A DNA stretch of 64,000 nt from Streptomyces yatensis (lineage in GTDB: Bacteria > Actinomycetota > Actinomycetes > Streptomycetales > Streptomycetaceae). The notes beneath the pieces are model-generated. The model was not told the DNA's origin. It was given only the letters and a program-made list of their open reading frames with translations, and ran no database searches. Location: the NCBI RefSeq assembly GCF_018069625.1, contig NZ_CP072941.1, positions 9,982,001 to 10,046,000 of the forward strand, written 5' to 3'. A program made the translations under genes and the position numbers. Position 1 is the first letter of the stretch. Each line of letters begins with the position of its first letter. Below are positions 1 to 64,000 of this stretch, piece after piece.

Positions 1-2
1 GG

Positions 3-785
3 GGCACTGCGTACCGCGACGAGGCCGAGGGCATGGCGGCGCTGCTGGCCGAGACCGGAAACGTGGTCCGGGCGGTGTCCGTGGCGGAGGAGTACCAGCA
101 CATCGACACGGCGATGCGCATGGCCCGCGCACTGTGGCCGGTGCAGCTGAAGGCCGGCTTCTGGGACGAGGTGCTGCCCGCCCTGCGGATCGCGGCCCGG
201 TGTGCCGACCGGCATCACGCGGATTCCCGCATGGCGGGCGCGCTCCACTTCCAACTGGGCCACTGCCTGGGCGAATTGAGGCTGTGGAACGAGGCCGACC
301 GCGCGGTGCGCACCGCCGCCGCGTGTGAACGCGCCGCGGGACACCTGCGGGGCGAGGCGTCGTCCGTGGAGATGCTGGGCCTGCTGAAACTGAACGACTG
401 GCGGTACGACGCGGCGTACGAGCGGTTCGTCGAGGCGGAGCGCATCTACCGGCGGATCGCTCCCGGCCAGGAGGGCGCGGAGGATCTGCCACGTGCCCTC
501 GCCCTGGCCGAACGCCACCAGGGGCGTGCCCTGCGCGGTCTGGGCCGGCTGGAGGAATCCCGCGTCCGTCTGGAGACCGCCCGCGACTTCTTCGCGGAAC
601 GGGGAGAGGCGTACAACCAGGCCCGCGCCCTCACCGACCTCGCCGAGACGCTGCACGACGCCGGCGACGACGCCGAGGCGCTGACGAAGATCGCCGAGGC
701 CGAGCGCCTGCTCAACCCGGAGAAGGCGACTCCGCACCTGAACCATCTCGCCCGTCTGCGGCAGCGCTGCCAGACCCCGCGCTAG
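3..785 (+). CDS. C-terminal part of a TPR-repeat protein, probably of an AfsR/NB-ARC type regulator (5' partial)
   Basis: The reading frame is already open at the left edge, so the gene starts outside the window; the ATG at 33 is not taken as the start. The visible protein is all-helical, with alanine- and leucine-rich repeats of about 34-40 residues (for example LRLWNEADRAVRTAAACERAAG, split here as LRLWNEADRA and VRTAAACERAAG). This is typical of the tetratricopeptide tail of Streptomyces SARP or LuxR-like NB-ARC regulators, where the repeats sense a partner or close the NTPase. No DNA-binding or NTPase domain is visible in this part. It converges on the next gene, and the two 3' ends overlap by about 74 bp. 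The TPR call is firm; the regulator identity is inferred from family habit. Confidence 0.7.
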   Translation, partial: GTAYRDEAEGMAALLAETGNVVRAVSVAEEYQHIDTAMRMARALWPVQLKAGFWDEVLPALRIAARCADRHHADSRMAGALHFQLGHCLGELRLWNEADRAVRTAAACERAAGHLRGEASSVEMLGLLKLNDWRYDAAYERFVEAERIYRRIAPGQEGAEDLPRALALAERHQGRALRGLGRLEESRVRLETARDFFAERGEAYNQARALTDLAETLHDAGDDAEALTKIAEAERLLNPEKATPHLNHLARLRQRCQTPR

Positions 786-2478
786 CGGGCACCACCGCCA
801 CCGGGTGCACGCCGCCGGCCGTGTGCACCCGGAGCGTCGTCCCACCGGGCGGCACGGCCTTGCCGCCCGCCAGCCAGGCGTGCAGCGAGGAGGCGTACGC
901 GGCCGGGTCGGCGTCCGCACCCGGGCCCGCCTTCAGCTGGAACACGCCGTGGTCCCGGCCGCGCACCGTGCACCGGTCCGGCCCGCTCACGTACACCGCG
1001 AGCGCACAGTGCGGATGCCGGTCCAGCACCTCCGCGCTCCACTTCTCCGGGCCACCGAGACGGGGGTCGTCCGGCTGTCCCTCGCGTACGATCACGTCGG
1101 CCAGGGCCAGGTCGCCGGGGTCGCGGGTGTCCTCGTGCACGGCGAGGTGTGTTTCGCCGGCCGCGTCGTACGGGTGCCCCGTGGTGCGCTCGATCCGGAC
1201 CTCGGTTCCGTGCACACGGGTACGGACGTTCAGGGGAGCCGTGCGCCGCGGGGGATCGTACGGTGGCAGGGGCAGCGGCTCCAGCAGCGCGGGGGCCGCG
1301 GGCTCGGGGAGATCCATCAGGCCGTAGAAGAGCCGCCGCAGCAGCGCCGCCGAGGCACCCGGGGCCGAACTGGTGAACTCCGCCGGACCGGCGAGCGGGC
1401 GGTGCCACGCCAGCAGTTCCTCCAGCTGATCCCGTGGCGGGCCATGCGGATCGAGCCGCGGCGCCTCCCGGACGAACGTGGCGAGTGGCGCCGCGGGATC
1501 CAGCCTGTCCTGTGCGGCGGACGCCAGCAGTACGGGGATGCCCAGCGCCGCGGCGTAGTAGGACACCGCCCCGAAATCCCCCACCACGACATCCGCCGCC
1601 AGCAGCGCCTGCCGCCACGCGTGCACGGGGTCGATCAAGGTGAGACCGCTGCGGCGGGCCCGGTCCAGCCACACCCGGATCTGGCCCGGGCCGTGTCCGT
1701 ACCAGATGTTCGGATGCAACACGGCCACCAGCCGATAGTCGTCGGCCGGCAACTCGGCGGCGAGCCGGGGCAGCAGACTCGGCAGGACGTCATGGCCACC
1801 GCCGTTTCCGAAGAAACCCTCAGGGTTCCACGTGGAGTTGAGCACCACGAGCCGCTGACCGCGCCGCACACCCAGAGCCCGCCGGAAGCGCTCACGGTAG
1901 GCGCGGCCGGCCAGCAGGCGGTCGAAGCACGGATCACCCGCGAGGACGGCCGCCTCCTCGGCTTCGGGGCATACCCGCCGCAACCGCTCCAGCTGCTCCG
2001 GATGGGACAGCACGAGGCCGTCCACGAAGGGCTCGCCGTTCGCGAGCAGCCACTCCGGTGACAGCCCGAACGTGGGCTCGTCGCCTCCGGCTTCCGTCAC
2101 CAGCAGCTTCTTGGTGTATCCGACGCCGTGGGACAGTACGGCTAACCTGCCGGGCAGGCGGTCGAGTCGACCACCGAAGCTCGCGGAAACCGCCAGGTCC
2201 ACCGGTGTTGCCAGCGCCTGTTCCCAGGGCAGCACGGGCAGGCCCAGCTCGGCGAACAGCTCGCGGATTCCCCCTTGGAAGGCGGACGACTCCGTCGAGG
2301 TGGCCAGCAGCTGCACCCGAAAGTCGTCGTGGAACAGCGGCAGCACGTCCAGCAGACGTCCGGCGGAGGTGACATTGTGCACCACCAGCAGGACACGGCG
2401 AGGGGTGGCCCGGCTGGCCCAGCGATCGGAGCCTTCCCCGACCGGGACCCGAATCGCCAGGGGATCGGCTGCCCCCAC
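712..2478 (-). CDS. CDP-glycerol glycerophosphotransferase/GT-B-fold-like protein
   Basis: A cytoplasmic protein of about 588 residues. The N-terminal half has a Rossmann-like start (RRVLLVVHNVTSAGRLLDVLP). Further on, VVLNSTWNPEG, YRLVAVLHPNIWYGHG and ADVVVGDFGAVSYYAAALGIPVLL resemble the acceptor and nucleotide-sugar halves of CDP-glycerol/polyglycerophosphate transferases and UDP-GlcNAc 2-epimerase folds. The substrate is unknown. I place the start at the GTG at 2478 because AGGAGG lies six bases upstream; a further GTG at 2499 has no such site. The last 25 residues are low-complexity Gly/Ser/Ala and overlap the 3' end of the opposing TPR gene, so the tail may be read-through. Actinomycete homologues are often annotated as hypothetical or misannotated. 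Confidence 0.55.
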   Translation of the reverse strand: MGAADPLAIRVPVGEGSDRWASRATPRRVLLVVHNVTSAGRLLDVLPLFHDDFRVQLLATSTESSAFQGGIRELFAELGLPVLPWEQALATPVDLAVSASFGGRLDRLPGRLAVLSHGVGYTKKLLVTEAGGDEPTFGLSPEWLLANGEPFVDGLVLSHPEQLERLRRVCPEAEEAAVLAGDPCFDRLLAGRAYRERFRRALGVRRGQRLVVLNSTWNPEGFFGNGGGHDVLPSLLPRLAAELPADDYRLVAVLHPNIWYGHGPGQIRVWLDRARRSGLTLIDPVHAWRQALLAADVVVGDFGAVSYYAAALGIPVLLASAAQDRLDPAAPLATFVREAPRLDPHGPPRDQLEELLAWHRPLAGPAEFTSSAPGASAALLRRLFYGLMDLPEPAAPALLEPLPLPPYDPPRRTAPLNVRTRVHGTEVRIERTTGHPYDAAGETHLAVHEDTRDPGDLALADVIVREGQPDDPRLGGPEKWSAEVLDRHPHCALAVYVSGPDRCTVRGRDHGVFQLKAGPGADADPAAYASSLHAWLAGGKAVPPGGTTLRVHTAGGVHPVAVVPASAGSGSAAADGRDGSGAESPSPG

Positions 2479-2710
2479 TCGCCACCTCCTGCTGGTCACG
2501 CGACGTCCTCGGTATGCCGGATCACCCTAGCCAGGTGGTCGAGCGCACGCTGACGCCCGGCCGCGACGTGGTCCGTGGGTGGCCGTACGGGCCGGGGGAG
2601 CGCAGGTGTAAGCCGGGCGGCTCCCGGGCACCCGCGCCCGGAAAGGATCACGCCTGTCAAGACAGCGGGCCCGGTCCGCACGCCTGGCCGGGACCGCGGA
2701 ACGGAAGGCC

Positions 2711-5260
<2,550 letters not shown>

Positions 5261-5412
5261 CGCTCACGGCGGGCCGCGACCGCCACGCCGTGCCCGGCGC
5301 GCTTTCCGCCGTATCGTGGAAAGAGTCCACCGGGGCCACCGTGTGGTACGGGTCGTGCCGGTGGCGGCCCCGGGCAGGCGGCGTCCCGAAGGCGGAAAGG
5401 AGCGCATCGGAG

Positions 5413-5643
5413 ATGGATCAGACGAACCCCGCCCCGGACCCCGAGCGCAACTCCGGACTACGGCCCAGCGTGGGCGTGCCCCCGGGGGAGACCCCACCGG
5501 CCGAGGACGGCCTCTCGGAGGCGGGCCCCCAGGAGACGTACAACCCCACGAAGGGCTGGTCCAAGGGCCCCACGATCATCATTTGGGCCTTTGTGGCGCT
5601 GTTCGCGGCCTTCTGCGTCGCGTTCGCGATCGCCGTGCTGTAG
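5413..5643 (+). CDS. Small DUF6480-like tail-anchored membrane protein
   Basis: A 76-residue protein recognised by its conserved Streptomyces signature VPPGETPPAEDGLSEAGPQE followed by TYNPTKGW and a single C-terminal transmembrane helix (IIIWAFVALFAAFCVAFAIAVL). The N-terminal half is acidic and proline-rich and should face the cytoplasm. GAAAGGAG at 5395-5402 sets the ATG at 5413. A longer frame exists upstream but has no start with a ribosome site. Function is unknown; the family is a recurrent small membrane protein of streptomycetes. Confidence 0.75.
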   Translation: MDQTNPAPDPERNSGLRPSVGVPPGETPPAEDGLSEAGPQETYNPTKGWSKGPTIIIWAFVALFAAFCVAFAIAVL

Positions 5644-5808
5644 CCGACCAGGGAGGCCGGCCCCCGCGTGTCCGGCACTCGGGGGCCGTCGGAGTGCCGT
5701 GTGCCAGGTGTCGCCCTCCTGCCTCTCCACCGACTCGTGGCCTCGCATGTCATGTTCACCTTCCGGAGTGGCTGGGAACACGGGGGTGGACGCGAAGGAG
5801 GCCCGTTG

Positions 5809-6324
5809 ATGCATGACGACCACGAGGCGCCGAGGAACGCGGGCGGTGAAGTGCGGTCCGGCCGTGCGGAGACCCGGGAGGAGCGGGCCGACCGCAAGTG
5901 GGCCGAACTGCTGCAGGAGGTGAGGGTGACGCAGACGGGTGTGCAGATTCTGTTCGCCTTCCTGCTCACGGTCGCCTTCACCCCGCACTTCCAGAGCCTT
6001 GGCCAGGTGGACCGGTCCATCTACGTGGTGACCGTCCTTCTGGGTGCGGCGGCCACCGGCGCGTTGATCGCGCCGGTTTCCTTGCACCGGATCGTCACCG
6101 GACGCCGGCTGAAGCCGGAAACGGTGGACTGGGCCGCCCGCTTCACCGTGGCCGGGCTGGTGCTGCTGCTGTGCACGGTGGCGTCGGCGCTGCTGCTGAT
6201 CCTGCGTGTCGTCGTGGCCGACGCCACCGCGGCCTGGCTGGCGGGCGCGGCCTTGATCTGGTTTGTGCTCTGCTGGTTCGTCCCCGCGGTCTGGCTTTTC
6301 CATCGCTCGCGCAGGGAGAGCTGA
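5809..6324 (+). CDS. DUF6328 family membrane protein
   Basis: A 171-residue integral membrane protein. After a charged N-terminus come the family signature WAELLQEVRVTQTGVQILFAFLLTVAFTP and four predicted transmembrane segments (about 45-65, 75-95, 115-138, 143-163) ending in a basic tail. The family is common in Streptomyces and has no assigned function. GAAGGAGG eight bases upstream fixes the ATG at 5809 and excludes the in-frame upstream extension. It may be co-transcribed with the preceding small membrane protein, but the 165-bp gap leaves room for its own promoter. Confidence 0.75.
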   Translation: MHDDHEAPRNAGGEVRSGRAETREERADRKWAELLQEVRVTQTGVQILFAFLLTVAFTPHFQSLGQVDRSIYVVTVLLGAAATGALIAPVSLHRIVTGRRLKPETVDWAARFTVAGLVLLLCTVASALLLILRVVVADATAAWLAGAALIWFVLCWFVPAVWLFHRSRRES

Positions 6325-6473
6325 GGATCGCGCGAACGGCCGCTGAGACGGGCGGGCCCCTGACACGGGCCCGTGAAGGACCGCTGACGGGCCCCTGAAG
6401 TCCGCTGGAGCGCTGCCCGCTGTAGGGGCGACGCCCGGCCGCCCGGCCCGGTGTCGCACGGTTTCCTGTCCAG

Positions 6474-7973
6474 GTGGCGGGGCACCCGTCGCCCATGGAT
6501 CACATGGAGGCTCCCGTCCTGGAGGCCCTGGCCCGGTACCACGAGCGCGGGGCCCTCCCCTTCACCCCGCCCGGGCACAAACAGGGCAGGGGCGCCGACC
6601 CGGAGGTCGTCAAGGTCGTGGGTGAGGAGGTGTTCCGCGCCGACCTCCTCGCCTTCGGTGGCCTGGACGACCGGCTGGGGTCGGGCCGCGTGCTGGAGCG
6701 TGCCGAGGAGCTGATGGCGGACGCGGTGCGCGCCGAGCACACGTTCTTCTCGACCTGCGGCAGCTCGCTCTCCGTCAAGGCGGCGATGCTGGCGGTCGCC
6801 GGCCCCCACGAGACCCTGCTGGTGGGCCGGGACGCACATAAATCGGTGGTCTCCGGCCTGATCATGTCCGGTGTCCGGCCGGTCTGGGTGGAACCCGAGT
6901 GGGACGGTGCCCGCCACATCGCGCATCCCCCGTCGGCCGCGTCATTCGAGCGGGCGTTCGATGCGCATCCGGAGGCCAGGGGCGCCCTGGTGACCAGCCC
7001 CACGCCATACGGATCCTGCGCCGATCTGGCGGGGATCGCCGAGATCTGCCATCGACGCGGACGCCCGCTGATCGTCGACGAGGCGTGGGGAGCGCATCTG
7101 CCGTTCTGTGTCCAGCTGCCGAGCTGGGCCATGGACGCGGGTGCCGACGTCTGCGTGACCAGCATCCACAAGATGGGCAGCGGCCTGGAGCAGGGCTCGG
7201 TGTTCCATCTGCGGGGCGACCTGATCGACCCGGCCGTCCTGAAGTCCCGCGCCGATCTGCTCGGCACCACGAGTCCGTCCGTGCTCCTCTGCGCGGGAAT
7301 GGACGGGTGGCGTCGGCAGATGGCGCTGAACGGCGAGGAACTGCTCGGCGCGGCGCTGCGCCGGGCGCATGCGGTACGCGAGGAGATCGGCGCCGTCGAC
7401 GGACTCCACGTGGACGGGCGCGCGGACTACGTGGGCCCGGGCCTCGCCGCTGACTTCGACCCGTTCCCGGTCGTCATCGATCTCACCGAGCTCGCGGTCA
7501 GTGGCTACCGGGCGGCCGACTGGCTCCGGGAACACCACGACCTCAACGCCCATCTGGCCGACCACCGGCGGATCAGCACCCAGCTCACCCACGCCGATGA
7601 CCCCTCGACGACCGGCCCGCTGCTCACCGCGCTGCGCGACCTGGTCGGCCACGCGGACGATCTGCGGCCCGCTCCCGAGGTGGCCGTACCCGCACCGGGC
7701 GGGTTGCGGATGGAGCAGTCCTGCCTGCCGCGGGGCGCCTACTTCGGCTCCGTGGAGGACCTGCCCCTGGCCCGCGCGGCAGGCCGGGTGGCGGCCGAGA
7801 TGGTCACCCCCTATCCACCGGGCATACCGGCCGTGCTGCCCGGCGAGGTGCTGAGGCAGCCGGTCCTGGACTATCTGCGCACCGGAGTGAGGGCCGGGAT
7901 GAACCTCCCCGACGCGGCCGACCCCGGCCTGGACACCATCCGCGTCCTGGTCGAAGGGACCGGAGCCGACTGA
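6474..7973 (+). CDS. Orn/Lys/Arg decarboxylase-family PLP enzyme
   Basis: A protein of about 499 residues from fold-type I, group III PLP decarboxylases. Recognisable motifs: FTPPGHKQGRG near the N-terminus, GRDAHKSVVSGL, SPTPYGSCAD, IVDEAWGAHLPF, and the PLP-lysine segment SIHKMGSGLEQGS (Lys about 233). The C-terminal part carries EQSCLPRGAYFGSVE and the TPYPPGIPAVLPGE loop of the family. It should decarboxylate a basic amino acid (arginine, lysine or ornithine) to a polyamine precursor; specificity cannot be read from sequence. GTG at 6474 and ATG at 6495 are both possible starts; neither has a strong ribosome site. Confidence 0.85.
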   Translation: MAGHPSPMDHMEAPVLEALARYHERGALPFTPPGHKQGRGADPEVVKVVGEEVFRADLLAFGGLDDRLGSGRVLERAEELMADAVRAEHTFFSTCGSSLSVKAAMLAVAGPHETLLVGRDAHKSVVSGLIMSGVRPVWVEPEWDGARHIAHPPSAASFERAFDAHPEARGALVTSPTPYGSCADLAGIAEICHRRGRPLIVDEAWGAHLPFCVQLPSWAMDAGADVCVTSIHKMGSGLEQGSVFHLRGDLIDPAVLKSRADLLGTTSPSVLLCAGMDGWRRQMALNGEELLGAALRRAHAVREEIGAVDGLHVDGRADYVGPGLAADFDPFPVVIDLTELAVSGYRAADWLREHHDLNAHLADHRRISTQLTHADDPSTTGPLLTALRDLVGHADDLRPAPEVAVPAPGGLRMEQSCLPRGAYFGSVEDLPLARAAGRVAAEMVTPYPPGIPAVLPGEVLRQPVLDYLRTGVRAGMNLPDAADPGLDTIRVLVEGTGAD

Positions 7974-8006
7974 CGACGGACCGGCGCGGTCGGCTCGAGT
8001 TGGCTC

Positions 8007-8050
8007 CCCGACCCCGATAGAGACAGAGCCCGACCCCGACAGAGACAGAG
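8007..8050. repeat. Two tandem 22-bp repeats upstream of the haem-oxygenase-like gene
   Basis: Two direct copies (8007-8028 and 8029-8050) of CCCGACCCCGAYAGAGACAG plus AG, differing at one base. A third partial purine run (GCAGAGG) follows and supplies the ribosome site of the gene at 8063. The repeat sits in the short leader between two co-directional genes. Confidence 0.85.
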
Positions 8051-8062
8051 GCAGAGGGAACA

Positions 8063-9076
8063 GTGAGCGAAACGCGTCCGGCGAAGCAGACCCGGCTGAT
8101 GCCCCTGCCCACGGCGCGGGGAGAGGTGTCCGGCGCGCTCGTCGACGCCCTCGTACGGGAACCCGGCGGCGCGACACTGCCCGTCGGCCCATCGCTCCAC
8201 GAGGCCGATCCCTACGGCGATGATCTGCAGCTCGCGCTGTACGTGTGCTACGAACTCCACTACCAGGGCTTCTCCGGTGTGGACGACGCGTGGGAGTGGG
8301 ACCCGGATCTGCTCCGGGTACGGCAGGCACTGGAACGCCGCTTTCTGGCCGCGCTGCGCTCCGATGCCACCACCCACGACGACCCGGACACCGCCGTGGC
8401 CGAGCTGCTGGTGGAGCCGGCCGACGGAACGGGGGTGTCGCACTACCTCCGGGACGAGGGTGAGCTGTGGCAGCTGCGTGAGTACATCGCGCATCGGTCG
8501 CTGTACCAGCTCAAGGAGGCCGACCCGCATGTGTGGGTCATCCCGCGGCTGCGCGGCCAGGCCAAGGCGGCGATGGCGGCGGTGGAGTACGACGAGTTCG
8601 GGGCCGGGCGCGGGGAGCGGGTGCACCAGGAGTTGTTCGCCGATCTGATGACCGACCTGGCCCTGGACCCCACGTACAACCACTATCTGGACGCCACATC
8701 GGCGCGGATGCTGGCGGTGGTCAACATGATGTCGCTGCTGGGGCTGCACAGGGCGCTGCGCGGCGCCCTGGTGGGACACTTCGCGACGGTCGAGATCACC
8801 TCCTCACCCGCTTCCGACCGGCTGGCCCAAGCGCTGCGACGGCTCGGTGCGGGCGAGGCGGCGGTGTTCTTCTACACCGAGCACGTGGAGGCCGACGCCG
8901 TCCACGAGCAGGTCGTACGCCACGGGGTGATCGACGAGCTCCTGAAGCGCGAACCGACACTGGCCGCGGACGTGGCATTCGGCGTCGACGCCACCGTGTT
9001 CCTGGAAGACCGCCTGGCCGAGGAGCTTCTGGGTGCGTGGCGGGAGGCCCGATCCTCACTCCGCGCCCCGCTGTGA
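8063..9076 (+). CDS. Iron-containing redox enzyme family protein (haem-oxygenase-like fold)
   Basis: A 337-residue all-helical protein of the TENA/haem-oxygenase-like superfamily as found in actinobacteria. Visible family features are the aromatic stretch YVCYELHYQGFSGVDDAWEWD, HYLRDEGELWQLREYIAHRSLYQLKEADPH, the acidic/His segments YDEFGAGRGERVHQELF and YNHYLDATSAR, and FFYTEHVEADAVHE near the C-terminus. The conserved Glu/His residues suggest a non-haem diiron centre and an oxidative reaction on an unknown substrate. GTG start with GAGGG upstream. No partner such as a CDGSH iron-sulfur protein lies beside it here. Confidence 0.75.
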   Translation: MSETRPAKQTRLMPLPTARGEVSGALVDALVREPGGATLPVGPSLHEADPYGDDLQLALYVCYELHYQGFSGVDDAWEWDPDLLRVRQALERRFLAALRSDATTHDDPDTAVAELLVEPADGTGVSHYLRDEGELWQLREYIAHRSLYQLKEADPHVWVIPRLRGQAKAAMAAVEYDEFGAGRGERVHQELFADLMTDLALDPTYNHYLDATSARMLAVVNMMSLLGLHRALRGALVGHFATVEITSSPASDRLAQALRRLGAGEAAVFFYTEHVEADAVHEQVVRHGVIDELLKREPTLAADVAFGVDATVFLEDRLAEELLGAWREARSSLRAPL

Positions 9077-9196
9077 TCCCGGCTGCCCCGCTTCCGCGGA
9101 CTCCGGCTCGGGCACCGTCGCCCCGGTAGCGCGACCAGGCAGCACGAACAGCGCCACGGCCGCGCCGACCAGGGCGGCCGCCACTCCCATGCTCAC
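9056..9196 (-). pseudogene. Orphan C-terminal tail of an EmrB/QacA-type MFS transporter
   Basis: The antisense frame encodes VSMGVAAALVGAAVALFVLPG followed by a polar tail ending in a stop. It looks like the last transmembrane helix and tail of a 14-TM drug exporter. Nothing resembling the rest of a transporter continues upstream. The fragment overlaps the 3' end of the preceding gene by 21 bp. Only about 46 residues support this, so chance hydrophobicity is possible. Confidence 0.4.
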
Positions 9197-9283
9197 GCGT
9201 AAGCTGCTCGGCGCCGCAGGACATCGCCCACGCCGACGAACCAACGCATCACCCACGCAGACGAGCCGACGAAAGGAGCGGTC

Positions 9284-10336
9284 ATGACCGCCCCGGCCCC
9301 GACGCTGATCGAGGCGGCCCGGCGCCTCGCCGACGAGGTGTTGGCGCCCGGTGCCGAGTCCGCCGACCGCGAGGGTGTCTCCCCGGCCACGATCGCCGAG
9401 GTGAAGAGGTCCGGGGTGCTCGGGGTGGGCGGCCCGGTGGCGTACGGCGGGGCGCAGGCGCCGGACGCGGTTGCCCGTGAGATCGCCGAAATCCTCGCCG
9501 GGGCCTGCTGTTCCACCTACTTTGTGCAGGCCCAGCACCACAGCCCGGTCAGGATACTCGCCGCCGCCGACTCCCCGGCGCGCGAGCGGCTGCTGCGGCC
9601 GCTGTGCGATGGCACGCTGCTGTCCGGTATCGCCTTCTCCCATCTGCGGGCCTACCCACGCAAGCCGGTGCGGGTCACCCGGGTCCCGGGCGGCAGGCGC
9701 TTCGACGGCCGGGTGCCGTGGTACACCGGCTGGGGCCTGAACGATGTGATGCTCCTCGCCGGGGTCACCGACGACGGCGAGGCGCTGTTCGCCTTCGCGG
9801 ACGCCCGCGAGCAGACCGGTCTGCGGCCCACACCGCAGCTCCAGCTCGCCGCGCTGACCGGCACCCGCACCGTCGGCCTGGAGCTGGACGGCCTGGTGGT
9901 GCCCGAGGAGGCCGTGGTCCGGAGCCGTCCCTACGAGGAGTGGGCGATCGCGGACCGGCCCAAGAACACCAACCCCAACCCGGCCGTGTTCGGCGTGGCC
10001 GGTGCGGCCCTGGACCTGCTGGAGGCCGCCGGGGACGCGGAGGCCAAGGAGACGGCGCAGGTGCTGGGCGAGCGGCTGCGTGAGGTGCGCCGGGAGGCGT
10101 ACGCGCTGGTGGACGAGGTTCCGGCGGGAGAGCGCCTGGCGGACCGGCTCGCGGTGAAGACCCGGGCCTACGATGTGCTGCGCGCCGCCACCACCGCGGC
10201 GATCGTCGCGGGCGGCGGCCGGGCGTTCGGTCTCGGCAGCCCCGCGCAGCGGCTGGCCCGGGAGGGGCTGTTCCTGCTGGTGCAGGGGCAGACCGCCGAT
10301 GTCCGCAGTGCCCACCTGCGGGCCTTGCGTGGATGA
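9284..10336 (+). CDS. Acyl-CoA dehydrogenase family flavoenzyme
   Basis: A 350-residue member of the acyl-CoA dehydrogenase fold, short compared with the usual 380-400. It starts APTLIEAARRLADEVLAPGAESADREG, has the middle beta-domain segment LLSGIAFSHLRAYPRKPVRV and GRVPWYTGWGLNDVMLLAG, and ends in the helical domain (RAATTAAIVAGGGRAFGLGSPAQRLAREGLF), which replaces the usual R-x-GG flavin-contact motif with AGGGRAF. The substrate is unknown; such small versions often act as FAD or FMN-dependent oxidases or monooxygenases rather than in beta-oxidation. AAAGGAG lies just upstream of the ATG. It stands alone with no beta-oxidation neighbours. Confidence 0.8.
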   Translation: MTAPAPTLIEAARRLADEVLAPGAESADREGVSPATIAEVKRSGVLGVGGPVAYGGAQAPDAVAREIAEILAGACCSTYFVQAQHHSPVRILAAADSPARERLLRPLCDGTLLSGIAFSHLRAYPRKPVRVTRVPGGRRFDGRVPWYTGWGLNDVMLLAGVTDDGEALFAFADAREQTGLRPTPQLQLAALTGTRTVGLELDGLVVPEEAVVRSRPYEEWAIADRPKNTNPNPAVFGVAGAALDLLEAAGDAEAKETAQVLGERLREVRREAYALVDEVPAGERLADRLAVKTRAYDVLRAATTAAIVAGGGRAFGLGSPAQRLAREGLFLLVQGQTADVRSAHLRALRG

Positions 10337-10355
10337 CGCGGCGGCGCGGACCCAG

Positions 10356-10378
10356 ACGTGATCGGTGGCCGGTCACGT
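10356..10378. terminator. Hairpin between convergent genes
   Basis: ACGTGATCGG and CCGGTCACGT form a 10-bp stem with one wobble pair around a TGG loop. It lies between the stop codons of two convergent genes, so it could serve both. It is followed by short T/C runs rather than a clear T-tract. Confidence 0.5.
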
Positions 10379-10400
10379 ACGGTCTTCCGTGTCCGCGGGC

Positions 10401-10925
10401 CTATTCCAGGCCGGACGCCCCGAGGATTCCCCGCGTGGCCGTGTTGTCGAGGTGCCGGCCCAGCAGCCGCAGGATCTCCGTGCCGTGCCGCAACGTACCG
10501 CGTTCGAGGGAGCGCCGGGCACCGGTGTCCAGCTCATGCCACAGCAGGGGATCCGCGACCAGGACGCGCAGGTCGAGCGCCACCCGGTGGCCGTAGACGT
10601 CCCACAGGACCAGGCGGGTGGCGATCCGGCCGTCCTGCCACACCCCGGCCAGGGCATCGGTGCGTACCCGGCGGACGCGGACGAAGCCCCGTACGGTCAG
10701 CCAGCCGTCGCCCGCCGTCGCCCGCGGTGGCCGCAGCAGGGTGAACACCACCACCGCGAGCAGGGCCCACAGATCGGCCCGCCCCACGGTGAGCCCGCCC
10801 GAGGCCCAGTCGAGCAGCGTCGTCACCCCGCCGAACGCCGGCGCGAGACACACCGCCCACCGCGCGTCCGCACGCGGACGGCCGCCACGGGGTGTCCGAA
10901 CGGGCCCGCCCATCAGCCGTTCCAT
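10401..10925 (-). CDS. Small membrane protein with PH-like C-terminal domain
   Basis: A 174-residue protein: a basic N-terminus, two predicted transmembrane helices (WAVCLAPAFGGVTTLLDWAS and DLWALLAVVVFTLLR), then a soluble part (DGWLTVRGFVRVRRVRTDALAGVWQDGRIATRLVLWDVYGHRVALDLRVL) whose beta-rich pattern resembles the bacterial PH-like (bPH) domains of Streptomyces membrane proteins. No function is assigned. ATG codons at residues 1 and 5 are alternative starts. It is isolated, with convergent and divergent-facing neighbours. Confidence 0.6.
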   Translation of the reverse strand: MERLMGGPVRTPRGGRPRADARWAVCLAPAFGGVTTLLDWASGGLTVGRADLWALLAVVVFTLLRPPRATAGDGWLTVRGFVRVRRVRTDALAGVWQDGRIATRLVLWDVYGHRVALDLRVLVADPLLWHELDTGARRSLERGTLRHGTEILRLLGRHLDNTATRGILGASGLE

Positions 10926-11103
10926 ACGGGCACGCTAAGCGGGGCGCGGGGCGGGTGGAACGCGGCCTGACGCACCCTGACGCTTCTCTTACGCCGCCCC
11001 GATGACCCTTAACGGGACGTTGGCGCTCCACCGGTGCCTCTGCCCGTGCCTCTGCCGATGCGGAAGGTGGCCGGACCCGGCGCATCAGGTACGGCTCCCC
11101 GTT

Positions 11104-11970
11104 TCACGCGGTGAGCTCCTTGCGGATGCGGTTCAGCATGAAGGCGGAGGACTCCCGGGCCCGTTCCTCCCAGGCGAAGACACAGGCGGTCGCCACGCCG
11201 TCGAAGTTCAGCTCGCGGAGGGTGCCGAAGAAGGTGTCCCAGTCGACTTCGCCCTGGCCGATGTCCAGGTGCTGGTGGATGCGGGCGGGGGTGCCGGGCG
11301 GGTTGAGGATGTAGCGCAGCCCGGAGGAGCCCTTGTGGTCGAAGGAGTCCGCGATGTGCACATGCTGGAGCTTGTCGCCCGCGTAGCGCATCATCGCCGC
11401 GATGTCCGCCGTCGGCTCGGCACCGGAGAGGTGGAAGGTGTGCGGAGCGCAGTAGAGGTAGTTCACCCAGGGCTTGTTGATGGCGCGGACCAGATCGACG
11501 GCGGGGGTGTTCTCCTCGCAGAAGTCGTCCGGGTGGGCCTCGAGGTTGAGGGCGATGCCCTCACGTTCGAAGAGCGGCAGCAGCTCGTCCAACGAGCGCC
11601 AGAAGGCGGCCTCGCTCTCGGCGGCGCGCTCTGGGCGGCCGTTGAACTCCGAGTTCATCAGCGGGCATTCGAGGTCCGCGGTGATCTCGATCATCCGTTT
11701 CCAGTAGCGGACGGCGGCTTGGCGCTCGGACTCGTCGGGTGAGGACCACTTGTACAGCGGCAGCACGGAGGAGAGCTGGACACCATGCGTACGCAGGGCT
11801 CGCTTCAGCGTCGCGACGCGCTCGTCGTCCGCCCGGGGGTGGAGGAAGAACGGCATGAAGTCGTCGCGCGGGGACAACTCGATGTGGCTGTAGCCGAGTT
11901 CGGCGACCGTACGCACCATCTCGTCGAGTGGCAGCGCGCGGAGCATATAGGGGTCGAGTGCGATCTTCAC
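11104..11970 (-). CDS. Sugar phosphate isomerase/epimerase (xylose-isomerase-like TIM barrel)
   Basis: A 288-residue AP-endonuclease-2/xylose isomerase-like TIM barrel. Expected metal-ligand segments are present: INLEAHPDD-type (ALNLEAHPDDF), LYCAPHTFH, LQHVHIADS and the C-terminal barrel strands (VATACVFAWEERAR). It probably interconverts a keto-sugar or inositol derivative. The GTG start overlaps by four bases (GTGA) the stop of an upstream decayed frame, so it was the last gene of an operon with a sugar transporter and a Gfo/Idh dehydrogenase. The LacI gene and its palindromic operator lie upstream and divergent, so it is probably repressed by that LacI protein. Confidence 0.8.
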   Translation of the reverse strand: MKIALDPYMLRALPLDEMVRTVAELGYSHIELSPRDDFMPFFLHPRADDERVATLKRALRTHGVQLSSVLPLYKWSSPDESERQAAVRYWKRMIEITADLECPLMNSEFNGRPERAAESEAAFWRSLDELLPLFEREGIALNLEAHPDDFCEENTPAVDLVRAINKPWVNYLYCAPHTFHLSGAEPTADIAAMMRYAGDKLQHVHIADSFDHKGSSGLRYILNPPGTPARIHQHLDIGQGEVDWDTFFGTLRELNFDGVATACVFAWEERARESSAFMLNRIRKELTA

Positions 11971-12208
11971 GAGGTGGCTCCGTAGAGGACGGGTCGGGGC
12001 TTCATGCCGACGGTGACGACCTGGCCGCCCGACTCCAGGGACTGGACGGCAGCGTCGGTGATGACGGTGGCGGCGTAGCCGAAGAGGAGACCGCCGAAGG
12101 TGGCGACGACCGTGATGATCCGCAGCCGCCGGGAGACCGCTTGCGGGGCGGGGCCCGTGGCGGCAGTGGCTGGTGTGGGGCCTGTGTGGCGTCGTCCCTG
12201 ACGTCCAT
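11967..12208 (-). pseudogene. Deletion scar fusing an MFS sugar transporter start to a Gfo/Idh dehydrogenase end
   Basis: Upstream of the isomerase, one antisense frame reads VSRRLRIITVVATFGGLLFG and Y, the classic N-terminal helix of MFS sugar transporters. It passes without a break into ITDAAVQSLESGGQVVTV plus a short tail, which is the C-terminal end of a Gfo/Idh/MocA dehydrogenase. AGGAGG precedes the ATG at 12206-12208, but that ATG is in a different frame from the transporter segment, so a frameshift is also present. The stop overlaps the isomerase GTG. The simplest reading is a large internal deletion that removed most of a transporter and most of the dehydrogenase. Confidence 0.6.
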
Positions 12209-12262
12209 GGCCGCCTCCTGCCGGTTCGAGGGGAGCGGGGAAAAGGTGACTAGCGCGCTCTA

Positions 12263-12276
12263 CTAGAGCGCTCTAG
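12263..12276. promoter_or_regulatory. Perfect 14-bp palindrome, likely LacI operator
   Basis: CTAGAGCGCTCTAG is an exact palindrome with the central CG of LacI/GalR-family sites. It lies between the divergent sugar operon scar and the LacI-type gene, about 100 bp upstream of the latter. A related half-site (GCGCGCTCTAC) lies just to the left. Confidence 0.65.
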
Positions 12277-12375
12277 GCGAGTACGATGACCCCTGTCCGA
12301 ATGTCATGTCAATAACTGGTTGCCGGGGGTTTCACGACTGCCCGTAAGGTGGGCGGCATCGGAGGGTGGTCACAG

Positions 12376-13419
12376 GTGGATGGATCGGGCAAGCAGCGGC
12401 CCACCATGGCGGACGTCGCGGAGCGGGCGGGCGTATCCCGGGCACTCGTCTCGATCGTCTTCCGCGATCAGCCGGGTGCGAGCCCCCTCACCCGCGACCG
12501 GGTGCTGCGCGTCGCCGACGAGATCGGCTACCGGCCCGACAGCGCGGCCCGCCTCCTGGCCCGTGGCCGCAGCCGCACGCTCGGCGTGATGTTCACCGTT
12601 CACCAGCCGTTCCACGCCGACCTCGTCGAGGGCATCTACCCCGAGGCCGAGCGGCTCGGCTACGACGTCCTGCTCTCCGCGACCGCTCAGGGGCGGGGTG
12701 AGACCAAGGCCGTCGAGGCGCTGCTCGGCCACCGCTGCGAGGCGGTGATCCTCCTCGGCCCCGACGCGCAGCCCGCGGACATCGACGCGCTGGGACACCG
12801 CACGGTCACCGTCTCCGTCGGCCGCCGGGTGCCCCACGCCCGCGTCGACAGCGTGCACACGGCCGAGGGCAAGGGCGTACGGCAGGCCATGGAGCACCTC
12901 GTCGAACTGGGCCACCGCCGGATCGTGCACATCGACGGCGCCCGCGGACCGGGTTCGGCCGAGCGCCGCCGCGCCTACCGTGCGGCGATGCGCCGCCATG
13001 GCCTGGAGCCGGAACTGCGGGTGATCCCCGGCGACCACACCGAGCAGTCGGGCATCGAGACGGGACGACTGCTGCTGGACGAGCGCGACGGCGGCCGGCC
13101 CCTGCCGACCGCGGTCCTCGCGGGCAACGACCGTTGCGCGATGGGGCTGTTGATGACCTTGACCCGGGCGGGCGTCGACGTCCCGCGCGATCTGTCCGTC
13201 GTGGGCTACGACGACAGCCATCTCTCCCATCTGATGCCGATCGGCCTGACCACGGTCCGTCAGGACGCGGTGCTCATCGCCGAGTACGCGGTGCGGTTCG
13301 CGGTGGAGCGGCTGGAGGGCGCGGCGCCGGAGCCGCGGGAGGCGGTGCTGGACCCGAAGCTGACGGTACGGGGCACCAGCGGACCGCCCCCGGAGAGCGT
13401 CGGCGCGGGAGACCGGTAG
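12376..13419 (+). CDS. LacI-family transcriptional regulator
   Basis: About 347 residues. The N-terminal helix-turn-helix is PTMADVAERAGVSRALVSIV (about residues 9-28) followed by the hinge helix region GYRPDSAARLLARGRSRTLGV. A periplasmic-binding-protein-like effector domain follows, with family motifs VDSVHTAEGKGVRQAMEHL, LGHRRIVHIDG, TAVLAGNDRCAMG and VVGYDDSHLSHL. GGAGGG nine bases before the GTG at 12376 fixes the start. It should repress the neighbouring sugar genes and itself through the palindrome at 12263-12276, with a sugar as inducer. Most of its target operon has been deleted, so it may now control only the isomerase. Confidence 0.88.
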   Translation: MDGSGKQRPTMADVAERAGVSRALVSIVFRDQPGASPLTRDRVLRVADEIGYRPDSAARLLARGRSRTLGVMFTVHQPFHADLVEGIYPEAERLGYDVLLSATAQGRGETKAVEALLGHRCEAVILLGPDAQPADIDALGHRTVTVSVGRRVPHARVDSVHTAEGKGVRQAMEHLVELGHRRIVHIDGARGPGSAERRRAYRAAMRRHGLEPELRVIPGDHTEQSGIETGRLLLDERDGGRPLPTAVLAGNDRCAMGLLMTLTRAGVDVPRDLSVVGYDDSHLSHLMPIGLTTVRQDAVLIAEYAVRFAVERLEGAAPEPREAVLDPKLTVRGTSGPPPESVGAGDR

Positions 13420-13511
13420 GTACTGGAGTCACGGCGGGTCGCGGTGATCCACGGCGGCCCTGGGTCAAAGGGCCCGTCATCGCCGCGTAGTGGCGGGCGC
13501 TCCAGGGGTCT

Positions 13512-13799
13512 TCAGAGCTTTTCGAAGGGGTCGTGTGCGGCGAGCAGCTTGTCCACCCGCGCCTGGTCGACCCGGCTGACGATCTGCCCCGCCTCCTGTC
13601 GGTCCCGGATCACCTTGGCCAGGGTGAAGGCGGACGTCACCAGGTAGAGCACGGAGATGGCCAGGAAACCGCGCACCCAGGCGTCGGCGCTCAACTGGAA
13701 GATGCCGATGGCGGTGGCGGCCATGGCGACGGCGAAGGAGGCGATCGCCTGACCGTAGAACGCGGCCGTGCTCTGCTGCTTGACCGGTGTCTCACTCAT
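13512..13799 (-). CDS. YiaA/YiaB-type two-helix inner membrane protein
   Basis: A 95-residue protein with the YiaAB two-helix domain: FYGQAIASFAVAMAATAIGI and WVRGFLAISVLYLVTSAFTL form two membrane helices separated by a short loop, followed by a charged cytoplasmic tail (KVIRDRQEAGQIVSRVDQAR). The start is taken at MSETPVK, which matches the family; an upstream in-frame ATG would add twelve proline-rich residues. Function is unknown. Confidence 0.7.
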   Translation of the reverse strand: MSETPVKQQSTAAFYGQAIASFAVAMAATAIGIFQLSADAWVRGFLAISVLYLVTSAFTLAKVIRDRQEAGQIVSRVDQARVDKLLAAHDPFEKL

Positions 13800-14160
13800 G
13801 CGGACAAGAATCGGCGGATGCGGTGGTCCCCGCATCCGTCCACATACTCAGAAGGTACTCAGAAATCGGGCGCCGTCGTCCGCCTGCCGGGGTCGGGCCG
13901 CGGGCCGCGTGCTCGTGTTGCCATCGTTCACCGCGCCGCTCCTTCCGCCCCGGGGTTGTCAAGCGGAACCTCGTTCCGTATCGTTTCCGGAGCGACGTTC
14001 CGTTTGCTCCTCTTGTCGGAGCACGGACCCGGCGACCACGCCACGCATGGCCACCACACCTCCGCGTCCTTCCGGAAGTTGGCCGCCAGAACCTGTTCCG
14101 CTTGAACCTCGGCAGCGCGCTCCAGGTGCCGCTGCCGGTGCCGAAAGGACCGACGGCTCC
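13800..14160. other. Intergenic region upstream of the F420-type oxidoreductase gene
   Basis: About 360 bp without a supportable gene. It holds a 15-bp inverted repeat at 13964-13978 and two further GTTCCG-containing half-sites (near 13995 and 14093). GAAAGGAC is the ribosome site just before the next gene. No conserved coding signal was seen on either strand. Confidence 0.6.
13964..13978. promoter_or_regulatory. Inverted repeat, possible regulator binding site
   Basis: CGGAAC-CTC-GTTCCG is a perfect inverted repeat with six-base arms. The GTTCCG half is repeated twice downstream, once in AGAACCTGTTCCG, which preserves most of the dyad. No cognate regulator gene is adjacent, so the binding protein is unknown. 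Confidence 0.4.
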
Positions 14161-15036
14161 ATGTCACACACACCCCCGCCCCGTTTCGGGATCATGACCG
14201 CCCCCATGCAGGTCGACTACCACGACATCCTGCGCGTCTGGCGCGAGGCGGACGCGATCCCGGAGATCGAGCACGCATGGCTGTTCGACCACCTCATGCC
14301 GATCGGCGGCGACCCGGACGGGCCGGCCTACGAAGGCTGGACGCTGCTCTCGGCCCTCGCCGCCCACACCCGCCGACTCCGGCTCGGCCTGCTGGTGACC
14401 AGCAACCGGTTCCGGCCGCCCGCGATGCTGGCCAAGATCGCCACGACCGTCGACATCGTCTCCGACGGTCGCCTCGACTTCGGCATCGGCGTGGGCTCAC
14501 GACCCGGCCACCCCCTGGCCCGGCGTGAGTACGCGGCACACGGCCTGCCCTTCCACGACTCGGCGCACGCCGTGGGCAGCCTCGCCGAAGCCTGCACGGT
14601 GATCCGACGGCTATGGACCGAGGAGAAGCCGTTCGACTTCCACGGCGCCCATCACCAGCTCACCGGTGCGTTCGGCAACCCCAAGCCCGTCCAGCGCCCC
14701 CACCCTCCGATCGTCATCGGCGGACGCTCGTCCGCGACGCTGCGCGTGGTGGCCGAGCATGCGGACGTGTGGAACATGCCCGGCGGCGAGATCGGCGACG
14801 CCGTCAGCCGCAGCGCACTGCTGGACCGCTACTGCGCCGAGATCGGCCGCGACCCCGCCGAGATCACCCGCTCGATCGTCCTGTCCGTCTCCTACGACCA
14901 GCCCGGGGCCACCCGGGCCGCGATCGCGGAGGCGATCGACGCGGGCTTCCGGCACATCATCCTCGGCCTGGCGGCGCCCTACCCCGCCGATGTCGCACGG
15001 TGGGTCACCGACGAGCTCATCGGTGCGTCGGCCTAG
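14161..15036 (+). CDS. LLM class F420-dependent oxidoreductase
   Basis: A 291-residue bacterial-luciferase-like TIM barrel. Motifs: FGIMTAPMQVDYHDILRVWREAD at the N-terminus, LFDHLMP, TRRLRLGLLVTSNRFR (the strand and cis-peptide region), IATTVDIVSDGRLDFGIGVGS (the LLM hallmark) and HPPIVIGGRS. Members use reduced coenzyme F420, or less often FMN, for hydride transfer or oxygenation. The physiological substrate is not evident. The ATG at 14161 follows AAAGGA by eleven bases. It converges closely on the next gene. Confidence 0.85.
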   Translation: MSHTPPPRFGIMTAPMQVDYHDILRVWREADAIPEIEHAWLFDHLMPIGGDPDGPAYEGWTLLSALAAHTRRLRLGLLVTSNRFRPPAMLAKIATTVDIVSDGRLDFGIGVGSRPGHPLARREYAAHGLPFHDSAHAVGSLAEACTVIRRLWTEEKPFDFHGAHHQLTGAFGNPKPVQRPHPPIVIGGRSSATLRVVAEHADVWNMPGGEIGDAVSRSALLDRYCAEIGRDPAEITRSIVLSVSYDQPGATRAAIAEAIDAGFRHIILGLAAPYPADVARWVTDELIGASA

Positions 15037-15042
15037 CGGCTC

Positions 15043-15702
15043 TCAACCGGCATCGGTCCGAACCCGGGTGAGCGCGGCGACCGCCTCCCGTGGGTCGTCC
15101 GCGTGAAACCGGAGCGTCCGGGCGAGGCCCTCCGCGCCCAGCGGTCGTACGAACTTCACCGGTTCCGTCAGCTCCACCGTCACCGTGGTCTGGCTGCCCA
15201 CCGCGAGGTCGAGCACCCCGTCGGCGCTCACCCGCACCAGCCGCCCGTCGGGGTAGCGCCGGTCGACCCGGGCGGCGGCGATGGCGGCGGCCGGGACCCG
15301 CAGGTCGAACAGTGCGCCGTACCGTACGCGCAGCGAGCCATCGGGCCCCACGACATGCGGCCGGACCACGCAGGCCGCGTGCAGGGCGAGGATCAGCACC
15401 ACCCCGTACACATCGATGACGAGCAGGACCGCGTGCACGGCCGGCCAGGGGATCACCATCGCCAGCGCCACCGTCTCGACGACCGAGACGAAGACCATCC
15501 CGTACATCATGGCCGTCTGGGGTCCGGTGTAGGCGACGGCCAGCGCCCCCTCGGGGATCCGGTGGCGGCGGCGCAGCACCCACAGGGCGAGGCTGTGCAG
15601 GGACCGGACCTCGTGTGCGAGGAGCCGGTACACGACCACCGGGAGCAGGCTGCGCAGCGCACCCCTCACCCACGCCGCCGCCCGTGCGATCGGCGAACTC
15701 AT
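15043..15702 (-). CDS. Hypothetical membrane protein paired with a MerR regulator
   Basis: A 219-residue protein not recognised as a named family. It has an amphipathic N-terminus, two strong transmembrane helices (TAMMYGMVFVSVVETVALAM and AVHAVLLVIDVYGVVLILAL) and a soluble C-terminal half of alternating strands (SLRVRYGALFDLRVP, LVRVSADGVLDLAVGSQTTV, EPVKFVRPL), possibly a PH-like beta domain. Its ATG overlaps the stop of the upstream MerR gene by four bases, so the two are translationally coupled and the membrane protein is probably the regulator's main target or partner. Confidence 0.6.
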   Translation of the reverse strand: MSSPIARAAAWVRGALRSLLPVVVYRLLAHEVRSLHSLALWVLRRRHRIPEGALAVAYTGPQTAMMYGMVFVSVVETVALAMVIPWPAVHAVLLVIDVYGVVLILALHAACVVRPHVVGPDGSLRVRYGALFDLRVPAAAIAAARVDRRYPDGRLVRVSADGVLDLAVGSQTTVTVELTEPVKFVRPLGAEGLARTLRFHADDPREAVAALTRVRTDAG

Positions 15703-16442
15703 GACGCCCTCCTGTCGCGCAATTGCGCGGTCAGCTTCTCCATGACCCGGCGCACCACCGCGGCCTGGGCGGGTGAGTAGTCGGCGAGAAGCGCCTGCTC
15801 GAAGCCGGTCGCCGTGGGGCCGCCGTCCGGGATGGCCCCCAGGAGCTCGTCCGGTACGGCGGCGACGAGGTCGTCGGCCAGTGCCGCGATCCGCGGATCG
15901 TCCTCGTCGGCCCCGTCCAGCTCGTCCAGCCGCTCGTACAGGGGGAGTATGGCGGGGTCCTCGGCCAGCGGCCGCAGCGCCGCGTACACCGCGTCCCCGC
16001 CGACGATCCCGTCCATCAGGATCAGGTGCTCGCGGTCCTTGGCGGCGGCCGGCGAGGTAGTGGCGGGCGCGACCTTCAGGAGCTCCATGAGCGCTGGGGA
16101 CAGTGGCGCGTCCGGCGTGATCGGCTCCTCCAGAAGGGCCTTGAGGACCTTGCGGCGCTGCTGGATCTCGTGTTCCTGGCGCGCGAGGTCGGCGTCCAAC
16201 TCGCCGAGCACTTCGGTGAGTTCGCGCCCGGCGTCGTCCGCGAGGACGTCCCGCACCTCGTCCAGCGCGAGCCCGAGCTCGGTCAGCCGCCGGATCCTGG
16301 CCAGCAGGATGGCGTCCCTGAGGCTGTAGACACGGTAACCATTGGCCCGCCGCTGGGGCTCGGGCAGCAGGCCGATGTGGTGGTAATGCCGCACGGTCCG
16401 GGAGGTGACTCCGACCAGCGCGGCGATCTCTCCGATGCGCAT
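15699..16442 (-). CDS. MerR-family transcriptional regulator
   Basis: 247 residues. The start MRIGEIAALVGVTSRTVRHY with HIGLLPEPQRRANGYRVYSL is the canonical MerR winged helix. The dimerisation helix (LGELDADLARQEHEIQQRRKVLKALL) follows, then a longer alpha-helical effector region (about 115-247) with a TipAS-like or multidrug-binding appearance. No Cys pair is present at the metal-binding position, so it is unlikely to be a metal or redox sensor. The upstream promoter has the 19-bp spacer that MerR proteins untwist, and the transcript looks leaderless. It is co-transcribed with the downstream membrane protein. Confidence 0.85.
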   Translation of the reverse strand: MRIGEIAALVGVTSRTVRHYHHIGLLPEPQRRANGYRVYSLRDAILLARIRRLTELGLALDEVRDVLADDAGRELTEVLGELDADLARQEHEIQQRRKVLKALLEEPITPDAPLSPALMELLKVAPATTSPAAAKDREHLILMDGIVGGDAVYAALRPLAEDPAILPLYERLDELDGADEDDPRIAALADDLVAAVPDELLGAIPDGGPTATGFEQALLADYSPAQAAVVRRVMEKLTAQLRDRRAS

Positions 16443-16448
16443 GGTGCC

Positions 16449-16479
16449 AGTAGAAACCCTGCCGCTACGACAAGGTCAA
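16449..16479 (-). promoter_or_regulatory. MerR-type promoter with 19-bp spacer, leaderless transcript
   Basis: On the minus strand TTGACC (-35, 16474-16479) is separated by exactly 19 bp from TCTACT (-10, 16449-16454). The spacer holds the dyad ACCTTG-N9-CAGGGT with one mismatch. Only six bases separate the -10 from the ATG of the merR gene, so transcription should begin at or next to the start codon. Confidence 0.6.
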
Positions 16480-16714
16480 GCGCGGCCGTGACCGGCTCGG
16501 GCTCCGCCCGGCGGGCCCTCGACGAACACGATCCCCCGGTGCGGGGTGGCGTCCCATGGGCGCGCTCGCGCGGTGGGGCGGGGCGGGGGCGCGGCTCTCG
16601 TCCGGCCGTCCGGGGACGACCCGTGTAGGGGGCAACGGCACGGTAGCGTAAGGAGGCCGAAATACGGTCAGGTGCGGTGAGAGCGCGCATTCGGGGAAAC
16701 AGTGAGGGAGCCCT

Positions 16715-17725
16715 ATGCGGGACGAAATCTGCCCCGAGTCCATACTTCAGGTCGGGCTCGGCTTCATGGCGTCGAAGGCACTGCTCACCGCGGTGGAACT
16801 GGATCTGTTCTCCCGGCTCGCGGAGGGCCCCCGCACGGGCGGTGACCTGGCCGAGGCGCTCGGGCTGCATCCGCGCGGCGCCGCCGACTTCCTCGACGCG
16901 CTGGTCGCCCTCGGATTCCTGGAGAGATCCGGCGGCGTGTACCGCAACAGCCCGTCCGCCGACGCCTTTCTCGACCGAAAGAAGGCCACCTACATCGGCG
17001 GCCTCCTGGAGATGGCCAACAGCCGGCTGTATCCCTTCTGGGGGTCGCTCACCGAGGCGCTGAGAACCGGCGAACCGCAGAACGAGCACAAGCACGGCGG
17101 CGATGTATTCGACGCCATCTACCGTGACCAGGAGGGCCTCGAGGGATTCCTGCACGGAATGACCGGGCTCAGCATGGGCAAGGCGCTGGTGATAGCCGAG
17201 CGGTTCCCCTGGGCCGACTACCGCACGGTGCTGGACGTCGGGGGAGCGGTGGGCTGCCTTCCGGTGGCGGTGGCCCAGCGTCACCCGCATATGAGCGGCG
17301 GTGTTTTCGAGCTGCCCCGGGTGCGGCCCGTCTTCGAGCGGTACGTGGCGTCCTTCGGGCTGGAGAACCGGCTCGCCTTCCACGCGGGCGACTTCTTCAC
17401 CGACGACCTGCCCGGCGCCGATGTCATCGTGCTGGGCCAGATCCTGCACGGGTGGGGGCTGGAGGAGAAGCGGCTGCTGCTGAAGAAGGCGTACGACGCG
17501 CTGCCCGACGGGGGAGCGGTCCTCGTCTACGACGCCATCATCGACGACGACCGCAAGGAGAACGCCTTCGGCCTGCTGGCCAGCCTGAATATGCTCATCG
17601 AGACTCGGTCCGGCTTCGAGTACACGGCCGCCGACGGCCGCGCCTGGATGACGGAGGCGGGATTCCGCGGCAGCCGGATCGAACCGCTGACGGACGGCTA
17701 CTCCATGCTGGTGGGCATCAAATAA
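16715..17725 (+). CDS. O-methyltransferase (acetylserotonin/TcmN-type dimeric family)
   Basis: 336 residues with the two-domain layout of small-molecule O-methyltransferases. An N-terminal winged-helix dimerisation domain (ALLTAVELDLFSRLAEGPRTGGDLAEALGL) is followed by the Rossmann SAM domain with TVLDVGGAVGCLPVAVAQRHPHMSG split by the usual glycine loop, then DLPGADVIVLGQILHGWGLEEK, where the catalytic His is in the LHGW position, and ALLPGG-type DALPDGGAVLVYD. The acceptor is probably a phenolic or polyketide-like hydroxyl. GAGGGAG precedes the ATG. It is a stand-alone gene divergent from merR. Confidence 0.82.
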   Translation: MRDEICPESILQVGLGFMASKALLTAVELDLFSRLAEGPRTGGDLAEALGLHPRGAADFLDALVALGFLERSGGVYRNSPSADAFLDRKKATYIGGLLEMANSRLYPFWGSLTEALRTGEPQNEHKHGGDVFDAIYRDQEGLEGFLHGMTGLSMGKALVIAERFPWADYRTVLDVGGAVGCLPVAVAQRHPHMSGGVFELPRVRPVFERYVASFGLENRLAFHAGDFFTDDLPGADVIVLGQILHGWGLEEKRLLLKKAYDALPDGGAVLVYDAIIDDDRKENAFGLLASLNMLIETRSGFEYTAADGRAWMTEAGFRGSRIEPLTDGYSMLVGIK

Positions 17726-17737
17726 CGGTCACACGCC

Positions 17738-17789
17738 CGCCCGGCCGGTAGCCATCACGCATCCGCCCGGCCCATAGCCATCACGTATT
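17738..17789. repeat. Two tandem 26-bp imperfect repeats
   Basis: Copies at 17738-17763 and 17764-17789 share 22 of 26 bases, with a common core TAGCCATCACG. A third CGCCCGG start follows. They lie between two convergent methyltransferase genes, immediately before a hairpin. Confidence 0.75.
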
Positions 17790-17796
17790 CGCCCCG

Positions 17797-17824
17797 CCCG
17801 GCGCCGGAACCACGCGGCGCCGGG
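17797..17824. terminator. Bidirectional hairpin between convergent methyltransferase genes
   Basis: CCCGGCGCC and GGCGCCGGG form a perfect 9-bp GC stem with a 10-nt loop, placed between a plus-strand stop (17725) and a minus-strand stop (17845). No T-tract is present, as is usual in Streptomyces. Confidence 0.6.
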
Positions 17825-17844
17825 CAAGGGCTCCCGCGGGGCCG

Positions 17845-18663
17845 CTAGAAGCGGTACCGCAGGATCCGGCCCACATCCCGGAAGCCGGGCAGATGGGCCA
17901 TCACCCGCATGCTCATCCGGCCCGAGGTGGGCATCTTCTCCACCCCCGGCATGTCCACGCTGCGCACCGCGTCCAGGCAGGTCAGCCCCGGGTGCCAGGT
18001 CTCGACCTCATGGGGGTCGTCCAGACCCCAGTGGAGTGTGGCGCCCGCGTTGCGCACCGCGGGGACCATCTTCTGGAGCCGGATGCCCAGTGGTCCGTAG
18101 ACGTCGAAGAGCAGCTGGCCGCTGGGGAACCGCTCGGTGATCCGCTGGATCAGCCGCTTGCCGTCCTCCTTGCGCAGATACATCGTCAGCCCCTCGGCGA
18201 CGACCACGGTGGGCCGGTCGTCGGGGACTTCGCGCAGCCACGCCTCATCGGTCACCGAGGCGCCGACCATTTCGTAGTTGCCCGACGGCTCGGGGAGCAG
18301 CCTCCGGCGCAGATCGATCACCTCGGGGTAGTCGATGTCGAGCCAGCGCACCGACGAGGGCGGGTCGAGGCGCTGCACCCGGGTGTCGAGACCGCAGGCG
18401 AGATGGAGCACGGTCGCCTTCTGATGCTCGGCCAGGAACTCCATGGCCCAGTCGTCGAGCTGTTTCGCCCTCAGGGCGATGCCGACCGCCGTCGTGTCCG
18501 TCATCCCCGTTTTGCTGAAGTCGTAGGCCACACGCTCCACCGCCTCGCGGGCCGCGTGGTCGTGCAGGATGGAGTCCGGTGAACGGCTGTCGACCGCCCT
18601 GCCGTACAGCGTGGCGAGCAAGGTCTCCTGAGCGCCGCTGAGAGTGATCTTTTCGCGATCCAT
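17845..18663 (-). CDS. Leucine carboxyl methyltransferase/TcmP-like SAM methyltransferase
   Basis: 272 residues of the PPM/LCM methyltransferase family, usually small-molecule carboxyl or hydroxyl methylators in actinomycetes. Motifs in order: LLATLYGRAVDSRSPDSILHD, TVLHLACGLDTRVQRLDPP (the SAM loop with the family-specific LxxGLDTR), VRWLDIDYPEVIDLRRRLLP, VVVAEGLTMYLRKEDGKRLI and LLFDVYGPLGI. GAGGAA sets the ATG at 18663; the longer frame upstream is not preferred. The substrate is unknown. Confidence 0.82.
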   Translation of the reverse strand: MDREKITLSGAQETLLATLYGRAVDSRSPDSILHDHAAREAVERVAYDFSKTGMTDTTAVGIALRAKQLDDWAMEFLAEHQKATVLHLACGLDTRVQRLDPPSSVRWLDIDYPEVIDLRRRLLPEPSGNYEMVGASVTDEAWLREVPDDRPTVVVAEGLTMYLRKEDGKRLIQRITERFPSGQLLFDVYGPLGIRLQKMVPAVRNAGATLHWGLDDPHEVETWHPGLTCLDAVRSVDMPGVEKMPTSGRMSMRVMAHLPGFRDVGRILRYRF

Positions 18664-18823
18664 GGTTCCTCGTCGATGTGGGGGTACCGGACGGAACATT
18701 CCGCATGGTTGCGTACGGAACGGACAGAACCCGTGTCCGTACGGTCCCACGTTCCCCCGGGCGAAAGCGACCGGCCCCTGGGCCATTCGAGTTCATTCGG
18801 CCAACATCACGGGGGGCCGGGCG

Positions 18824-20035
18824 TCAGCGACCCTCGCCGTCGCCCCGCGGCAGCCACAGATCGGGCCCGAAGACCTCGTAGTGGATCGCGGAGGGGCGCA
18901 CACCGCGCTCCAGCAACTGGGTCCGCACCGACCGCATGAAGGGCAGCGGCCCGCACAGATAGGCCTGGAGGCCGTCCGGGATCCCGATCCCGGACAGGTC
19001 GACATGGCCGGTGCGCTCGGCCGGCCAGTCGCCCTCGGGCCGCTCGTACCAGACGTGGGCGGTGCCCTGTGCCAGCTTGCTGACCAGCCGCTCCTGGTCG
19101 ACGCGCAGGGCGTGGTCGGCGGGGGAGCGGTCGGCGTGGACGGCGACGACCGGGGCCTGGTGGCCTCTGGCCGCCAGCTCCTCCAGCATGGCCACGATCG
19201 GGGTGCAGCCGATTCCCGCGGAGGCGAGCAGCAGTGGCGCGTCCGTGGCGTCGAGCACGATGTCGCCGTAGGGCGCGGAGACGGTGAGCGCGTCGCCCTC
19301 GTGCACATGGTCGTGCAGATGGCCGGAGACCTCACCGGCCGGGTCCTCGCCGGCGTCCACGCGCTTGACGGAGAAGGTGCGCACCGTGGCGTCGGGGGCG
19401 TTGGTCAGGCTGTACTGGCGGATCTGCCGCGCCCCGTCGGCCAGTTCCACCTGCACCGAGACGTACTGGCCCGCTCGGAACGCCGGGGCGGGGCGGCCGT
19501 CCGCCGGCCGTATCCGGAAGGTGGCCACATCCGCCGTCTCCCGGGTCCGCTCGATCACCTCCCACTGCCGCCAGGTCCCGCCGGCCAGCACCCCCTGCTC
19601 CGCGTAGAGCCGCCGCTCGGTCTCGATGAGGGAGTTGGCCATCAGCCAGTAGACCTCGTCCCAGGCGGCGATCACCTCCTCGGTGGCCGCGTCACCGAGC
19701 ACCTCCGCGATGGCGGCGGACAGATGGCGGTGCACCACCGGATACTGCGCGGCGCTCACCCCGAGTGAGGCGTGCTTATGGGCGATCCGGCTCAGCAGGG
19801 CGTCGGGGCGGGCATCAGGCCGCTCCACCAGGGCGGTGGCGAACGCGGCGATGGCGCCCGCGAGAGCCTGCCGTTGCGTGCCCGCGGCCTGGTGGGCCCG
19901 GTTGAACAGATTCCGCAGCAGTTCGGGGTGGGCCGCGAAGAGCTTCCGGTAGAACAGATCGGCGATGGTGCCGATGGCCTCACCGACGGCGGGAAGCGTG
20001 GCGCGGACGGTCTCGGCGGACTTCTGGGAGAGCAT
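18824..20035 (-). CDS. hmp: Flavohaemoglobin, nitric oxide dioxygenase
   Basis: Converts NO and O2 to nitrate in the cytoplasm. With the start at MLSQKSAETV (20035) the protein has 403 residues and canonical numbering: B10 Tyr29 (FYRKLF), E7 Gln54 (TQRQAL) and proximal His88 (HKHASLG). The ferredoxin-reductase-like part has RQYSLTNAP for FAD and GIGCTPIVAML for NAD(P)H. An upstream ATG at 20092 with a good GGAGG would add 19 residues, but it would place the NsrR site inside the coding region, so the shorter form is preferred. It follows nsrR on the same strand and should be derepressed by NO. Confidence 0.93.
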   Translation of the reverse strand: MLSQKSAETVRATLPAVGEAIGTIADLFYRKLFAAHPELLRNLFNRAHQAAGTQRQALAGAIAAFATALVERPDARPDALLSRIAHKHASLGVSAAQYPVVHRHLSAAIAEVLGDAATEEVIAAWDEVYWLMANSLIETERRLYAEQGVLAGGTWRQWEVIERTRETADVATFRIRPADGRPAPAFRAGQYVSVQVELADGARQIRQYSLTNAPDATVRTFSVKRVDAGEDPAGEVSGHLHDHVHEGDALTVSAPYGDIVLDATDAPLLLASAGIGCTPIVAMLEELAARGHQAPVVAVHADRSPADHALRVDQERLVSKLAQGTAHVWYERPEGDWPAERTGHVDLSGIGIPDGLQAYLCGPLPFMRSVRTQLLERGVRPSAIHYEVFGPDLWLPRGDGEGR

Positions 20036-20045
20036 GAGCGGGCCT

Positions 20046-20068
20046 AACTGGTATCTCAGATTCGTATT
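20046..20068 (-). promoter_or_regulatory. NsrR binding site at hmp
   Basis: On the minus strand the 23-bp site begins AATACGAATCTGAGAT and ends ACCAGTT. From memory it closely matches the NsrR sites described for Streptomyces hmpA genes (ATCTGAGAT core, CCAGTT end). It lies 11 bp upstream of the preferred hmp start, where bound repressor would block the promoter or ribosome site. Confidence 0.75.
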
Positions 20069-20159
20069 CAGCGGCGTGGGCGAAGCGGGCATGGCGACCT
20101 CCGTGGCGTCACGGCTCAGTGGGACGGGACCCGGGGTGCGCACCCCCGGCGGGGCGGCC

Positions 20160-20609
20160 TTACGGGGACTGGACGGGTGCGCGCCCGACCAGCCCGAGTA
20201 GCACCGGGCCGGTCGGGGACGCCACCAGATCGTCCACCGTCAGAGTGTCGAGCGAGGCGAGGAACGCCTCCTGCGCCCGGCGCAGCGCCATGCGCAGCCG
20301 GCACCCCTGCCGCAGTGGACACGGCACCTCCCCCTCGCAGTCGACGACCTCGCCGACCCCTTCGAACTCCCGGACCAGCTGGCCGACCGAGGCGGTGCGC
20401 CCGGTCGCGGTGAGCGCCAGCCCACCGCCCCGCCCGCGCCGCGTCTCGATCAGGCCCAGGTGCTGCAGCCGGGCCGCCACCTTGGCCAGGTGGCTGTAGG
20501 GCACCCGCATTTCCCCGGCGACCTGCCGGGCGGTGCAGGGCTCGGCTCCGGCGACCGCCAGCCGCATGATCGTGCGGAGTGCCAGGTCCGTTGACTTCGT
20601 CAGCCGCAT
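20160..20609 (-). CDS. nsrR: NsrR, [4Fe-4S] nitric-oxide-sensing repressor (Rrf2 family)
   Basis: 149 residues. The N-terminal winged helix (MRLTKSTDLALRTIMRLAV, ARQVAGEMRVPYSHLAKVAARLQHLGLI) carries Asp8. The cluster loop DCEGEVPCPLRQGC gives Cys91, Cys97 and Cys103. Three Cys plus Asp8 is the ligand set known for the [4Fe-4S] cluster of Streptomyces NsrR. NO destroys the cluster and releases DNA. It lies between the AI-2E exporter and hmp, all on the minus strand. One NsrR site lies 17 bp upstream of its own ATG and another at hmp, so it should repress both genes. Confidence 0.92.
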   Translation of the reverse strand: MRLTKSTDLALRTIMRLAVAGAEPCTARQVAGEMRVPYSHLAKVAARLQHLGLIETRRGRGGGLALTATGRTASVGQLVREFEGVGEVVDCEGEVPCPLRQGCRLRMALRRAQEAFLASLDTLTVDDLVASPTGPVLLGLVGRAPVQSP

Positions 20610-20625
20610 GGCGCCACATTAGCTG

Positions 20626-20648
20626 AATACGAATCTGAGATGCCATTT
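20626..20648 (+). promoter_or_regulatory. NsrR binding site upstream of nsrR
   Basis: Starts AATACGAATCTGAGAT and ends GCCATTT. Twenty of 23 positions are identical to the hmp site, but it lies in the opposite orientation on the other strand relative to its gene. It sits 17-39 bp upstream of the nsrR ATG, which implies autoregulation. Confidence 0.75.
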
Positions 20649-20699
20649 ATGTGGGCGCGTTCCGGACACCTGCGCGGGGGTGTTCCGGCCCCGCGCCGG

Positions 20700-21962
20700 T
20701 CAGGTCTCGTCGGGCGGCCGGCGGCGCAGCGCCCGCGTCACCGACCAGGCGACGGACACCATGGGCACCGCCACGACCGCCCCGATCACCCCCGCGACGA
20801 TGCTTCCGGCGATGACCGAAATCGCCACCACCACGGGATGGAGCCGTACCGCCCAGCTCATCACCAGCGGATGCAGCACATGGCCCTCGAACTGACCGAC
20901 CGCCACGATCAGCAGCAGCACCACGGCCGCGATGGCCGGACCCCGCCCGGCCAGGGCCACCACCGTCGCCACCGCCAGCGCGATGGGCGAGCCGATCAGC
21001 GGAACGAACGTCGCGAAGAAGACCAGCAGTGTCAGCGGCAGGGCCAGCGGCACCCGCAGCAGGGACAGGGCGATGCCGACCAGGGCCGCGTTGGAGGCCG
21101 CCACGACGATGATGCCCCGGGTGTATCCGGCGAAGGTGGTCCACGCCGCCCGTGCCGCCCGGTCCCACGGAGACCGGGCGCGCTCGGGGAGCTGGCCCCG
21201 GAACCACTGCCACATCCGGTCCCCGGAATGGATGAAGAAGACCGAGCAGAAGAGGGCCAGGAACAGCGCCGTGCCCGCCTCCACGACCCGCCCCGCGCTG
21301 CTGAGCGCCCTGCTGATCAGCGTCGCGCGATGCCGCGAGACAAATGCGGTGACCTTGTCGTGGGCCCCCGACAGCACACCGCGCCGGACATGGAACGGCG
21401 GCCCCTCCAGCCACCGCTCGATCCTGCCGATCCCGCCGCGCAGTTCACCCACGAGCCGGCCCGCCTCCCCGGCCGCCGCGTTTCCCACCAGCGCCAGCAG
21501 CCCCAGCACCACGAACAGCGTGCCGAACACCGCCAGCGCCACCGCCAGCGGCCTCGGAAGCACCCGCGCCAGCAGATCGGCCAGCGGCCGCAGCAAGGCG
21601 GTGGCCACCAGTGCGAGAAACACCGCGACCGCGACGAGCTCGAACTGCCCCAGTACCGAGAACGCCAGATAGACGGCCACCCCGATGACCATCAGACGCC
21701 ATGCGTAGGCGGTGGCCAGGCGCAGCCCGGGATGGACCCGCCCGCCCTCGTCCCCCGCCCGGCGCACCGCCGCCGCCAGGGCCGCGGAGCCGGAGTGGCG
21801 GGCCCGCGCCACCGCCCTCGAGGCACGCCCCGGGGAGCCGCCGGTCACACCACGCCGAGCGCGTCTGCCCCGCCCTTCGGGTCGCTCGGGCGGGGGAGGA
21901 ACGTCGCTGCTCACGTCGGCGCCACCGCCTTCCGCGTCCCGGTCCCGGTGCAGGTCCCGCAC
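20700..21962 (-). CDS. AI-2E family transporter (TqsA/PerM-like)
   Basis: About 420 residues with seven to eight predicted membrane segments. After a polar, Arg/Gly-rich leader the family features appear: VYLAFSVLGQFELVAVAVFLALVATALLRPL, the long periplasmic helical hairpin (GIGRIERWLEGPPFHVRRG), FTGYTRGI-like TFAGYTRGIIVVA, and the C-terminal PLIGSPIALAVATVVAL and VGQFEGHVLHPLVM motifs. Such proteins export signalling molecules or act as Na+/H+ antiporters; which applies here is unknown. Neither the GTG at 21962 nor the GTG at 21914 has a good ribosome site, so the start is uncertain. Confidence 0.85.
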   Translation of the reverse strand: MRDLHRDRDAEGGGADVSSDVPPPPERPEGRGRRARRGVTGGSPGRASRAVARARHSGSAALAAAVRRAGDEGGRVHPGLRLATAYAWRLMVIGVAVYLAFSVLGQFELVAVAVFLALVATALLRPLADLLARVLPRPLAVALAVFGTLFVVLGLLALVGNAAAGEAGRLVGELRGGIGRIERWLEGPPFHVRRGVLSGAHDKVTAFVSRHRATLISRALSSAGRVVEAGTALFLALFCSVFFIHSGDRMWQWFRGQLPERARSPWDRAARAAWTTFAGYTRGIIVVAASNAALVGIALSLLRVPLALPLTLLVFFATFVPLIGSPIALAVATVVALAGRGPAIAAVVLLLIVAVGQFEGHVLHPLVMSWAVRLHPVVVAISVIAGSIVAGVIGAVVAVPMVSVAWSVTRALRRRPPDET

Positions 21963-22129
21963 GACAGAAGAGGAGGGTGATTCATCCCCATACGTACAGA
22001 TTCAATCAGGGCGACTGTCCGGGCGCCGGAACACCTCTCCCCGGCGCGGCGGCCACCCCCTGCCCCCTGCCGTTCCGCACCGGTGCCTGCATAAGATCGC
22101 CCTGGTCACCCCTTGGCAAGGAGTCGCTC

Positions 22130-23356
22130 GTGGCATACGACATCAGCGCCATCCGCGCACAGTTCCCCGCACTGAAGGCCGGATCGGCCCACTTCGACGG
22201 CCCCGGGGGCACCCAGACCCCGCTCCCCGTCATCGAGGCCATCTCCGACGCGCTGGCCAACCCGCTGGCCAACCGGGGCCGGCTCACCGCGGGGGAGCGC
22301 AATTCCGAGGCCCTCGTCCAGTCGGCCCGGCAGGCCATGGCCGATCTGCTCGGCGCCGACCCGGCCGGGGTCGTGTTCGGGCGCAGCGCCACCGCCCTCA
22401 CCTACGACTTCTCCCGCACCCTCGCCAAGACCTGGTCGCCGGGGGACGAGGTCGTGGTGTCACGGCTGGACCACGACTCCAACATCCGCCCCTGGATCCA
22501 GGCCGCCGAAGCCGTCGGCGCCACCGTCCGCTGGGCCGATTTCGACCCCGCGACCGGCGAACTGACCCCCGACGACATCAGCGCCCGGCTCGGCGACCGC
22601 ACCCGGCTGGTCGCGGTCACCGCCGCCTCCAACCTGATCGGCACCCGCCCGGCCATCCCGGAGATCTCCCGGCGGGTGCACGAGGCAGGGGCGCTGCTCT
22701 ACGTCGACGGCGTGCACTACACCGCCCACGCCCTCGTCGACATCCAGCAGCTCGGAGCGGACTTCTTCTGCTGCTCCCCCTACAAGTTCTTCGGCCCCCA
22801 CCTCGGCGTCCTGGCGAGCCGGCCCGAGCTCCTGGAGACGCTGACCCCGGACAAGCTGCTCCCCTCGACGAACGCCGTCCCCGAGCGCTTCGAATTCGGC
22901 ACCCTGCCCTATGAATTCCTCGCCGGCACCCGCGCCGCCGTCGACTTCCTCGCCACTTTGGCCCCCGGCGCCGAAGGCGGCCGAAGGGAGCGGCTGGCCT
23001 CGTCGTTCACGGCCCTCGAACAGTACGAGGCCACCCTGCGCCGGCGCATCGACGAGGGCCTGGCCGCCCTCGACCCGATCACCATCCACTCCCGGGCGGC
23101 TGACCGTACCCCGACCGTGCTGCTGACCATCGACGGCCGTGACACCACCGACGCCTACCGCCACCTCGCGAGCCGCGGCGTCGACGCCCCCTCCGGCTCC
23201 TTCTACGCGGTGGAGGCATCCCGCAGGCTGGGGCTGGGCGACACCGGCGGCCTGCGCATCGGGCTGGCCCCCTACAACAGCGCCGAGGACGTGGACCGCT
23301 TGCTGGAGGCGCTCGCGGACTTCCTGCGCACGCCGGCCGGCCTCGCGCAGACGTGA
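22130..23356 (+). CDS. Cysteine desulfurase-like PLP-dependent enzyme (class V aminotransferase fold)
   Basis: 408 residues. Class V hallmarks: HFDGPGGTQTPLPVIEAISDAL, the cofactor region GRSATALTYDFSRTLAK, VVVSRLDHDSNIRPWIQAAEA, VTAASNLIGTRPAIPEIS, YVDGVHYTAHALVDIQQLG, and the PLP-Lys at FCCSPYKFFGPH (Lys219). This subfamily (VC1184-like) resembles SufS/NifS but lacks an obvious mobile catalytic Cys loop near the C-terminus, so the true reaction may be a lyase or racemisation step. AAGGAG seven bases upstream of the GTG at 22130 fixes the start; the frame continues open upstream without a ribosome site. Confidence 0.82.
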   Translation: MAYDISAIRAQFPALKAGSAHFDGPGGTQTPLPVIEAISDALANPLANRGRLTAGERNSEALVQSARQAMADLLGADPAGVVFGRSATALTYDFSRTLAKTWSPGDEVVVSRLDHDSNIRPWIQAAEAVGATVRWADFDPATGELTPDDISARLGDRTRLVAVTAASNLIGTRPAIPEISRRVHEAGALLYVDGVHYTAHALVDIQQLGADFFCCSPYKFFGPHLGVLASRPELLETLTPDKLLPSTNAVPERFEFGTLPYEFLAGTRAAVDFLATLAPGAEGGRRERLASSFTALEQYEATLRRRIDEGLAALDPITIHSRAADRTPTVLLTIDGRDTTDAYRHLASRGVDAPSGSFYAVEASRRLGLGDTGGLRIGLAPYNSAEDVDRLLEALADFLRTPAGLAQT

Positions 23357-23368
23357 GTCCCACTGCGG

Positions 23369-24667
23369 GTGGTGGTGTTCGCGTGGATGTTCCCGTGGGG
23401 GCGGTATTGGGGCCGGGGTGGTGCGACGGGCAGGCTCGTGGGTGCTGTGCCTGCGTCGTTTGGGGAGGGGTCTGCTGTGGGCGGTGTGTTGCCGCGTGGC
23501 GATCGGCTGCCGTCGTTGACGGGTCTTCGCTTTCTGCTGGCCGGGGTGGTGCTGGCGGGCCATGTGCTGACGCTGGGCAGATTCTTCGAGGACCAGGGGG
23601 TGTATGAGGCCGCCGATGCCTCGTCCATGGCGAGCGCGGCGGCGGTCTCCTCCTTCTTCCTCCTCAGTGGTTTCGTGCTGGCGTGGAACGCGTCTCCGAG
23701 CGACACCGCTCTCCGGTTCTGGCGCCGTCGGCTGGTGAAGATCTTCCCCAACCATGTGGTGACCTGGACCTTGATGCTGGGCCTGCTCATGGTGACGGGC
23801 ACCGCCGCCTTGCTTCCGGTGCCGGATCCGGGGCTGGGGCAGGCGGTCCGGAACCTGCTGCTGGTGCACGCCTGGGTTCCGGATATGGCCGATTTCAGCA
23901 GTGTCAATCCGGTCACCTGGTCCATCTCGTGCGAGGCGTTCTTCTACCTCCTCTTCCCCCTGCTGATCCGGCCGGTGCACGCGCTCCCGGCACGGCTGCT
24001 CTGGCCGGTGATCGCCCTGGTGGCGGGGCTGGTGGTGACGATGCCGCTGGTGGCGATGGCCGTCACCGACGAGGCGGCGCCGGGGAGTTGGTCGCCGCTC
24101 TCGACGGAGCGGTGGTGGCTGATCTACTTCTTCCCGCCGGTACGGCTGCTGGAGTTCATCCTCGGAGTGGTGCTCGCCCGGGCGGTCCAGCTGGACCGCT
24201 GGCCGGCGCTGCGGCCGCACTGGCCGCTGCTCGCCCTGGCGGGAGTCTTCGCGGCGCGGCCGCAGTTGCCGGAGGAGTACGTATGGGGAGCGGCCACCTG
24301 TCTGCCGGTGGCCGCCCTGATCCCGGTCATCGCCACCCGCGATGTCCAGGGACGCGGGAGCTGGCTGGGGCGCCGTGGCCTGGTGGTGCTGGGCGAGGCG
24401 TCGTTCGCGCTGTACATGGTCCACTTCCCGGTGCTGTACGCGATCCGGGTGCAGCTGGACCAGCGGACCTTTGACACGGTGACCGCCACGGCGCTGTCCC
24501 TCCTGGTGTCGGCGCTGTGTGTGGCGGTTTCGCTGCTGCTGTGGCGCGGTGTCGAGATGCCGATGATGCGCCGCTTCGCCCGCCCCCGCGCCCGTTCCGC
24601 GCCGACCGCGCACCCCGCCCCCGGCGGCCGGACCGCGCCCATGCCCCAGGAGGACCCCACTCCATGA
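23369..24667 (+). CDS. Acyltransferase 3 family membrane protein
   Basis: About 432 residues with roughly ten transmembrane helices. The family opens with LPSLTGLRFLLAGVVLAGHV, where the His of the RxxxxxxxxxxH catalytic segment is kept, then FFLLSGFVLAW, FWRRRLVKIFPNHVVTW, WSISCEAFFYLLFPLL and the late FALYMVHFPVLY helix. It transfers an acyl group, usually acetyl, to a glycan or secondary metabolite at the membrane. The start is uncertain: GTG at 23369, 23438 and 23447 are in frame and the family usually begins near GDRLPSLTG. Its 3' end overlaps antisense the run-on tail of the truncated winged-helix gene. Confidence 0.8.
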   Translation: MVVFAWMFPWGRYWGRGGATGRLVGAVPASFGEGSAVGGVLPRGDRLPSLTGLRFLLAGVVLAGHVLTLGRFFEDQGVYEAADASSMASAAAVSSFFLLSGFVLAWNASPSDTALRFWRRRLVKIFPNHVVTWTLMLGLLMVTGTAALLPVPDPGLGQAVRNLLLVHAWVPDMADFSSVNPVTWSISCEAFFYLLFPLLIRPVHALPARLLWPVIALVAGLVVTMPLVAMAVTDEAAPGSWSPLSTERWWLIYFFPPVRLLEFILGVVLARAVQLDRWPALRPHWPLLALAGVFAARPQLPEEYVWGAATCLPVAALIPVIATRDVQGRGSWLGRRGLVVLGEASFALYMVHFPVLYAIRVQLDQRTFDTVTATALSLLVSALCVAVSLLLWRGVEMPMMRRFARPRARSAPTAHPAPGGRTAPMPQEDPTP

Positions 24668-25689
24668 CCGGGGGCGCGGTACGTGGCCTGGGACAGGCGG
24701 CCCAGCGGGGTGACGACCACGGTGCCGGTGTCGACACTCCAGGTCGCGGCCACCCGGCCGTCCACCAGCACCACGCGCTCCCCGGCCACCGAAAGGCCCC
24801 GGTGGGCGTCGTCGATGATCCGGCCCCGGTCCTGATACCCGAGGATCGCGTTGTCGAACGCGGGCAAGAACCGCACCGGCGCTGGCGTGTCGGGGTCGGG
24901 GCGTGGCGCGCCGGGGAGGTCCAACAGCTCGCGGCCGCGTTCATCGCGGAAGCTGACCAGTTCCTCGCGTATCGCGGACACCGCGGCCGGGAGTCCGGCC
25001 AGGCCGCACCAGGCGCGCAGATCGGCTGAGGACGCGGGGCCGAAGGCGGCCAGATAGCGCCGTACCAGCGCCTGGCCGACCGGGTCGGCGCCGTCGGGGG
25101 AGGCCGGGTCCGGCTGTCGCCCCAGCCAGGAGGAGAGCAGGACGTTGCGCACCCCGGCCCTGGTGCGCCACAGCCCGCGGGGCGGCGTCTGCACCACCGG
25201 GACGAGGGCGGCGATCAGCATTTCGCCCAGTGCCCGCGGTGGCGGCGCGGGCCAGCGCGCGGCGAGCGCCCCCACCAGCTCGGCCATCGAGCGGGGCTCG
25301 CCGTCGGCCATCACCGCCCGGCCCGCGGCGGCCAGTTCGTCGAGGTCTATCCCCTCGAGCTCACGGCGGTAGGTCCCGAGCACCCGCTGGCGCAGCATGG
25401 TCTCGTGACGGGCCCGCCAGGCCAGCGTGTCATCGGCGGTCAGCAGGTGGACGGTGCGGCGCATGAGGTGGGTCCGTACCAGGCCGCGCCCGCTCAGCAG
25501 GTCCGAGAGGACGGTCGGGTCGAACGCGCGCAGCCGCGACCAGAGCCCGATGAACGGCTCCTGCGGCTCCTGTGCCTGCATGCCGCACAGGTGCGCGACG
25601 GCGTCGAGGACCGGTACGTCGGCGCGATCGAGCAGCAGCTGGCGGGCGAGCGTGGCGCGGCCCAGCGCCCGGTTGCCGAGAACGGTCAT
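24124..25689 (-). CDS. Winged helix DNA-binding domain protein (AlkZ-like), C-terminus replaced by run-on
   Basis: The N-terminal 340 residues are a typical actinobacterial YcaQ/AlkZ-like winged-helix protein: ALGRATLARQLLLDR, HLCGMQAQEPQEPFIGLWSRL, RTHLMRRTVHLLTADDTLAW, LWRTRAGVRNVLLSSWLGR and FLPAFDNAILGYQDRGRIID. After VVTPLGRLSQA (near 24690) the family's last 30-50 residues are missing. The frame then runs for about 180 residues antisense through the acyltransferase gene, giving Ser/Arg/Thr-rich sequence with no family resemblance. The gene was therefore probably truncated when the acyltransferase segment arrived. Homologues relate to AlkZ-type glycosylases that unhook interstrand crosslinks. 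The ATG overlaps the aldo/keto reductase stop by four bases. Confidence 0.6.
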   Translation of the reverse strand: MTVLGNRALGRATLARQLLLDRADVPVLDAVAHLCGMQAQEPQEPFIGLWSRLRAFDPTVLSDLLSGRGLVRTHLMRRTVHLLTADDTLAWRARHETMLRQRVLGTYRRELEGIDLDELAAAGRAVMADGEPRSMAELVGALAARWPAPPPRALGEMLIAALVPVVQTPPRGLWRTRAGVRNVLLSSWLGRQPDPASPDGADPVGQALVRRYLAAFGPASSADLRAWCGLAGLPAAVSAIREELVSFRDERGRELLDLPGAPRPDPDTPAPVRFLPAFDNAILGYQDRGRIIDDAHRGLSVAGERVVLVDGRVAATWSVDTGTVVVTPLGRLSQATYRAPGHGVGSSWGMGAVRPPGAGCAVGAERARGRAKRRIIGISTPRHSSSETATHSADTRRDSAVAVTVSKVRWSSCTRIAYSTGKWTMYSANDASPSTTRPRRPSQLPRPWTSRVAMTGIRAATGRQVAAPHTYSSGNCGRAAKTPARASSGQCGRSAGQRSSWTARASTTPRMNSSSRTGGKK

Positions 25690-26726
25690 CGTGTCACCGC
25701 GGCGCGCTCGTCGGCCGGTCGCCGCCGCAGTGCCGCCCGTTCGACGGCCGGCGGGGTGTAGGACACATCGAGCGGGCCGATGTCGGTTCCGGGCGCCACG
25801 ATCTGGTCGATCCGGTCGAGGACGTCGTCGTCGAGGGTGACCGCGGCCCCGGCCAGGAGATCCTCCAGTTGCTCCATGGTGCGCGGCCCGATGATGGCCG
25901 AGGTGACGGCGGGGTGGGTGATGGCGAAGGCCATCGCCAGGTGGGTCAGCGACAGGCCGGCCTCCTCGGCCAGCGGGATGAGCCGTTCGACGGCGTCGAG
26001 TTTGCGCTCGTCGGTCAGATGCCGGGGCACCCAGTTCATCCGCGCGTTCCGCACCGGGGGTCCGCCCTTGCGGTAGCGGCCGGTGAGCAGGCCCATCGCC
26101 AGCGGGCTCCACACCAGGGTGCCCATGCCGTACCGCTGGCAGACGGGCAGGATCTCGCGCTCGATGCCGCGGTTGAGGAGGGAGTACGTGGGCTGCTCGG
26201 TGCGCAAGCGCTGCAGTCCGCGCCGCTCGGCGACCCACTGCGCCTCGACGATCTCCGAGGCCGGGAGGTTGGAGGAGCCGATCGCGCGCACCTTGCCGCC
26301 GCGCACCAGGTCGGTCAGGGCGGAGAGCGTCTCCTCGATGTCGGTGCGCGGGTCGGGATGGTGCAGCTGGTAGAGGTCGATGTGATCGGTGCGCAGGCGG
26401 CGCAGCGAGTGCTCGACCTCGGTGATGATCCAACGCCGGGAGCTGCCGCCACGGTTGGGGTCCTCGCCCATCGCGCCGTTGACCTTGGTGGCCAGCACGA
26501 CGTCGTCGCGCCGGCCCTTCAGGGCCTTGCCCAGGATCTCCTCGGACATCCCGTGGGGTCCGTACACATCGGCGGTGTCGACGACGTTGATGCCCGAGTC
26601 CAGCGCCCGATGGATGATCCGGACACAGTCGTCGGGATCGGGATTGCCCATCTGGCCGAACATCATCGTGCCCAGGCAGTAGGGGCTGACCTGAATACCG
26701 GTCCGCCCCAGCTCACGCGTCTTCAC
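25686..26726 (-). CDS. Aldo/keto reductase
   Basis: 346 residues, an NADPH-dependent (beta/alpha)8 barrel. It starts KTRELGRTGIQVSPYCLGTM. The catalytic tetrad is readable: Asp and Tyr in NVVDTADVYG, Lys in VLATKVNG, His in DLYQLHHPD. Cofactor-binding motifs follow (GSSNLPASEIVEAQ, YSLLNRGIEREILP, WSPLAMGLLTGRYR, IIGPRTMEQLEDLL). AAGGGAA precedes the GTG at 26726; the upstream extension rich in Thr/Glu is rejected. It is translationally coupled to the winged-helix gene by an ATGA overlap. The substrate is not predictable. Confidence 0.88.
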   Translation of the reverse strand: MKTRELGRTGIQVSPYCLGTMMFGQMGNPDPDDCVRIIHRALDSGINVVDTADVYGPHGMSEEILGKALKGRRDDVVLATKVNGAMGEDPNRGGSSRRWIITEVEHSLRRLRTDHIDLYQLHHPDPRTDIEETLSALTDLVRGGKVRAIGSSNLPASEIVEAQWVAERRGLQRLRTEQPTYSLLNRGIEREILPVCQRYGMGTLVWSPLAMGLLTGRYRKGGPPVRNARMNWVPRHLTDERKLDAVERLIPLAEEAGLSLTHLAMAFAITHPAVTSAIIGPRTMEQLEDLLAGAAVTLDDDVLDRIDQIVAPGTDIGPLDVSYTPPAVERAALRRRPADERAAVTR

Positions 26727-26825
26727 GGTCGCGCCGTTCCCTTCGGTTCCTTGGCTCTCGGGTTCCGGAACCGCGCCGGTGACGGCCGTCACCGGCGCGG
26801 TTCTCGGGGGGAGATCGGGCAGCGG

Positions 26826-27404
26826 TCAGCTGGACTTCTGCCCGTCGAGCGACTCGCGGATGATGTCCGCGTGCCCGGCGTGCTGGGCGGTCTCGGCGAT
26901 GACGTGCATCAGCACCCGGCGCACGCTGTGCGCCGCTCCCGGCTCGTTCCAGGGCGCCTCGGGCAGCGGGTGGGTCGCCGACAGGTCGGGGACGGCGGTG
27001 ATGATCTCCGCGCTCCGGGCGGCGACCTGCTCATAGCGCTGGAGGGTTCCGGCCAGCGTCTCACCGGGCAGCATCCGGAAGTTGTTCTGGTTGTCGATCG
27101 CCCACTGCGGGATCTCATGTGCCGTACCGGCCGCGAGGTCGGCCCAGGTGACGCCGTCGGGCAGGTCGTAGCGCAGCGCCGAGGGGCCTTCGAGGACGAA
27201 GCGCAGCCATCCTTCCTCGATGGCCGCGACGTGCTTGATCAGCCCGCCCAGGCACAGTGCGCTGGCCGTCGGGCGCTCGTCGGCCTGCTCGTCGCCGAGC
27301 CCGCGCACCGTGGTGATCAGGGCGGATCGTGCGGCGGCGAGCTCGGCGAGCAGATCGGCCCGCTCGCCGTCGAGCGTGGTGGGGGGCGTGGTGGTGGCGG
27401 TCAC
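26826..27404 (-). CDS. DinB family protein (DUF664-type)
   Basis: 192 residues forming a four-helix-bundle DinB/YfiT-like protein. Metal-ligand His residues are visible at GGLIKHVAAIEEGWLRF (near 57) and in HVIAETAQHAGHADIIRE (near the C-terminus), with the conserved PWNEPG-type loop between. Many members are thiol-dependent (mycothiol or bacillithiol) transferases; the substrate is unknown. The gene is divergent from a WYL regulator, with a perfect dyad between them, an arrangement repeated in many actinobacteria. Confidence 0.82.
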   Translation of the reverse strand: MTATTTPPTTLDGERADLLAELAAARSALITTVRGLGDEQADERPTASALCLGGLIKHVAAIEEGWLRFVLEGPSALRYDLPDGVTWADLAAGTAHEIPQWAIDNQNNFRMLPGETLAGTLQRYEQVAARSAEIITAVPDLSATHPLPEAPWNEPGAAHSVRRVLMHVIAETAQHAGHADIIRESLDGQKSS

Positions 27405-27430
27405 AGTGATGGGGTCCTTCTGTCGTTCCC

Positions 27431-27449
27431 GTTGTCTGACGGAGACAAC
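27431..27449. promoter_or_regulatory. Inverted repeat between dinB-like and WYL genes
   Basis: GTTGTCT-GACGG-AGACAAC has perfect 7-bp arms with a 5-bp spacer. It lies 27 bp from the DinB start and 54 bp from the WYL start, in the position of a shared operator. Confidence 0.65.
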
Positions 27450-27503
27450 GGTCGCAGGGGTAGCGGACAGGGTGTGGCCGCTTCTCGGGGCAGAATGGAT
27501 GTC

Positions 27504-28550
27504 ATGCCGAAGACATCAGCGCGACTGCTGTCACTGCTCTCCCTGCTGCAGGCACGCCGGGACTGGCCGGGGCAGCTGCTGGCCGAGCGGCTGGAGGTCA
27601 GCCCGCGCACCGTGCGCCGCGATGTCGACCGCCTGCGCGAGCTCGGCTACCCCATCGCGGCCATCAAGGGCCCCGACGGGGGCTACCGGCTCGGCGCCGG
27701 TACGGAACTGCCGCCGCTGCTGTTCGACGACGACCAGGCCGTGGCCCTCACCGTGGCGCTTCAGACCGCCGCCGTCACCGGGGCGGGGATCGAGGAGGCG
27801 GCGGTGCGTGCGCTGAGCACCGTCCGGCAGGTCATGCCCGCACGGCTGCGCCATCGCGTCGATGCCCTCCAGATCACCGCCGTCGACGGCCCGGGCACCC
27901 GGCCGCACCCGCGGCTGGGCCCGGGCGTTCTCATGACCCTCAGCGCGGCCGTCCGCGCCCGCGAAGTACTGCGCTTCGACTACGACCCCGTCTCCCCACC
28001 GGCAACCGACGCCCACGCCGACCCCGCCGCGACCGCGCCCCGCCGGGTGCAGCCGCATCACGTCGTCACCCGGGGCGGGCGCTGGTATCTCGTCGCCTGG
28101 GACCTCGACCGCGACGACTGGCGCACTTTCCGCGTGGACCGGATCACCCCGCGGACCCCCACGGGGCCCCGCTTCACCCCGCGCGAACTGCCCGGAGGGG
28201 ACGTGGCCGCGTTCGTCACCGGCAGGTTCCAGGGCTCCGACTTCCAGGGATCCGACGGCACCGGCGGCTGGCCCTGCCTCGGGGAGGTCGTCCTCGACCT
28301 CCCCGCCTCCGTCGTGTCCACCTACACCCGGGACGGAGTCGTCGAAGAACTCGGCCCGGACCGCTGCCGGCTCGTCCTGGGCGCGTGGTCATGGCCCGGA
28401 CTGGCCGCCAGTATCGGCAGGTTCGACGCCGATATCGAGGTCATCGGGCCGACCGAGCTCAAGGACGCCTTCGCCCACCTGGCCCGCCGCTACGCACGAG
28501 CCGCGGCCGACGGACCCACCGAGCCCACCACGCGACCGCCGAGCCGATGA
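27504..28550 (+). CDS. WYL domain-containing transcriptional regulator (YafY-like)
   Basis: 348 residues. An N-terminal HTH_11 winged helix (ARLLSLLSLLQARRDWPGQL, LAERLEVSPRTVRRDVDRLR, ELGYPIAAIKGPDGGYRLG) is followed by the effector WYL domain with VQPHHVVTRGGRWYLVAWDL, where RWYLVAWD is the name-giving motif, and a C-terminal WCX extension (VVEELGPDRCRLVLGAWSWPGLAASIGRF). WYL domains sense ligands such as nucleic acid ends or small molecules. It should regulate the divergent DinB gene through the dyad at 27431-27449. An in-frame ATG at 27495 is an alternative start. Confidence 0.87.
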   Translation: MPKTSARLLSLLSLLQARRDWPGQLLAERLEVSPRTVRRDVDRLRELGYPIAAIKGPDGGYRLGAGTELPPLLFDDDQAVALTVALQTAAVTGAGIEEAAVRALSTVRQVMPARLRHRVDALQITAVDGPGTRPHPRLGPGVLMTLSAAVRAREVLRFDYDPVSPPATDAHADPAATAPRRVQPHHVVTRGGRWYLVAWDLDRDDWRTFRVDRITPRTPTGPRFTPRELPGGDVAAFVTGRFQGSDFQGSDGTGGWPCLGEVVLDLPASVVSTYTRDGVVEELGPDRCRLVLGAWSWPGLAASIGRFDADIEVIGPTELKDAFAHLARRYARAAADGPTEPTTRPPSR

Positions 28551-28626
28551 GCGGCCCGCGCCGCACATCGCGTCTCGGCGGGTCGTCGCAGGGACACGCC
28601 GCAGGGACACGCCTCAAGGGCGCGCC

Positions 28627-29382
28627 TCAGGGAGCGGCGTCGAGATCCACCTCGAGGTTCTCGGCCTCGGTCCAGAACCCCTCGTCCGCGTCCTGCAGCC
28701 GGGACGCCGCGTGCCTCAGGTGGAGCAGCGCCGCCTCGCGCGCCGCCTCGGCGTCGCGGGCCTCGATGGCGGTGAGGATGGCGTGGTGCTCGTGCCGGAC
28801 CGCTTCGAGGAAGTCGCCGCGCCGCGCCTCGTTCGCACGCGTGACACGGATTCCGCTGCGCAGCACCTCGCCGAGGTAGCGCAGCGTCGAGAGCATCACC
28901 GGATTCCCGGTCGATTCGGCGATGGACCGGTGGAAGGCGAGATCCTCGTCCACGCCGTCGCCCCCGGCCGCCACCGCCGCGTCGATGGCCTCCAGGGCCT
29001 GACGCATCCGGGCGAGATCGGCCGGCCTGGCCCGGGTGGCCGCGAGGTACGCCGCCTCGCCCTCGATGGGGCGGCGCACCTCCACGATCTGCCGCACCTT
29101 GGACTTGGTGTCCTCGGCGGTCTCGGCCTCCAGGTCGAGCGGCCGGGTCCGCCGCGGCATCACGAACACACCGAGCCCCTGACGGGGTTCGACCAGGCCC
29201 GCGTTGCGGAGCCGGGACACGGCCTCGCGTACGACGGTGCGGCTGACGCCCAGCTGCTTGACCAGCGCCACCTCGGTCGGGAGCTTGTCGCCCTCGGCCA
29301 GCCGCCCGGACTCGATCTCTTCCGAGAGTATCGCCGCGACCCGATCCGCGAGCCGCACGGGACCGCTCACCTTGGAGAACAT
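28627..29382 (-). CDS. GntR/FadR-family regulator of the tetronate operon
   Basis: 251 residues. The N-terminal GntR winged helix is SGPVRLADRVAAILSEEIES, GDKLPTEVALVKQLGVSRTV, VREAVSRLRNAGLVEPRQG. The FCD effector domain follows, with helices carrying the metal-ligand pattern (DEDLAFHRSIAESTGNPVM, EHHAILTAIEARDAEAAREA). It is the last gene after denD, separated by 40 bp. FadR-type proteins near sugar-acid operons normally repress them and respond to an intermediate. The dyad GGTCATATGATGACC upstream of ltnD is its likely operator. Confidence 0.85.
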   Translation of the reverse strand: MFSKVSGPVRLADRVAAILSEEIESGRLAEGDKLPTEVALVKQLGVSRTVVREAVSRLRNAGLVEPRQGLGVFVMPRRTRPLDLEAETAEDTKSKVRQIVEVRRPIEGEAAYLAATRARPADLARMRQALEAIDAAVAAGGDGVDEDLAFHRSIAESTGNPVMLSTLRYLGEVLRSGIRVTRANEARRGDFLEAVRHEHHAILTAIEARDAEAAREAALLHLRHAASRLQDADEGFWTEAENLEVDLDAAP

Positions 29383-29422
29383 GGTCTTCAGTTTATCGGC
29401 ACCGTTCCGGTCGCCCCGGCCG

Positions 29423-30439
29423 TCAAGAGCGCGCACCGTCCACGACCGCGTCGGCGTGGTCGTCGAGGTAGTCGCGCACCACCGAGGCGAAGTCCGGGTC
29501 GGGTGCCAGCCCGAGCGCGGCGGCGCGCGCGTTGTCGAACGCGGCGGGCCACGAGCCCACGAGGGCCTCGACACCGGGATCGGGCGCGATCGTCACCAGG
29601 TCGGCGACGGCGTCCCCGGCCACCTGCCGCAGCGTGCTCAGCATGTCGGCGACCGAGACCGTGAGCGCCGGAAGGTTGACCGGCACCCCGCCGTCGATCC
29701 GGCCCGGCCCGGCGCCGCGCTCGGCCTCCGCGACGCGCAGGATGCCCTCGACGGTGCGCCGTGGCGAGGCCAGGGCCACCTTCAGCTCGGGGTGGACCGG
29801 GCAGGTCGCCGGGAGGCCCGCGAGCGGCTCGCGGACGATGCCGGACAGGAAGCCGGAGGCGGCCGCGTTGGGCTTGCCCGGCCGCACCGACACGGTCATC
29901 AGCCGGGCGACGCGCCCGTCGAGGAAACCGCGGCGGGTGTAGTCCGCGATCAGCTGCTCGCAGACCAGCTTCTGGATCCCGTAGCTCGACCGCGGTGTGG
30001 GCAGGGTCGACTCGCTGACGACCGGTGGCAGCGGCAGCGCGGGGTCGGAACCGTAGACGGCCACGCTGCTGGAGAACACCACCCGCGGCGTCGGCCCCCC
30101 GGCCGCCGACTGCGCCCGCGCGGCCTCGAGCAGCGCCCGCGTGGTGTCCACATTGGCGCTCATACCGAGGTCGAAGTCGGCCTCGCACTCGGCCGAGACC
30201 GCGGAGGCGAGGTGGATCAGCACATCCACCGGCTCCGCGAACACCTCGTCCAGCCGGTCGACCAGGTCGCCCCGTACGACGTCCACGAGGGGGTCGGCCG
30301 CCGCCGAACCGGCCGGCACGACGCGGTCGGCGAGGACCAGCCGGTCGATCGGCACACCGCGGAACGTCCGTGCCGTGAGCAATGCGGCGGCGACCCGCTC
30401 TCCCAGGAAGCCGAAGCCACCCGTGATGACGATCCTCAT
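29423..30439 (-). CDS. denD: D-erythronate dehydrogenase (DenD), SDR family
   Basis: 338 residues, an extended short-chain dehydrogenase. The NAD motif is [20 protein letters not shown]. The catalytic region is [11 protein letters not shown] followed by [14 protein letters not shown], which gives the Ser-Tyr-x3-Lys triad. The [20 protein letters not shown] segment is characteristic of DenD. It oxidises D-erythronate to the 2-oxo-tetronate, feeding OtnI. The ATG overlaps the otnI stop by four bases. The assignment rests on family signature plus complete pathway context. Confidence 0.85.
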
Positions 30440-31233
30440 GCGTTGTTGTCTCCTCGGTAGTCGTCTCGCCAGCCGAGCCCCTCGCTCGTGCCGGCGCGGG
30501 GGATGTACTCGCAGCCGATCCACCCGTCGAAGCCCAGCTCGTCGATGACGCCGAACAGGTGGCGGATGTCGAGCTCGCCCCGGTCGGGCTCATGGCGGTC
30601 GGGCACGCCCGCGATCTGCAGATGGCCGACCCGGCCGGTGGGCAGGTCGCGGCGCAGGGTCGTGGTGAGGTCGCCCTCGACGATCTGGCAGTGGTAGAGG
30701 TCGAGCTGCACCTTGAGGTTCGGGGCCCCCACCTCCCGTACCACGGTGTGCGCTTCGGCCTGCCGGCTCAGGAAGTACCCGGGCATATCGCGGCCGTTGA
30801 TCGGCTCGATCAGGATGTCCACGCCCGCCGCGGCGGCCCGCTCCGCGGCCCAGGCGAGGTTGGCCAGGTAGGTGTCGCGGTGCTCGGCCGGGTCCGGTGC
30901 GGGCCCCACCAGCCCGGCCATCATGTGCACCCGTGGGCAGCCGAGCTCCGCCGCGTACTCCAGTGCCCGCCCGATCCCGGAGCGCACCTCCGCCTCGCGG
31001 CCGGGCAGCGCCGCGAGCCCGCGCTCGCCGGACTCCCACGCACCGGGCGGCGCGTTGAAGAGCACCTGCCTCAGGCCGTGGTCGTCGAGCCGGCGGCGCA
31101 GCTCGGTGGCGTCGTACGCGTACGGGAAGAGGTACTCGACGGCCTCGAAGCCGTCCGCCGACGCCGCGGCGAAGCGGTCGAGGAAGTCGTGTTCGGTGTA
31201 CATCATGGACAGGTTCGCGGCGAACCTCGGCAT
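30436..31233 (-). CDS. otnI: 2-oxo-tetronate isomerase (OtnI), hydroxypyruvate isomerase family
   Basis: 265 residues, a TIM-barrel Hyi/OtnI protein. It starts [20 protein letters not shown] and has the metal-ligand Glu/Asp/His segments [49 protein letters not shown] and the terminal Glu strand [17 protein letters not shown]. It converts 2-oxo-tetronate to 3-oxo-tetronate. It sits between the transporter and denD in a tight run. Confidence 0.88.
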
Positions 31234-31267
31234 GCTGGCTCCTGCGTTCGGGCCGGGACCGTCCCGG

Positions 31268-32575
31268 TCAGCGGTTGACGATGTGCTTCTTGGTGGTGAG
31301 CACCGCGGCGGCGCCGACGACCAGGCTGAGCGCCAGGACGTGCATCGGGATCGCCGCCGAGCCGGTGGCGTCCTTGAGCGCGCCGATCATGTAGGGGCTG
31401 ACGAACCCGGCGAGGTTGCCCACCGAGTTGATCATGGCGAGGCCCGCCGCCGCGGCGGTGCCGCTCAGGAACGCGGTGGGGAGCGACCAGAACAGCGGAG
31501 CGCAGGTCAGCACCCCGGCCCCGGCGATGGACAGCGCGGTCAGGGACAGCGCGGTCGAGCCGTTCCACACGGCGGCCAGCGAGAATCCGACGGCGCCCAT
31601 GAGACTCGGGATGACCAGGTGCCAGCGGCGCTCGCGGCGCTTGTCCGCCGAGCGGCCGAACAGGTTCATCGCGACGAGCGCGGCCAGGAACGGCACGGCG
31701 CTGAGCACGCCGATCGCGAAGTTGCCCTCGATACCGGTGGACTCGACGAACGAGGGCATCCAGAAGGTCAGGGCGTACTGGCCCATCACGAAGCAGAAGT
31801 AGATGAGACACATCAGCCACACCCTGGGCTCGCGGAAGGCGTCCCAGACCCGGCCGTCCACCGTCCGGTCCGCGGTGTCGTCGGCGACCGCCCGCTCGAC
31901 GACGGACTTCTCCTCATCGGTCAGCCACTTCGCGGCGCGCACGTCGTCGTCCAGGTAGAAGAGGGTGACGACACCGACGAGGAGCGCGGGGACGGCCTCC
32001 AGCAGGAACATCCACTGCCAGCCCTGCCAGCCGTTCACGCCCTGGAAGTGGTCCATGATCCAGCCGGAGAGCGGATTGCCGAAGATGCCCGCCACCGGGA
32101 TCGCCGACATGAACATCGCGATCACCCGGGCCCGGCGGTACGAGGGGAACCAGTAGGTGCAGTAGAGGATCACCCCCGGATAGAACCCCGCCTCCGCGGC
32201 ACCGAGCAGAAACCTCAGCACATAGAACGTCGCCTCGTTGGTGACGAACATGAACGCCGCCGAGACCAGGCCCCAGCTGATCATGATGCGGGCGATCCAG
32301 GTGCGGGCTCCGACGCGTTGCAGCATCAGGTTGGAGGGGACCTCCAGGATGAAGTAGCCGATGAAGAACAGGCCCGCCCCCAGGCCGTACGCCGCCTCGC
32401 TGAACCCGAGGTCGTCGGACATCTGCAGCTTCGCGAAGCCGACGTTGACCCGGTCCAGATAGGAGGCCACGTAGCAGAGGATGAGGAAGGGGACGATGCG
32501 GCGTACGACCTTGCGGTAGACCGTGTTCTCACGGGCGAGCGCGGGGGTCTCGGTCGCCACTGCGGGTATGGGCAT
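31268..32575 (-). CDS. MFS transporter, ACS family (sugar acid/tetronate uptake)
   Basis: 435 residues with twelve predicted helices and the anion:cation symporter pattern of tartrate and phthalate permeases: [75 protein letters not shown]. By its place inside the pathway operon it should import L-threonate and/or D-erythronate. An MFS carrier is a less common partner for the Otn enzymes than a GntP, TRAP or ABC system. Confidence 0.85.
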
Positions 32576-32630
32576 GACGAATCCTTTGTGCGGCTCAGGG
32601 GATTCTGCGAACGGGGAGGGGAGAAGCGGG

Positions 32631-33305
32631 TCACCAAGCGGCGCCGAAGGTGGCCCTCAGCTCGTCGATGGCGTCGGTGGTGAGCGGCTCCGGTCGACGG
32701 TCGGTCAGGAGCCAGAGGCGTGCCGTCTCCTCGAGTTCTTCGAGGACGGCGAGGGCGGCGGCCGCGTCCGGGCCCCAGACCACGGGGCCGAGCCGGTCGA
32801 GCAGGACGGCCCTGATCGGCGTGTGGCTCGCCTGGCGGTCGGCGATCCGGGCGGTCACCAGGTCGGCCACGCGCGGGTCGCCGGGCCGGTGGTAGGGGAT
32901 GAGCGGCACGTGCCCGACCTTCATCACGAAGTAGGGCGTGATCGGCGGGAGCACGTCGTCCTGGCTCCACACCCCGGCCAGGGTGAGCGCGACCAGATGG
33001 GTGGAGTGGGTGTGGACGACGAAGCGGGCCGTGGGGTCGGCCGCGTAAATGCGCCGATGGAGCGTCAGGGTCTTGCTCGCGCGGTCGCCCGCGATCTGCT
33101 CACCCTGGGCGTCGACCAGCGCGAGGCGGTCGCGCTCGAGAAAGCCCAGGGCGGCGTCGGTGGGGGTGATCAGATGGCCGTCGCCGATCCTGGCGCTGAT
33201 GTTCCCGGCGCTGGCGTGCACATAGCCCCTGTCGAACAGGCTCGTGCCCACCCGGACGATCTCGTCGCGCGCCGCGTCCACGGCGGCGTCGAGGAGCTCG
33301 GTCAT
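32631..33305 (-). CDS. otnC: 3-oxo-tetronate 4-phosphate decarboxylase (OtnC), class II aldolase family
   Basis: 224 residues. Class II aldolase/adducin fold with substrate loops HASAGNISARIGDGHLITPT and the zinc-site motif FVVHTHSTHLVALT (His-x-His) plus the later His in the HVPLIPYHRPGD segment. In this pathway it decarboxylates 3-oxo-tetronate 4-phosphate to dihydroxyacetone phosphate. ATG overlaps the otnK stop by four bases. Confidence 0.87.
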   Translation of the reverse strand: MTELLDAAVDAARDEIVRVGTSLFDRGYVHASAGNISARIGDGHLITPTDAALGFLERDRLALVDAQGEQIAGDRASKTLTLHRRIYAADPTARFVVHTHSTHLVALTLAGVWSQDDVLPPITPYFVMKVGHVPLIPYHRPGDPRVADLVTARIADRQASHTPIRAVLLDRLGPVVWGPDAAAALAVLEELEETARLWLLTDRRPEPLTTDAIDELRATFGAAW

Positions 33306-34582
33306 GAGACCTCCCGGTCGAGCAGGGCGAAGGCGTCGGTGAAGAACGCGGGGCCACCGAAGTTGCCGGACTTCAGGGTGATGTGGAGCGTGTCGCCGCC
33401 GGGAAGCGGCGCCGCGCACCAGGGCACACCGGGGTCGATCTGCGGCCCGATCCGCAGCCCGGTGATGCCGAGCGCCCGGACGACCGCTCCCGAGGTCTCG
33501 CCGCCCGCCACGACGAGTTGGCGTACCCCCCGCTCCACGAGGCCCTGGGCCACGCGGGCCAGGGTCCGCTCCACCAGCTCGCCGGCCTCGCCGGCGCCGA
33601 GCCTGCTCTGGACGGTCCGGACCGCCTCGGGCGCCTCGGTGGAGTAGAAGAGGACAGGTCCGTCGGCCAGGTGGGATTCGGCGAAGGCGAGGGCCTGGCC
33701 GGACACGTCCTCACCGGCCGCGATACGCAGCGGATCCACGCTGAACGCGGGCCGCCCGGCGCGCAGGAACTCCAGCACCTGGCGGTTGGTGGCGGCGGAG
33801 ACCGATCCGGAGATGACGGCCCGGTGGCCGCCGGGCGGTGGCAGCTGTGCGGCGGCGTGGGACGGCGTGAACCCCCAGTTCGCGGGCAGCCCGATGGCCA
33901 GGCCCGAACCGGCGGTCACCAGGGGCAGCCCCTGGACCGCCGCGCCGAGACGCACCAGGTCGTCGTTGGAGACGGCGTCGGCGATGGCGATCCCGGCGCC
34001 CTGCGCGCGCAGCTCGTCGATCCGGGCCCGGACCGCCTCGGCACCGCTGCCGACGACCGTGTGGTCGATCAGGCCGACCGCCCGGGTGGTCTGCGCGCCC
34101 AGGACCGAAACGAGATGGGGGTCGGTCATGGGGGTGAGCGGGTGATGGCGCATTCCGCTCTCGCTGAGCAGCACGTCGCCGACGAAGAGATGGCCCTTGA
34201 AGACCGTGCGCCCGTTGTCGGGGAACGCGGGCGTGGCGATCGTGAAGTCGGTGCCGAGCGCGTCCATCAGGGCCTCGGTGACCGGCCCGATGTTCCCGGC
34301 CGGTGTCGAGTCGAAGGTGGAGCAGTACTTGAAGTAGATCTGTTCGGCGCCCGCGGACCGCAGCCAGGCGAGGGCCCGCAGCGATGCCTCGACGGCGTCG
34401 GCGGCCGGAACCGTCCGCGACTTGAGCGCGATGACCACGGCGTCCGCGGCCACCGGTTCCTCGGCGCCGCCGGGCGGCACATCGATCAGCTGGACCACGC
34501 GCATGCCCGCGCGCACCAGGTTGTTGGCCAGGTCCGTGGCGCCGGTGAAGTCGTCGGCGATGCAGCCGAGTCGGATTCCCAT
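33302..34582 (-). CDS. otnK: 3-oxo-tetronate kinase (OtnK), four-carbon acid sugar kinase family
   Basis: 426 residues of the two-domain DUF1537 kinase family. The N-terminal sugar-binding half begins RLGCIADDFTGATDLANNLV and includes FKYCSTFDSTPAGNIGPV and ATPAFPDNGRTVFKGHLFVG. The C-terminal ATP-binding half includes VISGSVSAATNRQV, VAGGETSGAVVRALGI and LKSGNFGG. It phosphorylates 3-oxo-tetronate at C4. It is coupled to otnC by an ATGA overlap, and its own ATG lies one base after the ltnD stop. Confidence 0.9.
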   Translation of the reverse strand: MGIRLGCIADDFTGATDLANNLVRAGMRVVQLIDVPPGGAEEPVAADAVVIALKSRTVPAADAVEASLRALAWLRSAGAEQIYFKYCSTFDSTPAGNIGPVTEALMDALGTDFTIATPAFPDNGRTVFKGHLFVGDVLLSESGMRHHPLTPMTDPHLVSVLGAQTTRAVGLIDHTVVGSGAEAVRARIDELRAQGAGIAIADAVSNDDLVRLGAAVQGLPLVTAGSGLAIGLPANWGFTPSHAAAQLPPPGGHRAVISGSVSAATNRQVLEFLRAGRPAFSVDPLRIAAGEDVSGQALAFAESHLADGPVLFYSTEAPEAVRTVQSRLGAGEAGELVERTLARVAQGLVERGVRQLVVAGGETSGAVVRALGITGLRIGPQIDPGVPWCAAPLPGGDTLHITLKSGNFGGPAFFTDAFALLDREVS

Positions 34583-34583
34583 C

Positions 34584-35501
34584 TCAGGCCCCCGCCGGCT
34601 GGGGCAGGTCGATCCCGGGGAAGATCTTGATGACCGCGCTGTCGTCCTCGGCACCCAGACCCGACGCCGACGCCTGCAGGAACATCTGATGAGCCGTGGC
34701 GGCCAGGGGGAGCGGGAACCGCTCCGGCCGTGCGGAATCGAGGACGAGCCCCAGGTCCTTGACGAAGATGTCGACCGCGGAGAGGGCCGTGTAGTCACCG
34801 GCGAGCACATGCGCCATCCGGTTCTCGAACATCCACGAATTGCCGGCGCTGTGCGTGATGACCTCGTAGAGCGCCTCGGCCGGCACACCGGCCTTCAGAC
34901 CCAGCGCCATCGCCTCGGCCGCCGCGGCGATGTGCACACCCGCGAGCAACTGGTTGACGATCTTGACCTTGGAGCCGAGACCGGCCTGCTCACCCAGGCG
35001 GTAGACCGTGGCGCTCATGGCCTCGAGCACCGGGTCGGCGACCGCGTACGCCGCGGCGGAGCCCGACGTCATCATGGTCAGCTCGCCGGCCGCGGCACGC
35101 GCGGCACCACCGGAGATGGGCGCGTCCAGATAGAGCACACCCCGCTCGGCCAGCCGTCCCCCGAGCTCGGCGGACCAGCCCGGGTCGACCGTGGAGCACA
35201 TCACGAAGACGGCCCCCGGGCTCAGCCGGGCGGCGGCCCCGCCGGCACCGAACAGCACCGACTCGACCTGCGCCGCGTTGACCACGACACCGACCACGAC
35301 GTCCACCGCGGCCGCCAGGTCGCCGGGGGAGGCGAACGCCGTCCCGCCGTCGCGGGCGAAGCCCTCGGCCACCTCCGGTCGCAGATCGTGGACCCCGACC
35401 TCGTAGCCCGCCTTCCGCAGGCTGCGAGCCATGCCGAGTCCCATGGCCCCGAGCCCCACCACGCCCACGCGCGGCTGTGCCGGCCTGTCCTGGTCGCTCA
35501 T
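34584..35501 (-). CDS. ltnD: L-threonate dehydrogenase (LtnD), beta-hydroxyacid dehydrogenase family
   Basis: 305 residues. NAD-binding GVVGLGAMGLGMARSLRKAG, substrate motif DAPISGGAARAAAGELTMM, and the catalytic lysine helix GSKVKIVNQLLAGVHIAAAAEAM all fit LtnD and relatives. It oxidises L-threonate to 2-oxo-tetronate. It is the first gene of the operon, with the GntR-type dyad about 95 bp upstream. Confidence 0.88.
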   Translation of the reverse strand: MSDQDRPAQPRVGVVGLGAMGLGMARSLRKAGYEVGVHDLRPEVAEGFARDGGTAFASPGDLAAAVDVVVGVVVNAAQVESVLFGAGGAAARLSPGAVFVMCSTVDPGWSAELGGRLAERGVLYLDAPISGGAARAAAGELTMMTSGSAAAYAVADPVLEAMSATVYRLGEQAGLGSKVKIVNQLLAGVHIAAAAEAMALGLKAGVPAEALYEVITHSAGNSWMFENRMAHVLAGDYTALSAVDIFVKDLGLVLDSARPERFPLPLAATAHQMFLQASASGLGAEDDSAVIKIFPGIDLPQPAGA

Positions 35502-35595
35502 GCCCCTCCTCGTCCTTGCCGTGCCTATGGGGGAGCGCCGCCGCCCTGCTGTGCCGGCCGAAGGCGCGATCGGCCTCCGGCCTCGGCGGCGATCG

Positions 35596-35610
35596 GGTCA
35601 TATGATGACC
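35596..35610 (-). promoter_or_regulatory. GntR/FadR-type operator of the tetronate operon
   Basis: GGTCATATGATGACC has perfect 6-bp arms around ATG and matches the TGGTC-type half sites of FadR-family repressors. It lies 95 bp upstream of ltnD, in the promoter zone of the whole operon. Confidence 0.65.
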
Positions 35611-35666
35611 TGAAGACAAGGCTCCCGCATACCGTGACGTCCGTCACATGAGGTGGGGGACATGCG

Positions 35667-35697
35667 TGCGGGGCCCGTCTGTGAGACGGGCCCCGCA
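35667..35697 (-). terminator. Strong hairpin terminator downstream of the alginate lyase gene
   Basis: TGCGGGGCCCGTCT and AGACGGGCCCCGCA form a perfect 14-bp stem with a GTG loop. It lies about 80 bp past the alginate lyase stop and shields the divergent tetronate promoter. Confidence 0.85.
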
Positions 35698-35778
35698 TCA
35701 GGTGCACGGCCGGAACGCGGGCCGCGGCCAGGAGGAAGCCGGCATCCTCCTACTGACCGCGGCCGCACGGCAGGGTGC

Positions 35779-36579
35779 TCAGCTGTGTTGCACCGTGACC
35801 CCGTACAGGGCGACCTCGCCGTAGTTCGAGTTGTCGCACGGCGAGGAATTGTTGCAGTTCGCCTGCGTGTAGTCGCCCGCCTTGAAGTAGCCACTGCCGA
35901 ACTTGGCGGTGACGGTGGCCTGGAGCGTGCCGTTGTAGTAGACGTCGACCTTTCCGTCGTGGGCCACGAACTTGCCCTGGAACCGGTCGCCCAGCTTGTA
36001 GCCGGAGGTCACCAGCTTGTAGTGGGTGGTGTTGTAGGAGGTGACGTAAAGGCTGGTCCCCTCGAGGCGGAACGAGGTGACGTCGCTCGACTCGTCGTGG
36101 ATCTGCCCGGCCATCACGTGCGGCTTGCTCGCCGGCAGATGGGTGATGGCCTCGTCGACGACCATGGTGTGGGTGCCCGTCGTGGACGACCAGCTGGCCG
36201 TCGCCGACCCATCGGCGGTCATCTCACGCAACTCCGACCGCGGGTATCCGGTGTTGCTGGTGGTGGCGCCGTTGACGGCGGCCCGCATCGAGATCGCGTC
36301 GCAGCCCGAAGTGGTCGTGAACCACGGTGCCTTGGCGTACGTCGACAGGGCCGGCTGCTTGATCTCCTGAGGAGAGCCGGAACTGTTGGGGGTGGGCAGC
36401 TGAAGCTTCCAGCCCTTGCTCAGGCCGATGGCCGCGGCCGGTGCGGGGCAGGCGGCGGCGTCCGCCGGAGCGGCGGACGCACTCTGCACCGAGGCCAGGG
36501 CGCCGGCGGCGAGTGCCGGTGCGGCGATGAGCACGAGAGCGTGGCGCGGAGTCCTGCGCGCGCCGGAGTTCTTCCGCAT
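35779..36579 (-). CDS. Secreted alginate lyase, polysaccharide lyase family 7
   Basis: 266 residues. A signal peptide (RKNSGARRTPRHALVLIAAP, ALAAGALASVQSASA) should be cleaved near residue 37. The mature protein has the three PL7 catalytic blocks: PRSELREM (Arg and Glu), GQIHDE (QIH, the form usually linked with polyguluronate or mixed-block preference) and YFKAGDYTQ. It would cleave alginate by beta-elimination outside the cell. AAGGAG six bases upstream fixes the ATG. It is a monocistronic gene with a strong downstream terminator. Confidence 0.92.
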   Translation of the reverse strand: MRKNSGARRTPRHALVLIAAPALAAGALASVQSASAAPADAAACPAPAAAIGLSKGWKLQLPTPNSSGSPQEIKQPALSTYAKAPWFTTTSGCDAISMRAAVNGATTSNTGYPRSELREMTADGSATASWSSTTGTHTMVVDEAITHLPASKPHVMAGQIHDESSDVTSFRLEGTSLYVTSYNTTHYKLVTSGYKLGDRFQGKFVAHDGKVDVYYNGTLQATVTAKFGSGYFKAGDYTQANCNNSSPCDNSNYGEVALYGVTVQHS

Positions 36580-36705
36580 GTGCGGCTCCTTATGTGTTGG
36601 GGCCATGACAGACCCGTAGGCGAACTGATCCCCGGGGAACCGCCGACCTCCCGAGTCGGCGGGGCATGTGGCCGTGTGGCAGCGAACAGGCGCGCGATGG
36701 GGCGA

Positions 36706-36726
36706 GGCCGAAGTCGGACTTCGGCC
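36706..36726 (-). terminator. Hairpin downstream of the hydroxyacid dehydrogenase gene
   Basis: GGCCGAAGTC and GACTTCGGCC are perfect 10-bp arms separated by one base (effective loop of five). It lies about 50 bp beyond the stop at 36777. Confidence 0.7.
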
Positions 36727-36776
36727 AAGCCCTGACCCCATCAGCACACGGCGGGCAGGCTGTCAGCCGATGCCGT

Positions 36777-37754
36777 TCAGAACCATTGCGTTTTGTCCAC
36801 GACGTTGATCAGCGGCTGCCCGGCGGCGAACCGCCGCGCGTTCTCCGCGAGCACCTCGAACCGGCGCTCCGAGGCGTGCGGTCCGGCCCCCGCGACATGA
36901 GGTGTGAGCAGCGCTCTGGGGTGCTGCCACAGGGGGTGGTCCGGCGGCAGCGGCTCCTGCTCCATGACGTCGAGGGCGGCGCCCCGCAGGTGTCCCGTTT
37001 CCAAGGCCGTGACCAGGTCGTCGAGCCGGACGATGGGACCGCGGCCGACGTTGATGAGGCAGGCTCCCTGCTTCATCAACGCGATACGGCCGGTGTCCAT
37101 CAGCCCTTCCGTCCGCGGAGTGTGCGGCACGGTCAGGATCACGATGTCCGCCTCGGGAAGGACGCGATCCAGCAGATCGGCGGGCAGGACCCGGTCGAAC
37201 CCCGGCGGCGCCTCGGTGATCCGGGCATCGACGCCCTCCACACGGGTCCCGAACGCGGCGAGCAGCCGCCCCGCCTCGGCACCGACCGCACCCGTACCGA
37301 CGATGAGCGCACGCGCCTCACTGAGTGGCAGGACCCCGCCGTCCGACCAGTCCGGTGCCCAGTTCGCGGCGGCCTGCTCGCGCACATAGTGGGGGAGTTG
37401 CCGGGCCAGAGCCAGGACCAACGCCAGGGTGTGCGTGGCGACATGGTCGGTGTACGTGTCCCGCATATTCGTCACCCGCACCGGATGACGCACGAGCCCA
37501 GGGTGGTAGAAGCCGGGCGGAGGCCCCGCCTGAGGAGCCTGCAACCAGCGCAACTTCCCTGCTCCGTCGAGGAGTTCGGGAGTGAGCGTGCCGTACGCGG
37601 CGTCGGCGCGGGCCAGCGCGGCGCCGACGTCCTCGGGGCCTTCGGGGCAGAGGACCTCGATTCCGGGAACGGCCTCCACGAGCTTGTCGGGCCAGGACCG
37701 CGTCTCGTCCGGCAGCGGGGGGACCATGACGAGGGTGAAGGTGGCTGTGGTCAT
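36777..37754 (-). CDS. D-2-hydroxyacid dehydrogenase
   Basis: 325 residues of the D-isomer-specific 2-hydroxyacid dehydrogenase family. The N-terminal substrate domain has LRWLQAPQAGP. The Rossmann domain has LIVGTGAVGAEAGRLLAAFG (GxGxxG), then CLINVGRGPIVRLDD (the conserved Arg), the catalytic Glu in DVMEQEPLPPDHPLW and His in LLTPHVAGAG. It reduces or oxidises a 2-keto/2-hydroxy acid with NAD(P). It overlaps the upstream gene stop by four bases, so the two products probably act on one substrate. Confidence 0.85.
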   Translation of the reverse strand: MTTATFTLVMVPPLPDETRSWPDKLVEAVPGIEVLCPEGPEDVGAALARADAAYGTLTPELLDGAGKLRWLQAPQAGPPPGFYHPGLVRHPVRVTNMRDTYTDHVATHTLALVLALARQLPHYVREQAAANWAPDWSDGGVLPLSEARALIVGTGAVGAEAGRLLAAFGTRVEGVDARITEAPPGFDRVLPADLLDRVLPEADIVILTVPHTPRTEGLMDTGRIALMKQGACLINVGRGPIVRLDDLVTALETGHLRGAALDVMEQEPLPPDHPLWQHPRALLTPHVAGAGPHASERRFEVLAENARRFAAGQPLINVVDKTQWF

Positions 37755-38983
37755 GCTGCTCCCTCTGCTGTCTGTGCCGTGGTTCCCGTCATGGCTATCA
37801 CCTCTCCCTGCGCGTTGGCCGCGCGCAGCGCCTGGAGCCGGGCGGGCGAGGCCAGGCCCGCGTGGTAGTAGCGAATCCGCTGAGCGCCGGCGGCTCGCAG
37901 CCGCGCCACCCGTCCGGCGAGCTGGGCGGGGTGCTCCTCCAGCACGGACACATTGGCGATGACCGGCCGTGCGCCGCTGCGCACCGCCTCCTCGATGCGG
38001 GCCACCGCCCGGGCTTCGTCGTCCCAGCACTTGAGGACGAAGGCGGTGGCCCGGCCCTCGAAGTGGCCCAGGTCGAGCCCGCTGTCGGGGCCCGTGACCT
38101 GCGGGTCGCCATCCGCCATCAGAAGGATCTCCCGGCCGGGCGCCGCGGCCGCGATCCGTAGCGTCAACTCCTCGATCACGGACTGGCGGTGGCGCAGCAG
38201 AGCCTGTGCCGCCTGCTCGCCCAGCGACTCGGCGAACGCGCTCGGGGCGCGGACACCGCCGCTCATCTCCGCGTCGACGGTGCGGCGCACCGCCCGCGCG
38301 AGACCGGCGGGGTCCGCCCCGGCGGCCTCGATCCCTGTGCGGCACGCGGCGCACAGGCATATCGACAACAGATCCCGGCAGCCCGCGCTCAGATCGGCGC
38401 CCGCTGTCTTCTCATGCCGGCTGCCGTGTTCGAAGCCCAGCCATCCGCACGCCTCCAGCATGAGCGACGGCACCTCGGCGGCGTCGTACCGGGCGCAGAA
38501 GGCCCGGACCAACTGCACCGCGTACGCCGCCACTTCGGGCTGCGCCGGGCACAGGGCATACCCGTATCGTTCGTCGAACGCGTTGCGCACGGTCAGATCG
38601 GGAGCGCTCTCTCCCAGCGCCGTGCTGTGCGTGAGCACCAGCCAGGCCTCGACCCGCAGTCCCTGGTCCCGCAGGGCCGAGGCCGCCGTGCCGAACCGGT
38701 CCGGAGCGTCGACGGCCCAGCTCGGCGCGGAGGGCCGCAGACGGGCGCCGCGCCAGTGGTGTGGGTCCAGCGGGAAGTACGCGGCGGCGTGCGTGGCATG
38801 CACGATGCGGTGGGCGGGGTGGTAGGGCGTCATGGCCCGCACTGAGTGGTAGGCGGCTTGCAGGACCACTGCGCCCATGCCGAGTGAGGCTAAGCGCTCG
38901 GCCGCCGCAGGGTCGCCCACCAGGTCCCAGGTGTAGGCGAAGGTGCCGTTGAGCTCGCAGGAGCCGAGGGGCTGGGTTGTCAC
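37751..38983 (-). CDS. Uncharacterised protein, possible TIM-barrel glycoside hydrolase-like
   Basis: 410 residues, not confidently recognised. The start ELNGTFAYTWDLVGDPAAAE, the early VVLQAAYHS and RIVHATHAAAYFP strands, and later LRVEAWLVLTHSTALG, PSLMLEACGWLGFEHGSRHE and EILLMADGDPQV suggest a (beta/alpha)8 barrel with acidic residues at strand ends. A Cys cluster (SICLCAACRTG) could bind metal. It is cytoplasmic, with no signal peptide. AAGGAG nine bases upstream of the GTG at 38983 sets the start. It is coupled to the hydroxyacid dehydrogenase and divergent from a LacI regulator, which suggests a small catabolic unit. Confidence 0.55.
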   Translation of the reverse strand: MTTQPLGSCELNGTFAYTWDLVGDPAAAERLASLGMGAVVLQAAYHSVRAMTPYHPAHRIVHATHAAAYFPLDPHHWRGARLRPSAPSWAVDAPDRFGTAASALRDQGLRVEAWLVLTHSTALGESAPDLTVRNAFDERYGYALCPAQPEVAAYAVQLVRAFCARYDAAEVPSLMLEACGWLGFEHGSRHEKTAGADLSAGCRDLLSICLCAACRTGIEAAGADPAGLARAVRRTVDAEMSGGVRAPSAFAESLGEQAAQALLRHRQSVIEELTLRIAAAAPGREILLMADGDPQVTGPDSGLDLGHFEGRATAFVLKCWDDEARAVARIEEAVRSGARPVIANVSVLEEHPAQLAGRVARLRAAGAQRIRYYHAGLASPARLQALRAANAQGEVIAMTGTTAQTAEGAA

Positions 38984-39119
38984 GTGGTTCAACTCCTTGG
39001 TGGCGCCGGACTGCCCTGTGGCGAACCGCTGCCGAGCGAAGTTGTGGTCGTTGGTCCCGGCCCTGGTGGCCCTCGGGACTGAAGTGCGCATGACGTTAGG
39101 GCCCATCGGAGGAGTGAGC

Positions 39120-39132
39120 AAGCGTTTTCACG
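39120..39132. promoter_or_regulatory. LacI-family operator copy 1
   Basis: AAGCGTTTTCACG resembles the AAGCGCTTTC-type sites of LacI/GalR repressors. It lies about 137 bp upstream of the unknown-protein start at 38983. Confidence 0.6.
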
Positions 39133-39236
39133 CGAGCTCTTTCCAGGGGTCCCGGCTTGGCGCCCACTAAAGTGGCTCTGACGTGCTGCTTTATACGATC
39201 CGCCGATCTCCGGTGGGGGTGCGGAAAGAACTGAGG

Positions 39237-39249
39237 AAGCGCTTTCACG
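39237..39249. promoter_or_regulatory. LacI-family operator copy 2
   Basis: AAGCGCTTTCACG, twelve of thirteen bases identical to copy 1 and in the same orientation, 117 bp apart and about 107 bp upstream of the lacI-type start. Confidence 0.6.
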
Positions 39250-39355
39250 TCAGAGAAGCCAGGGCCGGAGCGCGGCCCGGGACTGCGGAGGGGATACGCC
39301 GCTGGTGCGCTGAACGACGAACTACCCTGGCGGGACACAAGGGCAGGGGGCTGGA

Positions 39356-40495
39356 TTGGCTACTCCGAAAGTGCCGGAGATGACGGGAAGTCCGGGATCA
39401 TCCGAAGAGCCGGAACTCCCCCCTGCGGCCGGGCTGCCCGATACGCCTGAGAGGTCCGGTGCGGCGGGCGGTTCCGCGGCGAAGAGGGGTGCGCGCCAGC
39501 GGCGTGTGACGATCACCGATGTCGGCACGGCGGCAGGGGTGTCCGCCGCTACCGTCTCCCGTGTGCTCAACGGCACCGCCCGGGTCGATCCCGAGCTGGC
39601 GCGCCGGGTGCACAGCGCGGTCGCCGCACTGGGCTATCGCCCCAATGCCGCTGCCCAGGGCCTGGCGCGCGGCGAGGCCGGGGCCATCGGCGTGCTCGTG
39701 CCCGACCTGTCCAACCCGTACTTTCCGGATGTGCTGAAATCCGTCTCCGCCGTCGCCCGCCGGCACGGGCGGCGGGTGATGGTGATGGAGTCGGACGAGG
39801 ACGCGGCGAGTGAGTACGAGCTCGCCGAGGACCTGATGCGCTGTTGTGACGGCGTACTGCTCTGTTCTCCTCGCATGGACCGCACGGCGCTCGTCGATCT
39901 GGCTCTCCGTGGCCACCCTGTGGTGCTGGTCAACCGGATCGTCCCCGGGCTGAGCATCCCCTCGGTCTCGGCCGATTTCTACGGAGGAATGACCCTCGTC
40001 TGCGGTCATCTCACCCAGCTCGGCCATCGCCGGGTGGCCTATCTGAGCGGGCCCGAAGCGTCCTGGGCCAATGCGGAACGCATCCGGGCCTTCGAGGCCG
40101 CGGCGGCCTTCGGTATCGACGTCACGGTCATCCCGTGCGGCCATACGGCGCGGCATGGCTACGACGCGGCCGACGCGGTGCGGGAGCGCGGTGTCAGCGC
40201 CGTGGTCGCGTACAACGACCTGGTGGCATTCGGTGCGATGGCGGCGTTGGAGGAGTCGGGCCTGCGGATCCCCGACGACCTGTCGGTGATCGGCTGCGAT
40301 GACATCTCCGTTGACGACCTGCCCAGTTCGCGCCGCCTCACCACGGCCTCGATGGCCCGGGACGAACTGGGCAGGCAGGCCGCCCAGCGACTGGAATCCT
40401 TGATGGCCGCCGACGGTGACACCGAACCGCGATCCCTTCCGATGGAGCTTCGCGTACGGCTCACCAGCGCGCCGCCCGCGGTATCGCCGGGCTGA
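39356..40495 (+). CDS. LacI-family transcriptional regulator
   Basis: About 379 residues. After an unusually long Pro/Ser/Gly-rich leader (about 48 residues) the HTH reads RVTITDVGTAAGVSAATVSR, then VLNGTARVDPELARRVHSAV and the hinge RPNAAAQGLARG. The sugar-sensing domain has IGVLVPDLSNPYFPDVLKSV, LGHRRVAYLSGP, AVVAYNDLVAFGAM and SVIGCDDISVDDL. A TTG start with GGGGG upstream is likely; an in-frame ATG at 39380 is possible. It should control the divergent pair through the two AAGCGYTTTCACG sites. Confidence 0.87.
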   Translation: MATPKVPEMTGSPGSSEEPELPPAAGLPDTPERSGAAGGSAAKRGARQRRVTITDVGTAAGVSAATVSRVLNGTARVDPELARRVHSAVAALGYRPNAAAQGLARGEAGAIGVLVPDLSNPYFPDVLKSVSAVARRHGRRVMVMESDEDAASEYELAEDLMRCCDGVLLCSPRMDRTALVDLALRGHPVVLVNRIVPGLSIPSVSADFYGGMTLVCGHLTQLGHRRVAYLSGPEASWANAERIRAFEAAAAFGIDVTVIPCGHTARHGYDAADAVRERGVSAVVAYNDLVAFGAMAALEESGLRIPDDLSVIGCDDISVDDLPSSRRLTTASMARDELGRQAAQRLESLMAADGDTEPRSLPMELRVRLTSAPPAVSPG

Positions 40496-40512
40496 GGGCG
40501 GGGATCCCGGCG

Positions 40513-41154
40513 TCAGCTGATGTCGATGGAGGCGCCCGCGGCCAGCCGGTGGTAGCGGGCCCCGATGCCGGGGCCGTTGTCGCCCAGGAATCCGCCGACC
40601 ATGGCGGTGCCGACGTCATTGAGGGCGCCGTCGTGGATGGCGTAGGTGTCCTGCGGGGCCACCTCTCGTACGTAGTCGATCAGCTGCCCGGTGGTGGACC
40701 AGGGGCCGTGTACGGGCAGCAGCAGGGTGTCGACGGTGGCGTCCGGGACGGTGAGCGCGTCTCCCGGGTGGAAGAGGGCGTCGTCGATGAGGAAGCCGAT
40801 GTTGCCGATGGGCGGGATATCGGGGTGGATGACCGCGTGCCACGTGCCGTAGACCTTCACATCGAAACCGGCCGCGGTGAAGGTCTCGCCCTCGCCGACG
40901 GCGGTGACCCGGGAGGCGAGGCCGTCCAGTTGCCTGGCGACGGGCGTATTGGTCCAGATGTGCAGGGCCGGGTTGTTCTCCGCGGCCTTGCGGAGCGTCT
41001 CCTCGGAGAAGTGGTCGACGTGTTCATGGGTGACCAGGACCGCGTCCGCGCCGTCCAGCGCGTGCGGTTCGGTGAGGCCGCCCGGGTCCACGACCAGGTG
41101 GCGGTCGTCCTTCTCGATGCGGACGCAGGCGTGGCCGAACTTGGTGAGTCGCAT
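40513..41154 (-). CDS. MBL-fold metallo-hydrolase (UlaG-like)
   Basis: 213 residues. The start MRLTKFGHACVRIEKDDRHL is typical of UlaG-like lactonase/hydrolase proteins. Metal ligands are visible in VTHEHVDHF (HxHxDH), GTWHAVIHPD, FHPGDALTV and PVHGPW. The substrate is unknown. AGGGG precedes the ATG. It is divergent from a MarR gene, with a cluster of TGTACA-centred palindromes between them, so it is the likely repressed target. Confidence 0.84.
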   Translation of the reverse strand: MRLTKFGHACVRIEKDDRHLVVDPGGLTEPHALDGADAVLVTHEHVDHFSEETLRKAAENNPALHIWTNTPVARQLDGLASRVTAVGEGETFTAAGFDVKVYGTWHAVIHPDIPPIGNIGFLIDDALFHPGDALTVPDATVDTLLLPVHGPWSTTGQLIDYVREVAPQDTYAIHDGALNDVGTAMVGGFLGDNGPGIGARYHRLAAGASIDIS

Positions 41155-41179
41155 AGTGGGCCCCTTGATCCCTTCCTGA

Positions 41180-41230
41180 AACTGTACAACCTGGGTGTGC
41201 AACTTAACTGTACAACTAAGTTGTACAACT
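41180..41230. promoter_or_regulatory. MarR operator cluster with three GTACAAC elements
   Basis: Contains the perfect palindrome AGTTGTACAACT (41219-41230) and two imperfect copies, AACTGTACAACT (41206-41217) and AACTGTACAAC (41180-41190), with another GTGCAACTT half-site between. It lies 26 bp from the MBL start and 29 bp from the MarR start. Confidence 0.75.
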
Positions 41231-41259
41231 CAGATTCAAGACATGGGTAGGGTGGGGTC

Positions 41260-41685
41260 ATGGAAGACGACGCACTGGCCGAAGACCTGCGGCAGGCCAT
41301 CGGGGAACTCGTCCGTGCCGTGCGGGCCGCCGACACCATGCCCTCGGGTGAAGCCGCCATCCTCGGCCACCTCGACCGCGGCGGCCCGCAGACCACGGCC
41401 GACCTCGCGCACCGGCGCGGCGTGACCCACCAGTCGGCCGCCAAGTCCGTCAAGGAACTGCTCGGCGCCGGGCTGGTGCGTACCGAACCTCATCCCAGCG
41501 ACGGCCGCAAGCTCCTGCTGGACATCACCGACACGGGCCGCGCTCGCCTCCGGCAAGAGCGCGCGCAGCGCGCCACTTCGCTGGGCGCCGCCATCGGCGA
41601 CGCGCTCAGCCCCGATGAACAGCGGCGGCTGCGCGACTGTGTGCCCCTGCTGACCCGCCTGACCACTCACCTCACGGGAAAGTGA
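41260..41685 (+). CDS. MarR-family transcriptional regulator
   Basis: 141 residues. Winged helix with SGEAAILGHLDRGGPQTTAD, LAHRRGVTHQSAAKSVKELL, GAGLVRTEPHPSDGRKLLL (the DGR wing) and ITDTGRARLRQER. It probably represses itself and the divergent MBL-fold gene through the GTACAAC cluster. The ligand is unknown. Confidence 0.85.
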   Translation: MEDDALAEDLRQAIGELVRAVRAADTMPSGEAAILGHLDRGGPQTTADLAHRRGVTHQSAAKSVKELLGAGLVRTEPHPSDGRKLLLDITDTGRARLRQERAQRATSLGAAIGDALSPDEQRRLRDCVPLLTRLTTHLTGK

Positions 41686-41745
41686 TCGTGGTTGGACGGG
41701 AACTCAGGACGCCCGCGTCAGGATGCCCATGTCAGGACGTGTGTG

Positions 41746-42117
41746 TCAGGACGCCCGTGACAGGACGAGCTTGGCCTTGTGGCCGCTGACCGACTGCACC
41801 CGGATGCTCAGGCTGTTGAGCCTGACGGTGCCGCCAGGACTGGTGCTGCCGCTCAGGCGCGCGCCGCCCGTAGTGGTGGCCGACATCTTCACGGACCGGG
41901 AGCTGATGTGGGTGATCCGGAGCTTCCCGAAGCCGAACCGGTGGCTGTCGACCGTGATGTTGGTGGGCCTCGACACGGTGGTCGTGCACCGCCCGTCGTA
42001 GCACGGCCCGTGGGCGGCGGCCTGCGCCACCGGCGCCATCAGCCCGAGTCCCAGTGTGCCCGCCAGAGTCATGGTCGCGGCGGCCGTCGCGGTCGTCCAG
42101 CGCCTACCGATACCCAT
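41746..42117 (-). CDS. Small secreted protein of unknown function
   Basis: 123 residues. A Sec signal peptide (GRRWTTATAAATMTLAGTLG, LGLMAPVAQAAA) with cleavage expected near residue 33. The mature part has a Cys pair (GPCYDGRCTTTV) and a run of beta strands (ITVDSHRFGFGKLRITHISS, GTVRLNSLSIRVQSVSG) that suggests a small beta-sandwich. AGGAGG eight bases upstream sets the ATG. No family recognised. Confidence 0.7.
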   Translation of the reverse strand: MGIGRRWTTATAAATMTLAGTLGLGLMAPVAQAAAHGPCYDGRCTTTVSRPTNITVDSHRFGFGKLRITHISSRSVKMSATTTGGARLSGSTSPGGTVRLNSLSIRVQSVSGHKAKLVLSRAS

Positions 42118-42240
42118 CAGTTGGACCTCCTGTGTCGGGGATTCCTGCGCGGCATTTCTAACCCGCGGGCCCTGGGACCGCTCCCGAGGAGGCGCCCGAC
42201 TGGCCGTCACCCCTTCGCTGCCACCGTTCGTGACGCGGCT

Positions 42241-43263
42241 TCAGCCCAGGGCGATCCGGGCGGCGACCGGCAGGTGGTCGCTGCCGGTGGCGGGCAGGGT
42301 GCGGATCTGGCGGACAGCCGCCGAACGGGCCATGACCTGGTCGATCCGGGCCAGCGGGAAACCCGCGGGGAAGCTGAAGGCCAGGCCCCGCTCCGCGACG
42401 TTCATCCGTGAGGTCAGCGGGGCCAGCCCACGGTCGTCGACCGTGCCGTTGAGGTCGCCCAGCAGGATCAGCCGATTCCGCTTCTCGGCGGCTATGGCCT
42501 TGCCCAACAGGCCGGCGCTCTCGTCACGCCAGGAGGACGCGAGGCCACTCGCCCCGACGCGGACCGACGGCAGATGCGCGACGTACGCCGCGATCTCGCC
42601 CCGCGGCGTACGGACCACGGTCCGCAGCCCGCGGCTCCATGTCTCCGTGATCCCCCGGGGTTTGATGTCCAACGGCCGGGCGTCGGTGAGCGGATGCCTC
42701 GACCAGAGTCCGACGGTGCCCCGGACGGCGTGGTACGGGTAGTCCGGGGCGAGGGTCTTCTCGTAGAGGGGCAGCGCGGCGGGCACCAGCTCCTCCAGCG
42801 CGATGAGATCGGGCCCGGCGTCGGCCAGGGTGCGGGCCGTACCCGCCGGGTCGGTGTTCTCGTCGCTGACGTTGTGCTGCACCACGACCAGGTCATGCGG
42901 GCCGGGCTTCGCCGCGGGCAGGAGCAGCCCGCCGAAGAGGTACGTCCAGGCCGCCACCGGCAGGAGCAGGGCCAGCAGCGCGATGGCCGAACGGCGCAGC
43001 AGCGCCAGGCCGAGCAGCACCACGACCACCAGGCCGAGCCATGGCAGGAACGCTTCCAGCAAACTGCTTAGGCGCGCCACGGAGTTGGGCACCGCCCGGT
43101 GGAACGCCAGCAGCCCGGCCGTCAGCACCGCCAGTCCGGCGAGCACCCGCCCCCGCGTCCACGGCGACCCGCCCCGAGCCCAGCGCGCCACCCGGCGTAC
43201 CACCCGCCGGGGCGCCGCCGCCCGCACCGGCGACGCCGCGCCGCTGTCCGCCTGCTCCACCAT
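42241..43263 (-). CDS. Membrane-anchored endonuclease/exonuclease/phosphatase family protein
   Basis: 340 residues: a basic N-terminus, three transmembrane helices (about 35-115), then an EEP domain with VVQHNVSDEN, IALEELVPAAL, GLWSRHPLTDAR, ILLGDLNGT and GSDHLPVAARI. These carry the Asn, Glu, Asp-x-Asn and Asp-His catalytic residues. The topology puts the hydrolase domain outside the membrane, as in secreted DNase or phosphodiesterase-like proteins of streptomycetes. The start is set at MVEQADSG; the frame extends upstream without a ribosome site. Confidence 0.82.
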   Translation of the reverse strand: MVEQADSGAASPVRAAAPRRVVRRVARWARGGSPWTRGRVLAGLAVLTAGLLAFHRAVPNSVARLSSLLEAFLPWLGLVVVVLLGLALLRRSAIALLALLLPVAAWTYLFGGLLLPAAKPGPHDLVVVQHNVSDENTDPAGTARTLADAGPDLIALEELVPAALPLYEKTLAPDYPYHAVRGTVGLWSRHPLTDARPLDIKPRGITETWSRGLRTVVRTPRGEIAAYVAHLPSVRVGASGLASSWRDESAGLLGKAIAAEKRNRLILLGDLNGTVDDRGLAPLTSRMNVAERGLAFSFPAGFPLARIDQVMARSAAVRQIRTLPATGSDHLPVAARIALG

Positions 43264-43409
43264 GGTTTTCCGTCCGTTCGATTCCGCACCCCAAGACGGG
43301 CCACCAGGCGCATCGGTTTCCGGAGCGGGGGGTGAAATTCCGGTGGGAGTGGCCCGCAGGCTTCCTGGGATCGGATCCTGTCCTTCCCCAGCGGAATTCC
43401 GGAAGGGCC

Positions 43410-43481
43410 GCACGCGGGATTGCCACGGGTCGGCGCGCCGGGGCAGCACGCGGGATTGCCGCGGGTCAGCGCGCCAGGGCC
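43410..43481. repeat. Tandem 36-bp duplication at the 3' end of the fructosamine kinase gene
   Basis: Units 43410-43445 and 43446-43481 share 32 of 36 bases (GCACGCGGGATTGCC start). The right unit contains the stop codon of the kinase gene; in the left unit the same triplet is TCG instead of TCA on the plus strand, so it no longer encodes a stop. Confidence 0.8.
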
Positions 43482-44347
43482 GCCCGGGCCACCGTGAGTG
43501 CCTGCCCGGCGTAGCCGCGGCCGAACAGCACGGTGTGCACCAGCAGGGGGAAGAGCTGGTGCAGCCCGATGCGGTCGGCCCAGCCCTCCGCGAGCGGCGC
43601 CACGTCCTGGTAGCCGTCCAGCACCTGATCGAGATGGGGGCAGCCGAACAGGTGGAGCATCGCCAGATCGGTCTCCCGGTGGCCACCGTGCGCGGCCGGG
43701 TCGATCAGCCACGCCTGTCCGTCGGTGCCCCACAGGACATTGCCGTTCCACAGGTCGCCGTGCAGCTGGGCGGGTGGCTCGGCGGGTCCGGCCAGCTCGG
43801 GCAGCCGCTCGCATGCGCGCTCGATCACCTCGGCCTCGCCGTGGCGCACCGTACCGTCGTCGACGGCGCGGCGCAGATAGGGCAGCACCCGGTGTTCGGC
43901 GTACCAGCGCGGCCAGTCGGAGCCCGGGACGTTGCGCATCGGGGCCAGCCCGATGTACGCGTCCGTGGGTCCGTCGGGCGGCGGGGCGCCGAACGCGGGC
44001 GCGCCGACGGCGTGCAGGGCGGCCAGGTCGCGGCCGAACCGGGCCGCTGCCCGGGTGCCCGGTCTGCCGACCGGCACCTGGTCGGTGACCAGCCAGTCCT
44101 GGTCGTGGCCGTGCACCACCGGGACGCGGACCGTGCCCGCGTCGGCCAGCCAGCGCAGCCCCGCCGCTTCGGCCGGTGCCGCGCCGGGACCGTCGCCCCG
44201 TTTGACCATCACTGTCTGCCCGCCGTCGAGGGTGACTTCGGTGAGCGTTGCGGACAGCCGCCGCCGGCCGGTCACCGGGCGGCCGGTGAGGCGGGCCGCG
44301 GCGGCCCCGGGGTCCTCGCCCGCCTCGGCCGCCGGACGGGCACTCAT
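43466..44347 (-). CDS. Fructosamine kinase family protein
   Basis: 293 residues of the fructosamine-3-kinase/APH-like fold. Motifs: TEVTLDGGQTVMVKRG (ATP lysine), AEAAGLRWLADAGTVRVPVV, the catalytic loop PAQLHGDLWNGNVLW and the metal motif WLIDPAAHGGHRETDLAML. It phosphorylates Amadori products on protein amines so that they break down (deglycation). Its ATG overlaps the tyrosine phosphatase stop by four bases. Confidence 0.87.
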   Translation of the reverse strand: MSARPAAEAGEDPGAAAARLTGRPVTGRRRLSATLTEVTLDGGQTVMVKRGDGPGAAPAEAAGLRWLADAGTVRVPVVHGHDQDWLVTDQVPVGRPGTRAAARFGRDLAALHAVGAPAFGAPPPDGPTDAYIGLAPMRNVPGSDWPRWYAEHRVLPYLRRAVDDGTVRHGEAEVIERACERLPELAGPAEPPAQLHGDLWNGNVLWGTDGQAWLIDPAAHGGHRETDLAMLHLFGCPHLDQVLDGYQDVAPLAEGWADRIGLHQLFPLLVHTVLFGRGYAGQALTVARAALAR

Positions 44348-44808
44348 GAGCCGAGGCGCTCGCGCACCCAGGCCAGCAGGCCGGGCATCGCGGCTTCGAT
44401 CATGGCCAGCACCTCGTCGAACCCCTCCGGGCCGCCGTAGTACGGGTCGGGCACATCCAGGTCATCGGTCGCGTCCGGGTCGAAGGACCGCAGCATCCTG
44501 ACCCGGGACGGATCGTCGACCAGCCGGCGCAGCGCCTTCTCGTGGCCGCGGTCCATCGCCAGGAACAGATCGGCGTCCCTGTGCTCGGCACCGATCTGGG
44601 CCGCGACATGCTCGACCGGATAGCCGTGCCGCGCCAGCAGTTCCCCGGCCCGTTGATCGATGGGCTCACCGGCGTGCCAGGGGCCGATGCCCGCGCTGGT
44701 GACCCGTACCGCGCCGTCGAGTCCGGCCCGGCGCAGATGCTCGGCGAAGACCAGCGCGGCGGACGGCGACCGGCAGATGTTCCCGCTGCAGACGAAGCAG
44801 ATGTGCAC
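44344..44808 (-). CDS. Low-molecular-weight protein-tyrosine phosphatase
   Basis: About 154 residues. The N-terminal P-loop CSGNICRS (Cys7 to Arg13 of CX5R) and the general-acid loop DVPDPYYGG are intact, so it should be active. GTG at 44808 (start VHICFV) and GTG at 44814 (VAVHICFV) are both possible. Streptomyces homologues (PtpA type) affect secondary metabolism. It is coupled to fructosamine kinase by an ATGA overlap, a pairing seen in other actinomycetes. Confidence 0.88.
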   Translation of the reverse strand: MHICFVCSGNICRSPSAALVFAEHLRRAGLDGAVRVTSAGIGPWHAGEPIDQRAGELLARHGYPVEHVAAQIGAEHRDADLFLAMDRGHEKALRRLVDDPSRVRMLRSFDPDATDDLDVPDPYYGGPEGFDEVLAMIEAAMPGLLAWVRERLGS

Positions 44809-44893
44809 GGCCACCAGGGTAGGGCCTGGCTCCCCGGTGGAGCAGGGGGCGGGGCGGCCGGGGGGAAGCCCGGGCAAGCCGGGGCCGCGCGGC

Positions 44894-45235
44894 TCACCCC
44901 GCCCAGGGCTTGTCCACCAGTGGTGTCCGGAACCACTCCACACCTCCGGTGGTCTCATCGCGCCGCAGGTCCAGCATGTGGCCACCGGGCCGGTCCGAGG
45001 CCCTGGCGATCGCGCTCACCAGGTGCTCGGCGAGGTCGGGACCCTCGGTGTCGTCCATGTCGTCGACAGGCGCACCGGCCCGTACGTCCTGACGGACCTC
45101 GTCACCGTTGTGGAGGGTCAGGACCAGGTGCTGGGGCGTCTTCCTGTCCCATCTGACCTGCTCGATGATGTCGGCGCGCACCATTCGGCTGCCGAACGTC
45201 GCGCTGCTCACGCGTACCCACACATCGGGCGTCAT
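44894..45235 (-). CDS. Conserved hypothetical protein
   Basis: 113 residues, soluble, no recognised family. Pattern: a beta-rich N-terminal half (WVRVSSATFGSRMVRADIIE, QHLVLTLHNGDEVRQDV) resembling small SH3-like or PH-like barrels, then an amphipathic helix (EGPDLAEHLVSAIARASDR) and a polar tail. The start is taken at MTPDVWV; an upstream in-frame ATG would add eight residues. Confidence 0.5.
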   Translation of the reverse strand: MTPDVWVRVSSATFGSRMVRADIIEQVRWDRKTPQHLVLTLHNGDEVRQDVRAGAPVDDMDDTEGPDLAEHLVSAIARASDRPGGHMLDLRRDETTGGVEWFRTPLVDKPWAG

Positions 45236-45394
45236 CACGGCCGCCCCGCGCGTCGGCACCGGTGTTCCGCACCCACCATCACGGCTTCCTCCTGCAGAGC
45301 CGATGCTTCTTTCCGTGGAGGCTGCTCCTCCTGTCGCAGCGCCGGACCATCCCGTCGTTCCAGACCTTCCCGTTGTACCGGACGGAGCCCGGCG

Positions 45395-46582
45395 TCAGGC
45401 GCTGCGGTCCGCGAATGGACCACCGTCGGCGAAGGCCAGCGCGGCGAAGCGTTCCCCGATGCGGCGGTGGGTGGCGGCGTCCGGGTGGAGCTCGTCGGGC
45501 AGCGGCAGCTCTTCGGCGTCGGCCTCGCCGTAGAGGTCGAGGCCGTCGAGGTAGTGGAGGTGGGGGTCATCGGCCGCCCGCTGCTTCACGATCCGGGACA
45601 GCTCCTCCCGGATGACGCGCAGCGTGAGCTTCCCCGCGGCGCGGTCGGCGGGGTCGCCGGTGGCCTGGAACCGCAGCTTTCCGGCGCTGAGCGCGCTCAT
45701 GTCGAAGGCCGCGGGGCCGGGCGTGTCCTCGTGGATGGGGCACAGGATGGCGGAGACGACCAGCAGTGGGGTGGTGGGATGCCCCTCGCGGATCGTGTCG
45801 AGGAAGCCGTGCACCGCCGGGGTGAAGGCGCGCAGCCGCATCAGGTCGGCGTTGACCAGGTTGATGCCGATCTTGATGCTGATCAGGTCGGCGGGGGTGT
45901 CCCGCATCGTGCGGGCGGTGAACGGGTCGAGCAGGGCGCTGCCGCCCAGGCCCAGGTTGATCAGTTCCACGCCGCCGAGGGAGGCGGCGACCGCGGGCCA
46001 GATGGCGGTGGGACTCGCGGCGTCGGAACCGTGGCTGATCGAACTGCCGTGGTGCAGCCACACCTTGCGGCCCTGGTCCGGGGCGGGCTCGATGGGGGCG
46101 TCGGTGCGCAGGGCGACGAGTTCGGTGGTCTCGTTGTGCGGCAGCCAGATCTCGACGGTCTTCACGCCGTCGGGCAGATCGGTGAAGCGGAGGGTGCCGA
46201 CCGGACCGGGGTGGCTCTCGGCGGCGCCGGTGGCCAGGTCGATGGCCAGGGTGTTGCCGCCGGTCACCGTGGACTGCCCGGCGAGGCGGCCGTCGACGAG
46301 CAGGTCGTACACGCCGTCCGGGCGGGGCGGGGCGCCCGCGTAGACCCGCTTGGTGGGCAGCGTGTCCAGTTCGACGGCGGTGGCCCGGGTCCGGAAGACC
46401 AGCCGTACGCCGGAGGGCTGAGCCTCCGCCATGGCGAGTTGCCCGTCGGCGTACTGGGCGCGGGCCCAGGCGGGCAGCCGGTGCGGCAGCACCCCGTGCG
46501 CGGTGTGCTCCAGGTCGAGGGCGCCCCGCAGGATGTCCGCGGTGATGGGCGTGGTGATCCAGTCGTGCTCGGTGGTGTGCAT
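45395..46582 (-). CDS. SGNH/GDSL-type hydrolase with N-terminal carbohydrate-binding-like domain
   Basis: 395 residues, cytoplasmic. An N-terminal beta-domain (about 20-165: LPAWARAQYADGQLAMAEAQ, GVYDLLVDGRLAG) is followed by the SGNH hydrolase domain with block I WLHHGSSISHG (nucleophile Ser181), block II GLGGS (211-215), block III Gly-x-Asn (IGINLV) and block V DELH (Asp363-x-x-His366). All four catalytic blocks are intact. Likely an esterase or sugar deacetylase. The start is MHTTEHDW; the frame is open upstream. Confidence 0.85.
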   Translation of the reverse strand: MHTTEHDWITTPITADILRGALDLEHTAHGVLPHRLPAWARAQYADGQLAMAEAQPSGVRLVFRTRATAVELDTLPTKRVYAGAPPRPDGVYDLLVDGRLAGQSTVTGGNTLAIDLATGAAESHPGPVGTLRFTDLPDGVKTVEIWLPHNETTELVALRTDAPIEPAPDQGRKVWLHHGSSISHGSDAASPTAIWPAVAASLGGVELINLGLGGSALLDPFTARTMRDTPADLISIKIGINLVNADLMRLRAFTPAVHGFLDTIREGHPTTPLLVVSAILCPIHEDTPGPAAFDMSALSAGKLRFQATGDPADRAAGKLTLRVIREELSRIVKQRAADDPHLHYLDGLDLYGEADAEELPLPDELHPDAATHRRIGERFAALAFADGGPFADRSA

Positions 46583-46610
46583 GGCCCCAGCCTGTTGATC
46601 ACAGATGTGT

Positions 46611-46656
46611 GGATGGATGGATGGGTGGATATGGGGCGGACGGACGGATGGATCGG
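46611..46656. repeat. GGAT/GGAC tetranucleotide repeats upstream of the SGNH hydrolase
   Basis: GGATGGATGGATGG at 46611-46624 and GGACGGACGGATGGAT at 46638-46653, about 30-70 bp upstream of the minus-strand ATG at 46582. A simple-sequence tract in otherwise complex DNA. Confidence 0.7.
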
Positions 46657-46762
46657 CTGCGCCGACGCGCCGACGCTCCCATGCGCCGCGAGGCTGACCG
46701 CCTACGGCACGCTGCCGTGCCCCTGCGTGCTGCCGTGCCACCGCGTCAGGGCGCGCACCGCG

Positions 46763-47353
46763 TCAGGGCGCGGGCCAGTTCCGCAGCAGGGCGTCGAGGG
46801 CGTCCAGGGTCCGCGACCAGCTTTCCTGGCTGTCGGGGGCGCTGTGGCTGAACCCGCCTGCCAACTCGAGGCTGACGTAGCCGTGGAAGACGCTGCCCAG
46901 CAGCCGGACCGCGTGTGTCTGGTCCGGCTCGGCCAGGTCGTAGCCGCGCAGGATCGCCCGCGTCATCTGTGAGTGCCGGACACCGGCGCTGGCGGCCGCC
47001 GTCTCCGGGTCGAGCCTGAGCTGGGCCGCGGCGTAGCGGCCGGGATGCTCGCGGGCGTAGTCGCGGTAGACGTTGGCGAAGGCGGTCAGGGCGTCCTTTC
47101 CGGCCCGCCCGGCCAGGGCCTCGGCGGCCCGGTCGGCGAGCTCCTCCAGGGCGAGCAGGGCGATCCTGGTCTTGAGGTCCTGGCCGTTCTTCAGGTGCGA
47201 GTAGAGACTCGCGACCTTGACGTCGAACCGTCTTGCCAGCTCGGAGACGGTCACCTGGTCGAAGCCGAGCTCGTCGGCCAGCTCCGCTCCCGCCTGGGTC
47301 AGCCGTTCCGTGGTCAGTCCCACCCGTCCCATGCCCTTCCTCTCCTTCGGCAT
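46763..47353 (-). CDS. TetR-family regulator (WHG C-terminal domain type)
   Basis: 196 residues. N-terminal HTH: TTERLTQAGAELADELGFDQ, VTVSELARRFDVKVASLYSH, LKNGQDLKTRIALLALEELA. The C-terminal helices contain LLGSVFHGYVSLELAGGFSH, the pattern of the TetR_C_33 (WHG) class. It faces the FBP zinc-finger gene, and a perfect 10-bp-arm dyad sits between the two, so it probably represses both. MGRVGL at residue 8 is an alternative start. Confidence 0.87.
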   Translation of the reverse strand: MPKERKGMGRVGLTTERLTQAGAELADELGFDQVTVSELARRFDVKVASLYSHLKNGQDLKTRIALLALEELADRAAEALAGRAGKDALTAFANVYRDYAREHPGRYAAAQLRLDPETAAASAGVRHSQMTRAILRGYDLAEPDQTHAVRLLGSVFHGYVSLELAGGFSHSAPDSQESWSRTLDALDALLRNWPAP

Positions 47354-47365
47354 AACTGATTATGC

Positions 47366-47390
47366 ATTTGCCTAACACCTTTAGGCAAAT
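47366..47390. promoter_or_regulatory. TetR operator, 10-bp-arm inverted repeat
   Basis: ATTTGCCTAA-CACCT-TTAGGCAAAT is perfectly symmetrical. It is AT-rich against the surroundings, 13 bp from each flanking start codon, so it must overlap both promoters. Confidence 0.85.
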
Positions 47391-47403
47391 TAGCCTGCGC
47401 TCT

Positions 47404-47895
47404 ATGAAGCCGCTGACTGAGCAAGAGATCCGTGCCGCGTTCGTGAACTGCAGCAAGGGCGAGGCGAAGCGCCTGTCCGTCCCGCGCGACCTGGCCGACC
47501 GGCCCTGGGGCGACCTGGACTTCCTCGGCTGGCGAGATCCTCAGGCGCCCGACCGCGCCTACCTGGTCACCGAACTGGACGCCCGCCCGATCGCCGTTGC
47601 GCTGCGGTGCCCCGGCCCCGCCTCGTGGCAGGCGCGGCGCAGCATGTGCTCGATGTGCCTGACGGCCCACACGGGCGGCGTCTCCCTGATGGTCGCGGCG
47701 AAGGCCGGGAAGGCCAGGCAGCAGGGGAACTCGGTCGGCGACTACATATGCAGCGACCTCGCCTGTTCGCTCTATGTGCGGGGCAAGAAGGACGCGGGCG
47801 CGGGCTCACGGCCTCAGGAATCGCTCACCCTGGAGGAGAAGATCCAGCGGACCGTGGCGAACGTCGCGGCGTTCCTCGCCAAGGTGACCGCATAA
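47404..47895 (+). CDS. FBP domain protein with C-terminal treble-clef zinc finger
   Basis: 163 residues of the FBP family (fibronectin-binding/EF-G-binding-type zinc finger). Start MKPLTEQEIRAAFVNCSKGE, middle LGWRDPQAPDRAYLVTELD, then the zinc-binding cysteines CSMCLTAHTGG and YICSDLACSLYVRG. Relatives bind elongation factor G and rescue it from fusidic acid; that role is inferred here. No ribosome site lies before the ATG, and the operator ends 13 bp upstream, so translation is probably from a leaderless transcript. It is likely repressed by the divergent TetR protein. Confidence 0.82.
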   Translation: MKPLTEQEIRAAFVNCSKGEAKRLSVPRDLADRPWGDLDFLGWRDPQAPDRAYLVTELDARPIAVALRCPGPASWQARRSMCSMCLTAHTGGVSLMVAAKAGKARQQGNSVGDYICSDLACSLYVRGKKDAGAGSRPQESLTLEEKIQRTVANVAAFLAKVTA

Positions 47896-47952
47896 AGGTG
47901 ACTGCGGCATAGGGGTGACCACATAAGGGTGACCGCAGTGGGTGATCACGTA
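47881..47952. repeat. Tandem imperfect GGTGACC repeats spanning the FBP gene stop
   Basis: Five units of 13-17 bp with the core GGTGACYRC and ATA spacing (47881, 47895, 47912, 47926, 47940). The first unit encodes the last codons and stop of the FBP gene; the rest extend it into the intergenic space. Confidence 0.75.
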
Positions 47953-47975
47953 GCCCGTACCGCCCGGTCGCAGAG

Positions 47976-48009
47976 CGGTGCCCCGCACGCCATCGCGTGC
48001 GGGGCACCG
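47976..48009. terminator. Bidirectional terminator
   Basis: CGGTGCCCCGCACGC and GCGTGCGGGGCACCG form a perfect 15-bp stem with a CATC loop between convergent genes that end at 47895 and 48041. Confidence 0.85.
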
Positions 48010-48040
48010 GGTCGGTCGGTCGGGCGTCGATCGCAGCGTG

Positions 48041-48463
48041 TCAGCCGCAGTTGGTCTCGGCCTTCTCGAAGCGCACACCGTCGATCCAGCCCCACCAGTC
48101 CACGCAGGTGCCTCGTGCGCTCACATAGATCGGTCCCGCGTAGGAGCGGTAGTTGCCGCTGTCGTAGATGTCGTGGATCTCCGTGTCGCTCCGCGAGAGG
48201 TAGATGGTCATCGGCACCGGCTCGCCGGCCACGTTCCGGATCGCGACCAGGCAGTTCTTGCCCGTGGCGGAGCTGTAGGTGAGATACGCCGTGCCCTTGT
48301 CCCCGACCTCGGTGGAGTTGACGACCTTATAGCCGGAGCCGCAGGCGCCGTTGTACGCAACGTGCGCGGCGGTCGCGGAGGCCGCGGGCGCTGCCGCCAT
48401 GAGGGCGGCCGCTCCCGCGCCGGTCACTGCCGCGATGGCCAGGGCGCGCTTGAGGTGAGTCAT
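48041..48463 (-). CDS. Secreted spore-associated protein A-like (SapA family)
   Basis: 140 residues. Signal peptide KRALAIAAVTGAGAAALMAA with an Ala-rich cleavage region (APAASATAAH). The mature part begins YNGACGSGYKVVNSTEVGDK and continues GTAYLTYSSATGKNCLVAIR, which matches the spore-associated protein A pattern of streptomycetes, with four cysteines (GACG, KNC, GTC and the terminal NCG) that probably form two disulfides. It would be exported and may coat spores or bind other surface material. The role is inferred from family. Confidence 0.72.
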   Translation of the reverse strand: MTHLKRALAIAAVTGAGAAALMAAAPAASATAAHVAYNGACGSGYKVVNSTEVGDKGTAYLTYSSATGKNCLVAIRNVAGEPVPMTIYLSRSDTEIHDIYDSGNYRSYAGPIYVSARGTCVDWWGWIDGVRFEKAETNCG

Positions 48464-48981
48464 TGGTTCCCCGTTCGTATGGTGTTCGGTGCTGTCGGTG
48501 AAGTGCCGCGGGTTGATTTCCCGGTCACTACGACCCGCCACCCGGCCCGTGAGTTGTCCTACCGCACCGTTACGGATCTGTCCGCACTGTCACCAACGCG
48601 TAACAGCGGCATGGGCTGCGCGCCGATGCCAATCCGTGGGCGGGGGCGGGCCGCTCGCGCAAGAAACGTCAGCAGAAAAGGGGCTGACGGTCAGCGAGCG
48701 ACCAGGGGAAGGGATATCGAACTCTTTGGAACATGTGTCCCTGAAGCGGCGTTCCGCGCATGCTGCCCGTTCACCTCCCCGCGGCCCCTCCGAGTGCTGA
48801 CGCGAGTAGATCGGGCGTGTGGTGTGGTGCTTTGGTGGAGGGGATGGGGGTGTTTTCTGGTGCTTCTTCGGTGCTTTTGCCGGACGTGCCGTCGTTGCTG
48901 GGTGCGCGCGTCCCCGGCGGTTCTGGCGATGGTGCGTCTCTCTTAGACTGTGCCGGTCCCCAAGTTGATCGGAGCATCCCT
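48464..48981. other. 518-bp intergenic region upstream of the lipoprotein-tap-tpg cluster
   Basis: Divergent upstream region of the SapA-like gene and the lipoprotein gene. It contains a CTGAC-G-GTCAG dyad near 48683 and, from about 48800, a G/T-rich segment on the plus strand with lower GC than the flanks (for example GGTGGAGGGGATGGGGGTG). No conserved gene was seen on either strand, although frames are open. It probably holds both promoters and may mark a junction. Confidence 0.5.
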
Positions 48982-49221
48982 ATGCGTCGCCTTGCCGCCG
49001 CCCTTTTGGTAATGACCGCTTTTGCCTCGCTCGCCGGCTGCGCGCAGGATTTCGACCGGGGCCCTGATGGGACGGTCTCCGACAAGGTCAAGGACGGAAA
49101 GAAGTTCTACTTGGTCGTCGATCCGGCCAAGGGCGGAGACGAGAAGAAGTTCCGCGTCAGCAAGTACGACTATCACGACTGCAACCGCGGTTCGAAGTAC
49201 CCCAAGTGTGTTGACGATTAA
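48982..49221 (+). CDS. Small lipoprotein upstream of tap
   Basis: 79 residues. Signal peptide MRRLAAALLVMTAFASLAGC with the lipobox LAGC (Cys20 lipidated). The mature part is charged (DFDRGPDGTVSDKVKDGKKF, YLVVDPAKGGDEKKFRVSKY, DYHDCNRGSKYPKCVDD) with a YDYHDC segment and a second Cys that could pair. Not a named family to me. It is followed by a strong hairpin, so it is transcribed separately from tap. Confidence 0.65.
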   Translation: MRRLAAALLVMTAFASLAGCAQDFDRGPDGTVSDKVKDGKKFYLVVDPAKGGDEKKFRVSKYDYHDCNRGSKYPKCVDD

Positions 49222-49239
49222 TCAGCTCGCCTTCGCCTC

Positions 49240-49280
49240 GATCGCGGGGTCGGCCGTGCCTTTCGGCTGACCCCGCGATC
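49240..49280 (+). terminator. Hairpin after the lipoprotein gene
   Basis: GATCGCGGGGTCGGCC pairs with GGCTGACCCCGCGATC (16-bp stem, one G-T wobble) around a 9-nt loop, 18 bp after the stop and about 80 bp before tap. Confidence 0.8.
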
Positions 49281-49357
49281 TCTCCGGGCCGGAACTCCCC
49301 GGCCCGGAAGGTCCCCAGCCTCCGCGCCCCCACCGCGTTCGCGACAGGAGTGATTGG

Positions 49358-51628
49358 GTGCGCGATGACATGTGCGTTGCGGAGAGCGATGGGGATAGGG
49401 TTTGCCCGGAGGTGAGCCCTGTGCCCGCTGAGGACGAGTTGTTCAGCGCTGTCGACGCGCTGCTGGAGCAGGTCGCCCAGGACGATCTGCCGGCACCCGC
49501 GGAGCGCAAGAGGCTGCGCGAGGCCGCGGGGCTGAGCCAGGCCGGGATCGCCAAGGCGCTGGACATCCGCCGGGAAGCGGTGGGCAACTGGGAATCCGGC
49601 AAGACCGAGCCGCGGCAGCCGAAGCGCGCCGCGTACGCCCGGCTGCTGAAGGGCCTGGCCGCCCGCTTCCCCGCCCCCGCGGCGGGCGCGGCACCCGCCG
49701 CCCCCGAGCCGTCACCGCCCGCCCAGCCGACACCGGCGCAGACCCCGCCCCCCGGCCAGGGCCATTCCCCCCAGCGGAGTCCCCAACGGCCCGGGGAGGC
49801 CGCCGCACAGGACACGACCCGGCAACTCGCCACGGCCCCGGCACAGCGGGCCCGCCCGCCCCGGCCGTCCGCATCGCGGCGCCCGGACGCGATGGCGCGG
49901 GTAGCGGGGGCGGCCGGGACCACCGCCGCCACCCCCGCCGCGGACCCGCGCTTCGCCCACGGCCCGCTGGCCGTCGTGGATGTCGTGGACGGCCAGGTCT
50001 GTGCGTACTGCCCCGGCGGGCTGGTCCTGGACATCCCGGCCAAGTCCCTCCCGTCGCTGGTGGAGTGGACTCTGGCCGAGGCGCGGCTGGGCGCACCGCG
50101 GCTGAACCGCAACGGCAGGGACGCCGACCCCGTTCTGGTGCTCACGGACGCGGCCGCGCTGCGCCTCGGCCTCCCGGCCCGGCTGACCGACGAGGAGCGG
50201 CGGGCCGGGAGGCTGTCCGAGGGCCACAAGGTCGTCGAGGAACTGGAGCGGGCCGACTGGCGGCTCACCCGGCGCGGGCTCGGCCCGTGGGCGCGCATCT
50301 ACCGTCCCGCCGAGGGCTCGCGGCGCGCCTGCGTCCAGCTGTGCGTCCTGGGCTGGGAGGCGCTCGATACGCGCTCCTGGGGGGAGGCCGCGCAGTTGCC
50401 GCCCGCCGATCTGGCGCACCTGCTGGGCACCTACGCCGACCGCGTCATGACGCCCTGTGGCTCCACCGCCGTCACCGGCCTGGAGCTGATGACCGCTCTG
50501 CACCCGCCCACCCGCGCCGGTGAGCCGGACAGCGCCGGCCGGCGGCACGGCGAGCACAACCCCGGCTCGCTGGGCACCCGGCCGGTGGAGTGCGCCCCGC
50601 CCGAGGCCCCGGACGGCCATCCACTCCTGGCACATCTTCCGCGCTTCCACCAGCGCACCCCCGACGAGGTGCTGGTGGAGGAGGCATACGACTGGGCGCG
50701 CCCGCTCACCGACGACGAGTGCGCCAAGCGCTATGTGGTGGGCATCGACGTCAACATGGCCTTCGCCGCGGCCGCCAACGGCACCGTCTTCGGCCTCGGC
50801 GAGCCCGTGCACGCCAAGCGGCCGCCGTTCGACCCGAAGATCCCCGGCTCATGGCTGGTGGACCTCTCCCACGTCGAACTGGATCCGCGCCTGCCGAGCC
50901 CCTTCACCCCGACCGGGGAGCGGCCGACGGGCCCCGCCTGGTACGCCACGCCGACCGTCGCCTACGCCGCCGAACTCGGTTACGGCGTCGCCCCCATCGA
51001 GGCGTACCTCCGCCCGGACAACGGCCGCTACCTGGACGCCTGGTACACTCGGCTGCGGGACGCCTATATCGCCACCATGGCCGACCTGGGAGTCACCGCC
51101 GGCATGGGACCGCGGGAGTTCCTGACCGCCATGGACGGCCACCGGCGGGCCGATCCGCAGATCGCGATCGTTCTCTCGGCGATCAAGGCGACCGTCAAGG
51201 GCGGCATCGGGAAGCTGCGCGAACGCCCCCGCGGCGGTGGCTGGCGCCCGGGTCAGCCCTGGCCCGCGCTCCAGCGCCCGACCTGGCGGCCCGACATCCG
51301 CGCCGCGGTCATCTCCAAGGCGCGGGTCAATATGCACCGCAAGATGCTCAAGACGGCGGAGGCCACCGGCCAGTACCCGGTGGCCGTCCTCTCCGACTGC
51401 GCCGTCTACCCCTCGGACGGGCCCGGCCCGCTGGACTTCCTGCCCCACAAGGACGGCAAGCCGCTGCCGGGCGGCTTCCGGATCGGAGTGAGTCCGGGAA
51501 TGGTCAAGCACGAAGGCACCCAGACCACCCTGTGGGCCGAGGGCGTGCGCGAGGAGCACGGCGATGACCTCAACCTTGCCCGGTACATCAAGGACGGCCA
51601 CGTCACCGCCCCGGACAACGGAGAGTAG
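49358..51628 (+). CDS. tap: Telomere-associated protein Tap
   Basis: 756 residues, close to known Tap length (about 740). An N-terminal Xre-like HTH (RLREAAGLSQAGIAKALDIR, REAVGNWESGKTEP; about 51-85) is followed by a Pro/Ala-rich linker (about 105-185) and a large conserved body. Tap binds the telomeric 3' overhang and recruits Tpg; work on Streptomyces also ascribes to it priming/deoxynucleotidylation of Tpg. The body contains polymerase-like segments YVVGIDVNMAFAAA (about 459-472), IKATVKGGIGKL (about 609-620) and VAVLSDCAVYPS (about 674-685). The GTG start has AGGAG eight bases upstream. tpg begins 5 bp after the stop, so they form an operon. Confidence 0.93.
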   Translation: MRDDMCVAESDGDRVCPEVSPVPAEDELFSAVDALLEQVAQDDLPAPAERKRLREAAGLSQAGIAKALDIRREAVGNWESGKTEPRQPKRAAYARLLKGLAARFPAPAAGAAPAAPEPSPPAQPTPAQTPPPGQGHSPQRSPQRPGEAAAQDTTRQLATAPAQRARPPRPSASRRPDAMARVAGAAGTTAATPAADPRFAHGPLAVVDVVDGQVCAYCPGGLVLDIPAKSLPSLVEWTLAEARLGAPRLNRNGRDADPVLVLTDAAALRLGLPARLTDEERRAGRLSEGHKVVEELERADWRLTRRGLGPWARIYRPAEGSRRACVQLCVLGWEALDTRSWGEAAQLPPADLAHLLGTYADRVMTPCGSTAVTGLELMTALHPPTRAGEPDSAGRRHGEHNPGSLGTRPVECAPPEAPDGHPLLAHLPRFHQRTPDEVLVEEAYDWARPLTDDECAKRYVVGIDVNMAFAAAANGTVFGLGEPVHAKRPPFDPKIPGSWLVDLSHVELDPRLPSPFTPTGERPTGPAWYATPTVAYAAELGYGVAPIEAYLRPDNGRYLDAWYTRLRDAYIATMADLGVTAGMGPREFLTAMDGHRRADPQIAIVLSAIKATVKGGIGKLRERPRGGGWRPGQPWPALQRPTWRPDIRAAVISKARVNMHRKMLKTAEATGQYPVAVLSDCAVYPSDGPGPLDFLPHKDGKPLPGGFRIGVSPGMVKHEGTQTTLWAEGVREEHGDDLNLARYIKDGHVTAPDNGE

Positions 51629-51633
51629 CGACG

Positions 51634-52188
51634 ATGGGCAAGCTCGCGGAGAGCCTGGACAAGGCGGTGGAAGGCACCTTCACCCGCCCCGTCCCCAAGT
51701 CGGCCGGTGCGCGGATGCGCTATCTGGTCAGGCAGCTCAAGGGCACCCGGCCGGTGGCCGACCTGCTCGGCATCTCCCAGCGCACCGTCGAGCGGTACGT
51801 CAAGGACCAGCTCAAGCGGCCCCGCGAGCCCCTCGCCGCCCGGATGGAGCGCGAGGTGAGGAAGCGGTGGCAGCCGCAGATCCGCGCCAGGGCCAAGAAA
51901 CAGGCCGCCACCACCGGCGGCATCGTCCTCGACACCCGCGCCCGCTTCGGCTACACCGCCGCCCCCGGCACCACCGACGACGCCCGGCTGCGCCACATCA
52001 CCCAGGCGCTGCCGCCGCAGTACGCCGCCCGCCTCTTCGACGCCCAGGAGCAGGGCGCCCCCGAACAGCAACTGCTCGACATCGCCGCTGAGGGCCTGCA
52101 GGAGATCTACTTCAAGGACCGCGGCCGCCGCGCCCAGGGCCTGCTGGTGGAGTTCACCGACATCGACTACATCGAGGTCGATTTGTAG
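51634..52188 (+). CDS. tpg: Telomere terminal protein Tpg
   Basis: 184 residues, the canonical Tpg length. It becomes covalently attached to the 5' ends of the linear replicon and primes end-patching. Visible parts: a DNA-binding HTH (GTRPVADLLGISQRTVERYV, KDQLKRPRE; about 37-65), a basic segment (VRKRWQPQIRARAKKQAA), the Thr-bearing strand GYTAAPGTTDDARLRHITQ with Thr113/Thr114 (the reported nucleotide-accepting Thr is, from memory, Thr114) and the acidic C-terminus FTDIDYIEVDL. The GGAGAG ribosome site overlaps the tap stop. The start was chosen at MGKLAESLDKAVEG as in known Tpg proteins. Confidence 0.95.
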   Translation: MGKLAESLDKAVEGTFTRPVPKSAGARMRYLVRQLKGTRPVADLLGISQRTVERYVKDQLKRPREPLAARMEREVRKRWQPQIRARAKKQAATTGGIVLDTRARFGYTAAPGTTDDARLRHITQALPPQYAARLFDAQEQGAPEQQLLDIAAEGLQEIYFKDRGRRAQGLLVEFTDIDYIEVDL

Positions 52189-52318
52189 GGAGCAGGGGGT
52201 GACGCGCCCGGGTGCCCGGGCCGGATCGACGTGTCGCTCCACGTCCAGGAAGTCGGACCATCTGACGTGTCGTCGCGCCGCTGAATGCCGGATGCCAATC
52301 TGGCCGCGTCCCTCTCGA

Positions 52319-53209
52319 CTACCGCTGTCGGCCCAGTACCTCGGCGACGCGGATGAACCCCTCCGTGCCATGGCCCAGCCCGATGGCGCGGCGGGTCATG
52401 CCCTCGGCCGCGCGCATCACCCCCGCCTCGATGCCGTGCGCCTCGGAGGTGTGGACGATATGGGCCATGGTCGATGCGCCCGAGGTCATCGGGTTGCCCT
52501 CACCGGAGAAGGTGCCGCGGTCCATCTCCTCCGCGGTCTCTTCGAAGAGCGGCGGAAGGATCGCACCGATGCCCTTGGCGAAGGGCGCCAACTCCCGGGC
52601 GCTGATCCCCTCCGCCCGCGCCACCGCCAGGGCGTGCGCGTAGCCCGCCATCGCCGTCCAGAAGATGTCGAGCAGCGCGATGTCGTACGCCGCTGCCCGG
52701 CCGATCTCCTCGCCGAGGTGGGTGTGGCTACCGGGCAGTGCCTCCAGCACGGGCCGGTGCTCCTGGTAGAGCTCCGCGGGGCCGCTGTGGATGAACACCG
52801 AGGCAGGTGTTCCCATGGTGGTGGTCGGCGTCATGATCGCGCCGTCGAGGTATCGGATGCCATGGCCGGCCGCCCAGTCCGCGGTGTCCCGGGCCCGGTC
52901 CGGAGTGTCCGCGCTCAGGTTCACCACGGTGCGTCCCTTGAGTGCGTCGGTGACCGTGTCCCGCCGCAGGATCGCGTCCGACGCGTCGTAGTTCACCACG
53001 CAGACCACGGTCAACTCACTTGCGGTGACGGCCTCTTCCGCCGATCGCGCACTGACCGCCCCCCGCTCGATCAGCTCCTCATCCTTGCCCGGCGTCCGGT
53101 TCCAGACCGTGGTCCGCAGCCCGGCGTCCAGGAACGCACCGGCCAGGGCGCGGCCCATCGGACCCAGACCGAGCACGGTGACGGCAGAATGTTCGGAGTG
53201 CATAGACAT
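52319..53209 (-). CDS. NAD(P)-binding imine reductase-like protein
   Basis: 296 residues of the beta-hydroxyacid dehydrogenase/imine reductase group. Rossmann start VTVLGLGPMGRALAGAFLDA, the NRTPGK adenine-phosphate loop expected for NADP, LSADTPDRARDTADWAAGHG, YLDGAIMTPTTTMGTPAS and the long interdomain helix AAAYDIALLDIFWTAMAGYA, which is typical of actinobacterial imine reductases rather than true hydroxyacid dehydrogenases. Divergent from an HxlR regulator 61 bp away. Met1 and Met3 are both possible starts. Confidence 0.8.
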   Translation of the reverse strand: MSMHSEHSAVTVLGLGPMGRALAGAFLDAGLRTTVWNRTPGKDEELIERGAVSARSAEEAVTASELTVVCVVNYDASDAILRRDTVTDALKGRTVVNLSADTPDRARDTADWAAGHGIRYLDGAIMTPTTTMGTPASVFIHSGPAELYQEHRPVLEALPGSHTHLGEEIGRAAAYDIALLDIFWTAMAGYAHALAVARAEGISARELAPFAKGIGAILPPLFEETAEEMDRGTFSGEGNPMTSGASTMAHIVHTSEAHGIEAGVMRAAEGMTRRAIGLGHGTEGFIRVAEVLGRQR

Positions 53210-53270
53210 GAAACTTCAACTCCCATACGGATATACGCGTAACTGATAACTCGAAGGACACAGAGCGAAG

Positions 53271-53621
53271 ATGACACGCAGTCGTGCTCAGGACACGAAT
53301 GTCTGCGGAGTGACCGCCGCGATCGTCGTGATCGAGGGCAAGTGGAAGACCGCCCTGCTCTGGGCGCTGGAGTCCGGACCGCATCGTCCCGGCGAGCTGC
53401 GCCGGCGGCTGCCGGGCCTCAGCGAGAAGGTGCTGACTCAGGCGCTCCGTGAGATGGAGAGTGACGGGCTGGTGCACCGGGACGTGCACGATGTGCTGCC
53501 CCTGAAGACCGTGTACTCCCTGACCGCGTTCGGCCGTGACCTCTCCGAGGCGCTGGCACCCCTGTCCGACTGGGGCCACCGCCGCCTGGAGAAGCTGGCC
53601 GAGGCCCGGTCGGACCCCTGA
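53271..53621 (+). CDS. HxlR-family transcriptional regulator
   Basis: 116 residues. Family signatures: NVCGVTAAIVVIEGKWKTAL (the Cys before the first helix), LLWALESGPHRPGELRRRLP, GLSEKVLTQALREMESDGLV and PLKTVYSLTAFGRDLSEAL. Such proteins regulate a divergent redox gene and often sense electrophiles or oxidants through the N-terminal Cys. The short divergent region contains TACGGATATACGCGTA as a candidate site. Confidence 0.87.
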   Translation: MTRSRAQDTNVCGVTAAIVVIEGKWKTALLWALESGPHRPGELRRRLPGLSEKVLTQALREMESDGLVHRDVHDVLPLKTVYSLTAFGRDLSEALAPLSDWGHRRLEKLAEARSDP

Positions 53622-53684
53622 CGCAACGCCACCTCCGTCTCATCCGATCCGGCGGCCCTCCGACCGCCCGCAACAAGATTCGCT

Positions 53685-53742
53685 CCGCCGTCCGTCGCTG
53701 CCAAGTACCCACAAAAAAGTGGGTACGGCAGACGGACGGCGG
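53685..53742. terminator. Long interrupted hairpin between convergent genes, possibly an HxlR-type element
   Basis: Nested arms CCGCCGTCCGT/ACGGACGGCGG, CTGCC/GGCAG and GTACCCAC/GTGGGTAC close on an A6 loop, giving 24 paired bases with two 2-nt bulges on the left. It lies between convergent genes (ends 53621 and 53817). The inner GTACCCAC-A6-GTGGGTAC dyad looks like a protein-binding site as well as a terminator. Confidence 0.6.
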
Positions 53743-53816
53743 GGCAGCGGCGGGACTGTGTGCGGGTGGCCGCGCACCCGGGCGGTGGGCCTTGGGGTGA
53801 GGCCCAGGTGTTCGCG

Positions 53817-54242
53817 TCACATGACCAACTGGCCGACGCCCAGCAAATTCCCCTCGCTGTCACGGAACCAGGCCCCGCGCTCACCCCGCGCACCCTTGCT
53901 GGGGTAGTTGCCCTCGATCTCGGCGATCCCCTCCGTCGTCCGAAACCCCGCCACATCGACGTCCTCGAACACCACGCCGCGTCGTCTGAGCTCCCTCACC
54001 GCCGTCTCGATGTCGTCGACTTCCCACGCCATCTGAGTGAATGTGCCGGGGGAGGCTCCCGTCGACCGGAAGAGCACGAACTCCGCGCCTCCGCAGCGAT
54101 ACAGCAACCCACCGGGCCGTTCGTCGACCGGCTCCATACCGAGCCGCTCGGAATAGAAACGCCGCGCCCGATCGAGGTCCTGGGCCGGAAGCCTGGTCGC
54201 CACACGTCCGCGGGCCAAGGTGCTTCTGTCGTCTGCGTCCAT
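53817..54242 (-). CDS. VOC-family (glyoxalase/bleomycin resistance-like) protein
   Basis: 141 residues with two beta-alpha-beta-beta-beta modules: VATRLPAQDLDRARRFYSER and LGMEPVDERPGGLLYRCGGA in the first, MAWEVDDIETAVRELRRRGV and AWFRDSEGNLLGVGQL in the second. Metal-site positions appear weak: the usual Glu is kept near the second-module end but the N-terminal His is absent, so it may be a binding protein rather than an enzyme. The start is MDADDRS. Confidence 0.78.
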   Translation of the reverse strand: MDADDRSTLARGRVATRLPAQDLDRARRFYSERLGMEPVDERPGGLLYRCGGAEFVLFRSTGASPGTFTQMAWEVDDIETAVRELRRRGVVFEDVDVAGFRTTEGIAEIEGNYPSKGARGERGAWFRDSEGNLLGVGQLVM

Positions 54243-54499
54243 GCCACCACTGTGCCGTGAGCGGGGGCCGGAGGAGCGGAGGCCGTGCCGGTCCTTGGAC
54301 CGCTGAGCCGTGGCCGTCGAGGGAGGGGCGGCCCGCACGGCCGGGGGCGTCAGGCGGCCTGGTGCGGCGGCCGTACTCGGCGGTGGCCAGGGCGAGGCCT
54401 TGGCGGACGGGGGCGGGCGAGGGGTGTGGAGCGCCATTCCCTCAGGTGCCAAATGTTTGGATCGGCTGCTACCCATTAGCTCGGTGGTACGGTGGAGGC

Positions 54500-55129
54500 A
54501 TGGTGACCGAGGGGGTGCCCACGAGCGCGCCGCTGCTGGGTGAACCGCTGCCGGTTGAGCTGATGAACACCGTCACCGCCGACCGCGGCCACACCCACGA
54601 CGCCCTCGACAGCGACGTCGGCGCCGCGGCCTGGCTGCGCGCGGTGGCCGGCCGGCTCGGAGCCGAGACCGTGATAGAGGCCGGCCGGCTCGATGAGGAC
54701 GCGGTGCGCCCGGTCGCCGGGACACTCCGGGCGTTGCGTGACGCGCTGCGACAGCTGGCCGCGGAGACGACCGAGGACCCGCGCCCTCCGGCCACCGCGC
54801 CGGAACTGGCACGACCGGAAGCGATCACCACGCTGAACGCCCTCGCACCTGCCTGGCCCGAGCTCGTCTGGCCCGCCGACGGGCCACCGTCACGTGCCTA
54901 CCGCGGCCCCGGGACGGCCGCGGAGCTTGCCGTACAGCTCATCGCGCACCAGGCGGTCGAGCTCTTCACCGGCCCCGACCGCGAGCGTCTGCGCCCCTGC
55001 CTGGCCCCCAACTGCCTGCTCTTCTTCGTCAAGCATCATGCGCGCCGGGAATGGTGCTCCCCGGCGTGCGGCAACCGCGTGCGCGTCGCCCGCCACTACC
55101 GGCGCCACCACACAGGTCCACAGAGCTGA
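54500..55129 (+). CDS. ABATE-domain/CGNR zinc finger regulator
   Basis: 209 residues. An N-terminal ABATE domain (LGEPLPVELMNTVTADRGHT, AAWLRAVAGRLGAETV, RALRDALRQLAAETTEDP) and a C-terminal CGNR zinc finger (RLRPCLAPNCLLFFVKHHAR, REWCSPACGNRVRVARHYRR) with four Cys ligands. These are predicted stress-induced transcription regulators. GGTGGAGG precedes the ATG at 54500. The hydrolase gene begins 7 bp after its stop, so they are probably one operon. Confidence 0.85.
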   Translation: MVTEGVPTSAPLLGEPLPVELMNTVTADRGHTHDALDSDVGAAAWLRAVAGRLGAETVIEAGRLDEDAVRPVAGTLRALRDALRQLAAETTEDPRPPATAPELARPEAITTLNALAPAWPELVWPADGPPSRAYRGPGTAAELAVQLIAHQAVELFTGPDRERLRPCLAPNCLLFFVKHHARREWCSPACGNRVRVARHYRRHHTGPQS

Positions 55130-55136
55130 GGGACGG

Positions 55137-55940
55137 ATGCGCACGATGCGGAGCGAGAAGGTCGAGTTCCGTGGGTCGCAAGGGGCGGTACTCGCCGCGC
55201 GGCTGGAACTGCCCGAGGACGAGCCGCGGGCGTACGCCCTCTTCGCCCACTGCTTCACCTGCGGCAAGGACCAGGTCGCGGCCACCCGGATCTCACGCGC
55301 GCTGACCGAGTTCGGCATCGCGGTGATGCGCTTCGACTTCACCGGCCTCGGCGGCTCCGGAGGAGACTTCGGGAACACCCACTTCAGCTCCAACGTGGAC
55401 GATCTGGTGTTCGCCGACGAGTACCTGCGAACCCACTTCGAGGCCCCCACCCTCCTCATCGGCCACTCGCTCGGCGGTGCGGCGGTCCTCGCCGCGCGAC
55501 ACCGCATCCCTCGGATACGAGCGGTGGCCACGATCGCCGCACCCTTCAGCCCCGACCATGTGCTGCACCTGCTCGGGAGCGACCGTGCGGAGATAGAGCG
55601 GCAGGGCCAGGCCGAGGTCTCCCTGGCGGGCCGCATGTTCCGTATCCGGCGGCAGTTCCTCGACGACATCGGCGCCCAGCCGCAGGCCGAACGCATCGCG
55701 CACCTCGACGCCGCGCTGCTGGTGTTCCACTCGCCGTCGGACGAGCTGGTGGGCGTGGACAACGCGCGGCGCATCTTCGACACCGCCCGCCACCCCAAGT
55801 CCTTCGTCGCCCTCGACGGAGCCAACCACCTGCTCACCAATCCGGCCGACACGCGGTACGTAGCCACCGTGCTCGCCGCCTGGGCCGGTCGCTACGTGCT
55901 CAGCCCGACCCCACTTGGCGATAGGCCATATCGGGATTAG
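55137..55940 (+). CDS. Alpha/beta hydrolase
   Basis: 267 residues. The catalytic triad is readable: nucleophile Ser111 in IGHSLGG, Asp202 in FHSPSDELVGV, His231 in DGANHLLT. The FAHCFTCGKDQVAATRISRA segment after strand 3 matches bacterial hydrolases that in some genomes are fused to an OsmC peroxidase domain; here the hydrolase stands alone. It may act on peroxidised or ester substrates, in line with the ABATE stress regulator directly upstream. Confidence 0.82.
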   Translation: MRTMRSEKVEFRGSQGAVLAARLELPEDEPRAYALFAHCFTCGKDQVAATRISRALTEFGIAVMRFDFTGLGGSGGDFGNTHFSSNVDDLVFADEYLRTHFEAPTLLIGHSLGGAAVLAARHRIPRIRAVATIAAPFSPDHVLHLLGSDRAEIERQGQAEVSLAGRMFRIRRQFLDDIGAQPQAERIAHLDAALLVFHSPSDELVGVDNARRIFDTARHPKSFVALDGANHLLTNPADTRYVATVLAAWAGRYVLSPTPLGDRPYRD

Positions 55941-55941
55941 C

Positions 55942-55963
55942 TTGGTTGATGTCAAGCAACCAA
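55942..55963 (+). promoter_or_regulatory. MarR-type operator upstream of the MFS-MarR operon
   Basis: TTGGTTG-ATGTCAAG-CAACCAA has perfect 7-bp arms and a nested TTGATGTCAA element. It lies 22 bp before the MFS start codon; the MarR gene is the second gene of that operon. Confidence 0.7.
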
Positions 55964-55985
55964 CTCCCGACGGGAGTGATGCTCG

Positions 55986-57923
55986 GTGGGTTGGACGACC
56001 GAGCGGCGCAGGGCCGGAGCTGAGGGGGCCCTTCCGTCCTACGGCGATGGCGGCCCGGGGCCGCGGTACAAGTGGATCGCCCTGTCCAACACCACGCTGG
56101 GCGTCCTGATCGCGACGATCAACATCTCGATCATGCTGATCGCGCTCCCGGACATCTTCCGTGGCATCGGCGTGGATCCGCTGCGCCCCGGGAACACCAG
56201 CCTGCTGCTGTGGCTGATCATGAGCTACATGGTGGTCACCGCCGTGCTCGTGGTGAGCTTCGGGCGGCTGGGGGACATGTTCGGCCGGGTGCGGATGTAC
56301 AACCTGGGGTTCGCGGTCTTCACCGTGTTCTCCGTGCTGCTCTCCGTGACCTGGCTGCAGGGCACCTCCGGCGCGCTGTGGCTGATCGGGATGCGGGTGC
56401 TGCAGGGTGTGGGCGGCGCCATGCTGATGGCCAACTCCAACGCCATCCTGACCGACGCCTTCCCCGCCGATCAGCGTGGTCTCGCCCTGGGGCTGAACCA
56501 GGTGGCGGGGATCGCCGGGTCCTTCATCGGACTGATCCTGGGTGGGCTGCTCGGTCCGCTCGACTGGCACCTGGTGTTCCTGGTCTCGGTCCCCATCGGG
56601 CTGTTCGGCACGGTCTGGGCGTACCTGAAGCTGCGGGACACCGGAGTGCGCACCCCGGCCCGGCTGGACTGGTGGGGCAACATCACCTTCGCCATCGGCC
56701 TGATCGCCGTGCTGTCCGGCATCACCTACGGCATCCAGCCCTACGCCGGTCACACCATGGGCTGGGGCAACCCCTGGGTGATCGCCGCGATCGCCGGGGG
56801 AGTGGCGGTGCTCGGCCTGTTCTGCGTGATCGAGAACCGGGTCGCGCAGCCCATGTTCCACCTGGGTCTGTTCCGTATCCGCGCGTTCACCGCCGGAAAC
56901 GTGGCCAGTCTGCTGGCGGCACTGGGACGCGGTGGCCTGATGTTCATCCTGATCATCTGGTTGCAGGGCATCTGGCTGCCCCGCCACGGTTATGGCTTCG
57001 AGGAGACCCCGCTGTGGGCGGGCATCTATATGCTGCCGCTGACCATCGGGTTCCTGATCGCGGGACCGTTCTCCGGCTGGGCCTCCGACCGGTTCGGTGC
57101 CCGTACGTTCACCACCGGCGGGATGCTGCTGGCCGCCGCCACCTTCGTGGCTCTGGAGGAGCTGCCGGTGGACTTCGGCTATCCGGTGTTCGCCGCGATC
57201 CTGCTGGTCAACGGGATCGCCATGGGCCTGTTCAGCTCGCCGAACCGGGCGGCCATCATGAACAGCCTGCCGCCCGACCAGCGCGGGGTGGGCGCCGGAA
57301 TCAGCACCACCTTCCAGAACTCGGCCACCGTCCTGTCCATCGGCATCTTCTTCTCCTTGATGATCGCCGGGCTCGCCGGTTCGCTCCCCGGCGCCCTCAC
57401 CCACGGCCTGACCGCGGAAGGTGTCCCGGCCGCCGACGCGGCCCGGGTCGCGGCCCTGCCGCCGGTCGGGGTGCTGTTCGCCTCGCTGCTCGGCTACAAC
57501 CCGGTCAGAACGCTGCTCGGACCGCAGGTGCTCGACCATCTGCCCGCCCACCACGCGGCCTATCTCACCGGGCGCGGCTTCTTCCCGGCGCTGATCTCCC
57601 CGCCGTTCTCCCAGGGCCTGTCCGCCGCGTTCGACTTCGCCATCGTGGCCTGTCTGGTGGCCGCCGTGGCATCGCTGCTGCGCGGCGGGCGGTATGTGCA
57701 CAAGGGCGGGCCGAAGCCGCTTGCCCCGGCGGGGGTGGCCGCCGCCCGGGGCGGCACCGCGGACACCGCCGGTACCGAGGACGTCGCGGACACTTCCCGC
57801 CACCCGGCGCCCGCGCCCCGGCAACCGCCCCCGCCGAAGTCCGGGCCACCGCCCCCGCATCCGTCATCGCCTCCGTCGTCACCCGGCGGGGGAACGGGAC
57901 CACCACCCGAGGAGCCGAGATGA
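55986..57923 (+). CDS. DHA2-family MFS drug exporter
   Basis: 645 residues with 14 predicted helices. Hallmarks: LSNTTLGVLIATINISIMLI, SYMVVTAVLVVSFGRLGDMF, GRVRMYNLGFAVFTVFSVLL, RVLQGVGGAMLMANSNAILT (motif C) and GLNQVAGIAGSFIGLILGGL. The C-terminus has a long Pro/Gly/Ala-rich cytoplasmic tail (about 590-645) beyond the usual end. A proton-driven exporter of toxic or self-made compounds. GTG start. Its stop overlaps the MarR ATG by four bases, and a MarR-type operator lies just upstream. Confidence 0.87.
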   Translation: MGWTTERRRAGAEGALPSYGDGGPGPRYKWIALSNTTLGVLIATINISIMLIALPDIFRGIGVDPLRPGNTSLLLWLIMSYMVVTAVLVVSFGRLGDMFGRVRMYNLGFAVFTVFSVLLSVTWLQGTSGALWLIGMRVLQGVGGAMLMANSNAILTDAFPADQRGLALGLNQVAGIAGSFIGLILGGLLGPLDWHLVFLVSVPIGLFGTVWAYLKLRDTGVRTPARLDWWGNITFAIGLIAVLSGITYGIQPYAGHTMGWGNPWVIAAIAGGVAVLGLFCVIENRVAQPMFHLGLFRIRAFTAGNVASLLAALGRGGLMFILIIWLQGIWLPRHGYGFEETPLWAGIYMLPLTIGFLIAGPFSGWASDRFGARTFTTGGMLLAAATFVALEELPVDFGYPVFAAILLVNGIAMGLFSSPNRAAIMNSLPPDQRGVGAGISTTFQNSATVLSIGIFFSLMIAGLAGSLPGALTHGLTAEGVPAADAARVAALPPVGVLFASLLGYNPVRTLLGPQVLDHLPAHHAAYLTGRGFFPALISPPFSQGLSAAFDFAIVACLVAAVASLLRGGRYVHKGGPKPLAPAGVAAARGGTADTAGTEDVADTSRHPAPAPRQPPPPKSGPPPPHPSSPPSSPGGGTGPPPEEPR

Positions 57924-58477
57924 CCGCGCTCGACCCCACCACCCCGGGCCCCAACGCCCCGGGCCCCAACGCCCCAGGCCCCAACGCCCCGGGCCCTGAC
58001 ACCTCAGGTGCCAACACCCCGAGTCCCGCCGTTCCGGAATCGGCGGAGCTGGCCGAACGGCTGCGTTCCGCCCTTCAGCATCTGCTCCCCGGCCTGCGGG
58101 GCACCCGGGGCGAACACGGCGATCTCACCCCCACCCGCCAGGCGGCCCTGGGGGCGCTCGACACCCACGGCCCGATGCGCATCAGCGCCCTCGCGACCCG
58201 GCTGGGCATCGCCCTGCCGACCACGTCCCGCATGGTCGATCTGCTCGACGCCTCCGGCTGGATCGAGCGCACCCCCGACCCCGAGGACCGCCGTGCCAGC
58301 CTGATCGCGCTCACCGACCCCGGCCGTCAGCTCCTCCACACCGTGCGCCACGAGGCCGCCGCCCGGCTCGCCGCGCGGATCGAGACGCTGAGCCCCGAGG
58401 AGCAGCGGGCGCTGTACACCGCGCTGCCCGCCCTGGAGTCCCTGGCCGACTCCACGAACCCGCCCACGAAGGCGTAA
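57920..58477 (+). CDS. MarR-family regulator with Pro-rich repeat N-terminus
   Basis: 185 residues. The first 35 residues are a low-complexity PGPNA repeat encoded by tandem 15-bp DNA units. The MarR winged helix follows: LTPTRQAALGALDTHGPMRI, SALATRLGIALPTTSRMVDL, LDASGWIERTPDPEDRRASL, IALTDPGRQLL. It probably represses the MFS-MarR operon through the dyad at 55942-55963 and is released by a drug-like ligand. An internal start after the repeat is possible in principle, but none with a ribosome site was seen. Confidence 0.86.
   Translation: MTALDPTTPGPNAPGPNAPGPNAPGPDTSGANTPSPAVPESAELAERLRSALQHLLPGLRGTRGEHGDLTPTRQAALGALDTHGPMRISALATRLGIALPTTSRMVDLLDASGWIERTPDPEDRRASLIALTDPGRQLLHTVRHEAAARLAARIETLSPEEQRALYTALPALESLADSTNPPTKA
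57942..58016 (+). repeat. Five tandem 15-bp units encoding PGPNA
   Basis: Units at 57942, 57957, 57972, 57987 and 58002; the first three are nearly identical (CCCCGGGCCCCAACG) and the last two have diverged. They lie in frame at the 5' end of the MarR gene. Confidence 0.85.
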
Positions 58478-58479
58478 CT

Positions 58480-58499
58480 GCTCCGGGTCGACGCGGAGC
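58480..58499. terminator. Short hairpin between convergent genes
   Basis: GCTCCG and CGGAGC, 6-bp arms with an 8-nt loop, inside the 28-bp gap between two convergent stops. Confidence 0.35.
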
Positions 58500-58505
58500 T
58501 CTTGC

Positions 58506-59246
58506 TCAGTTCGGCGGGATGCGGTAGACGGAGACGTGAGAGCGCGACTCGGCGGTGAATTCGGCGCCTGACCAGTCCGCATGCCGGGTCTCCAGCTCGA
58601 ATCCGGCCAGCTGAGCCATGAGATCGAGTTCGGCCGGCCAGATGTACCGGTGCGGACTGCGGGTCAGCCGAGCCTGCTTGCCGTCGTCGAACCGGAAGTG
58701 GTGTGAGACGACGTGCTGGTGCAGTACGTCGTAGGTGTCCAGCCCGATATAGCCGGGCTCGGTTTGACAGACGGTGGCGGTCTGGCCCGGCGGGAGCTTG
58801 CGCAGCTCGGGCACCCAGAGTTCGATCACGAACCTGCCACCGGGCGCGAGATGGCGGGCGGCGTTGCGGAAGCACTCCACCTGCTCGGCTTGGGTGAGCA
58901 GGTTGGAGATGGTGTTGTAGACGAGATAGACGAGTGTGTACTCCCCGGGAGCCGCGGAAGTCGCCATGTCGCCCACGATCACGGGGATCGTCGCTTCGTC
59001 CGCCCTGGTGCGCAGTTGACGGATCATCGGAAGCGACAGCTCGATCCCGGTGACAGGGACCCCTCGTTCGGCGAGCGGGACGGCCACCCGGCCGGTGCCG
59101 ATGGCGAATTCGAGTGCCGCTCCGCCGTCCGCGAGCTCGGCCAGCCGGTCCACGGCCGGCTCCAGGACCTCGGGCGCGAACATGCCCGTACCGGGCGTGT
59201 CATAGCGCTGGGCGGCGTCGACGTCCCAGATCTCCTCCTGGTTCAT
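58506..59246 (-). CDS. Class I SAM-dependent methyltransferase
   Basis: 246 residues. It starts IWDVDAAQRYDTPGTGMFAP; the SAM motif I is ALEFAIGTGRVAVPLAERGV, then VTGIELSLPMIRQLR (acidic residue for the ribose), VIVGDMATSA and LAPGGRFVIELWVP. This pattern is a widespread actinobacterial methyltransferase of unknown substrate. TGAGGG precedes the ATG at 59246; the longer frame is not needed. It follows the hydrolase gene on the same strand with a 4-bp gap, so the two are co-transcribed. Confidence 0.83.
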   Translation of the reverse strand: MNQEEIWDVDAAQRYDTPGTGMFAPEVLEPAVDRLAELADGGAALEFAIGTGRVAVPLAERGVPVTGIELSLPMIRQLRTRADEATIPVIVGDMATSAAPGEYTLVYLVYNTISNLLTQAEQVECFRNAARHLAPGGRFVIELWVPELRKLPPGQTATVCQTEPGYIGLDTYDVLHQHVVSHHFRFDDGKQARLTRSPHRYIWPAELDLMAQLAGFELETRHADWSGAEFTAESRSHVSVYRIPPN

Positions 59247-59250
59247 ACCC

Positions 59251-60354
59251 TCACCATTCACCGCAGGGGTACGCGGTGTCCACTGCTTTTGCCCCGGGGC
59301 CCGCGGATCCCCCGGACCCCGGCTCTGTGCTCCTGGAGTGCGCGAGGAGGCGCCTCAGCCAGCGGGTCCGGGCGTCGCGTGCGTCCTTGCTGATGGCCGC
59401 CCGCGGCGCCAAGCCGTCGAAACCGTGATAGGCACCGGGCCATACGTGCAGTTCGGCCTGGCCGCCCGCCCGCCAGATCGCGTTCGCGTACGCCACGTCC
59501 TCATCGCGGAACATCTCCGCCGAGCCGACGTCGATGAACGCCGGAGGGAGACCGGCAAGGTCCGTGGCGCGGGCAGGGGCCGCGTAGGGCGGCAGGTCCG
59601 CCGCGCCGTAGCGGTCACCCAGGAGCGCCTTCCAGGCGGTCTCATGGGAGATGAGATCCCACATCCCGAGGCCCGACATCTGGTGGCTGGAGAACGTGCA
59701 CCCGCGGTCGTCCAGCATCGGGCACAGCAGCAACTGCCCGAGGATGCCGGGACCGCCGCGGTCACGGACCAGCAGGGCCAGGGCCGCGGCGAGCCCGCCA
59801 CCGGCGCTCTTCCCGCCGACGATGACGCGGTCCGTGTCGATGCCCAGTTCGGCGGCGTGCCCGGTGGCCCAGAGGAGTCCCGCGTAGCAGTCCTCCAGCG
59901 GTCCGGGATACCGCGTGCGCGGTGCCAGCCGGTACGCGACCGAGATGACGGCCATGTCCAGCGGGAGGACCCACTCGCGCAGGATCCGCGGCAGCACCGA
60001 CCATGCGTTGCCCATGATCATCGCGCCGCCGTGCAGGTAGTACAGCAGCGGCAGCGGTCCTTCCCGCCCGGCGGGCCGCACACTCACCAGCGTGACATCG
60101 GGGCCGTCCCGCAGCCCCGGCACGGTGAGCTCCGCCACGTCGAAACGGCCATCGGCCCGGAGGTCCTCGGCCGTCGGCCGGGGGCGGGTCGCGGCATCCC
60201 GCTCCTGCCGGGCCGCCAGATTCGCGGGAGTGACCGGCTCTCTGGGCCCGTTGCCCAAGGACTCCAGCGCGGCACCCAGTTCGGGGTCGAAGAAAGGCAC
60301 GGCCGTCGGCCTCGGGGCGGAAGCGCCCGTACGGGACAGATCCATACCGCGCAT
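59251..60354 (-). CDS. HSL-family alpha/beta hydrolase (acetyl esterase-like)
   Basis: About 367 residues. Hormone-sensitive-lipase features: oxyanion motif YYLHGGAMIMGN (His108-Gly-Gly), nucleophile elbow GGKSAGGGLA (Ser183, with Lys replacing the usual Asp of GDSAGG), VISVAYRLAP, Asp284 in AEMFRDEDVAYA and His310 in PGAYHGFDGL. An esterase for short or bulky acyl groups. ATGs at 60354 and 60345 are both possible starts; neither has a clear ribosome site. The frame stays open far upstream but does not encode family sequence. It is co-transcribed with the downstream methyltransferase. Confidence 0.82.
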   Translation of the reverse strand: MRGMDLSRTGASAPRPTAVPFFDPELGAALESLGNGPREPVTPANLAARQERDAATRPRPTAEDLRADGRFDVAELTVPGLRDGPDVTLVSVRPAGREGPLPLLYYLHGGAMIMGNAWSVLPRILREWVLPLDMAVISVAYRLAPRTRYPGPLEDCYAGLLWATGHAAELGIDTDRVIVGGKSAGGGLAAALALLVRDRGGPGILGQLLLCPMLDDRGCTFSSHQMSGLGMWDLISHETAWKALLGDRYGAADLPPYAAPARATDLAGLPPAFIDVGSAEMFRDEDVAYANAIWRAGGQAELHVWPGAYHGFDGLAPRAAISKDARDARTRWLRRLLAHSRSTEPGSGGSAGPGAKAVDTAYPCGEW

Positions 60355-60510
60355 CCAAGCATCCGCGGCCACCCGGCGGTACCGGCGCGTCCGGCGACTC
60401 GTACACCCGTCGCCGTTCACCTCTCCCGCCGGCCGCAGCCCCCGGAGTCCGGCGGACGGTAGCATTTCGCCCGCGGGCCGCACCAGGGTCGACCGTGGCC
60501 GGGGGGAAAC

Positions 60511-63500
60511 GTGGAGAGCACCGGGCAGCACAGCGACTCGCTTGTCGTGCTGACCGCACTGGACGTGGAGTACGAGGCGGTTCGGGCACACCTGGCCGAT
60601 CCGCGGCCACAACTCCACCCGAGCGGCACCGTGTTCGAGGTGGGACGGCTCGACGGTACGCCGTGGCGGGTGGCGCTTGCCGAGCTCGGCGAGGGCAACC
60701 AGGGCGCGGCCGTGCTGACCGAGCGGGCGATCGCCATGTTCCGCCCGCGCGCCGTGGCATTCGTCGGGGTGGCCGGGGCGCTCAAGGACGATATCGAGCT
60801 CGGGGACGTCGTCGTGGCCACGCATGTGTACGCGTACCACGGTGGCAAGGACGAGGACGGCGAGTTCCACTCCCGCCCGAGGGTCTGGCCGGTGCGTCAG
60901 GAACTCGACCAGCTCGCCCGCTTCGCCCGCAGGTCCGGTTCCTGGACCGGGCTGCTGCCGGAAGGCCCGCCCGGTGCCTCCCGTCCGGCCGTCCACCTCA
61001 AGCCCGTGGCCGCCGGGGAGGTCGTCCTGAACTCGGCGGACTCGGCGCTGCGACGGCAACTGCGCCGGAACTACCAGGACGCCGCCGCCATCGAGATGGA
61101 GGGCGCGGGCGTCGCGCAGGCCGCCCACCTCAACGCCGCGCTGCCCGCCCTGATCGTCCGCGGTATCAGCGACCGGGCCGACGGGGAGAAGTACGACGCC
61201 GATGCCGAGGGCTGGCAGTCGCGCGCCGCCCGCAACGCCGCCGCCTTCGCCTTCGCCGTCCTCCGTGAGCTGCCGCCCGGCGGCGACCCGGCCCCACTCG
61301 GGCCGGGGACACCCATGGACCCGGCGCCGGAAGGATTCCCGGACGGGCCGTCGGCTCCGGCTCCCGCTCCGCCATCCGCTCCGGCCCCGCATCCGGATGC
61401 GGGGACCCCACCGGATGACACCGGCCCGGCCGCACACCGCCAACTCCAGCGCTGGGCACAGAGGTTCTCCGACGACCTGGATCTCGTGGACTCCCCCCGC
61501 CCGGGCCGCGGAACCGGCTCCCCGCCACAGCTCAGCGGCGGACTCTATGTGCGGCGCGCCGTCCAGGACCGATTGGTGGAGGCCCTCTACGACGGTGATC
61601 CGAAGGCGGTCCTGGTCACCGGGGACGCCGGGAACGGCAAGAGCAGCCTGTTGTGGGGCCTCGCGCGGGATCTGACCGCCCTGGAGGACGCCGAGGTCTT
61701 CCTGGTGAACGCCGCCTGGCTGCTGCGCCCCGTGAGCGGCGCCCCCGGAACCCCCATGCTGGCCCCCGCGACCGTGGTGTCCGGGGCGACGCACGCCCGG
61801 ACGCGGGGGCGTACACCGGTCGTGCTCCTCGACACCGCCGATCTGCTGCTCCACGACGACTACCACGAGATGGCGCTGCTCGACCTGTGCGAGGACCTCG
61901 CCGCCGCCGGTGTCCGCCTGGTGCTGACCTCCCGGCCGGAGGAGGCGAACCGGCTGCGCACCGGCTTCGTCCGGATGTCGCTGGGCCCGTACGACGACAG
62001 CGAGATCCCCCACGCCATCCGTGGACACGCCGCGCTCTACTGCCCCGACGCCGTTCCCCGGGACGACGAGGCACGGGTACGGAGGCTGATGGAGCCCGTG
62101 GCCCGCGGACTGCCGGTGCGCGAGGTGTGCAGAAGCCCTCTCCAGTTGCGGCTGCTGTTCGAACTCGCCCGGGACGACGGGGCGTTCCCCAGCGCCGAGA
62201 TCGACGCCACCGGCCTCTACCGCCGCTACTGGGACCACCGGGTCGTCACCGACCGCCGCCATCACGGCAACCGGAGCGCCACCGCGCCGGAGGACCTCTC
62301 CGCACTCACCGGCGCGATCGCCGTCGTGCTGATGTCGGCCGGCCGGACCGAGCTGTCACGCGAGGAGCTGGTCGACCGGCTCACCTCGGCACACGGCGGC
62401 CCACGCCCTTCCCCGTCGTACGAACCGGCCCGTGTCCGGTCGTCCCTGGAGCTGCTGATCGACCGGGGTGTGCTGGCCAGGGGAGCCTCGGACGGTATCC
62501 ACTTCTTCCACCAGACCATGTTCGAGTACGCGGCCGCGCGTGGCCTGCTGCACCTCAGCGGGGCACGGGCGCTGCTGTCGCTGTGCGAGTGGGTCGGGTC
62601 GCATCCCCGTGACTTCTTCGTCGGGGCGATCCTCGAACAGCTCCTCATGCTCGCCGCCGGGTCCGAGAGATATCGGGGCCCGGTACGGGACACGCTGATG
62701 CGGATGGCGGCCCACGCGGACGCCGTCATCCTGCACACCGTCGCCGTGGCCGTCGCGGCGCGGAACCCGGCCGTGGGCGTGTCCGTCGAGCCGCTGCTCG
62801 CGACGGCGCCGCACGGTGTCGCCCGGCGGTACGCGGTCCTGGCCCCGACCGTACGCGACACGGACGTCGACGCCCTCCTGCCGCAGCTCCGCGGGCTGTG
62901 GGAGAGGAAGGAACCCAGCCTGCGGGAGGCCGTGCTCGAAGCGCTGGAGCGGCTGGCCGCCCAGAACGCGCTCACGGTCCACGCCGCCCTGGCCGACTGG
63001 GGCTGCGTACGGGAACTGACGGGGCGCCGTACGGGCGGCGCGGGCATCGAGGTCCTGCCGCGGCTGCTCGTGCTGACGTCACACGTCGATGTGGCATCCG
63101 CCCGGAAGGGCCTCATGGAGATGCTCGACTTCGCCCTGTCCCGGGGGCTGGCGGAGCTGGCGTCCGGCGTCATGACCCTGTGGGCCCGGCACTGGGAGAC
63201 ACTGGGCTCGCCGGAGTGGGCAGCCGCCGTCCAGGAGCGTCTCCAGCGGGTGCGCGTCGCGCCGAAGTCGTACGACGTCGAGCTCTTCCAATCGGCCCTG
63301 GCCAGGGTGCTGGCCGCCTCATGGACCCACGACCACGGACTCCCCGGTGACCACGGGCTCCCCGCCGACGCCGGTCACGGCCCCGACGGCGGTCCGGCTC
63401 CCGGGACCCATCCCTGGACGCACCGCCTCGACCACGCCGTGGCGCTGCTCGAAGCGGACGACCACGACACCGTGGGCAACGCCGGACTCATCGCCGCCAC

Positions 63501-64000
63501 AGCGGTCCTGGCCACGCTGCCGCACGGCCACTGGGCCATCGAGGCCACCCTCGACCGCTGTCTGGAGATCGGCGGGCAAGCAGCGCTCCACGCACTGCAG
63601 CACCGGATGGTCTTCCCCCAGTTGCTCCGCGCCGACTGCGCCGCCGCGGAGAGCCTCGTCCACCGGCTCGCGGTCATGCTGAAGGCCCTGCCCTGCCCCG
63701 AGAACCAGCCGGTCACGCCCCCACAGCGGCGGGCACTGGTCGCCCGCCGGATCCTCGCCCACCGCGACGTTCCCCCCCACCGCGTCCGGCAGGTCCTGGA
63801 ACACTCCGGCTGGGACGCCGACTCCGACCTGTGGCTGTCCGGGGACGGTTTGGCCACGCTCCTCCTGCCGGCCGCGCTCGGCGGCCACCCCACCGCGGTG
63901 AGCCGGATCGAGAAGGCGACGACCGCCCCCGCGGCCGCCCGGAACCTCGTCCGCCGCTCCCTGCACCGGGCCGTCACGGACTCCGGTCCGCACACCGAGC
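60511..64000 (+). CDS. PNP-NACHT STAND NTPase, predicted anti-phage/conflict sensor (3' partial)
   Basis: The frame is open from the GTG at 60511 (GGGGGG nine bases upstream) to the window end: at least 1163 residues. Residues 8-255 are a nucleoside phosphorylase-fold domain: VVLTALDVEYEAVRAHL, GVAGAL (86-91), AIEMEGAG with Glu195-Met-Glu197, and GISDRAD with Asp221, the base-contacting and catalytic set of MTAN-like nucleosidases. A Pro-rich linker (about 258-310) leads to a NACHT NTPase: Walker A GDAGNGKSS (371-379), Walker B PVVLLDTADLLL (Asp441), sensor TSRPEE (473-478), and the winged-helix end motif FFHQTMFEYAAARG (665-678). The rest is helical-repeat sequence, interrupted by a DHGLPGDHGLP insertion (941-951), and probably the sensor. 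The substrate is probably a nucleotide such as ATP (inferred). Confidence 0.85.
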   Translation, partial: MESTGQHSDSLVVLTALDVEYEAVRAHLADPRPQLHPSGTVFEVGRLDGTPWRVALAELGEGNQGAAVLTERAIAMFRPRAVAFVGVAGALKDDIELGDVVVATHVYAYHGGKDEDGEFHSRPRVWPVRQELDQLARFARRSGSWTGLLPEGPPGASRPAVHLKPVAAGEVVLNSADSALRRQLRRNYQDAAAIEMEGAGVAQAAHLNAALPALIVRGISDRADGEKYDADAEGWQSRAARNAAAFAFAVLRELPPGGDPAPLGPGTPMDPAPEGFPDGPSAPAPAPPSAPAPHPDAGTPPDDTGPAAHRQLQRWAQRFSDDLDLVDSPRPGRGTGSPPQLSGGLYVRRAVQDRLVEALYDGDPKAVLVTGDAGNGKSSLLWGLARDLTALEDAEVFLVNAAWLLRPVSGAPGTPMLAPATVVSGATHARTRGRTPVVLLDTADLLLHDDYHEMALLDLCEDLAAAGVRLVLTSRPEEANRLRTGFVRMSLGPYDDSEIPHAIRGHAALYCPDAVPRDDEARVRRLMEPVARGLPVREVCRSPLQLRLLFELARDDGAFPSAEIDATGLYRRYWDHRVVTDRRHHGNRSATAPEDLSALTGAIAVVLMSAGRTELSREELVDRLTSAHGGPRPSPSYEPARVRSSLELLIDRGVLARGASDGIHFFHQTMFEYAAARGLLHLSGARALLSLCEWVGSHPRDFFVGAILEQLLMLAAGSERYRGPVRDTLMRMAAHADAVILHTVAVAVAARNPAVGVSVEPLLATAPHGVARRYAVLAPTVRDTDVDALLPQLRGLWERKEPSLREAVLEALERLAAQNALTVHAALADWGCVRELTGRRTGGAGIEVLPRLLVLTSHVDVASARKGLMEMLDFALSRGLAELASGVMTLWARHWETLGSPEWAAAVQERLQRVRVAPKSYDVELFQSALARVLAASWTHDHGLPGDHGLPADAGHGPDGGPAPGTHPWTHRLDHAVALLEADDHDTVGNAGLIAATAVLATLPHGHWAIEATLDRCLEIGGQAALHALQHRMVFPQLLRADCAAAESLVHRLAVMLKALPCPENQPVTPPQRRALVARRILAHRDVPPHRVRQVLEHSGWDADSDLWLSGDGLATLLLPAALGGHPTAVSRIEKATTAPAAARNLVRRSLHRAVTDSGPHTE

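What the first reader, a model, noticed from the sequence alone, without database searches (positions are those of the whole stretch)
60511..64000. PNP-NACHT STAND protein: candidate nucleotide-depleting immune sensor
Seen: an intact phosphorylase-superfamily domain (GVAGAL, EMEG with Glu195/Glu197, SD with Asp221) fused through a Pro-rich linker to a NACHT NTPase with complete Walker A, Walker B and the C-terminal FHQTMFEY motif, followed by at least 480 residues of helical repeats. Known: STAND NTPases act as phage sensors, PNP-like nucleosidases cleave ATP in the Detocs system, and PNP-NACHT fusions occur in fungal NLR-like proteins. Inference: ligand binding by the repeats triggers NACHT oligomerisation and activates the PNP domain to cleave a nucleotide. 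The helical sensor and its target are undescribed as far as I can tell. The position on a Streptomyces chromosome arm fits a mobile defence gene.
Basis: partly seen in the sequence, partly recalled or inferred. Interest (0 to 1): 0.85.

Follow-up and report, generated by a model that had tools for sequence, protein, structure and literature searches.

The report
Nucleosidase-armed NLR-like receptor in Streptomyces
A single large Streptomyces gene joins a nucleotide-cutting enzyme domain to the switch module of immune receptors and a long helical sensor; it looks like a well-preserved member of a known style of bacterial immune or self-sacrifice protein, but what it senses and what it cuts are untested.

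Summary
The gene runs past the window end: 1515 aa, window 60511-65058. It has an MTAN-fold PNP domain with the catalytic residues intact, a disordered linker, a STAND NTPase that folds like NLRP3, and about 800 residues of HEAT-like solenoid.

Its role as a conflict receptor rests on domain swapping. The same NTPase plus sensor carries DAC, SEFIR or unassigned N-termini in relatives. The closest PNP relative carries NB-ARC and WD40 instead. The same genome has a PNP-EAD2 protein. Two DAC-headed relatives lie within 5 kb of CBASS genes.

It is intact in this genome and seven related species, keeps its flanking sequence with some insertions, and is under purifying selection (dN/dS 0.25), sensor included.

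ATP depletion is inferred. K113 and R122, in a poorly modelled loop, are kept in most PNP homologues but not in E. coli MTAN; two Detocs-type comparators share only K113.

PNP effectors in NLR-like bacterial systems are already in print. I call this a new member of a known kind.

The parts
60511..64000 (+). PNP-STAND-HEAT gene, part inside the window (1163 of 1515 aa); the gene ends at window coordinate 65058, outside the window
   Evidence: GTG start in 8 of 8 sequences compared, this one included
60535..61275 (+). PNP/MTAN-like nucleosidase domain, residues 9-255
60568..60570 (+). Glu20, counterpart of MTAN Glu12 (its catalytic role is recalled)
   Evidence: alignment; 61 of 62 PNP homologues
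60847..60876 (+). Lys113 to Arg122 loop, candidate phosphate-binding loop
   Evidence: K or R at 113 in 51 of 62, R at 122 in 60 of 62; E. coli MTAN has D and C. Loop pLDDT under 50, so its place in the pocket is inferred
61093..61104 (+). EMEG, residues 195-198 (Glu197 = MTAN Glu174)
61168..61173 (+). Ser220-Asp221 (= MTAN Ser196-Asp197)
61276..61419 (+). Pro-rich disordered linker, residues 256-303
   Evidence: pLDDT 31-38 at residues 261-300; dN/dS 0.44 over 256-322
61621..61647 (+). Walker A GDAGNGKSS, residues 371-379
   Evidence: G374, G376, K377, S379 invariant in 16 of 16
61816..61842 (+). Walker B region with Asp441 and Asp444, residues 436-444
   Evidence: D441 and D444 invariant in 16 of 16
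61531..62670 (+). NACHT-type NTPase with helical and winged-helix modules, residues 341-720
62506..62529 (+). FHQTMFEY, residues 666-673, winged-helix motif with invariant His667
62671..64000 (+). HEAT-like solenoid (presumed sensor), residues 721 on; coding continues to 65055

Best explanation
A single-gene STAND (NLR-like) receptor. Shown: a PNP domain with an intact MTAN-type nucleosidase site, a NACHT-type switch with intact Walker motifs, and a long HEAT-like solenoid. Inferred: the solenoid recognises an invasion or damage cue, the NACHT module exchanges nucleotide and oligomerises, and clustering of the PNP domains switches on N-glycosidic cleavage of a purine nucleotide, most likely ATP or dATP. 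That would drain the pool and stop growth or kill the cell. Because the sensor evolves slowly within the clade, its cue is more likely a constant one (host state or a conserved phage feature) than a fast-changing phage protein.
For: Active-site residues E20, E197, R217, S220, D221 align with MTAN and are kept in 58 to 61 of 62 PNP homologues. NLRP3-like fold. Swap one way: 33 of 95 homologues have the NTPase-sensor core without PNP, 17 of them over nearly the full length, with six DAC heads and one SEFIR head among the 33 (Pfam column). Swap the other way: 52 of 95 have the PNP domain without a match to this core, among them P0027, the nearest PNP relative outside this clade, which has NB-ARC and WD40. 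The genome also has a PNP-EAD2 protein. CBASS cyclase and E1-E2 genes lie beside relative L014, and a CBASS cyclase 4.3 kb from relative L017. Intact in 8 of 8 sequences compared, dN/dS 0.25.
Against: None of ten neighbouring ORFs scanned is a credible defence gene (the one hit, mad2, is to a methyltransferase). No sign of arms-race evolution in the sensor within the clade. Some relatives of the NTPase carry transcription-factor domains (BTAD in L030 and L044, HTH in L035), so this NTPase is not always used in defence. The CBASS neighbours belong to DAC-headed relatives, not to PNP-headed ones. The substrate inference rests on a low-confidence loop; R122 is missing from both Detocs-type comparators, and the Verrucomicrobia relative L028 has neither residue. 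No activity was measured.
Confidence: 0.62

Rival explanations
1. Same receptor, but the PNP domain makes a signal (a freed base or a ribose phosphate product read by another protein) instead of draining ATP.
For: DAC domains, a nucleotide-signal fold, sit on the same core. Kaur et al. 2020 propose such a role for PNPase domains (PMC7159879, passages).
Against: The six DAC domains inspected all lack the RHR motif kept by the genome's own DisA, so they may not make c-di-AMP. No evident partner gene beside this gene. A review states that Detocs PNP cleaves ATP to adenine and ribose-5'-triphosphate (PMC11249213, passages).
Confidence: 0.15
2. An internal programmed-death or developmental switch of Streptomyces that responds to host damage or differentiation, not to phage.
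For: Retention with shared flanks and purifying selection in the clade. Ordinary neighbours. Regulatory N-termini (BTAD, HTH) on related NTPases.
Against: Two relatives with the full core lie near CBASS genes.
Confidence: 0.18
3. A metabolic MTA/SAH nucleosidase or futalosine hydrolase fused to an ATPase.
For: MTAN is the closest solved fold, and two homologues, P0009 and P0012, are named MTAN by their source.
Against: Scores 82.2 bits against the NCBIfam MTAN cut-off of 169 and 58.9 against 124.7 for futalosine hydrolase. The domain tree places it among PNP domains of other multidomain proteins.
Confidence: 0.04

Closest known systems
PNP (Cap17) effectors in NLR-like systems (Rousset et al. 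2023; paper not held; seen only through a review table in PMC10952713)
   Same: PNP_UDP_1 effector on an NLR-like receptor; PADLOC PN-superfamily effector profile matches
   Different: Whether their examples share this HEAT-like tail could not be checked
Detocs (PNP effector DtcC)
   Same: Catalytic residues and K113 shared with two DtcC-like plasmid proteins
   Different: Detocs is described as a 3-gene system (PMC11249213); here one gene with a NACHT-type switch. Both DtcC-like proteins lack R122. I call them DtcC-like from gene order and a 'response regulator' label
bNACHT proteins, e.g. bNACHT25 (PMC12169576, passages)
   Same: N-terminal effector, central NACHT, C-terminal helical sensor
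   Different: bNACHT25 has a PD-(D/E)XK nuclease and an NCH1 domain; no sequence comparison was made
DS-8 metallophosphatase-NACHT (PMC13092281, passages)
   Same: Single protein with a metallophosphatase and a NACHT domain; mutating either ablated defence, as reported
   Different: Different effector fold; the same paper lists a purine phosphorylase domain among predicted but unvalidated defence domains
Fungal NLRs with PNP_UDP effectors (PMC9815663, passages)
   Same: PNP_UDP_1 used with NACHT-type NLRs
   Different: Passages also describe PNP_UDP in separate genes linked by amyloid motifs; no sequence comparison was made

Membership tests
STAND / NLR-like NTPase | Effector - NTPase - repeat sensor order | tested here: met
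STAND / NLR-like NTPase | Walker A and Walker B residues and winged-helix His intact and conserved | tested here: met
   K377, D441, D444, H667 invariant in 16 of 16 and in 8 of 8
bNACHT (Pfam NACHT) | Pfam NACHT over its curated cut-off | tested here: inconclusive
   17.5 bits against 26.7 for this protein; PF05729 is listed for its 65% relative P0012; fold is NLRP3-like. No bNACHT clade assigned
Phosphorylase superfamily (PNP_UDP_1) | Pfam profile over cut-off and MTAN-type active site | tested here: met
   112 bits against 25.1; residues by alignment
Housekeeping MTAN | NCBIfam equivalog cut-off | tested here: not met
   82.2 against 169
PNP immune effector (PN-superfamily) | Match to PADLOC PN-superfamily effector profile | tested here: met
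   PDLC00759 E 2.5e-20; no curated cut-off is given for PADLOC
PNP immune effector (PN-superfamily) | Cleaves (d)ATP on activation | not testable with these tools
   needs an enzyme assay
Detocs | Three-gene system with kinase-like sensor and receiver domains | tested here: not met
   nearest genes are an alpha/beta hydrolase, a methyltransferase and an AraC/DJ-1 regulator; no receiver or kinase domain in the protein
Mobile defence-island gene | Unrelated flanks between species, or defence neighbours | tested here: not met
   each of 8 other loci shares flanking sequence, with insertions; ten neighbouring ORFs without a credible defence hit
Avs (AVAST) | Recognition of phage terminase or portal (recalled) | not tested
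   no dedicated test; the PADLOC table for this protein listed four families, none with an Avs name

The most novel reading that the evidence does not exclude
The NTPase plus HEAT-like tail is one receptor family that has been re-armed many times (PNP, DAC-like, SEFIR and unassigned heads) while the sensor stayed alignable end to end. It would thus read one general alarm cue, and the PNP head would be a dedicated nucleotide hydrolase that uses a Lys/Arg loop, absent from E. coli MTAN, to hold the phosphates.
Probability: 0.3. Interest if true: 0.62.

Novelty: new member of a known kind. Interest (0 to 1): 0.45.

Why it matters
It gives a complete, conserved, single-gene PNP-NACHT-like protein from Streptomyces, a convenient system for asking whether an NLR-like switch can gate a nucleotide-cleaving enzyme. 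The relatives with the same sensor and different heads make the question 'what does the sensor read' testable by exchanging heads for one with an easy read-out. The conserved Lys/Arg loop gives a specific test of why immune PNPs might act on nucleotides while metabolic MTAN acts on nucleosides.

Tried and rejected
Defence-island reading of this locus: ten ORFs between window 49358 and 76402 (not every ORF there; one search called 27 in its stretch, this gene included, and missed the alpha/beta hydrolase, which I added) were scanned with PADLOC. Only a methyltransferase matched, to mad2. Rejected for this locus, not for relatives.

Mobility: the protein was not found whole in phage records (2 records, partial PNP matches) or plasmids (44 records, none covering 80% of it). 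A DNA search of 60 other genomes found matches in 56; the best was 192 bits against 3896 for self, so none is a full-length match (its list of matches was cut).

Promoter and terminator consensus scan found nothing.

Tree: E. coli MTAN, E. coli AMP nucleosidase and L028 sit on long branches, so I make no claim about the root or about a single origin of immune PNPs.

GAPDH: notes of mine call a downstream gene GAPDH-like; the frame I tested had no Pfam match, so this is withdrawn.

A genus-wide count of carriers could not be made (failed calls below).

Full report
What is there. The reported frame is real and continues past the window. The window lies at 9,982,001-10,046,000 of a 10.36 Mb single contig, and the adjoining stretch completes the gene: 1515 aa, window 60511-65058. 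It is the only place in the genome where the NTPase-sensor part matched at E 0.001. The nearest genes are an alpha/beta hydrolase and a methyltransferase on the other strand upstream, and an AraC/DJ-1 regulator downstream.

Evidence that PNP is an effector. Of 95 homologues (only the 7992 candidates sharing most words were scored), 10 have both PNP and this core, 52 have PNP without a match to the core, and 33 have the core without PNP, at 30 bits per match. Of 24 with a nearly full-length core, 17 lack PNP. Precomputed Pfam gives DAC to six and SEFIR to one of the core-bearing proteins. In GTDB genomes one scan gave 51 loci. I scanned the N-termini of 40 of the 42 loci L013-L054 (L040 and L047 left out; L055 not scanned). 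Twelve of 40 reach a Pfam cut-off for an N-terminal domain: TIR 6 (three of them also trypsin), DAC 2, BTAD 2, HTH 1, PNP 1; 28 of 40 do not. In the TIR and BTAD loci the match to this protein stops by residue 948, so only the NTPase and at most the start of the tail are shared; the two DAC loci match to residue 1500 or beyond. In the PNP-domain tree the nearest branch to this clade is P0027 (support 97/91), which has NB-ARC and WD40. The genome carries two more PNP proteins, one of them PNP-EAD2.

Defence association of relatives. At nine loci I scanned 76 neighbouring ORFs with PADLOC at E 1e-15; they are a chosen part of 166 ORFs at 20 loci. Matches included CBASS cyclase, E1-E2 and E2 families, BrxHI twice and type II methyltransferase families. 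L014, a DAC-headed relative in Amycolatopsis, has an E1-E2 gene starting about 1 kb downstream and a CBASS cyclase after it. L017, a DAC-headed relative in Saccharothrix, has a CBASS cyclase 4.3 kb downstream: the profile PDLC00818 finds it at E 3.5e-127 (whose place maps to L017:19921-20889). By that profile, of eight such genomes searched, two had any match; in the other, L015's genome, it is on contig C262 and I did not place it relative to L015. There is no background control for adjacency, and none of this concerns PNP-headed genes. [quoted passage not shown]

Evolution. Each of the eight other close loci, L005-L012, shares flanking sequence with this one, with insertions; L010 has about 7.5 kb extra downstream, and L012 begins inside the gene, so only its downstream side could be seen. 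That these species form the S. violaceusniger clade is recalled from their names. This gene and seven full orthologues (L005-L011; L012 left out) are intact, with twelve key residues identical in 8 of 8. Pooled Nei-Gojobori dN/dS is 0.25 overall: PNP 0.17, NTPase 0.18, helical and winged-helix part 0.28, sensor blocks 0.19 to 0.30, a sensor loop 0.42, linker 0.44. This speaks for function and against rapid sensor change within the clade.

Substrate. In 62 PNP homologues, all chosen by similarity to this protein, E20 is kept in 61, E197 in 59, D221 in 60; K113 is K in 42 and R in 9; R122 is R in 60. E. coli MTAN has D and C there, E. coli AMP nucleosidase a gap and L. Two Detocs-type DtcC-like proteins have K at 113 but A or S at 122; a CBASS-linked SAVED-PNP has K and R; L028, a Verrucomicrobia PNP-NTPase, has S and E. 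The housekeeping control is only two proteins, and the loop is poorly modelled (pLDDT under 50). I treat 'phosphorylated nucleotide, probably ATP or dATP' as an inference at about 0.5.

Relation to the literature. PNPase domains as conflict effectors: PMC7159879 and PMC8195603 (passages). PNP in NLR-like bacterial systems: review table in PMC10952713, citing Rousset et al. 2023, which is not held. The searches I ran listed no paper that by title or the passages I saw describes this architecture in Streptomyces; the library is open-licence only and I read passages, not whole papers.

Verdict. A real, conserved, apparently functional NLR-like receptor with a nucleosidase head; new member of a known kind. 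The shared tail family and the loop hypothesis are the parts worth following.

Noticed in passing
L014:7184-13506 and L017:9098-15664; P0016, P0018, P0019, P0020, P0025, P0029: Relatives of the NTPase-sensor core carry a DAC (diadenylate cyclase) domain. All six P-listed ones inspected lack the RHR motif present in this genome's DisA; DGA is kept in three of six. L014 and L017 lie near CBASS genes.
   Followed up: partly
L063:1465-2685 and L062:1072-2235 (own genome): Two further PNP proteins in the same genome: PNP-EAD2 (406 aa) and a PNP protein of 387 aa whose C-terminal region matched no Pfam family.
   Followed up: partly
L032, L039, L049: Streptomyces STAND proteins with trypsin plus TIR at the N-terminus on a related NTPase.
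   Followed up: no
L028:1375-3594: A Verrucomicrobia protein (metagenome-assembled genome) matches PNP plus NTPase at about 30% identity and lacks the Lys/Arg loop residues.
   Followed up: no
window 49358-51628: 756-aa ORF with an N-terminal HTH_3 and no other Pfam domain at E 1e-6.
   Followed up: no
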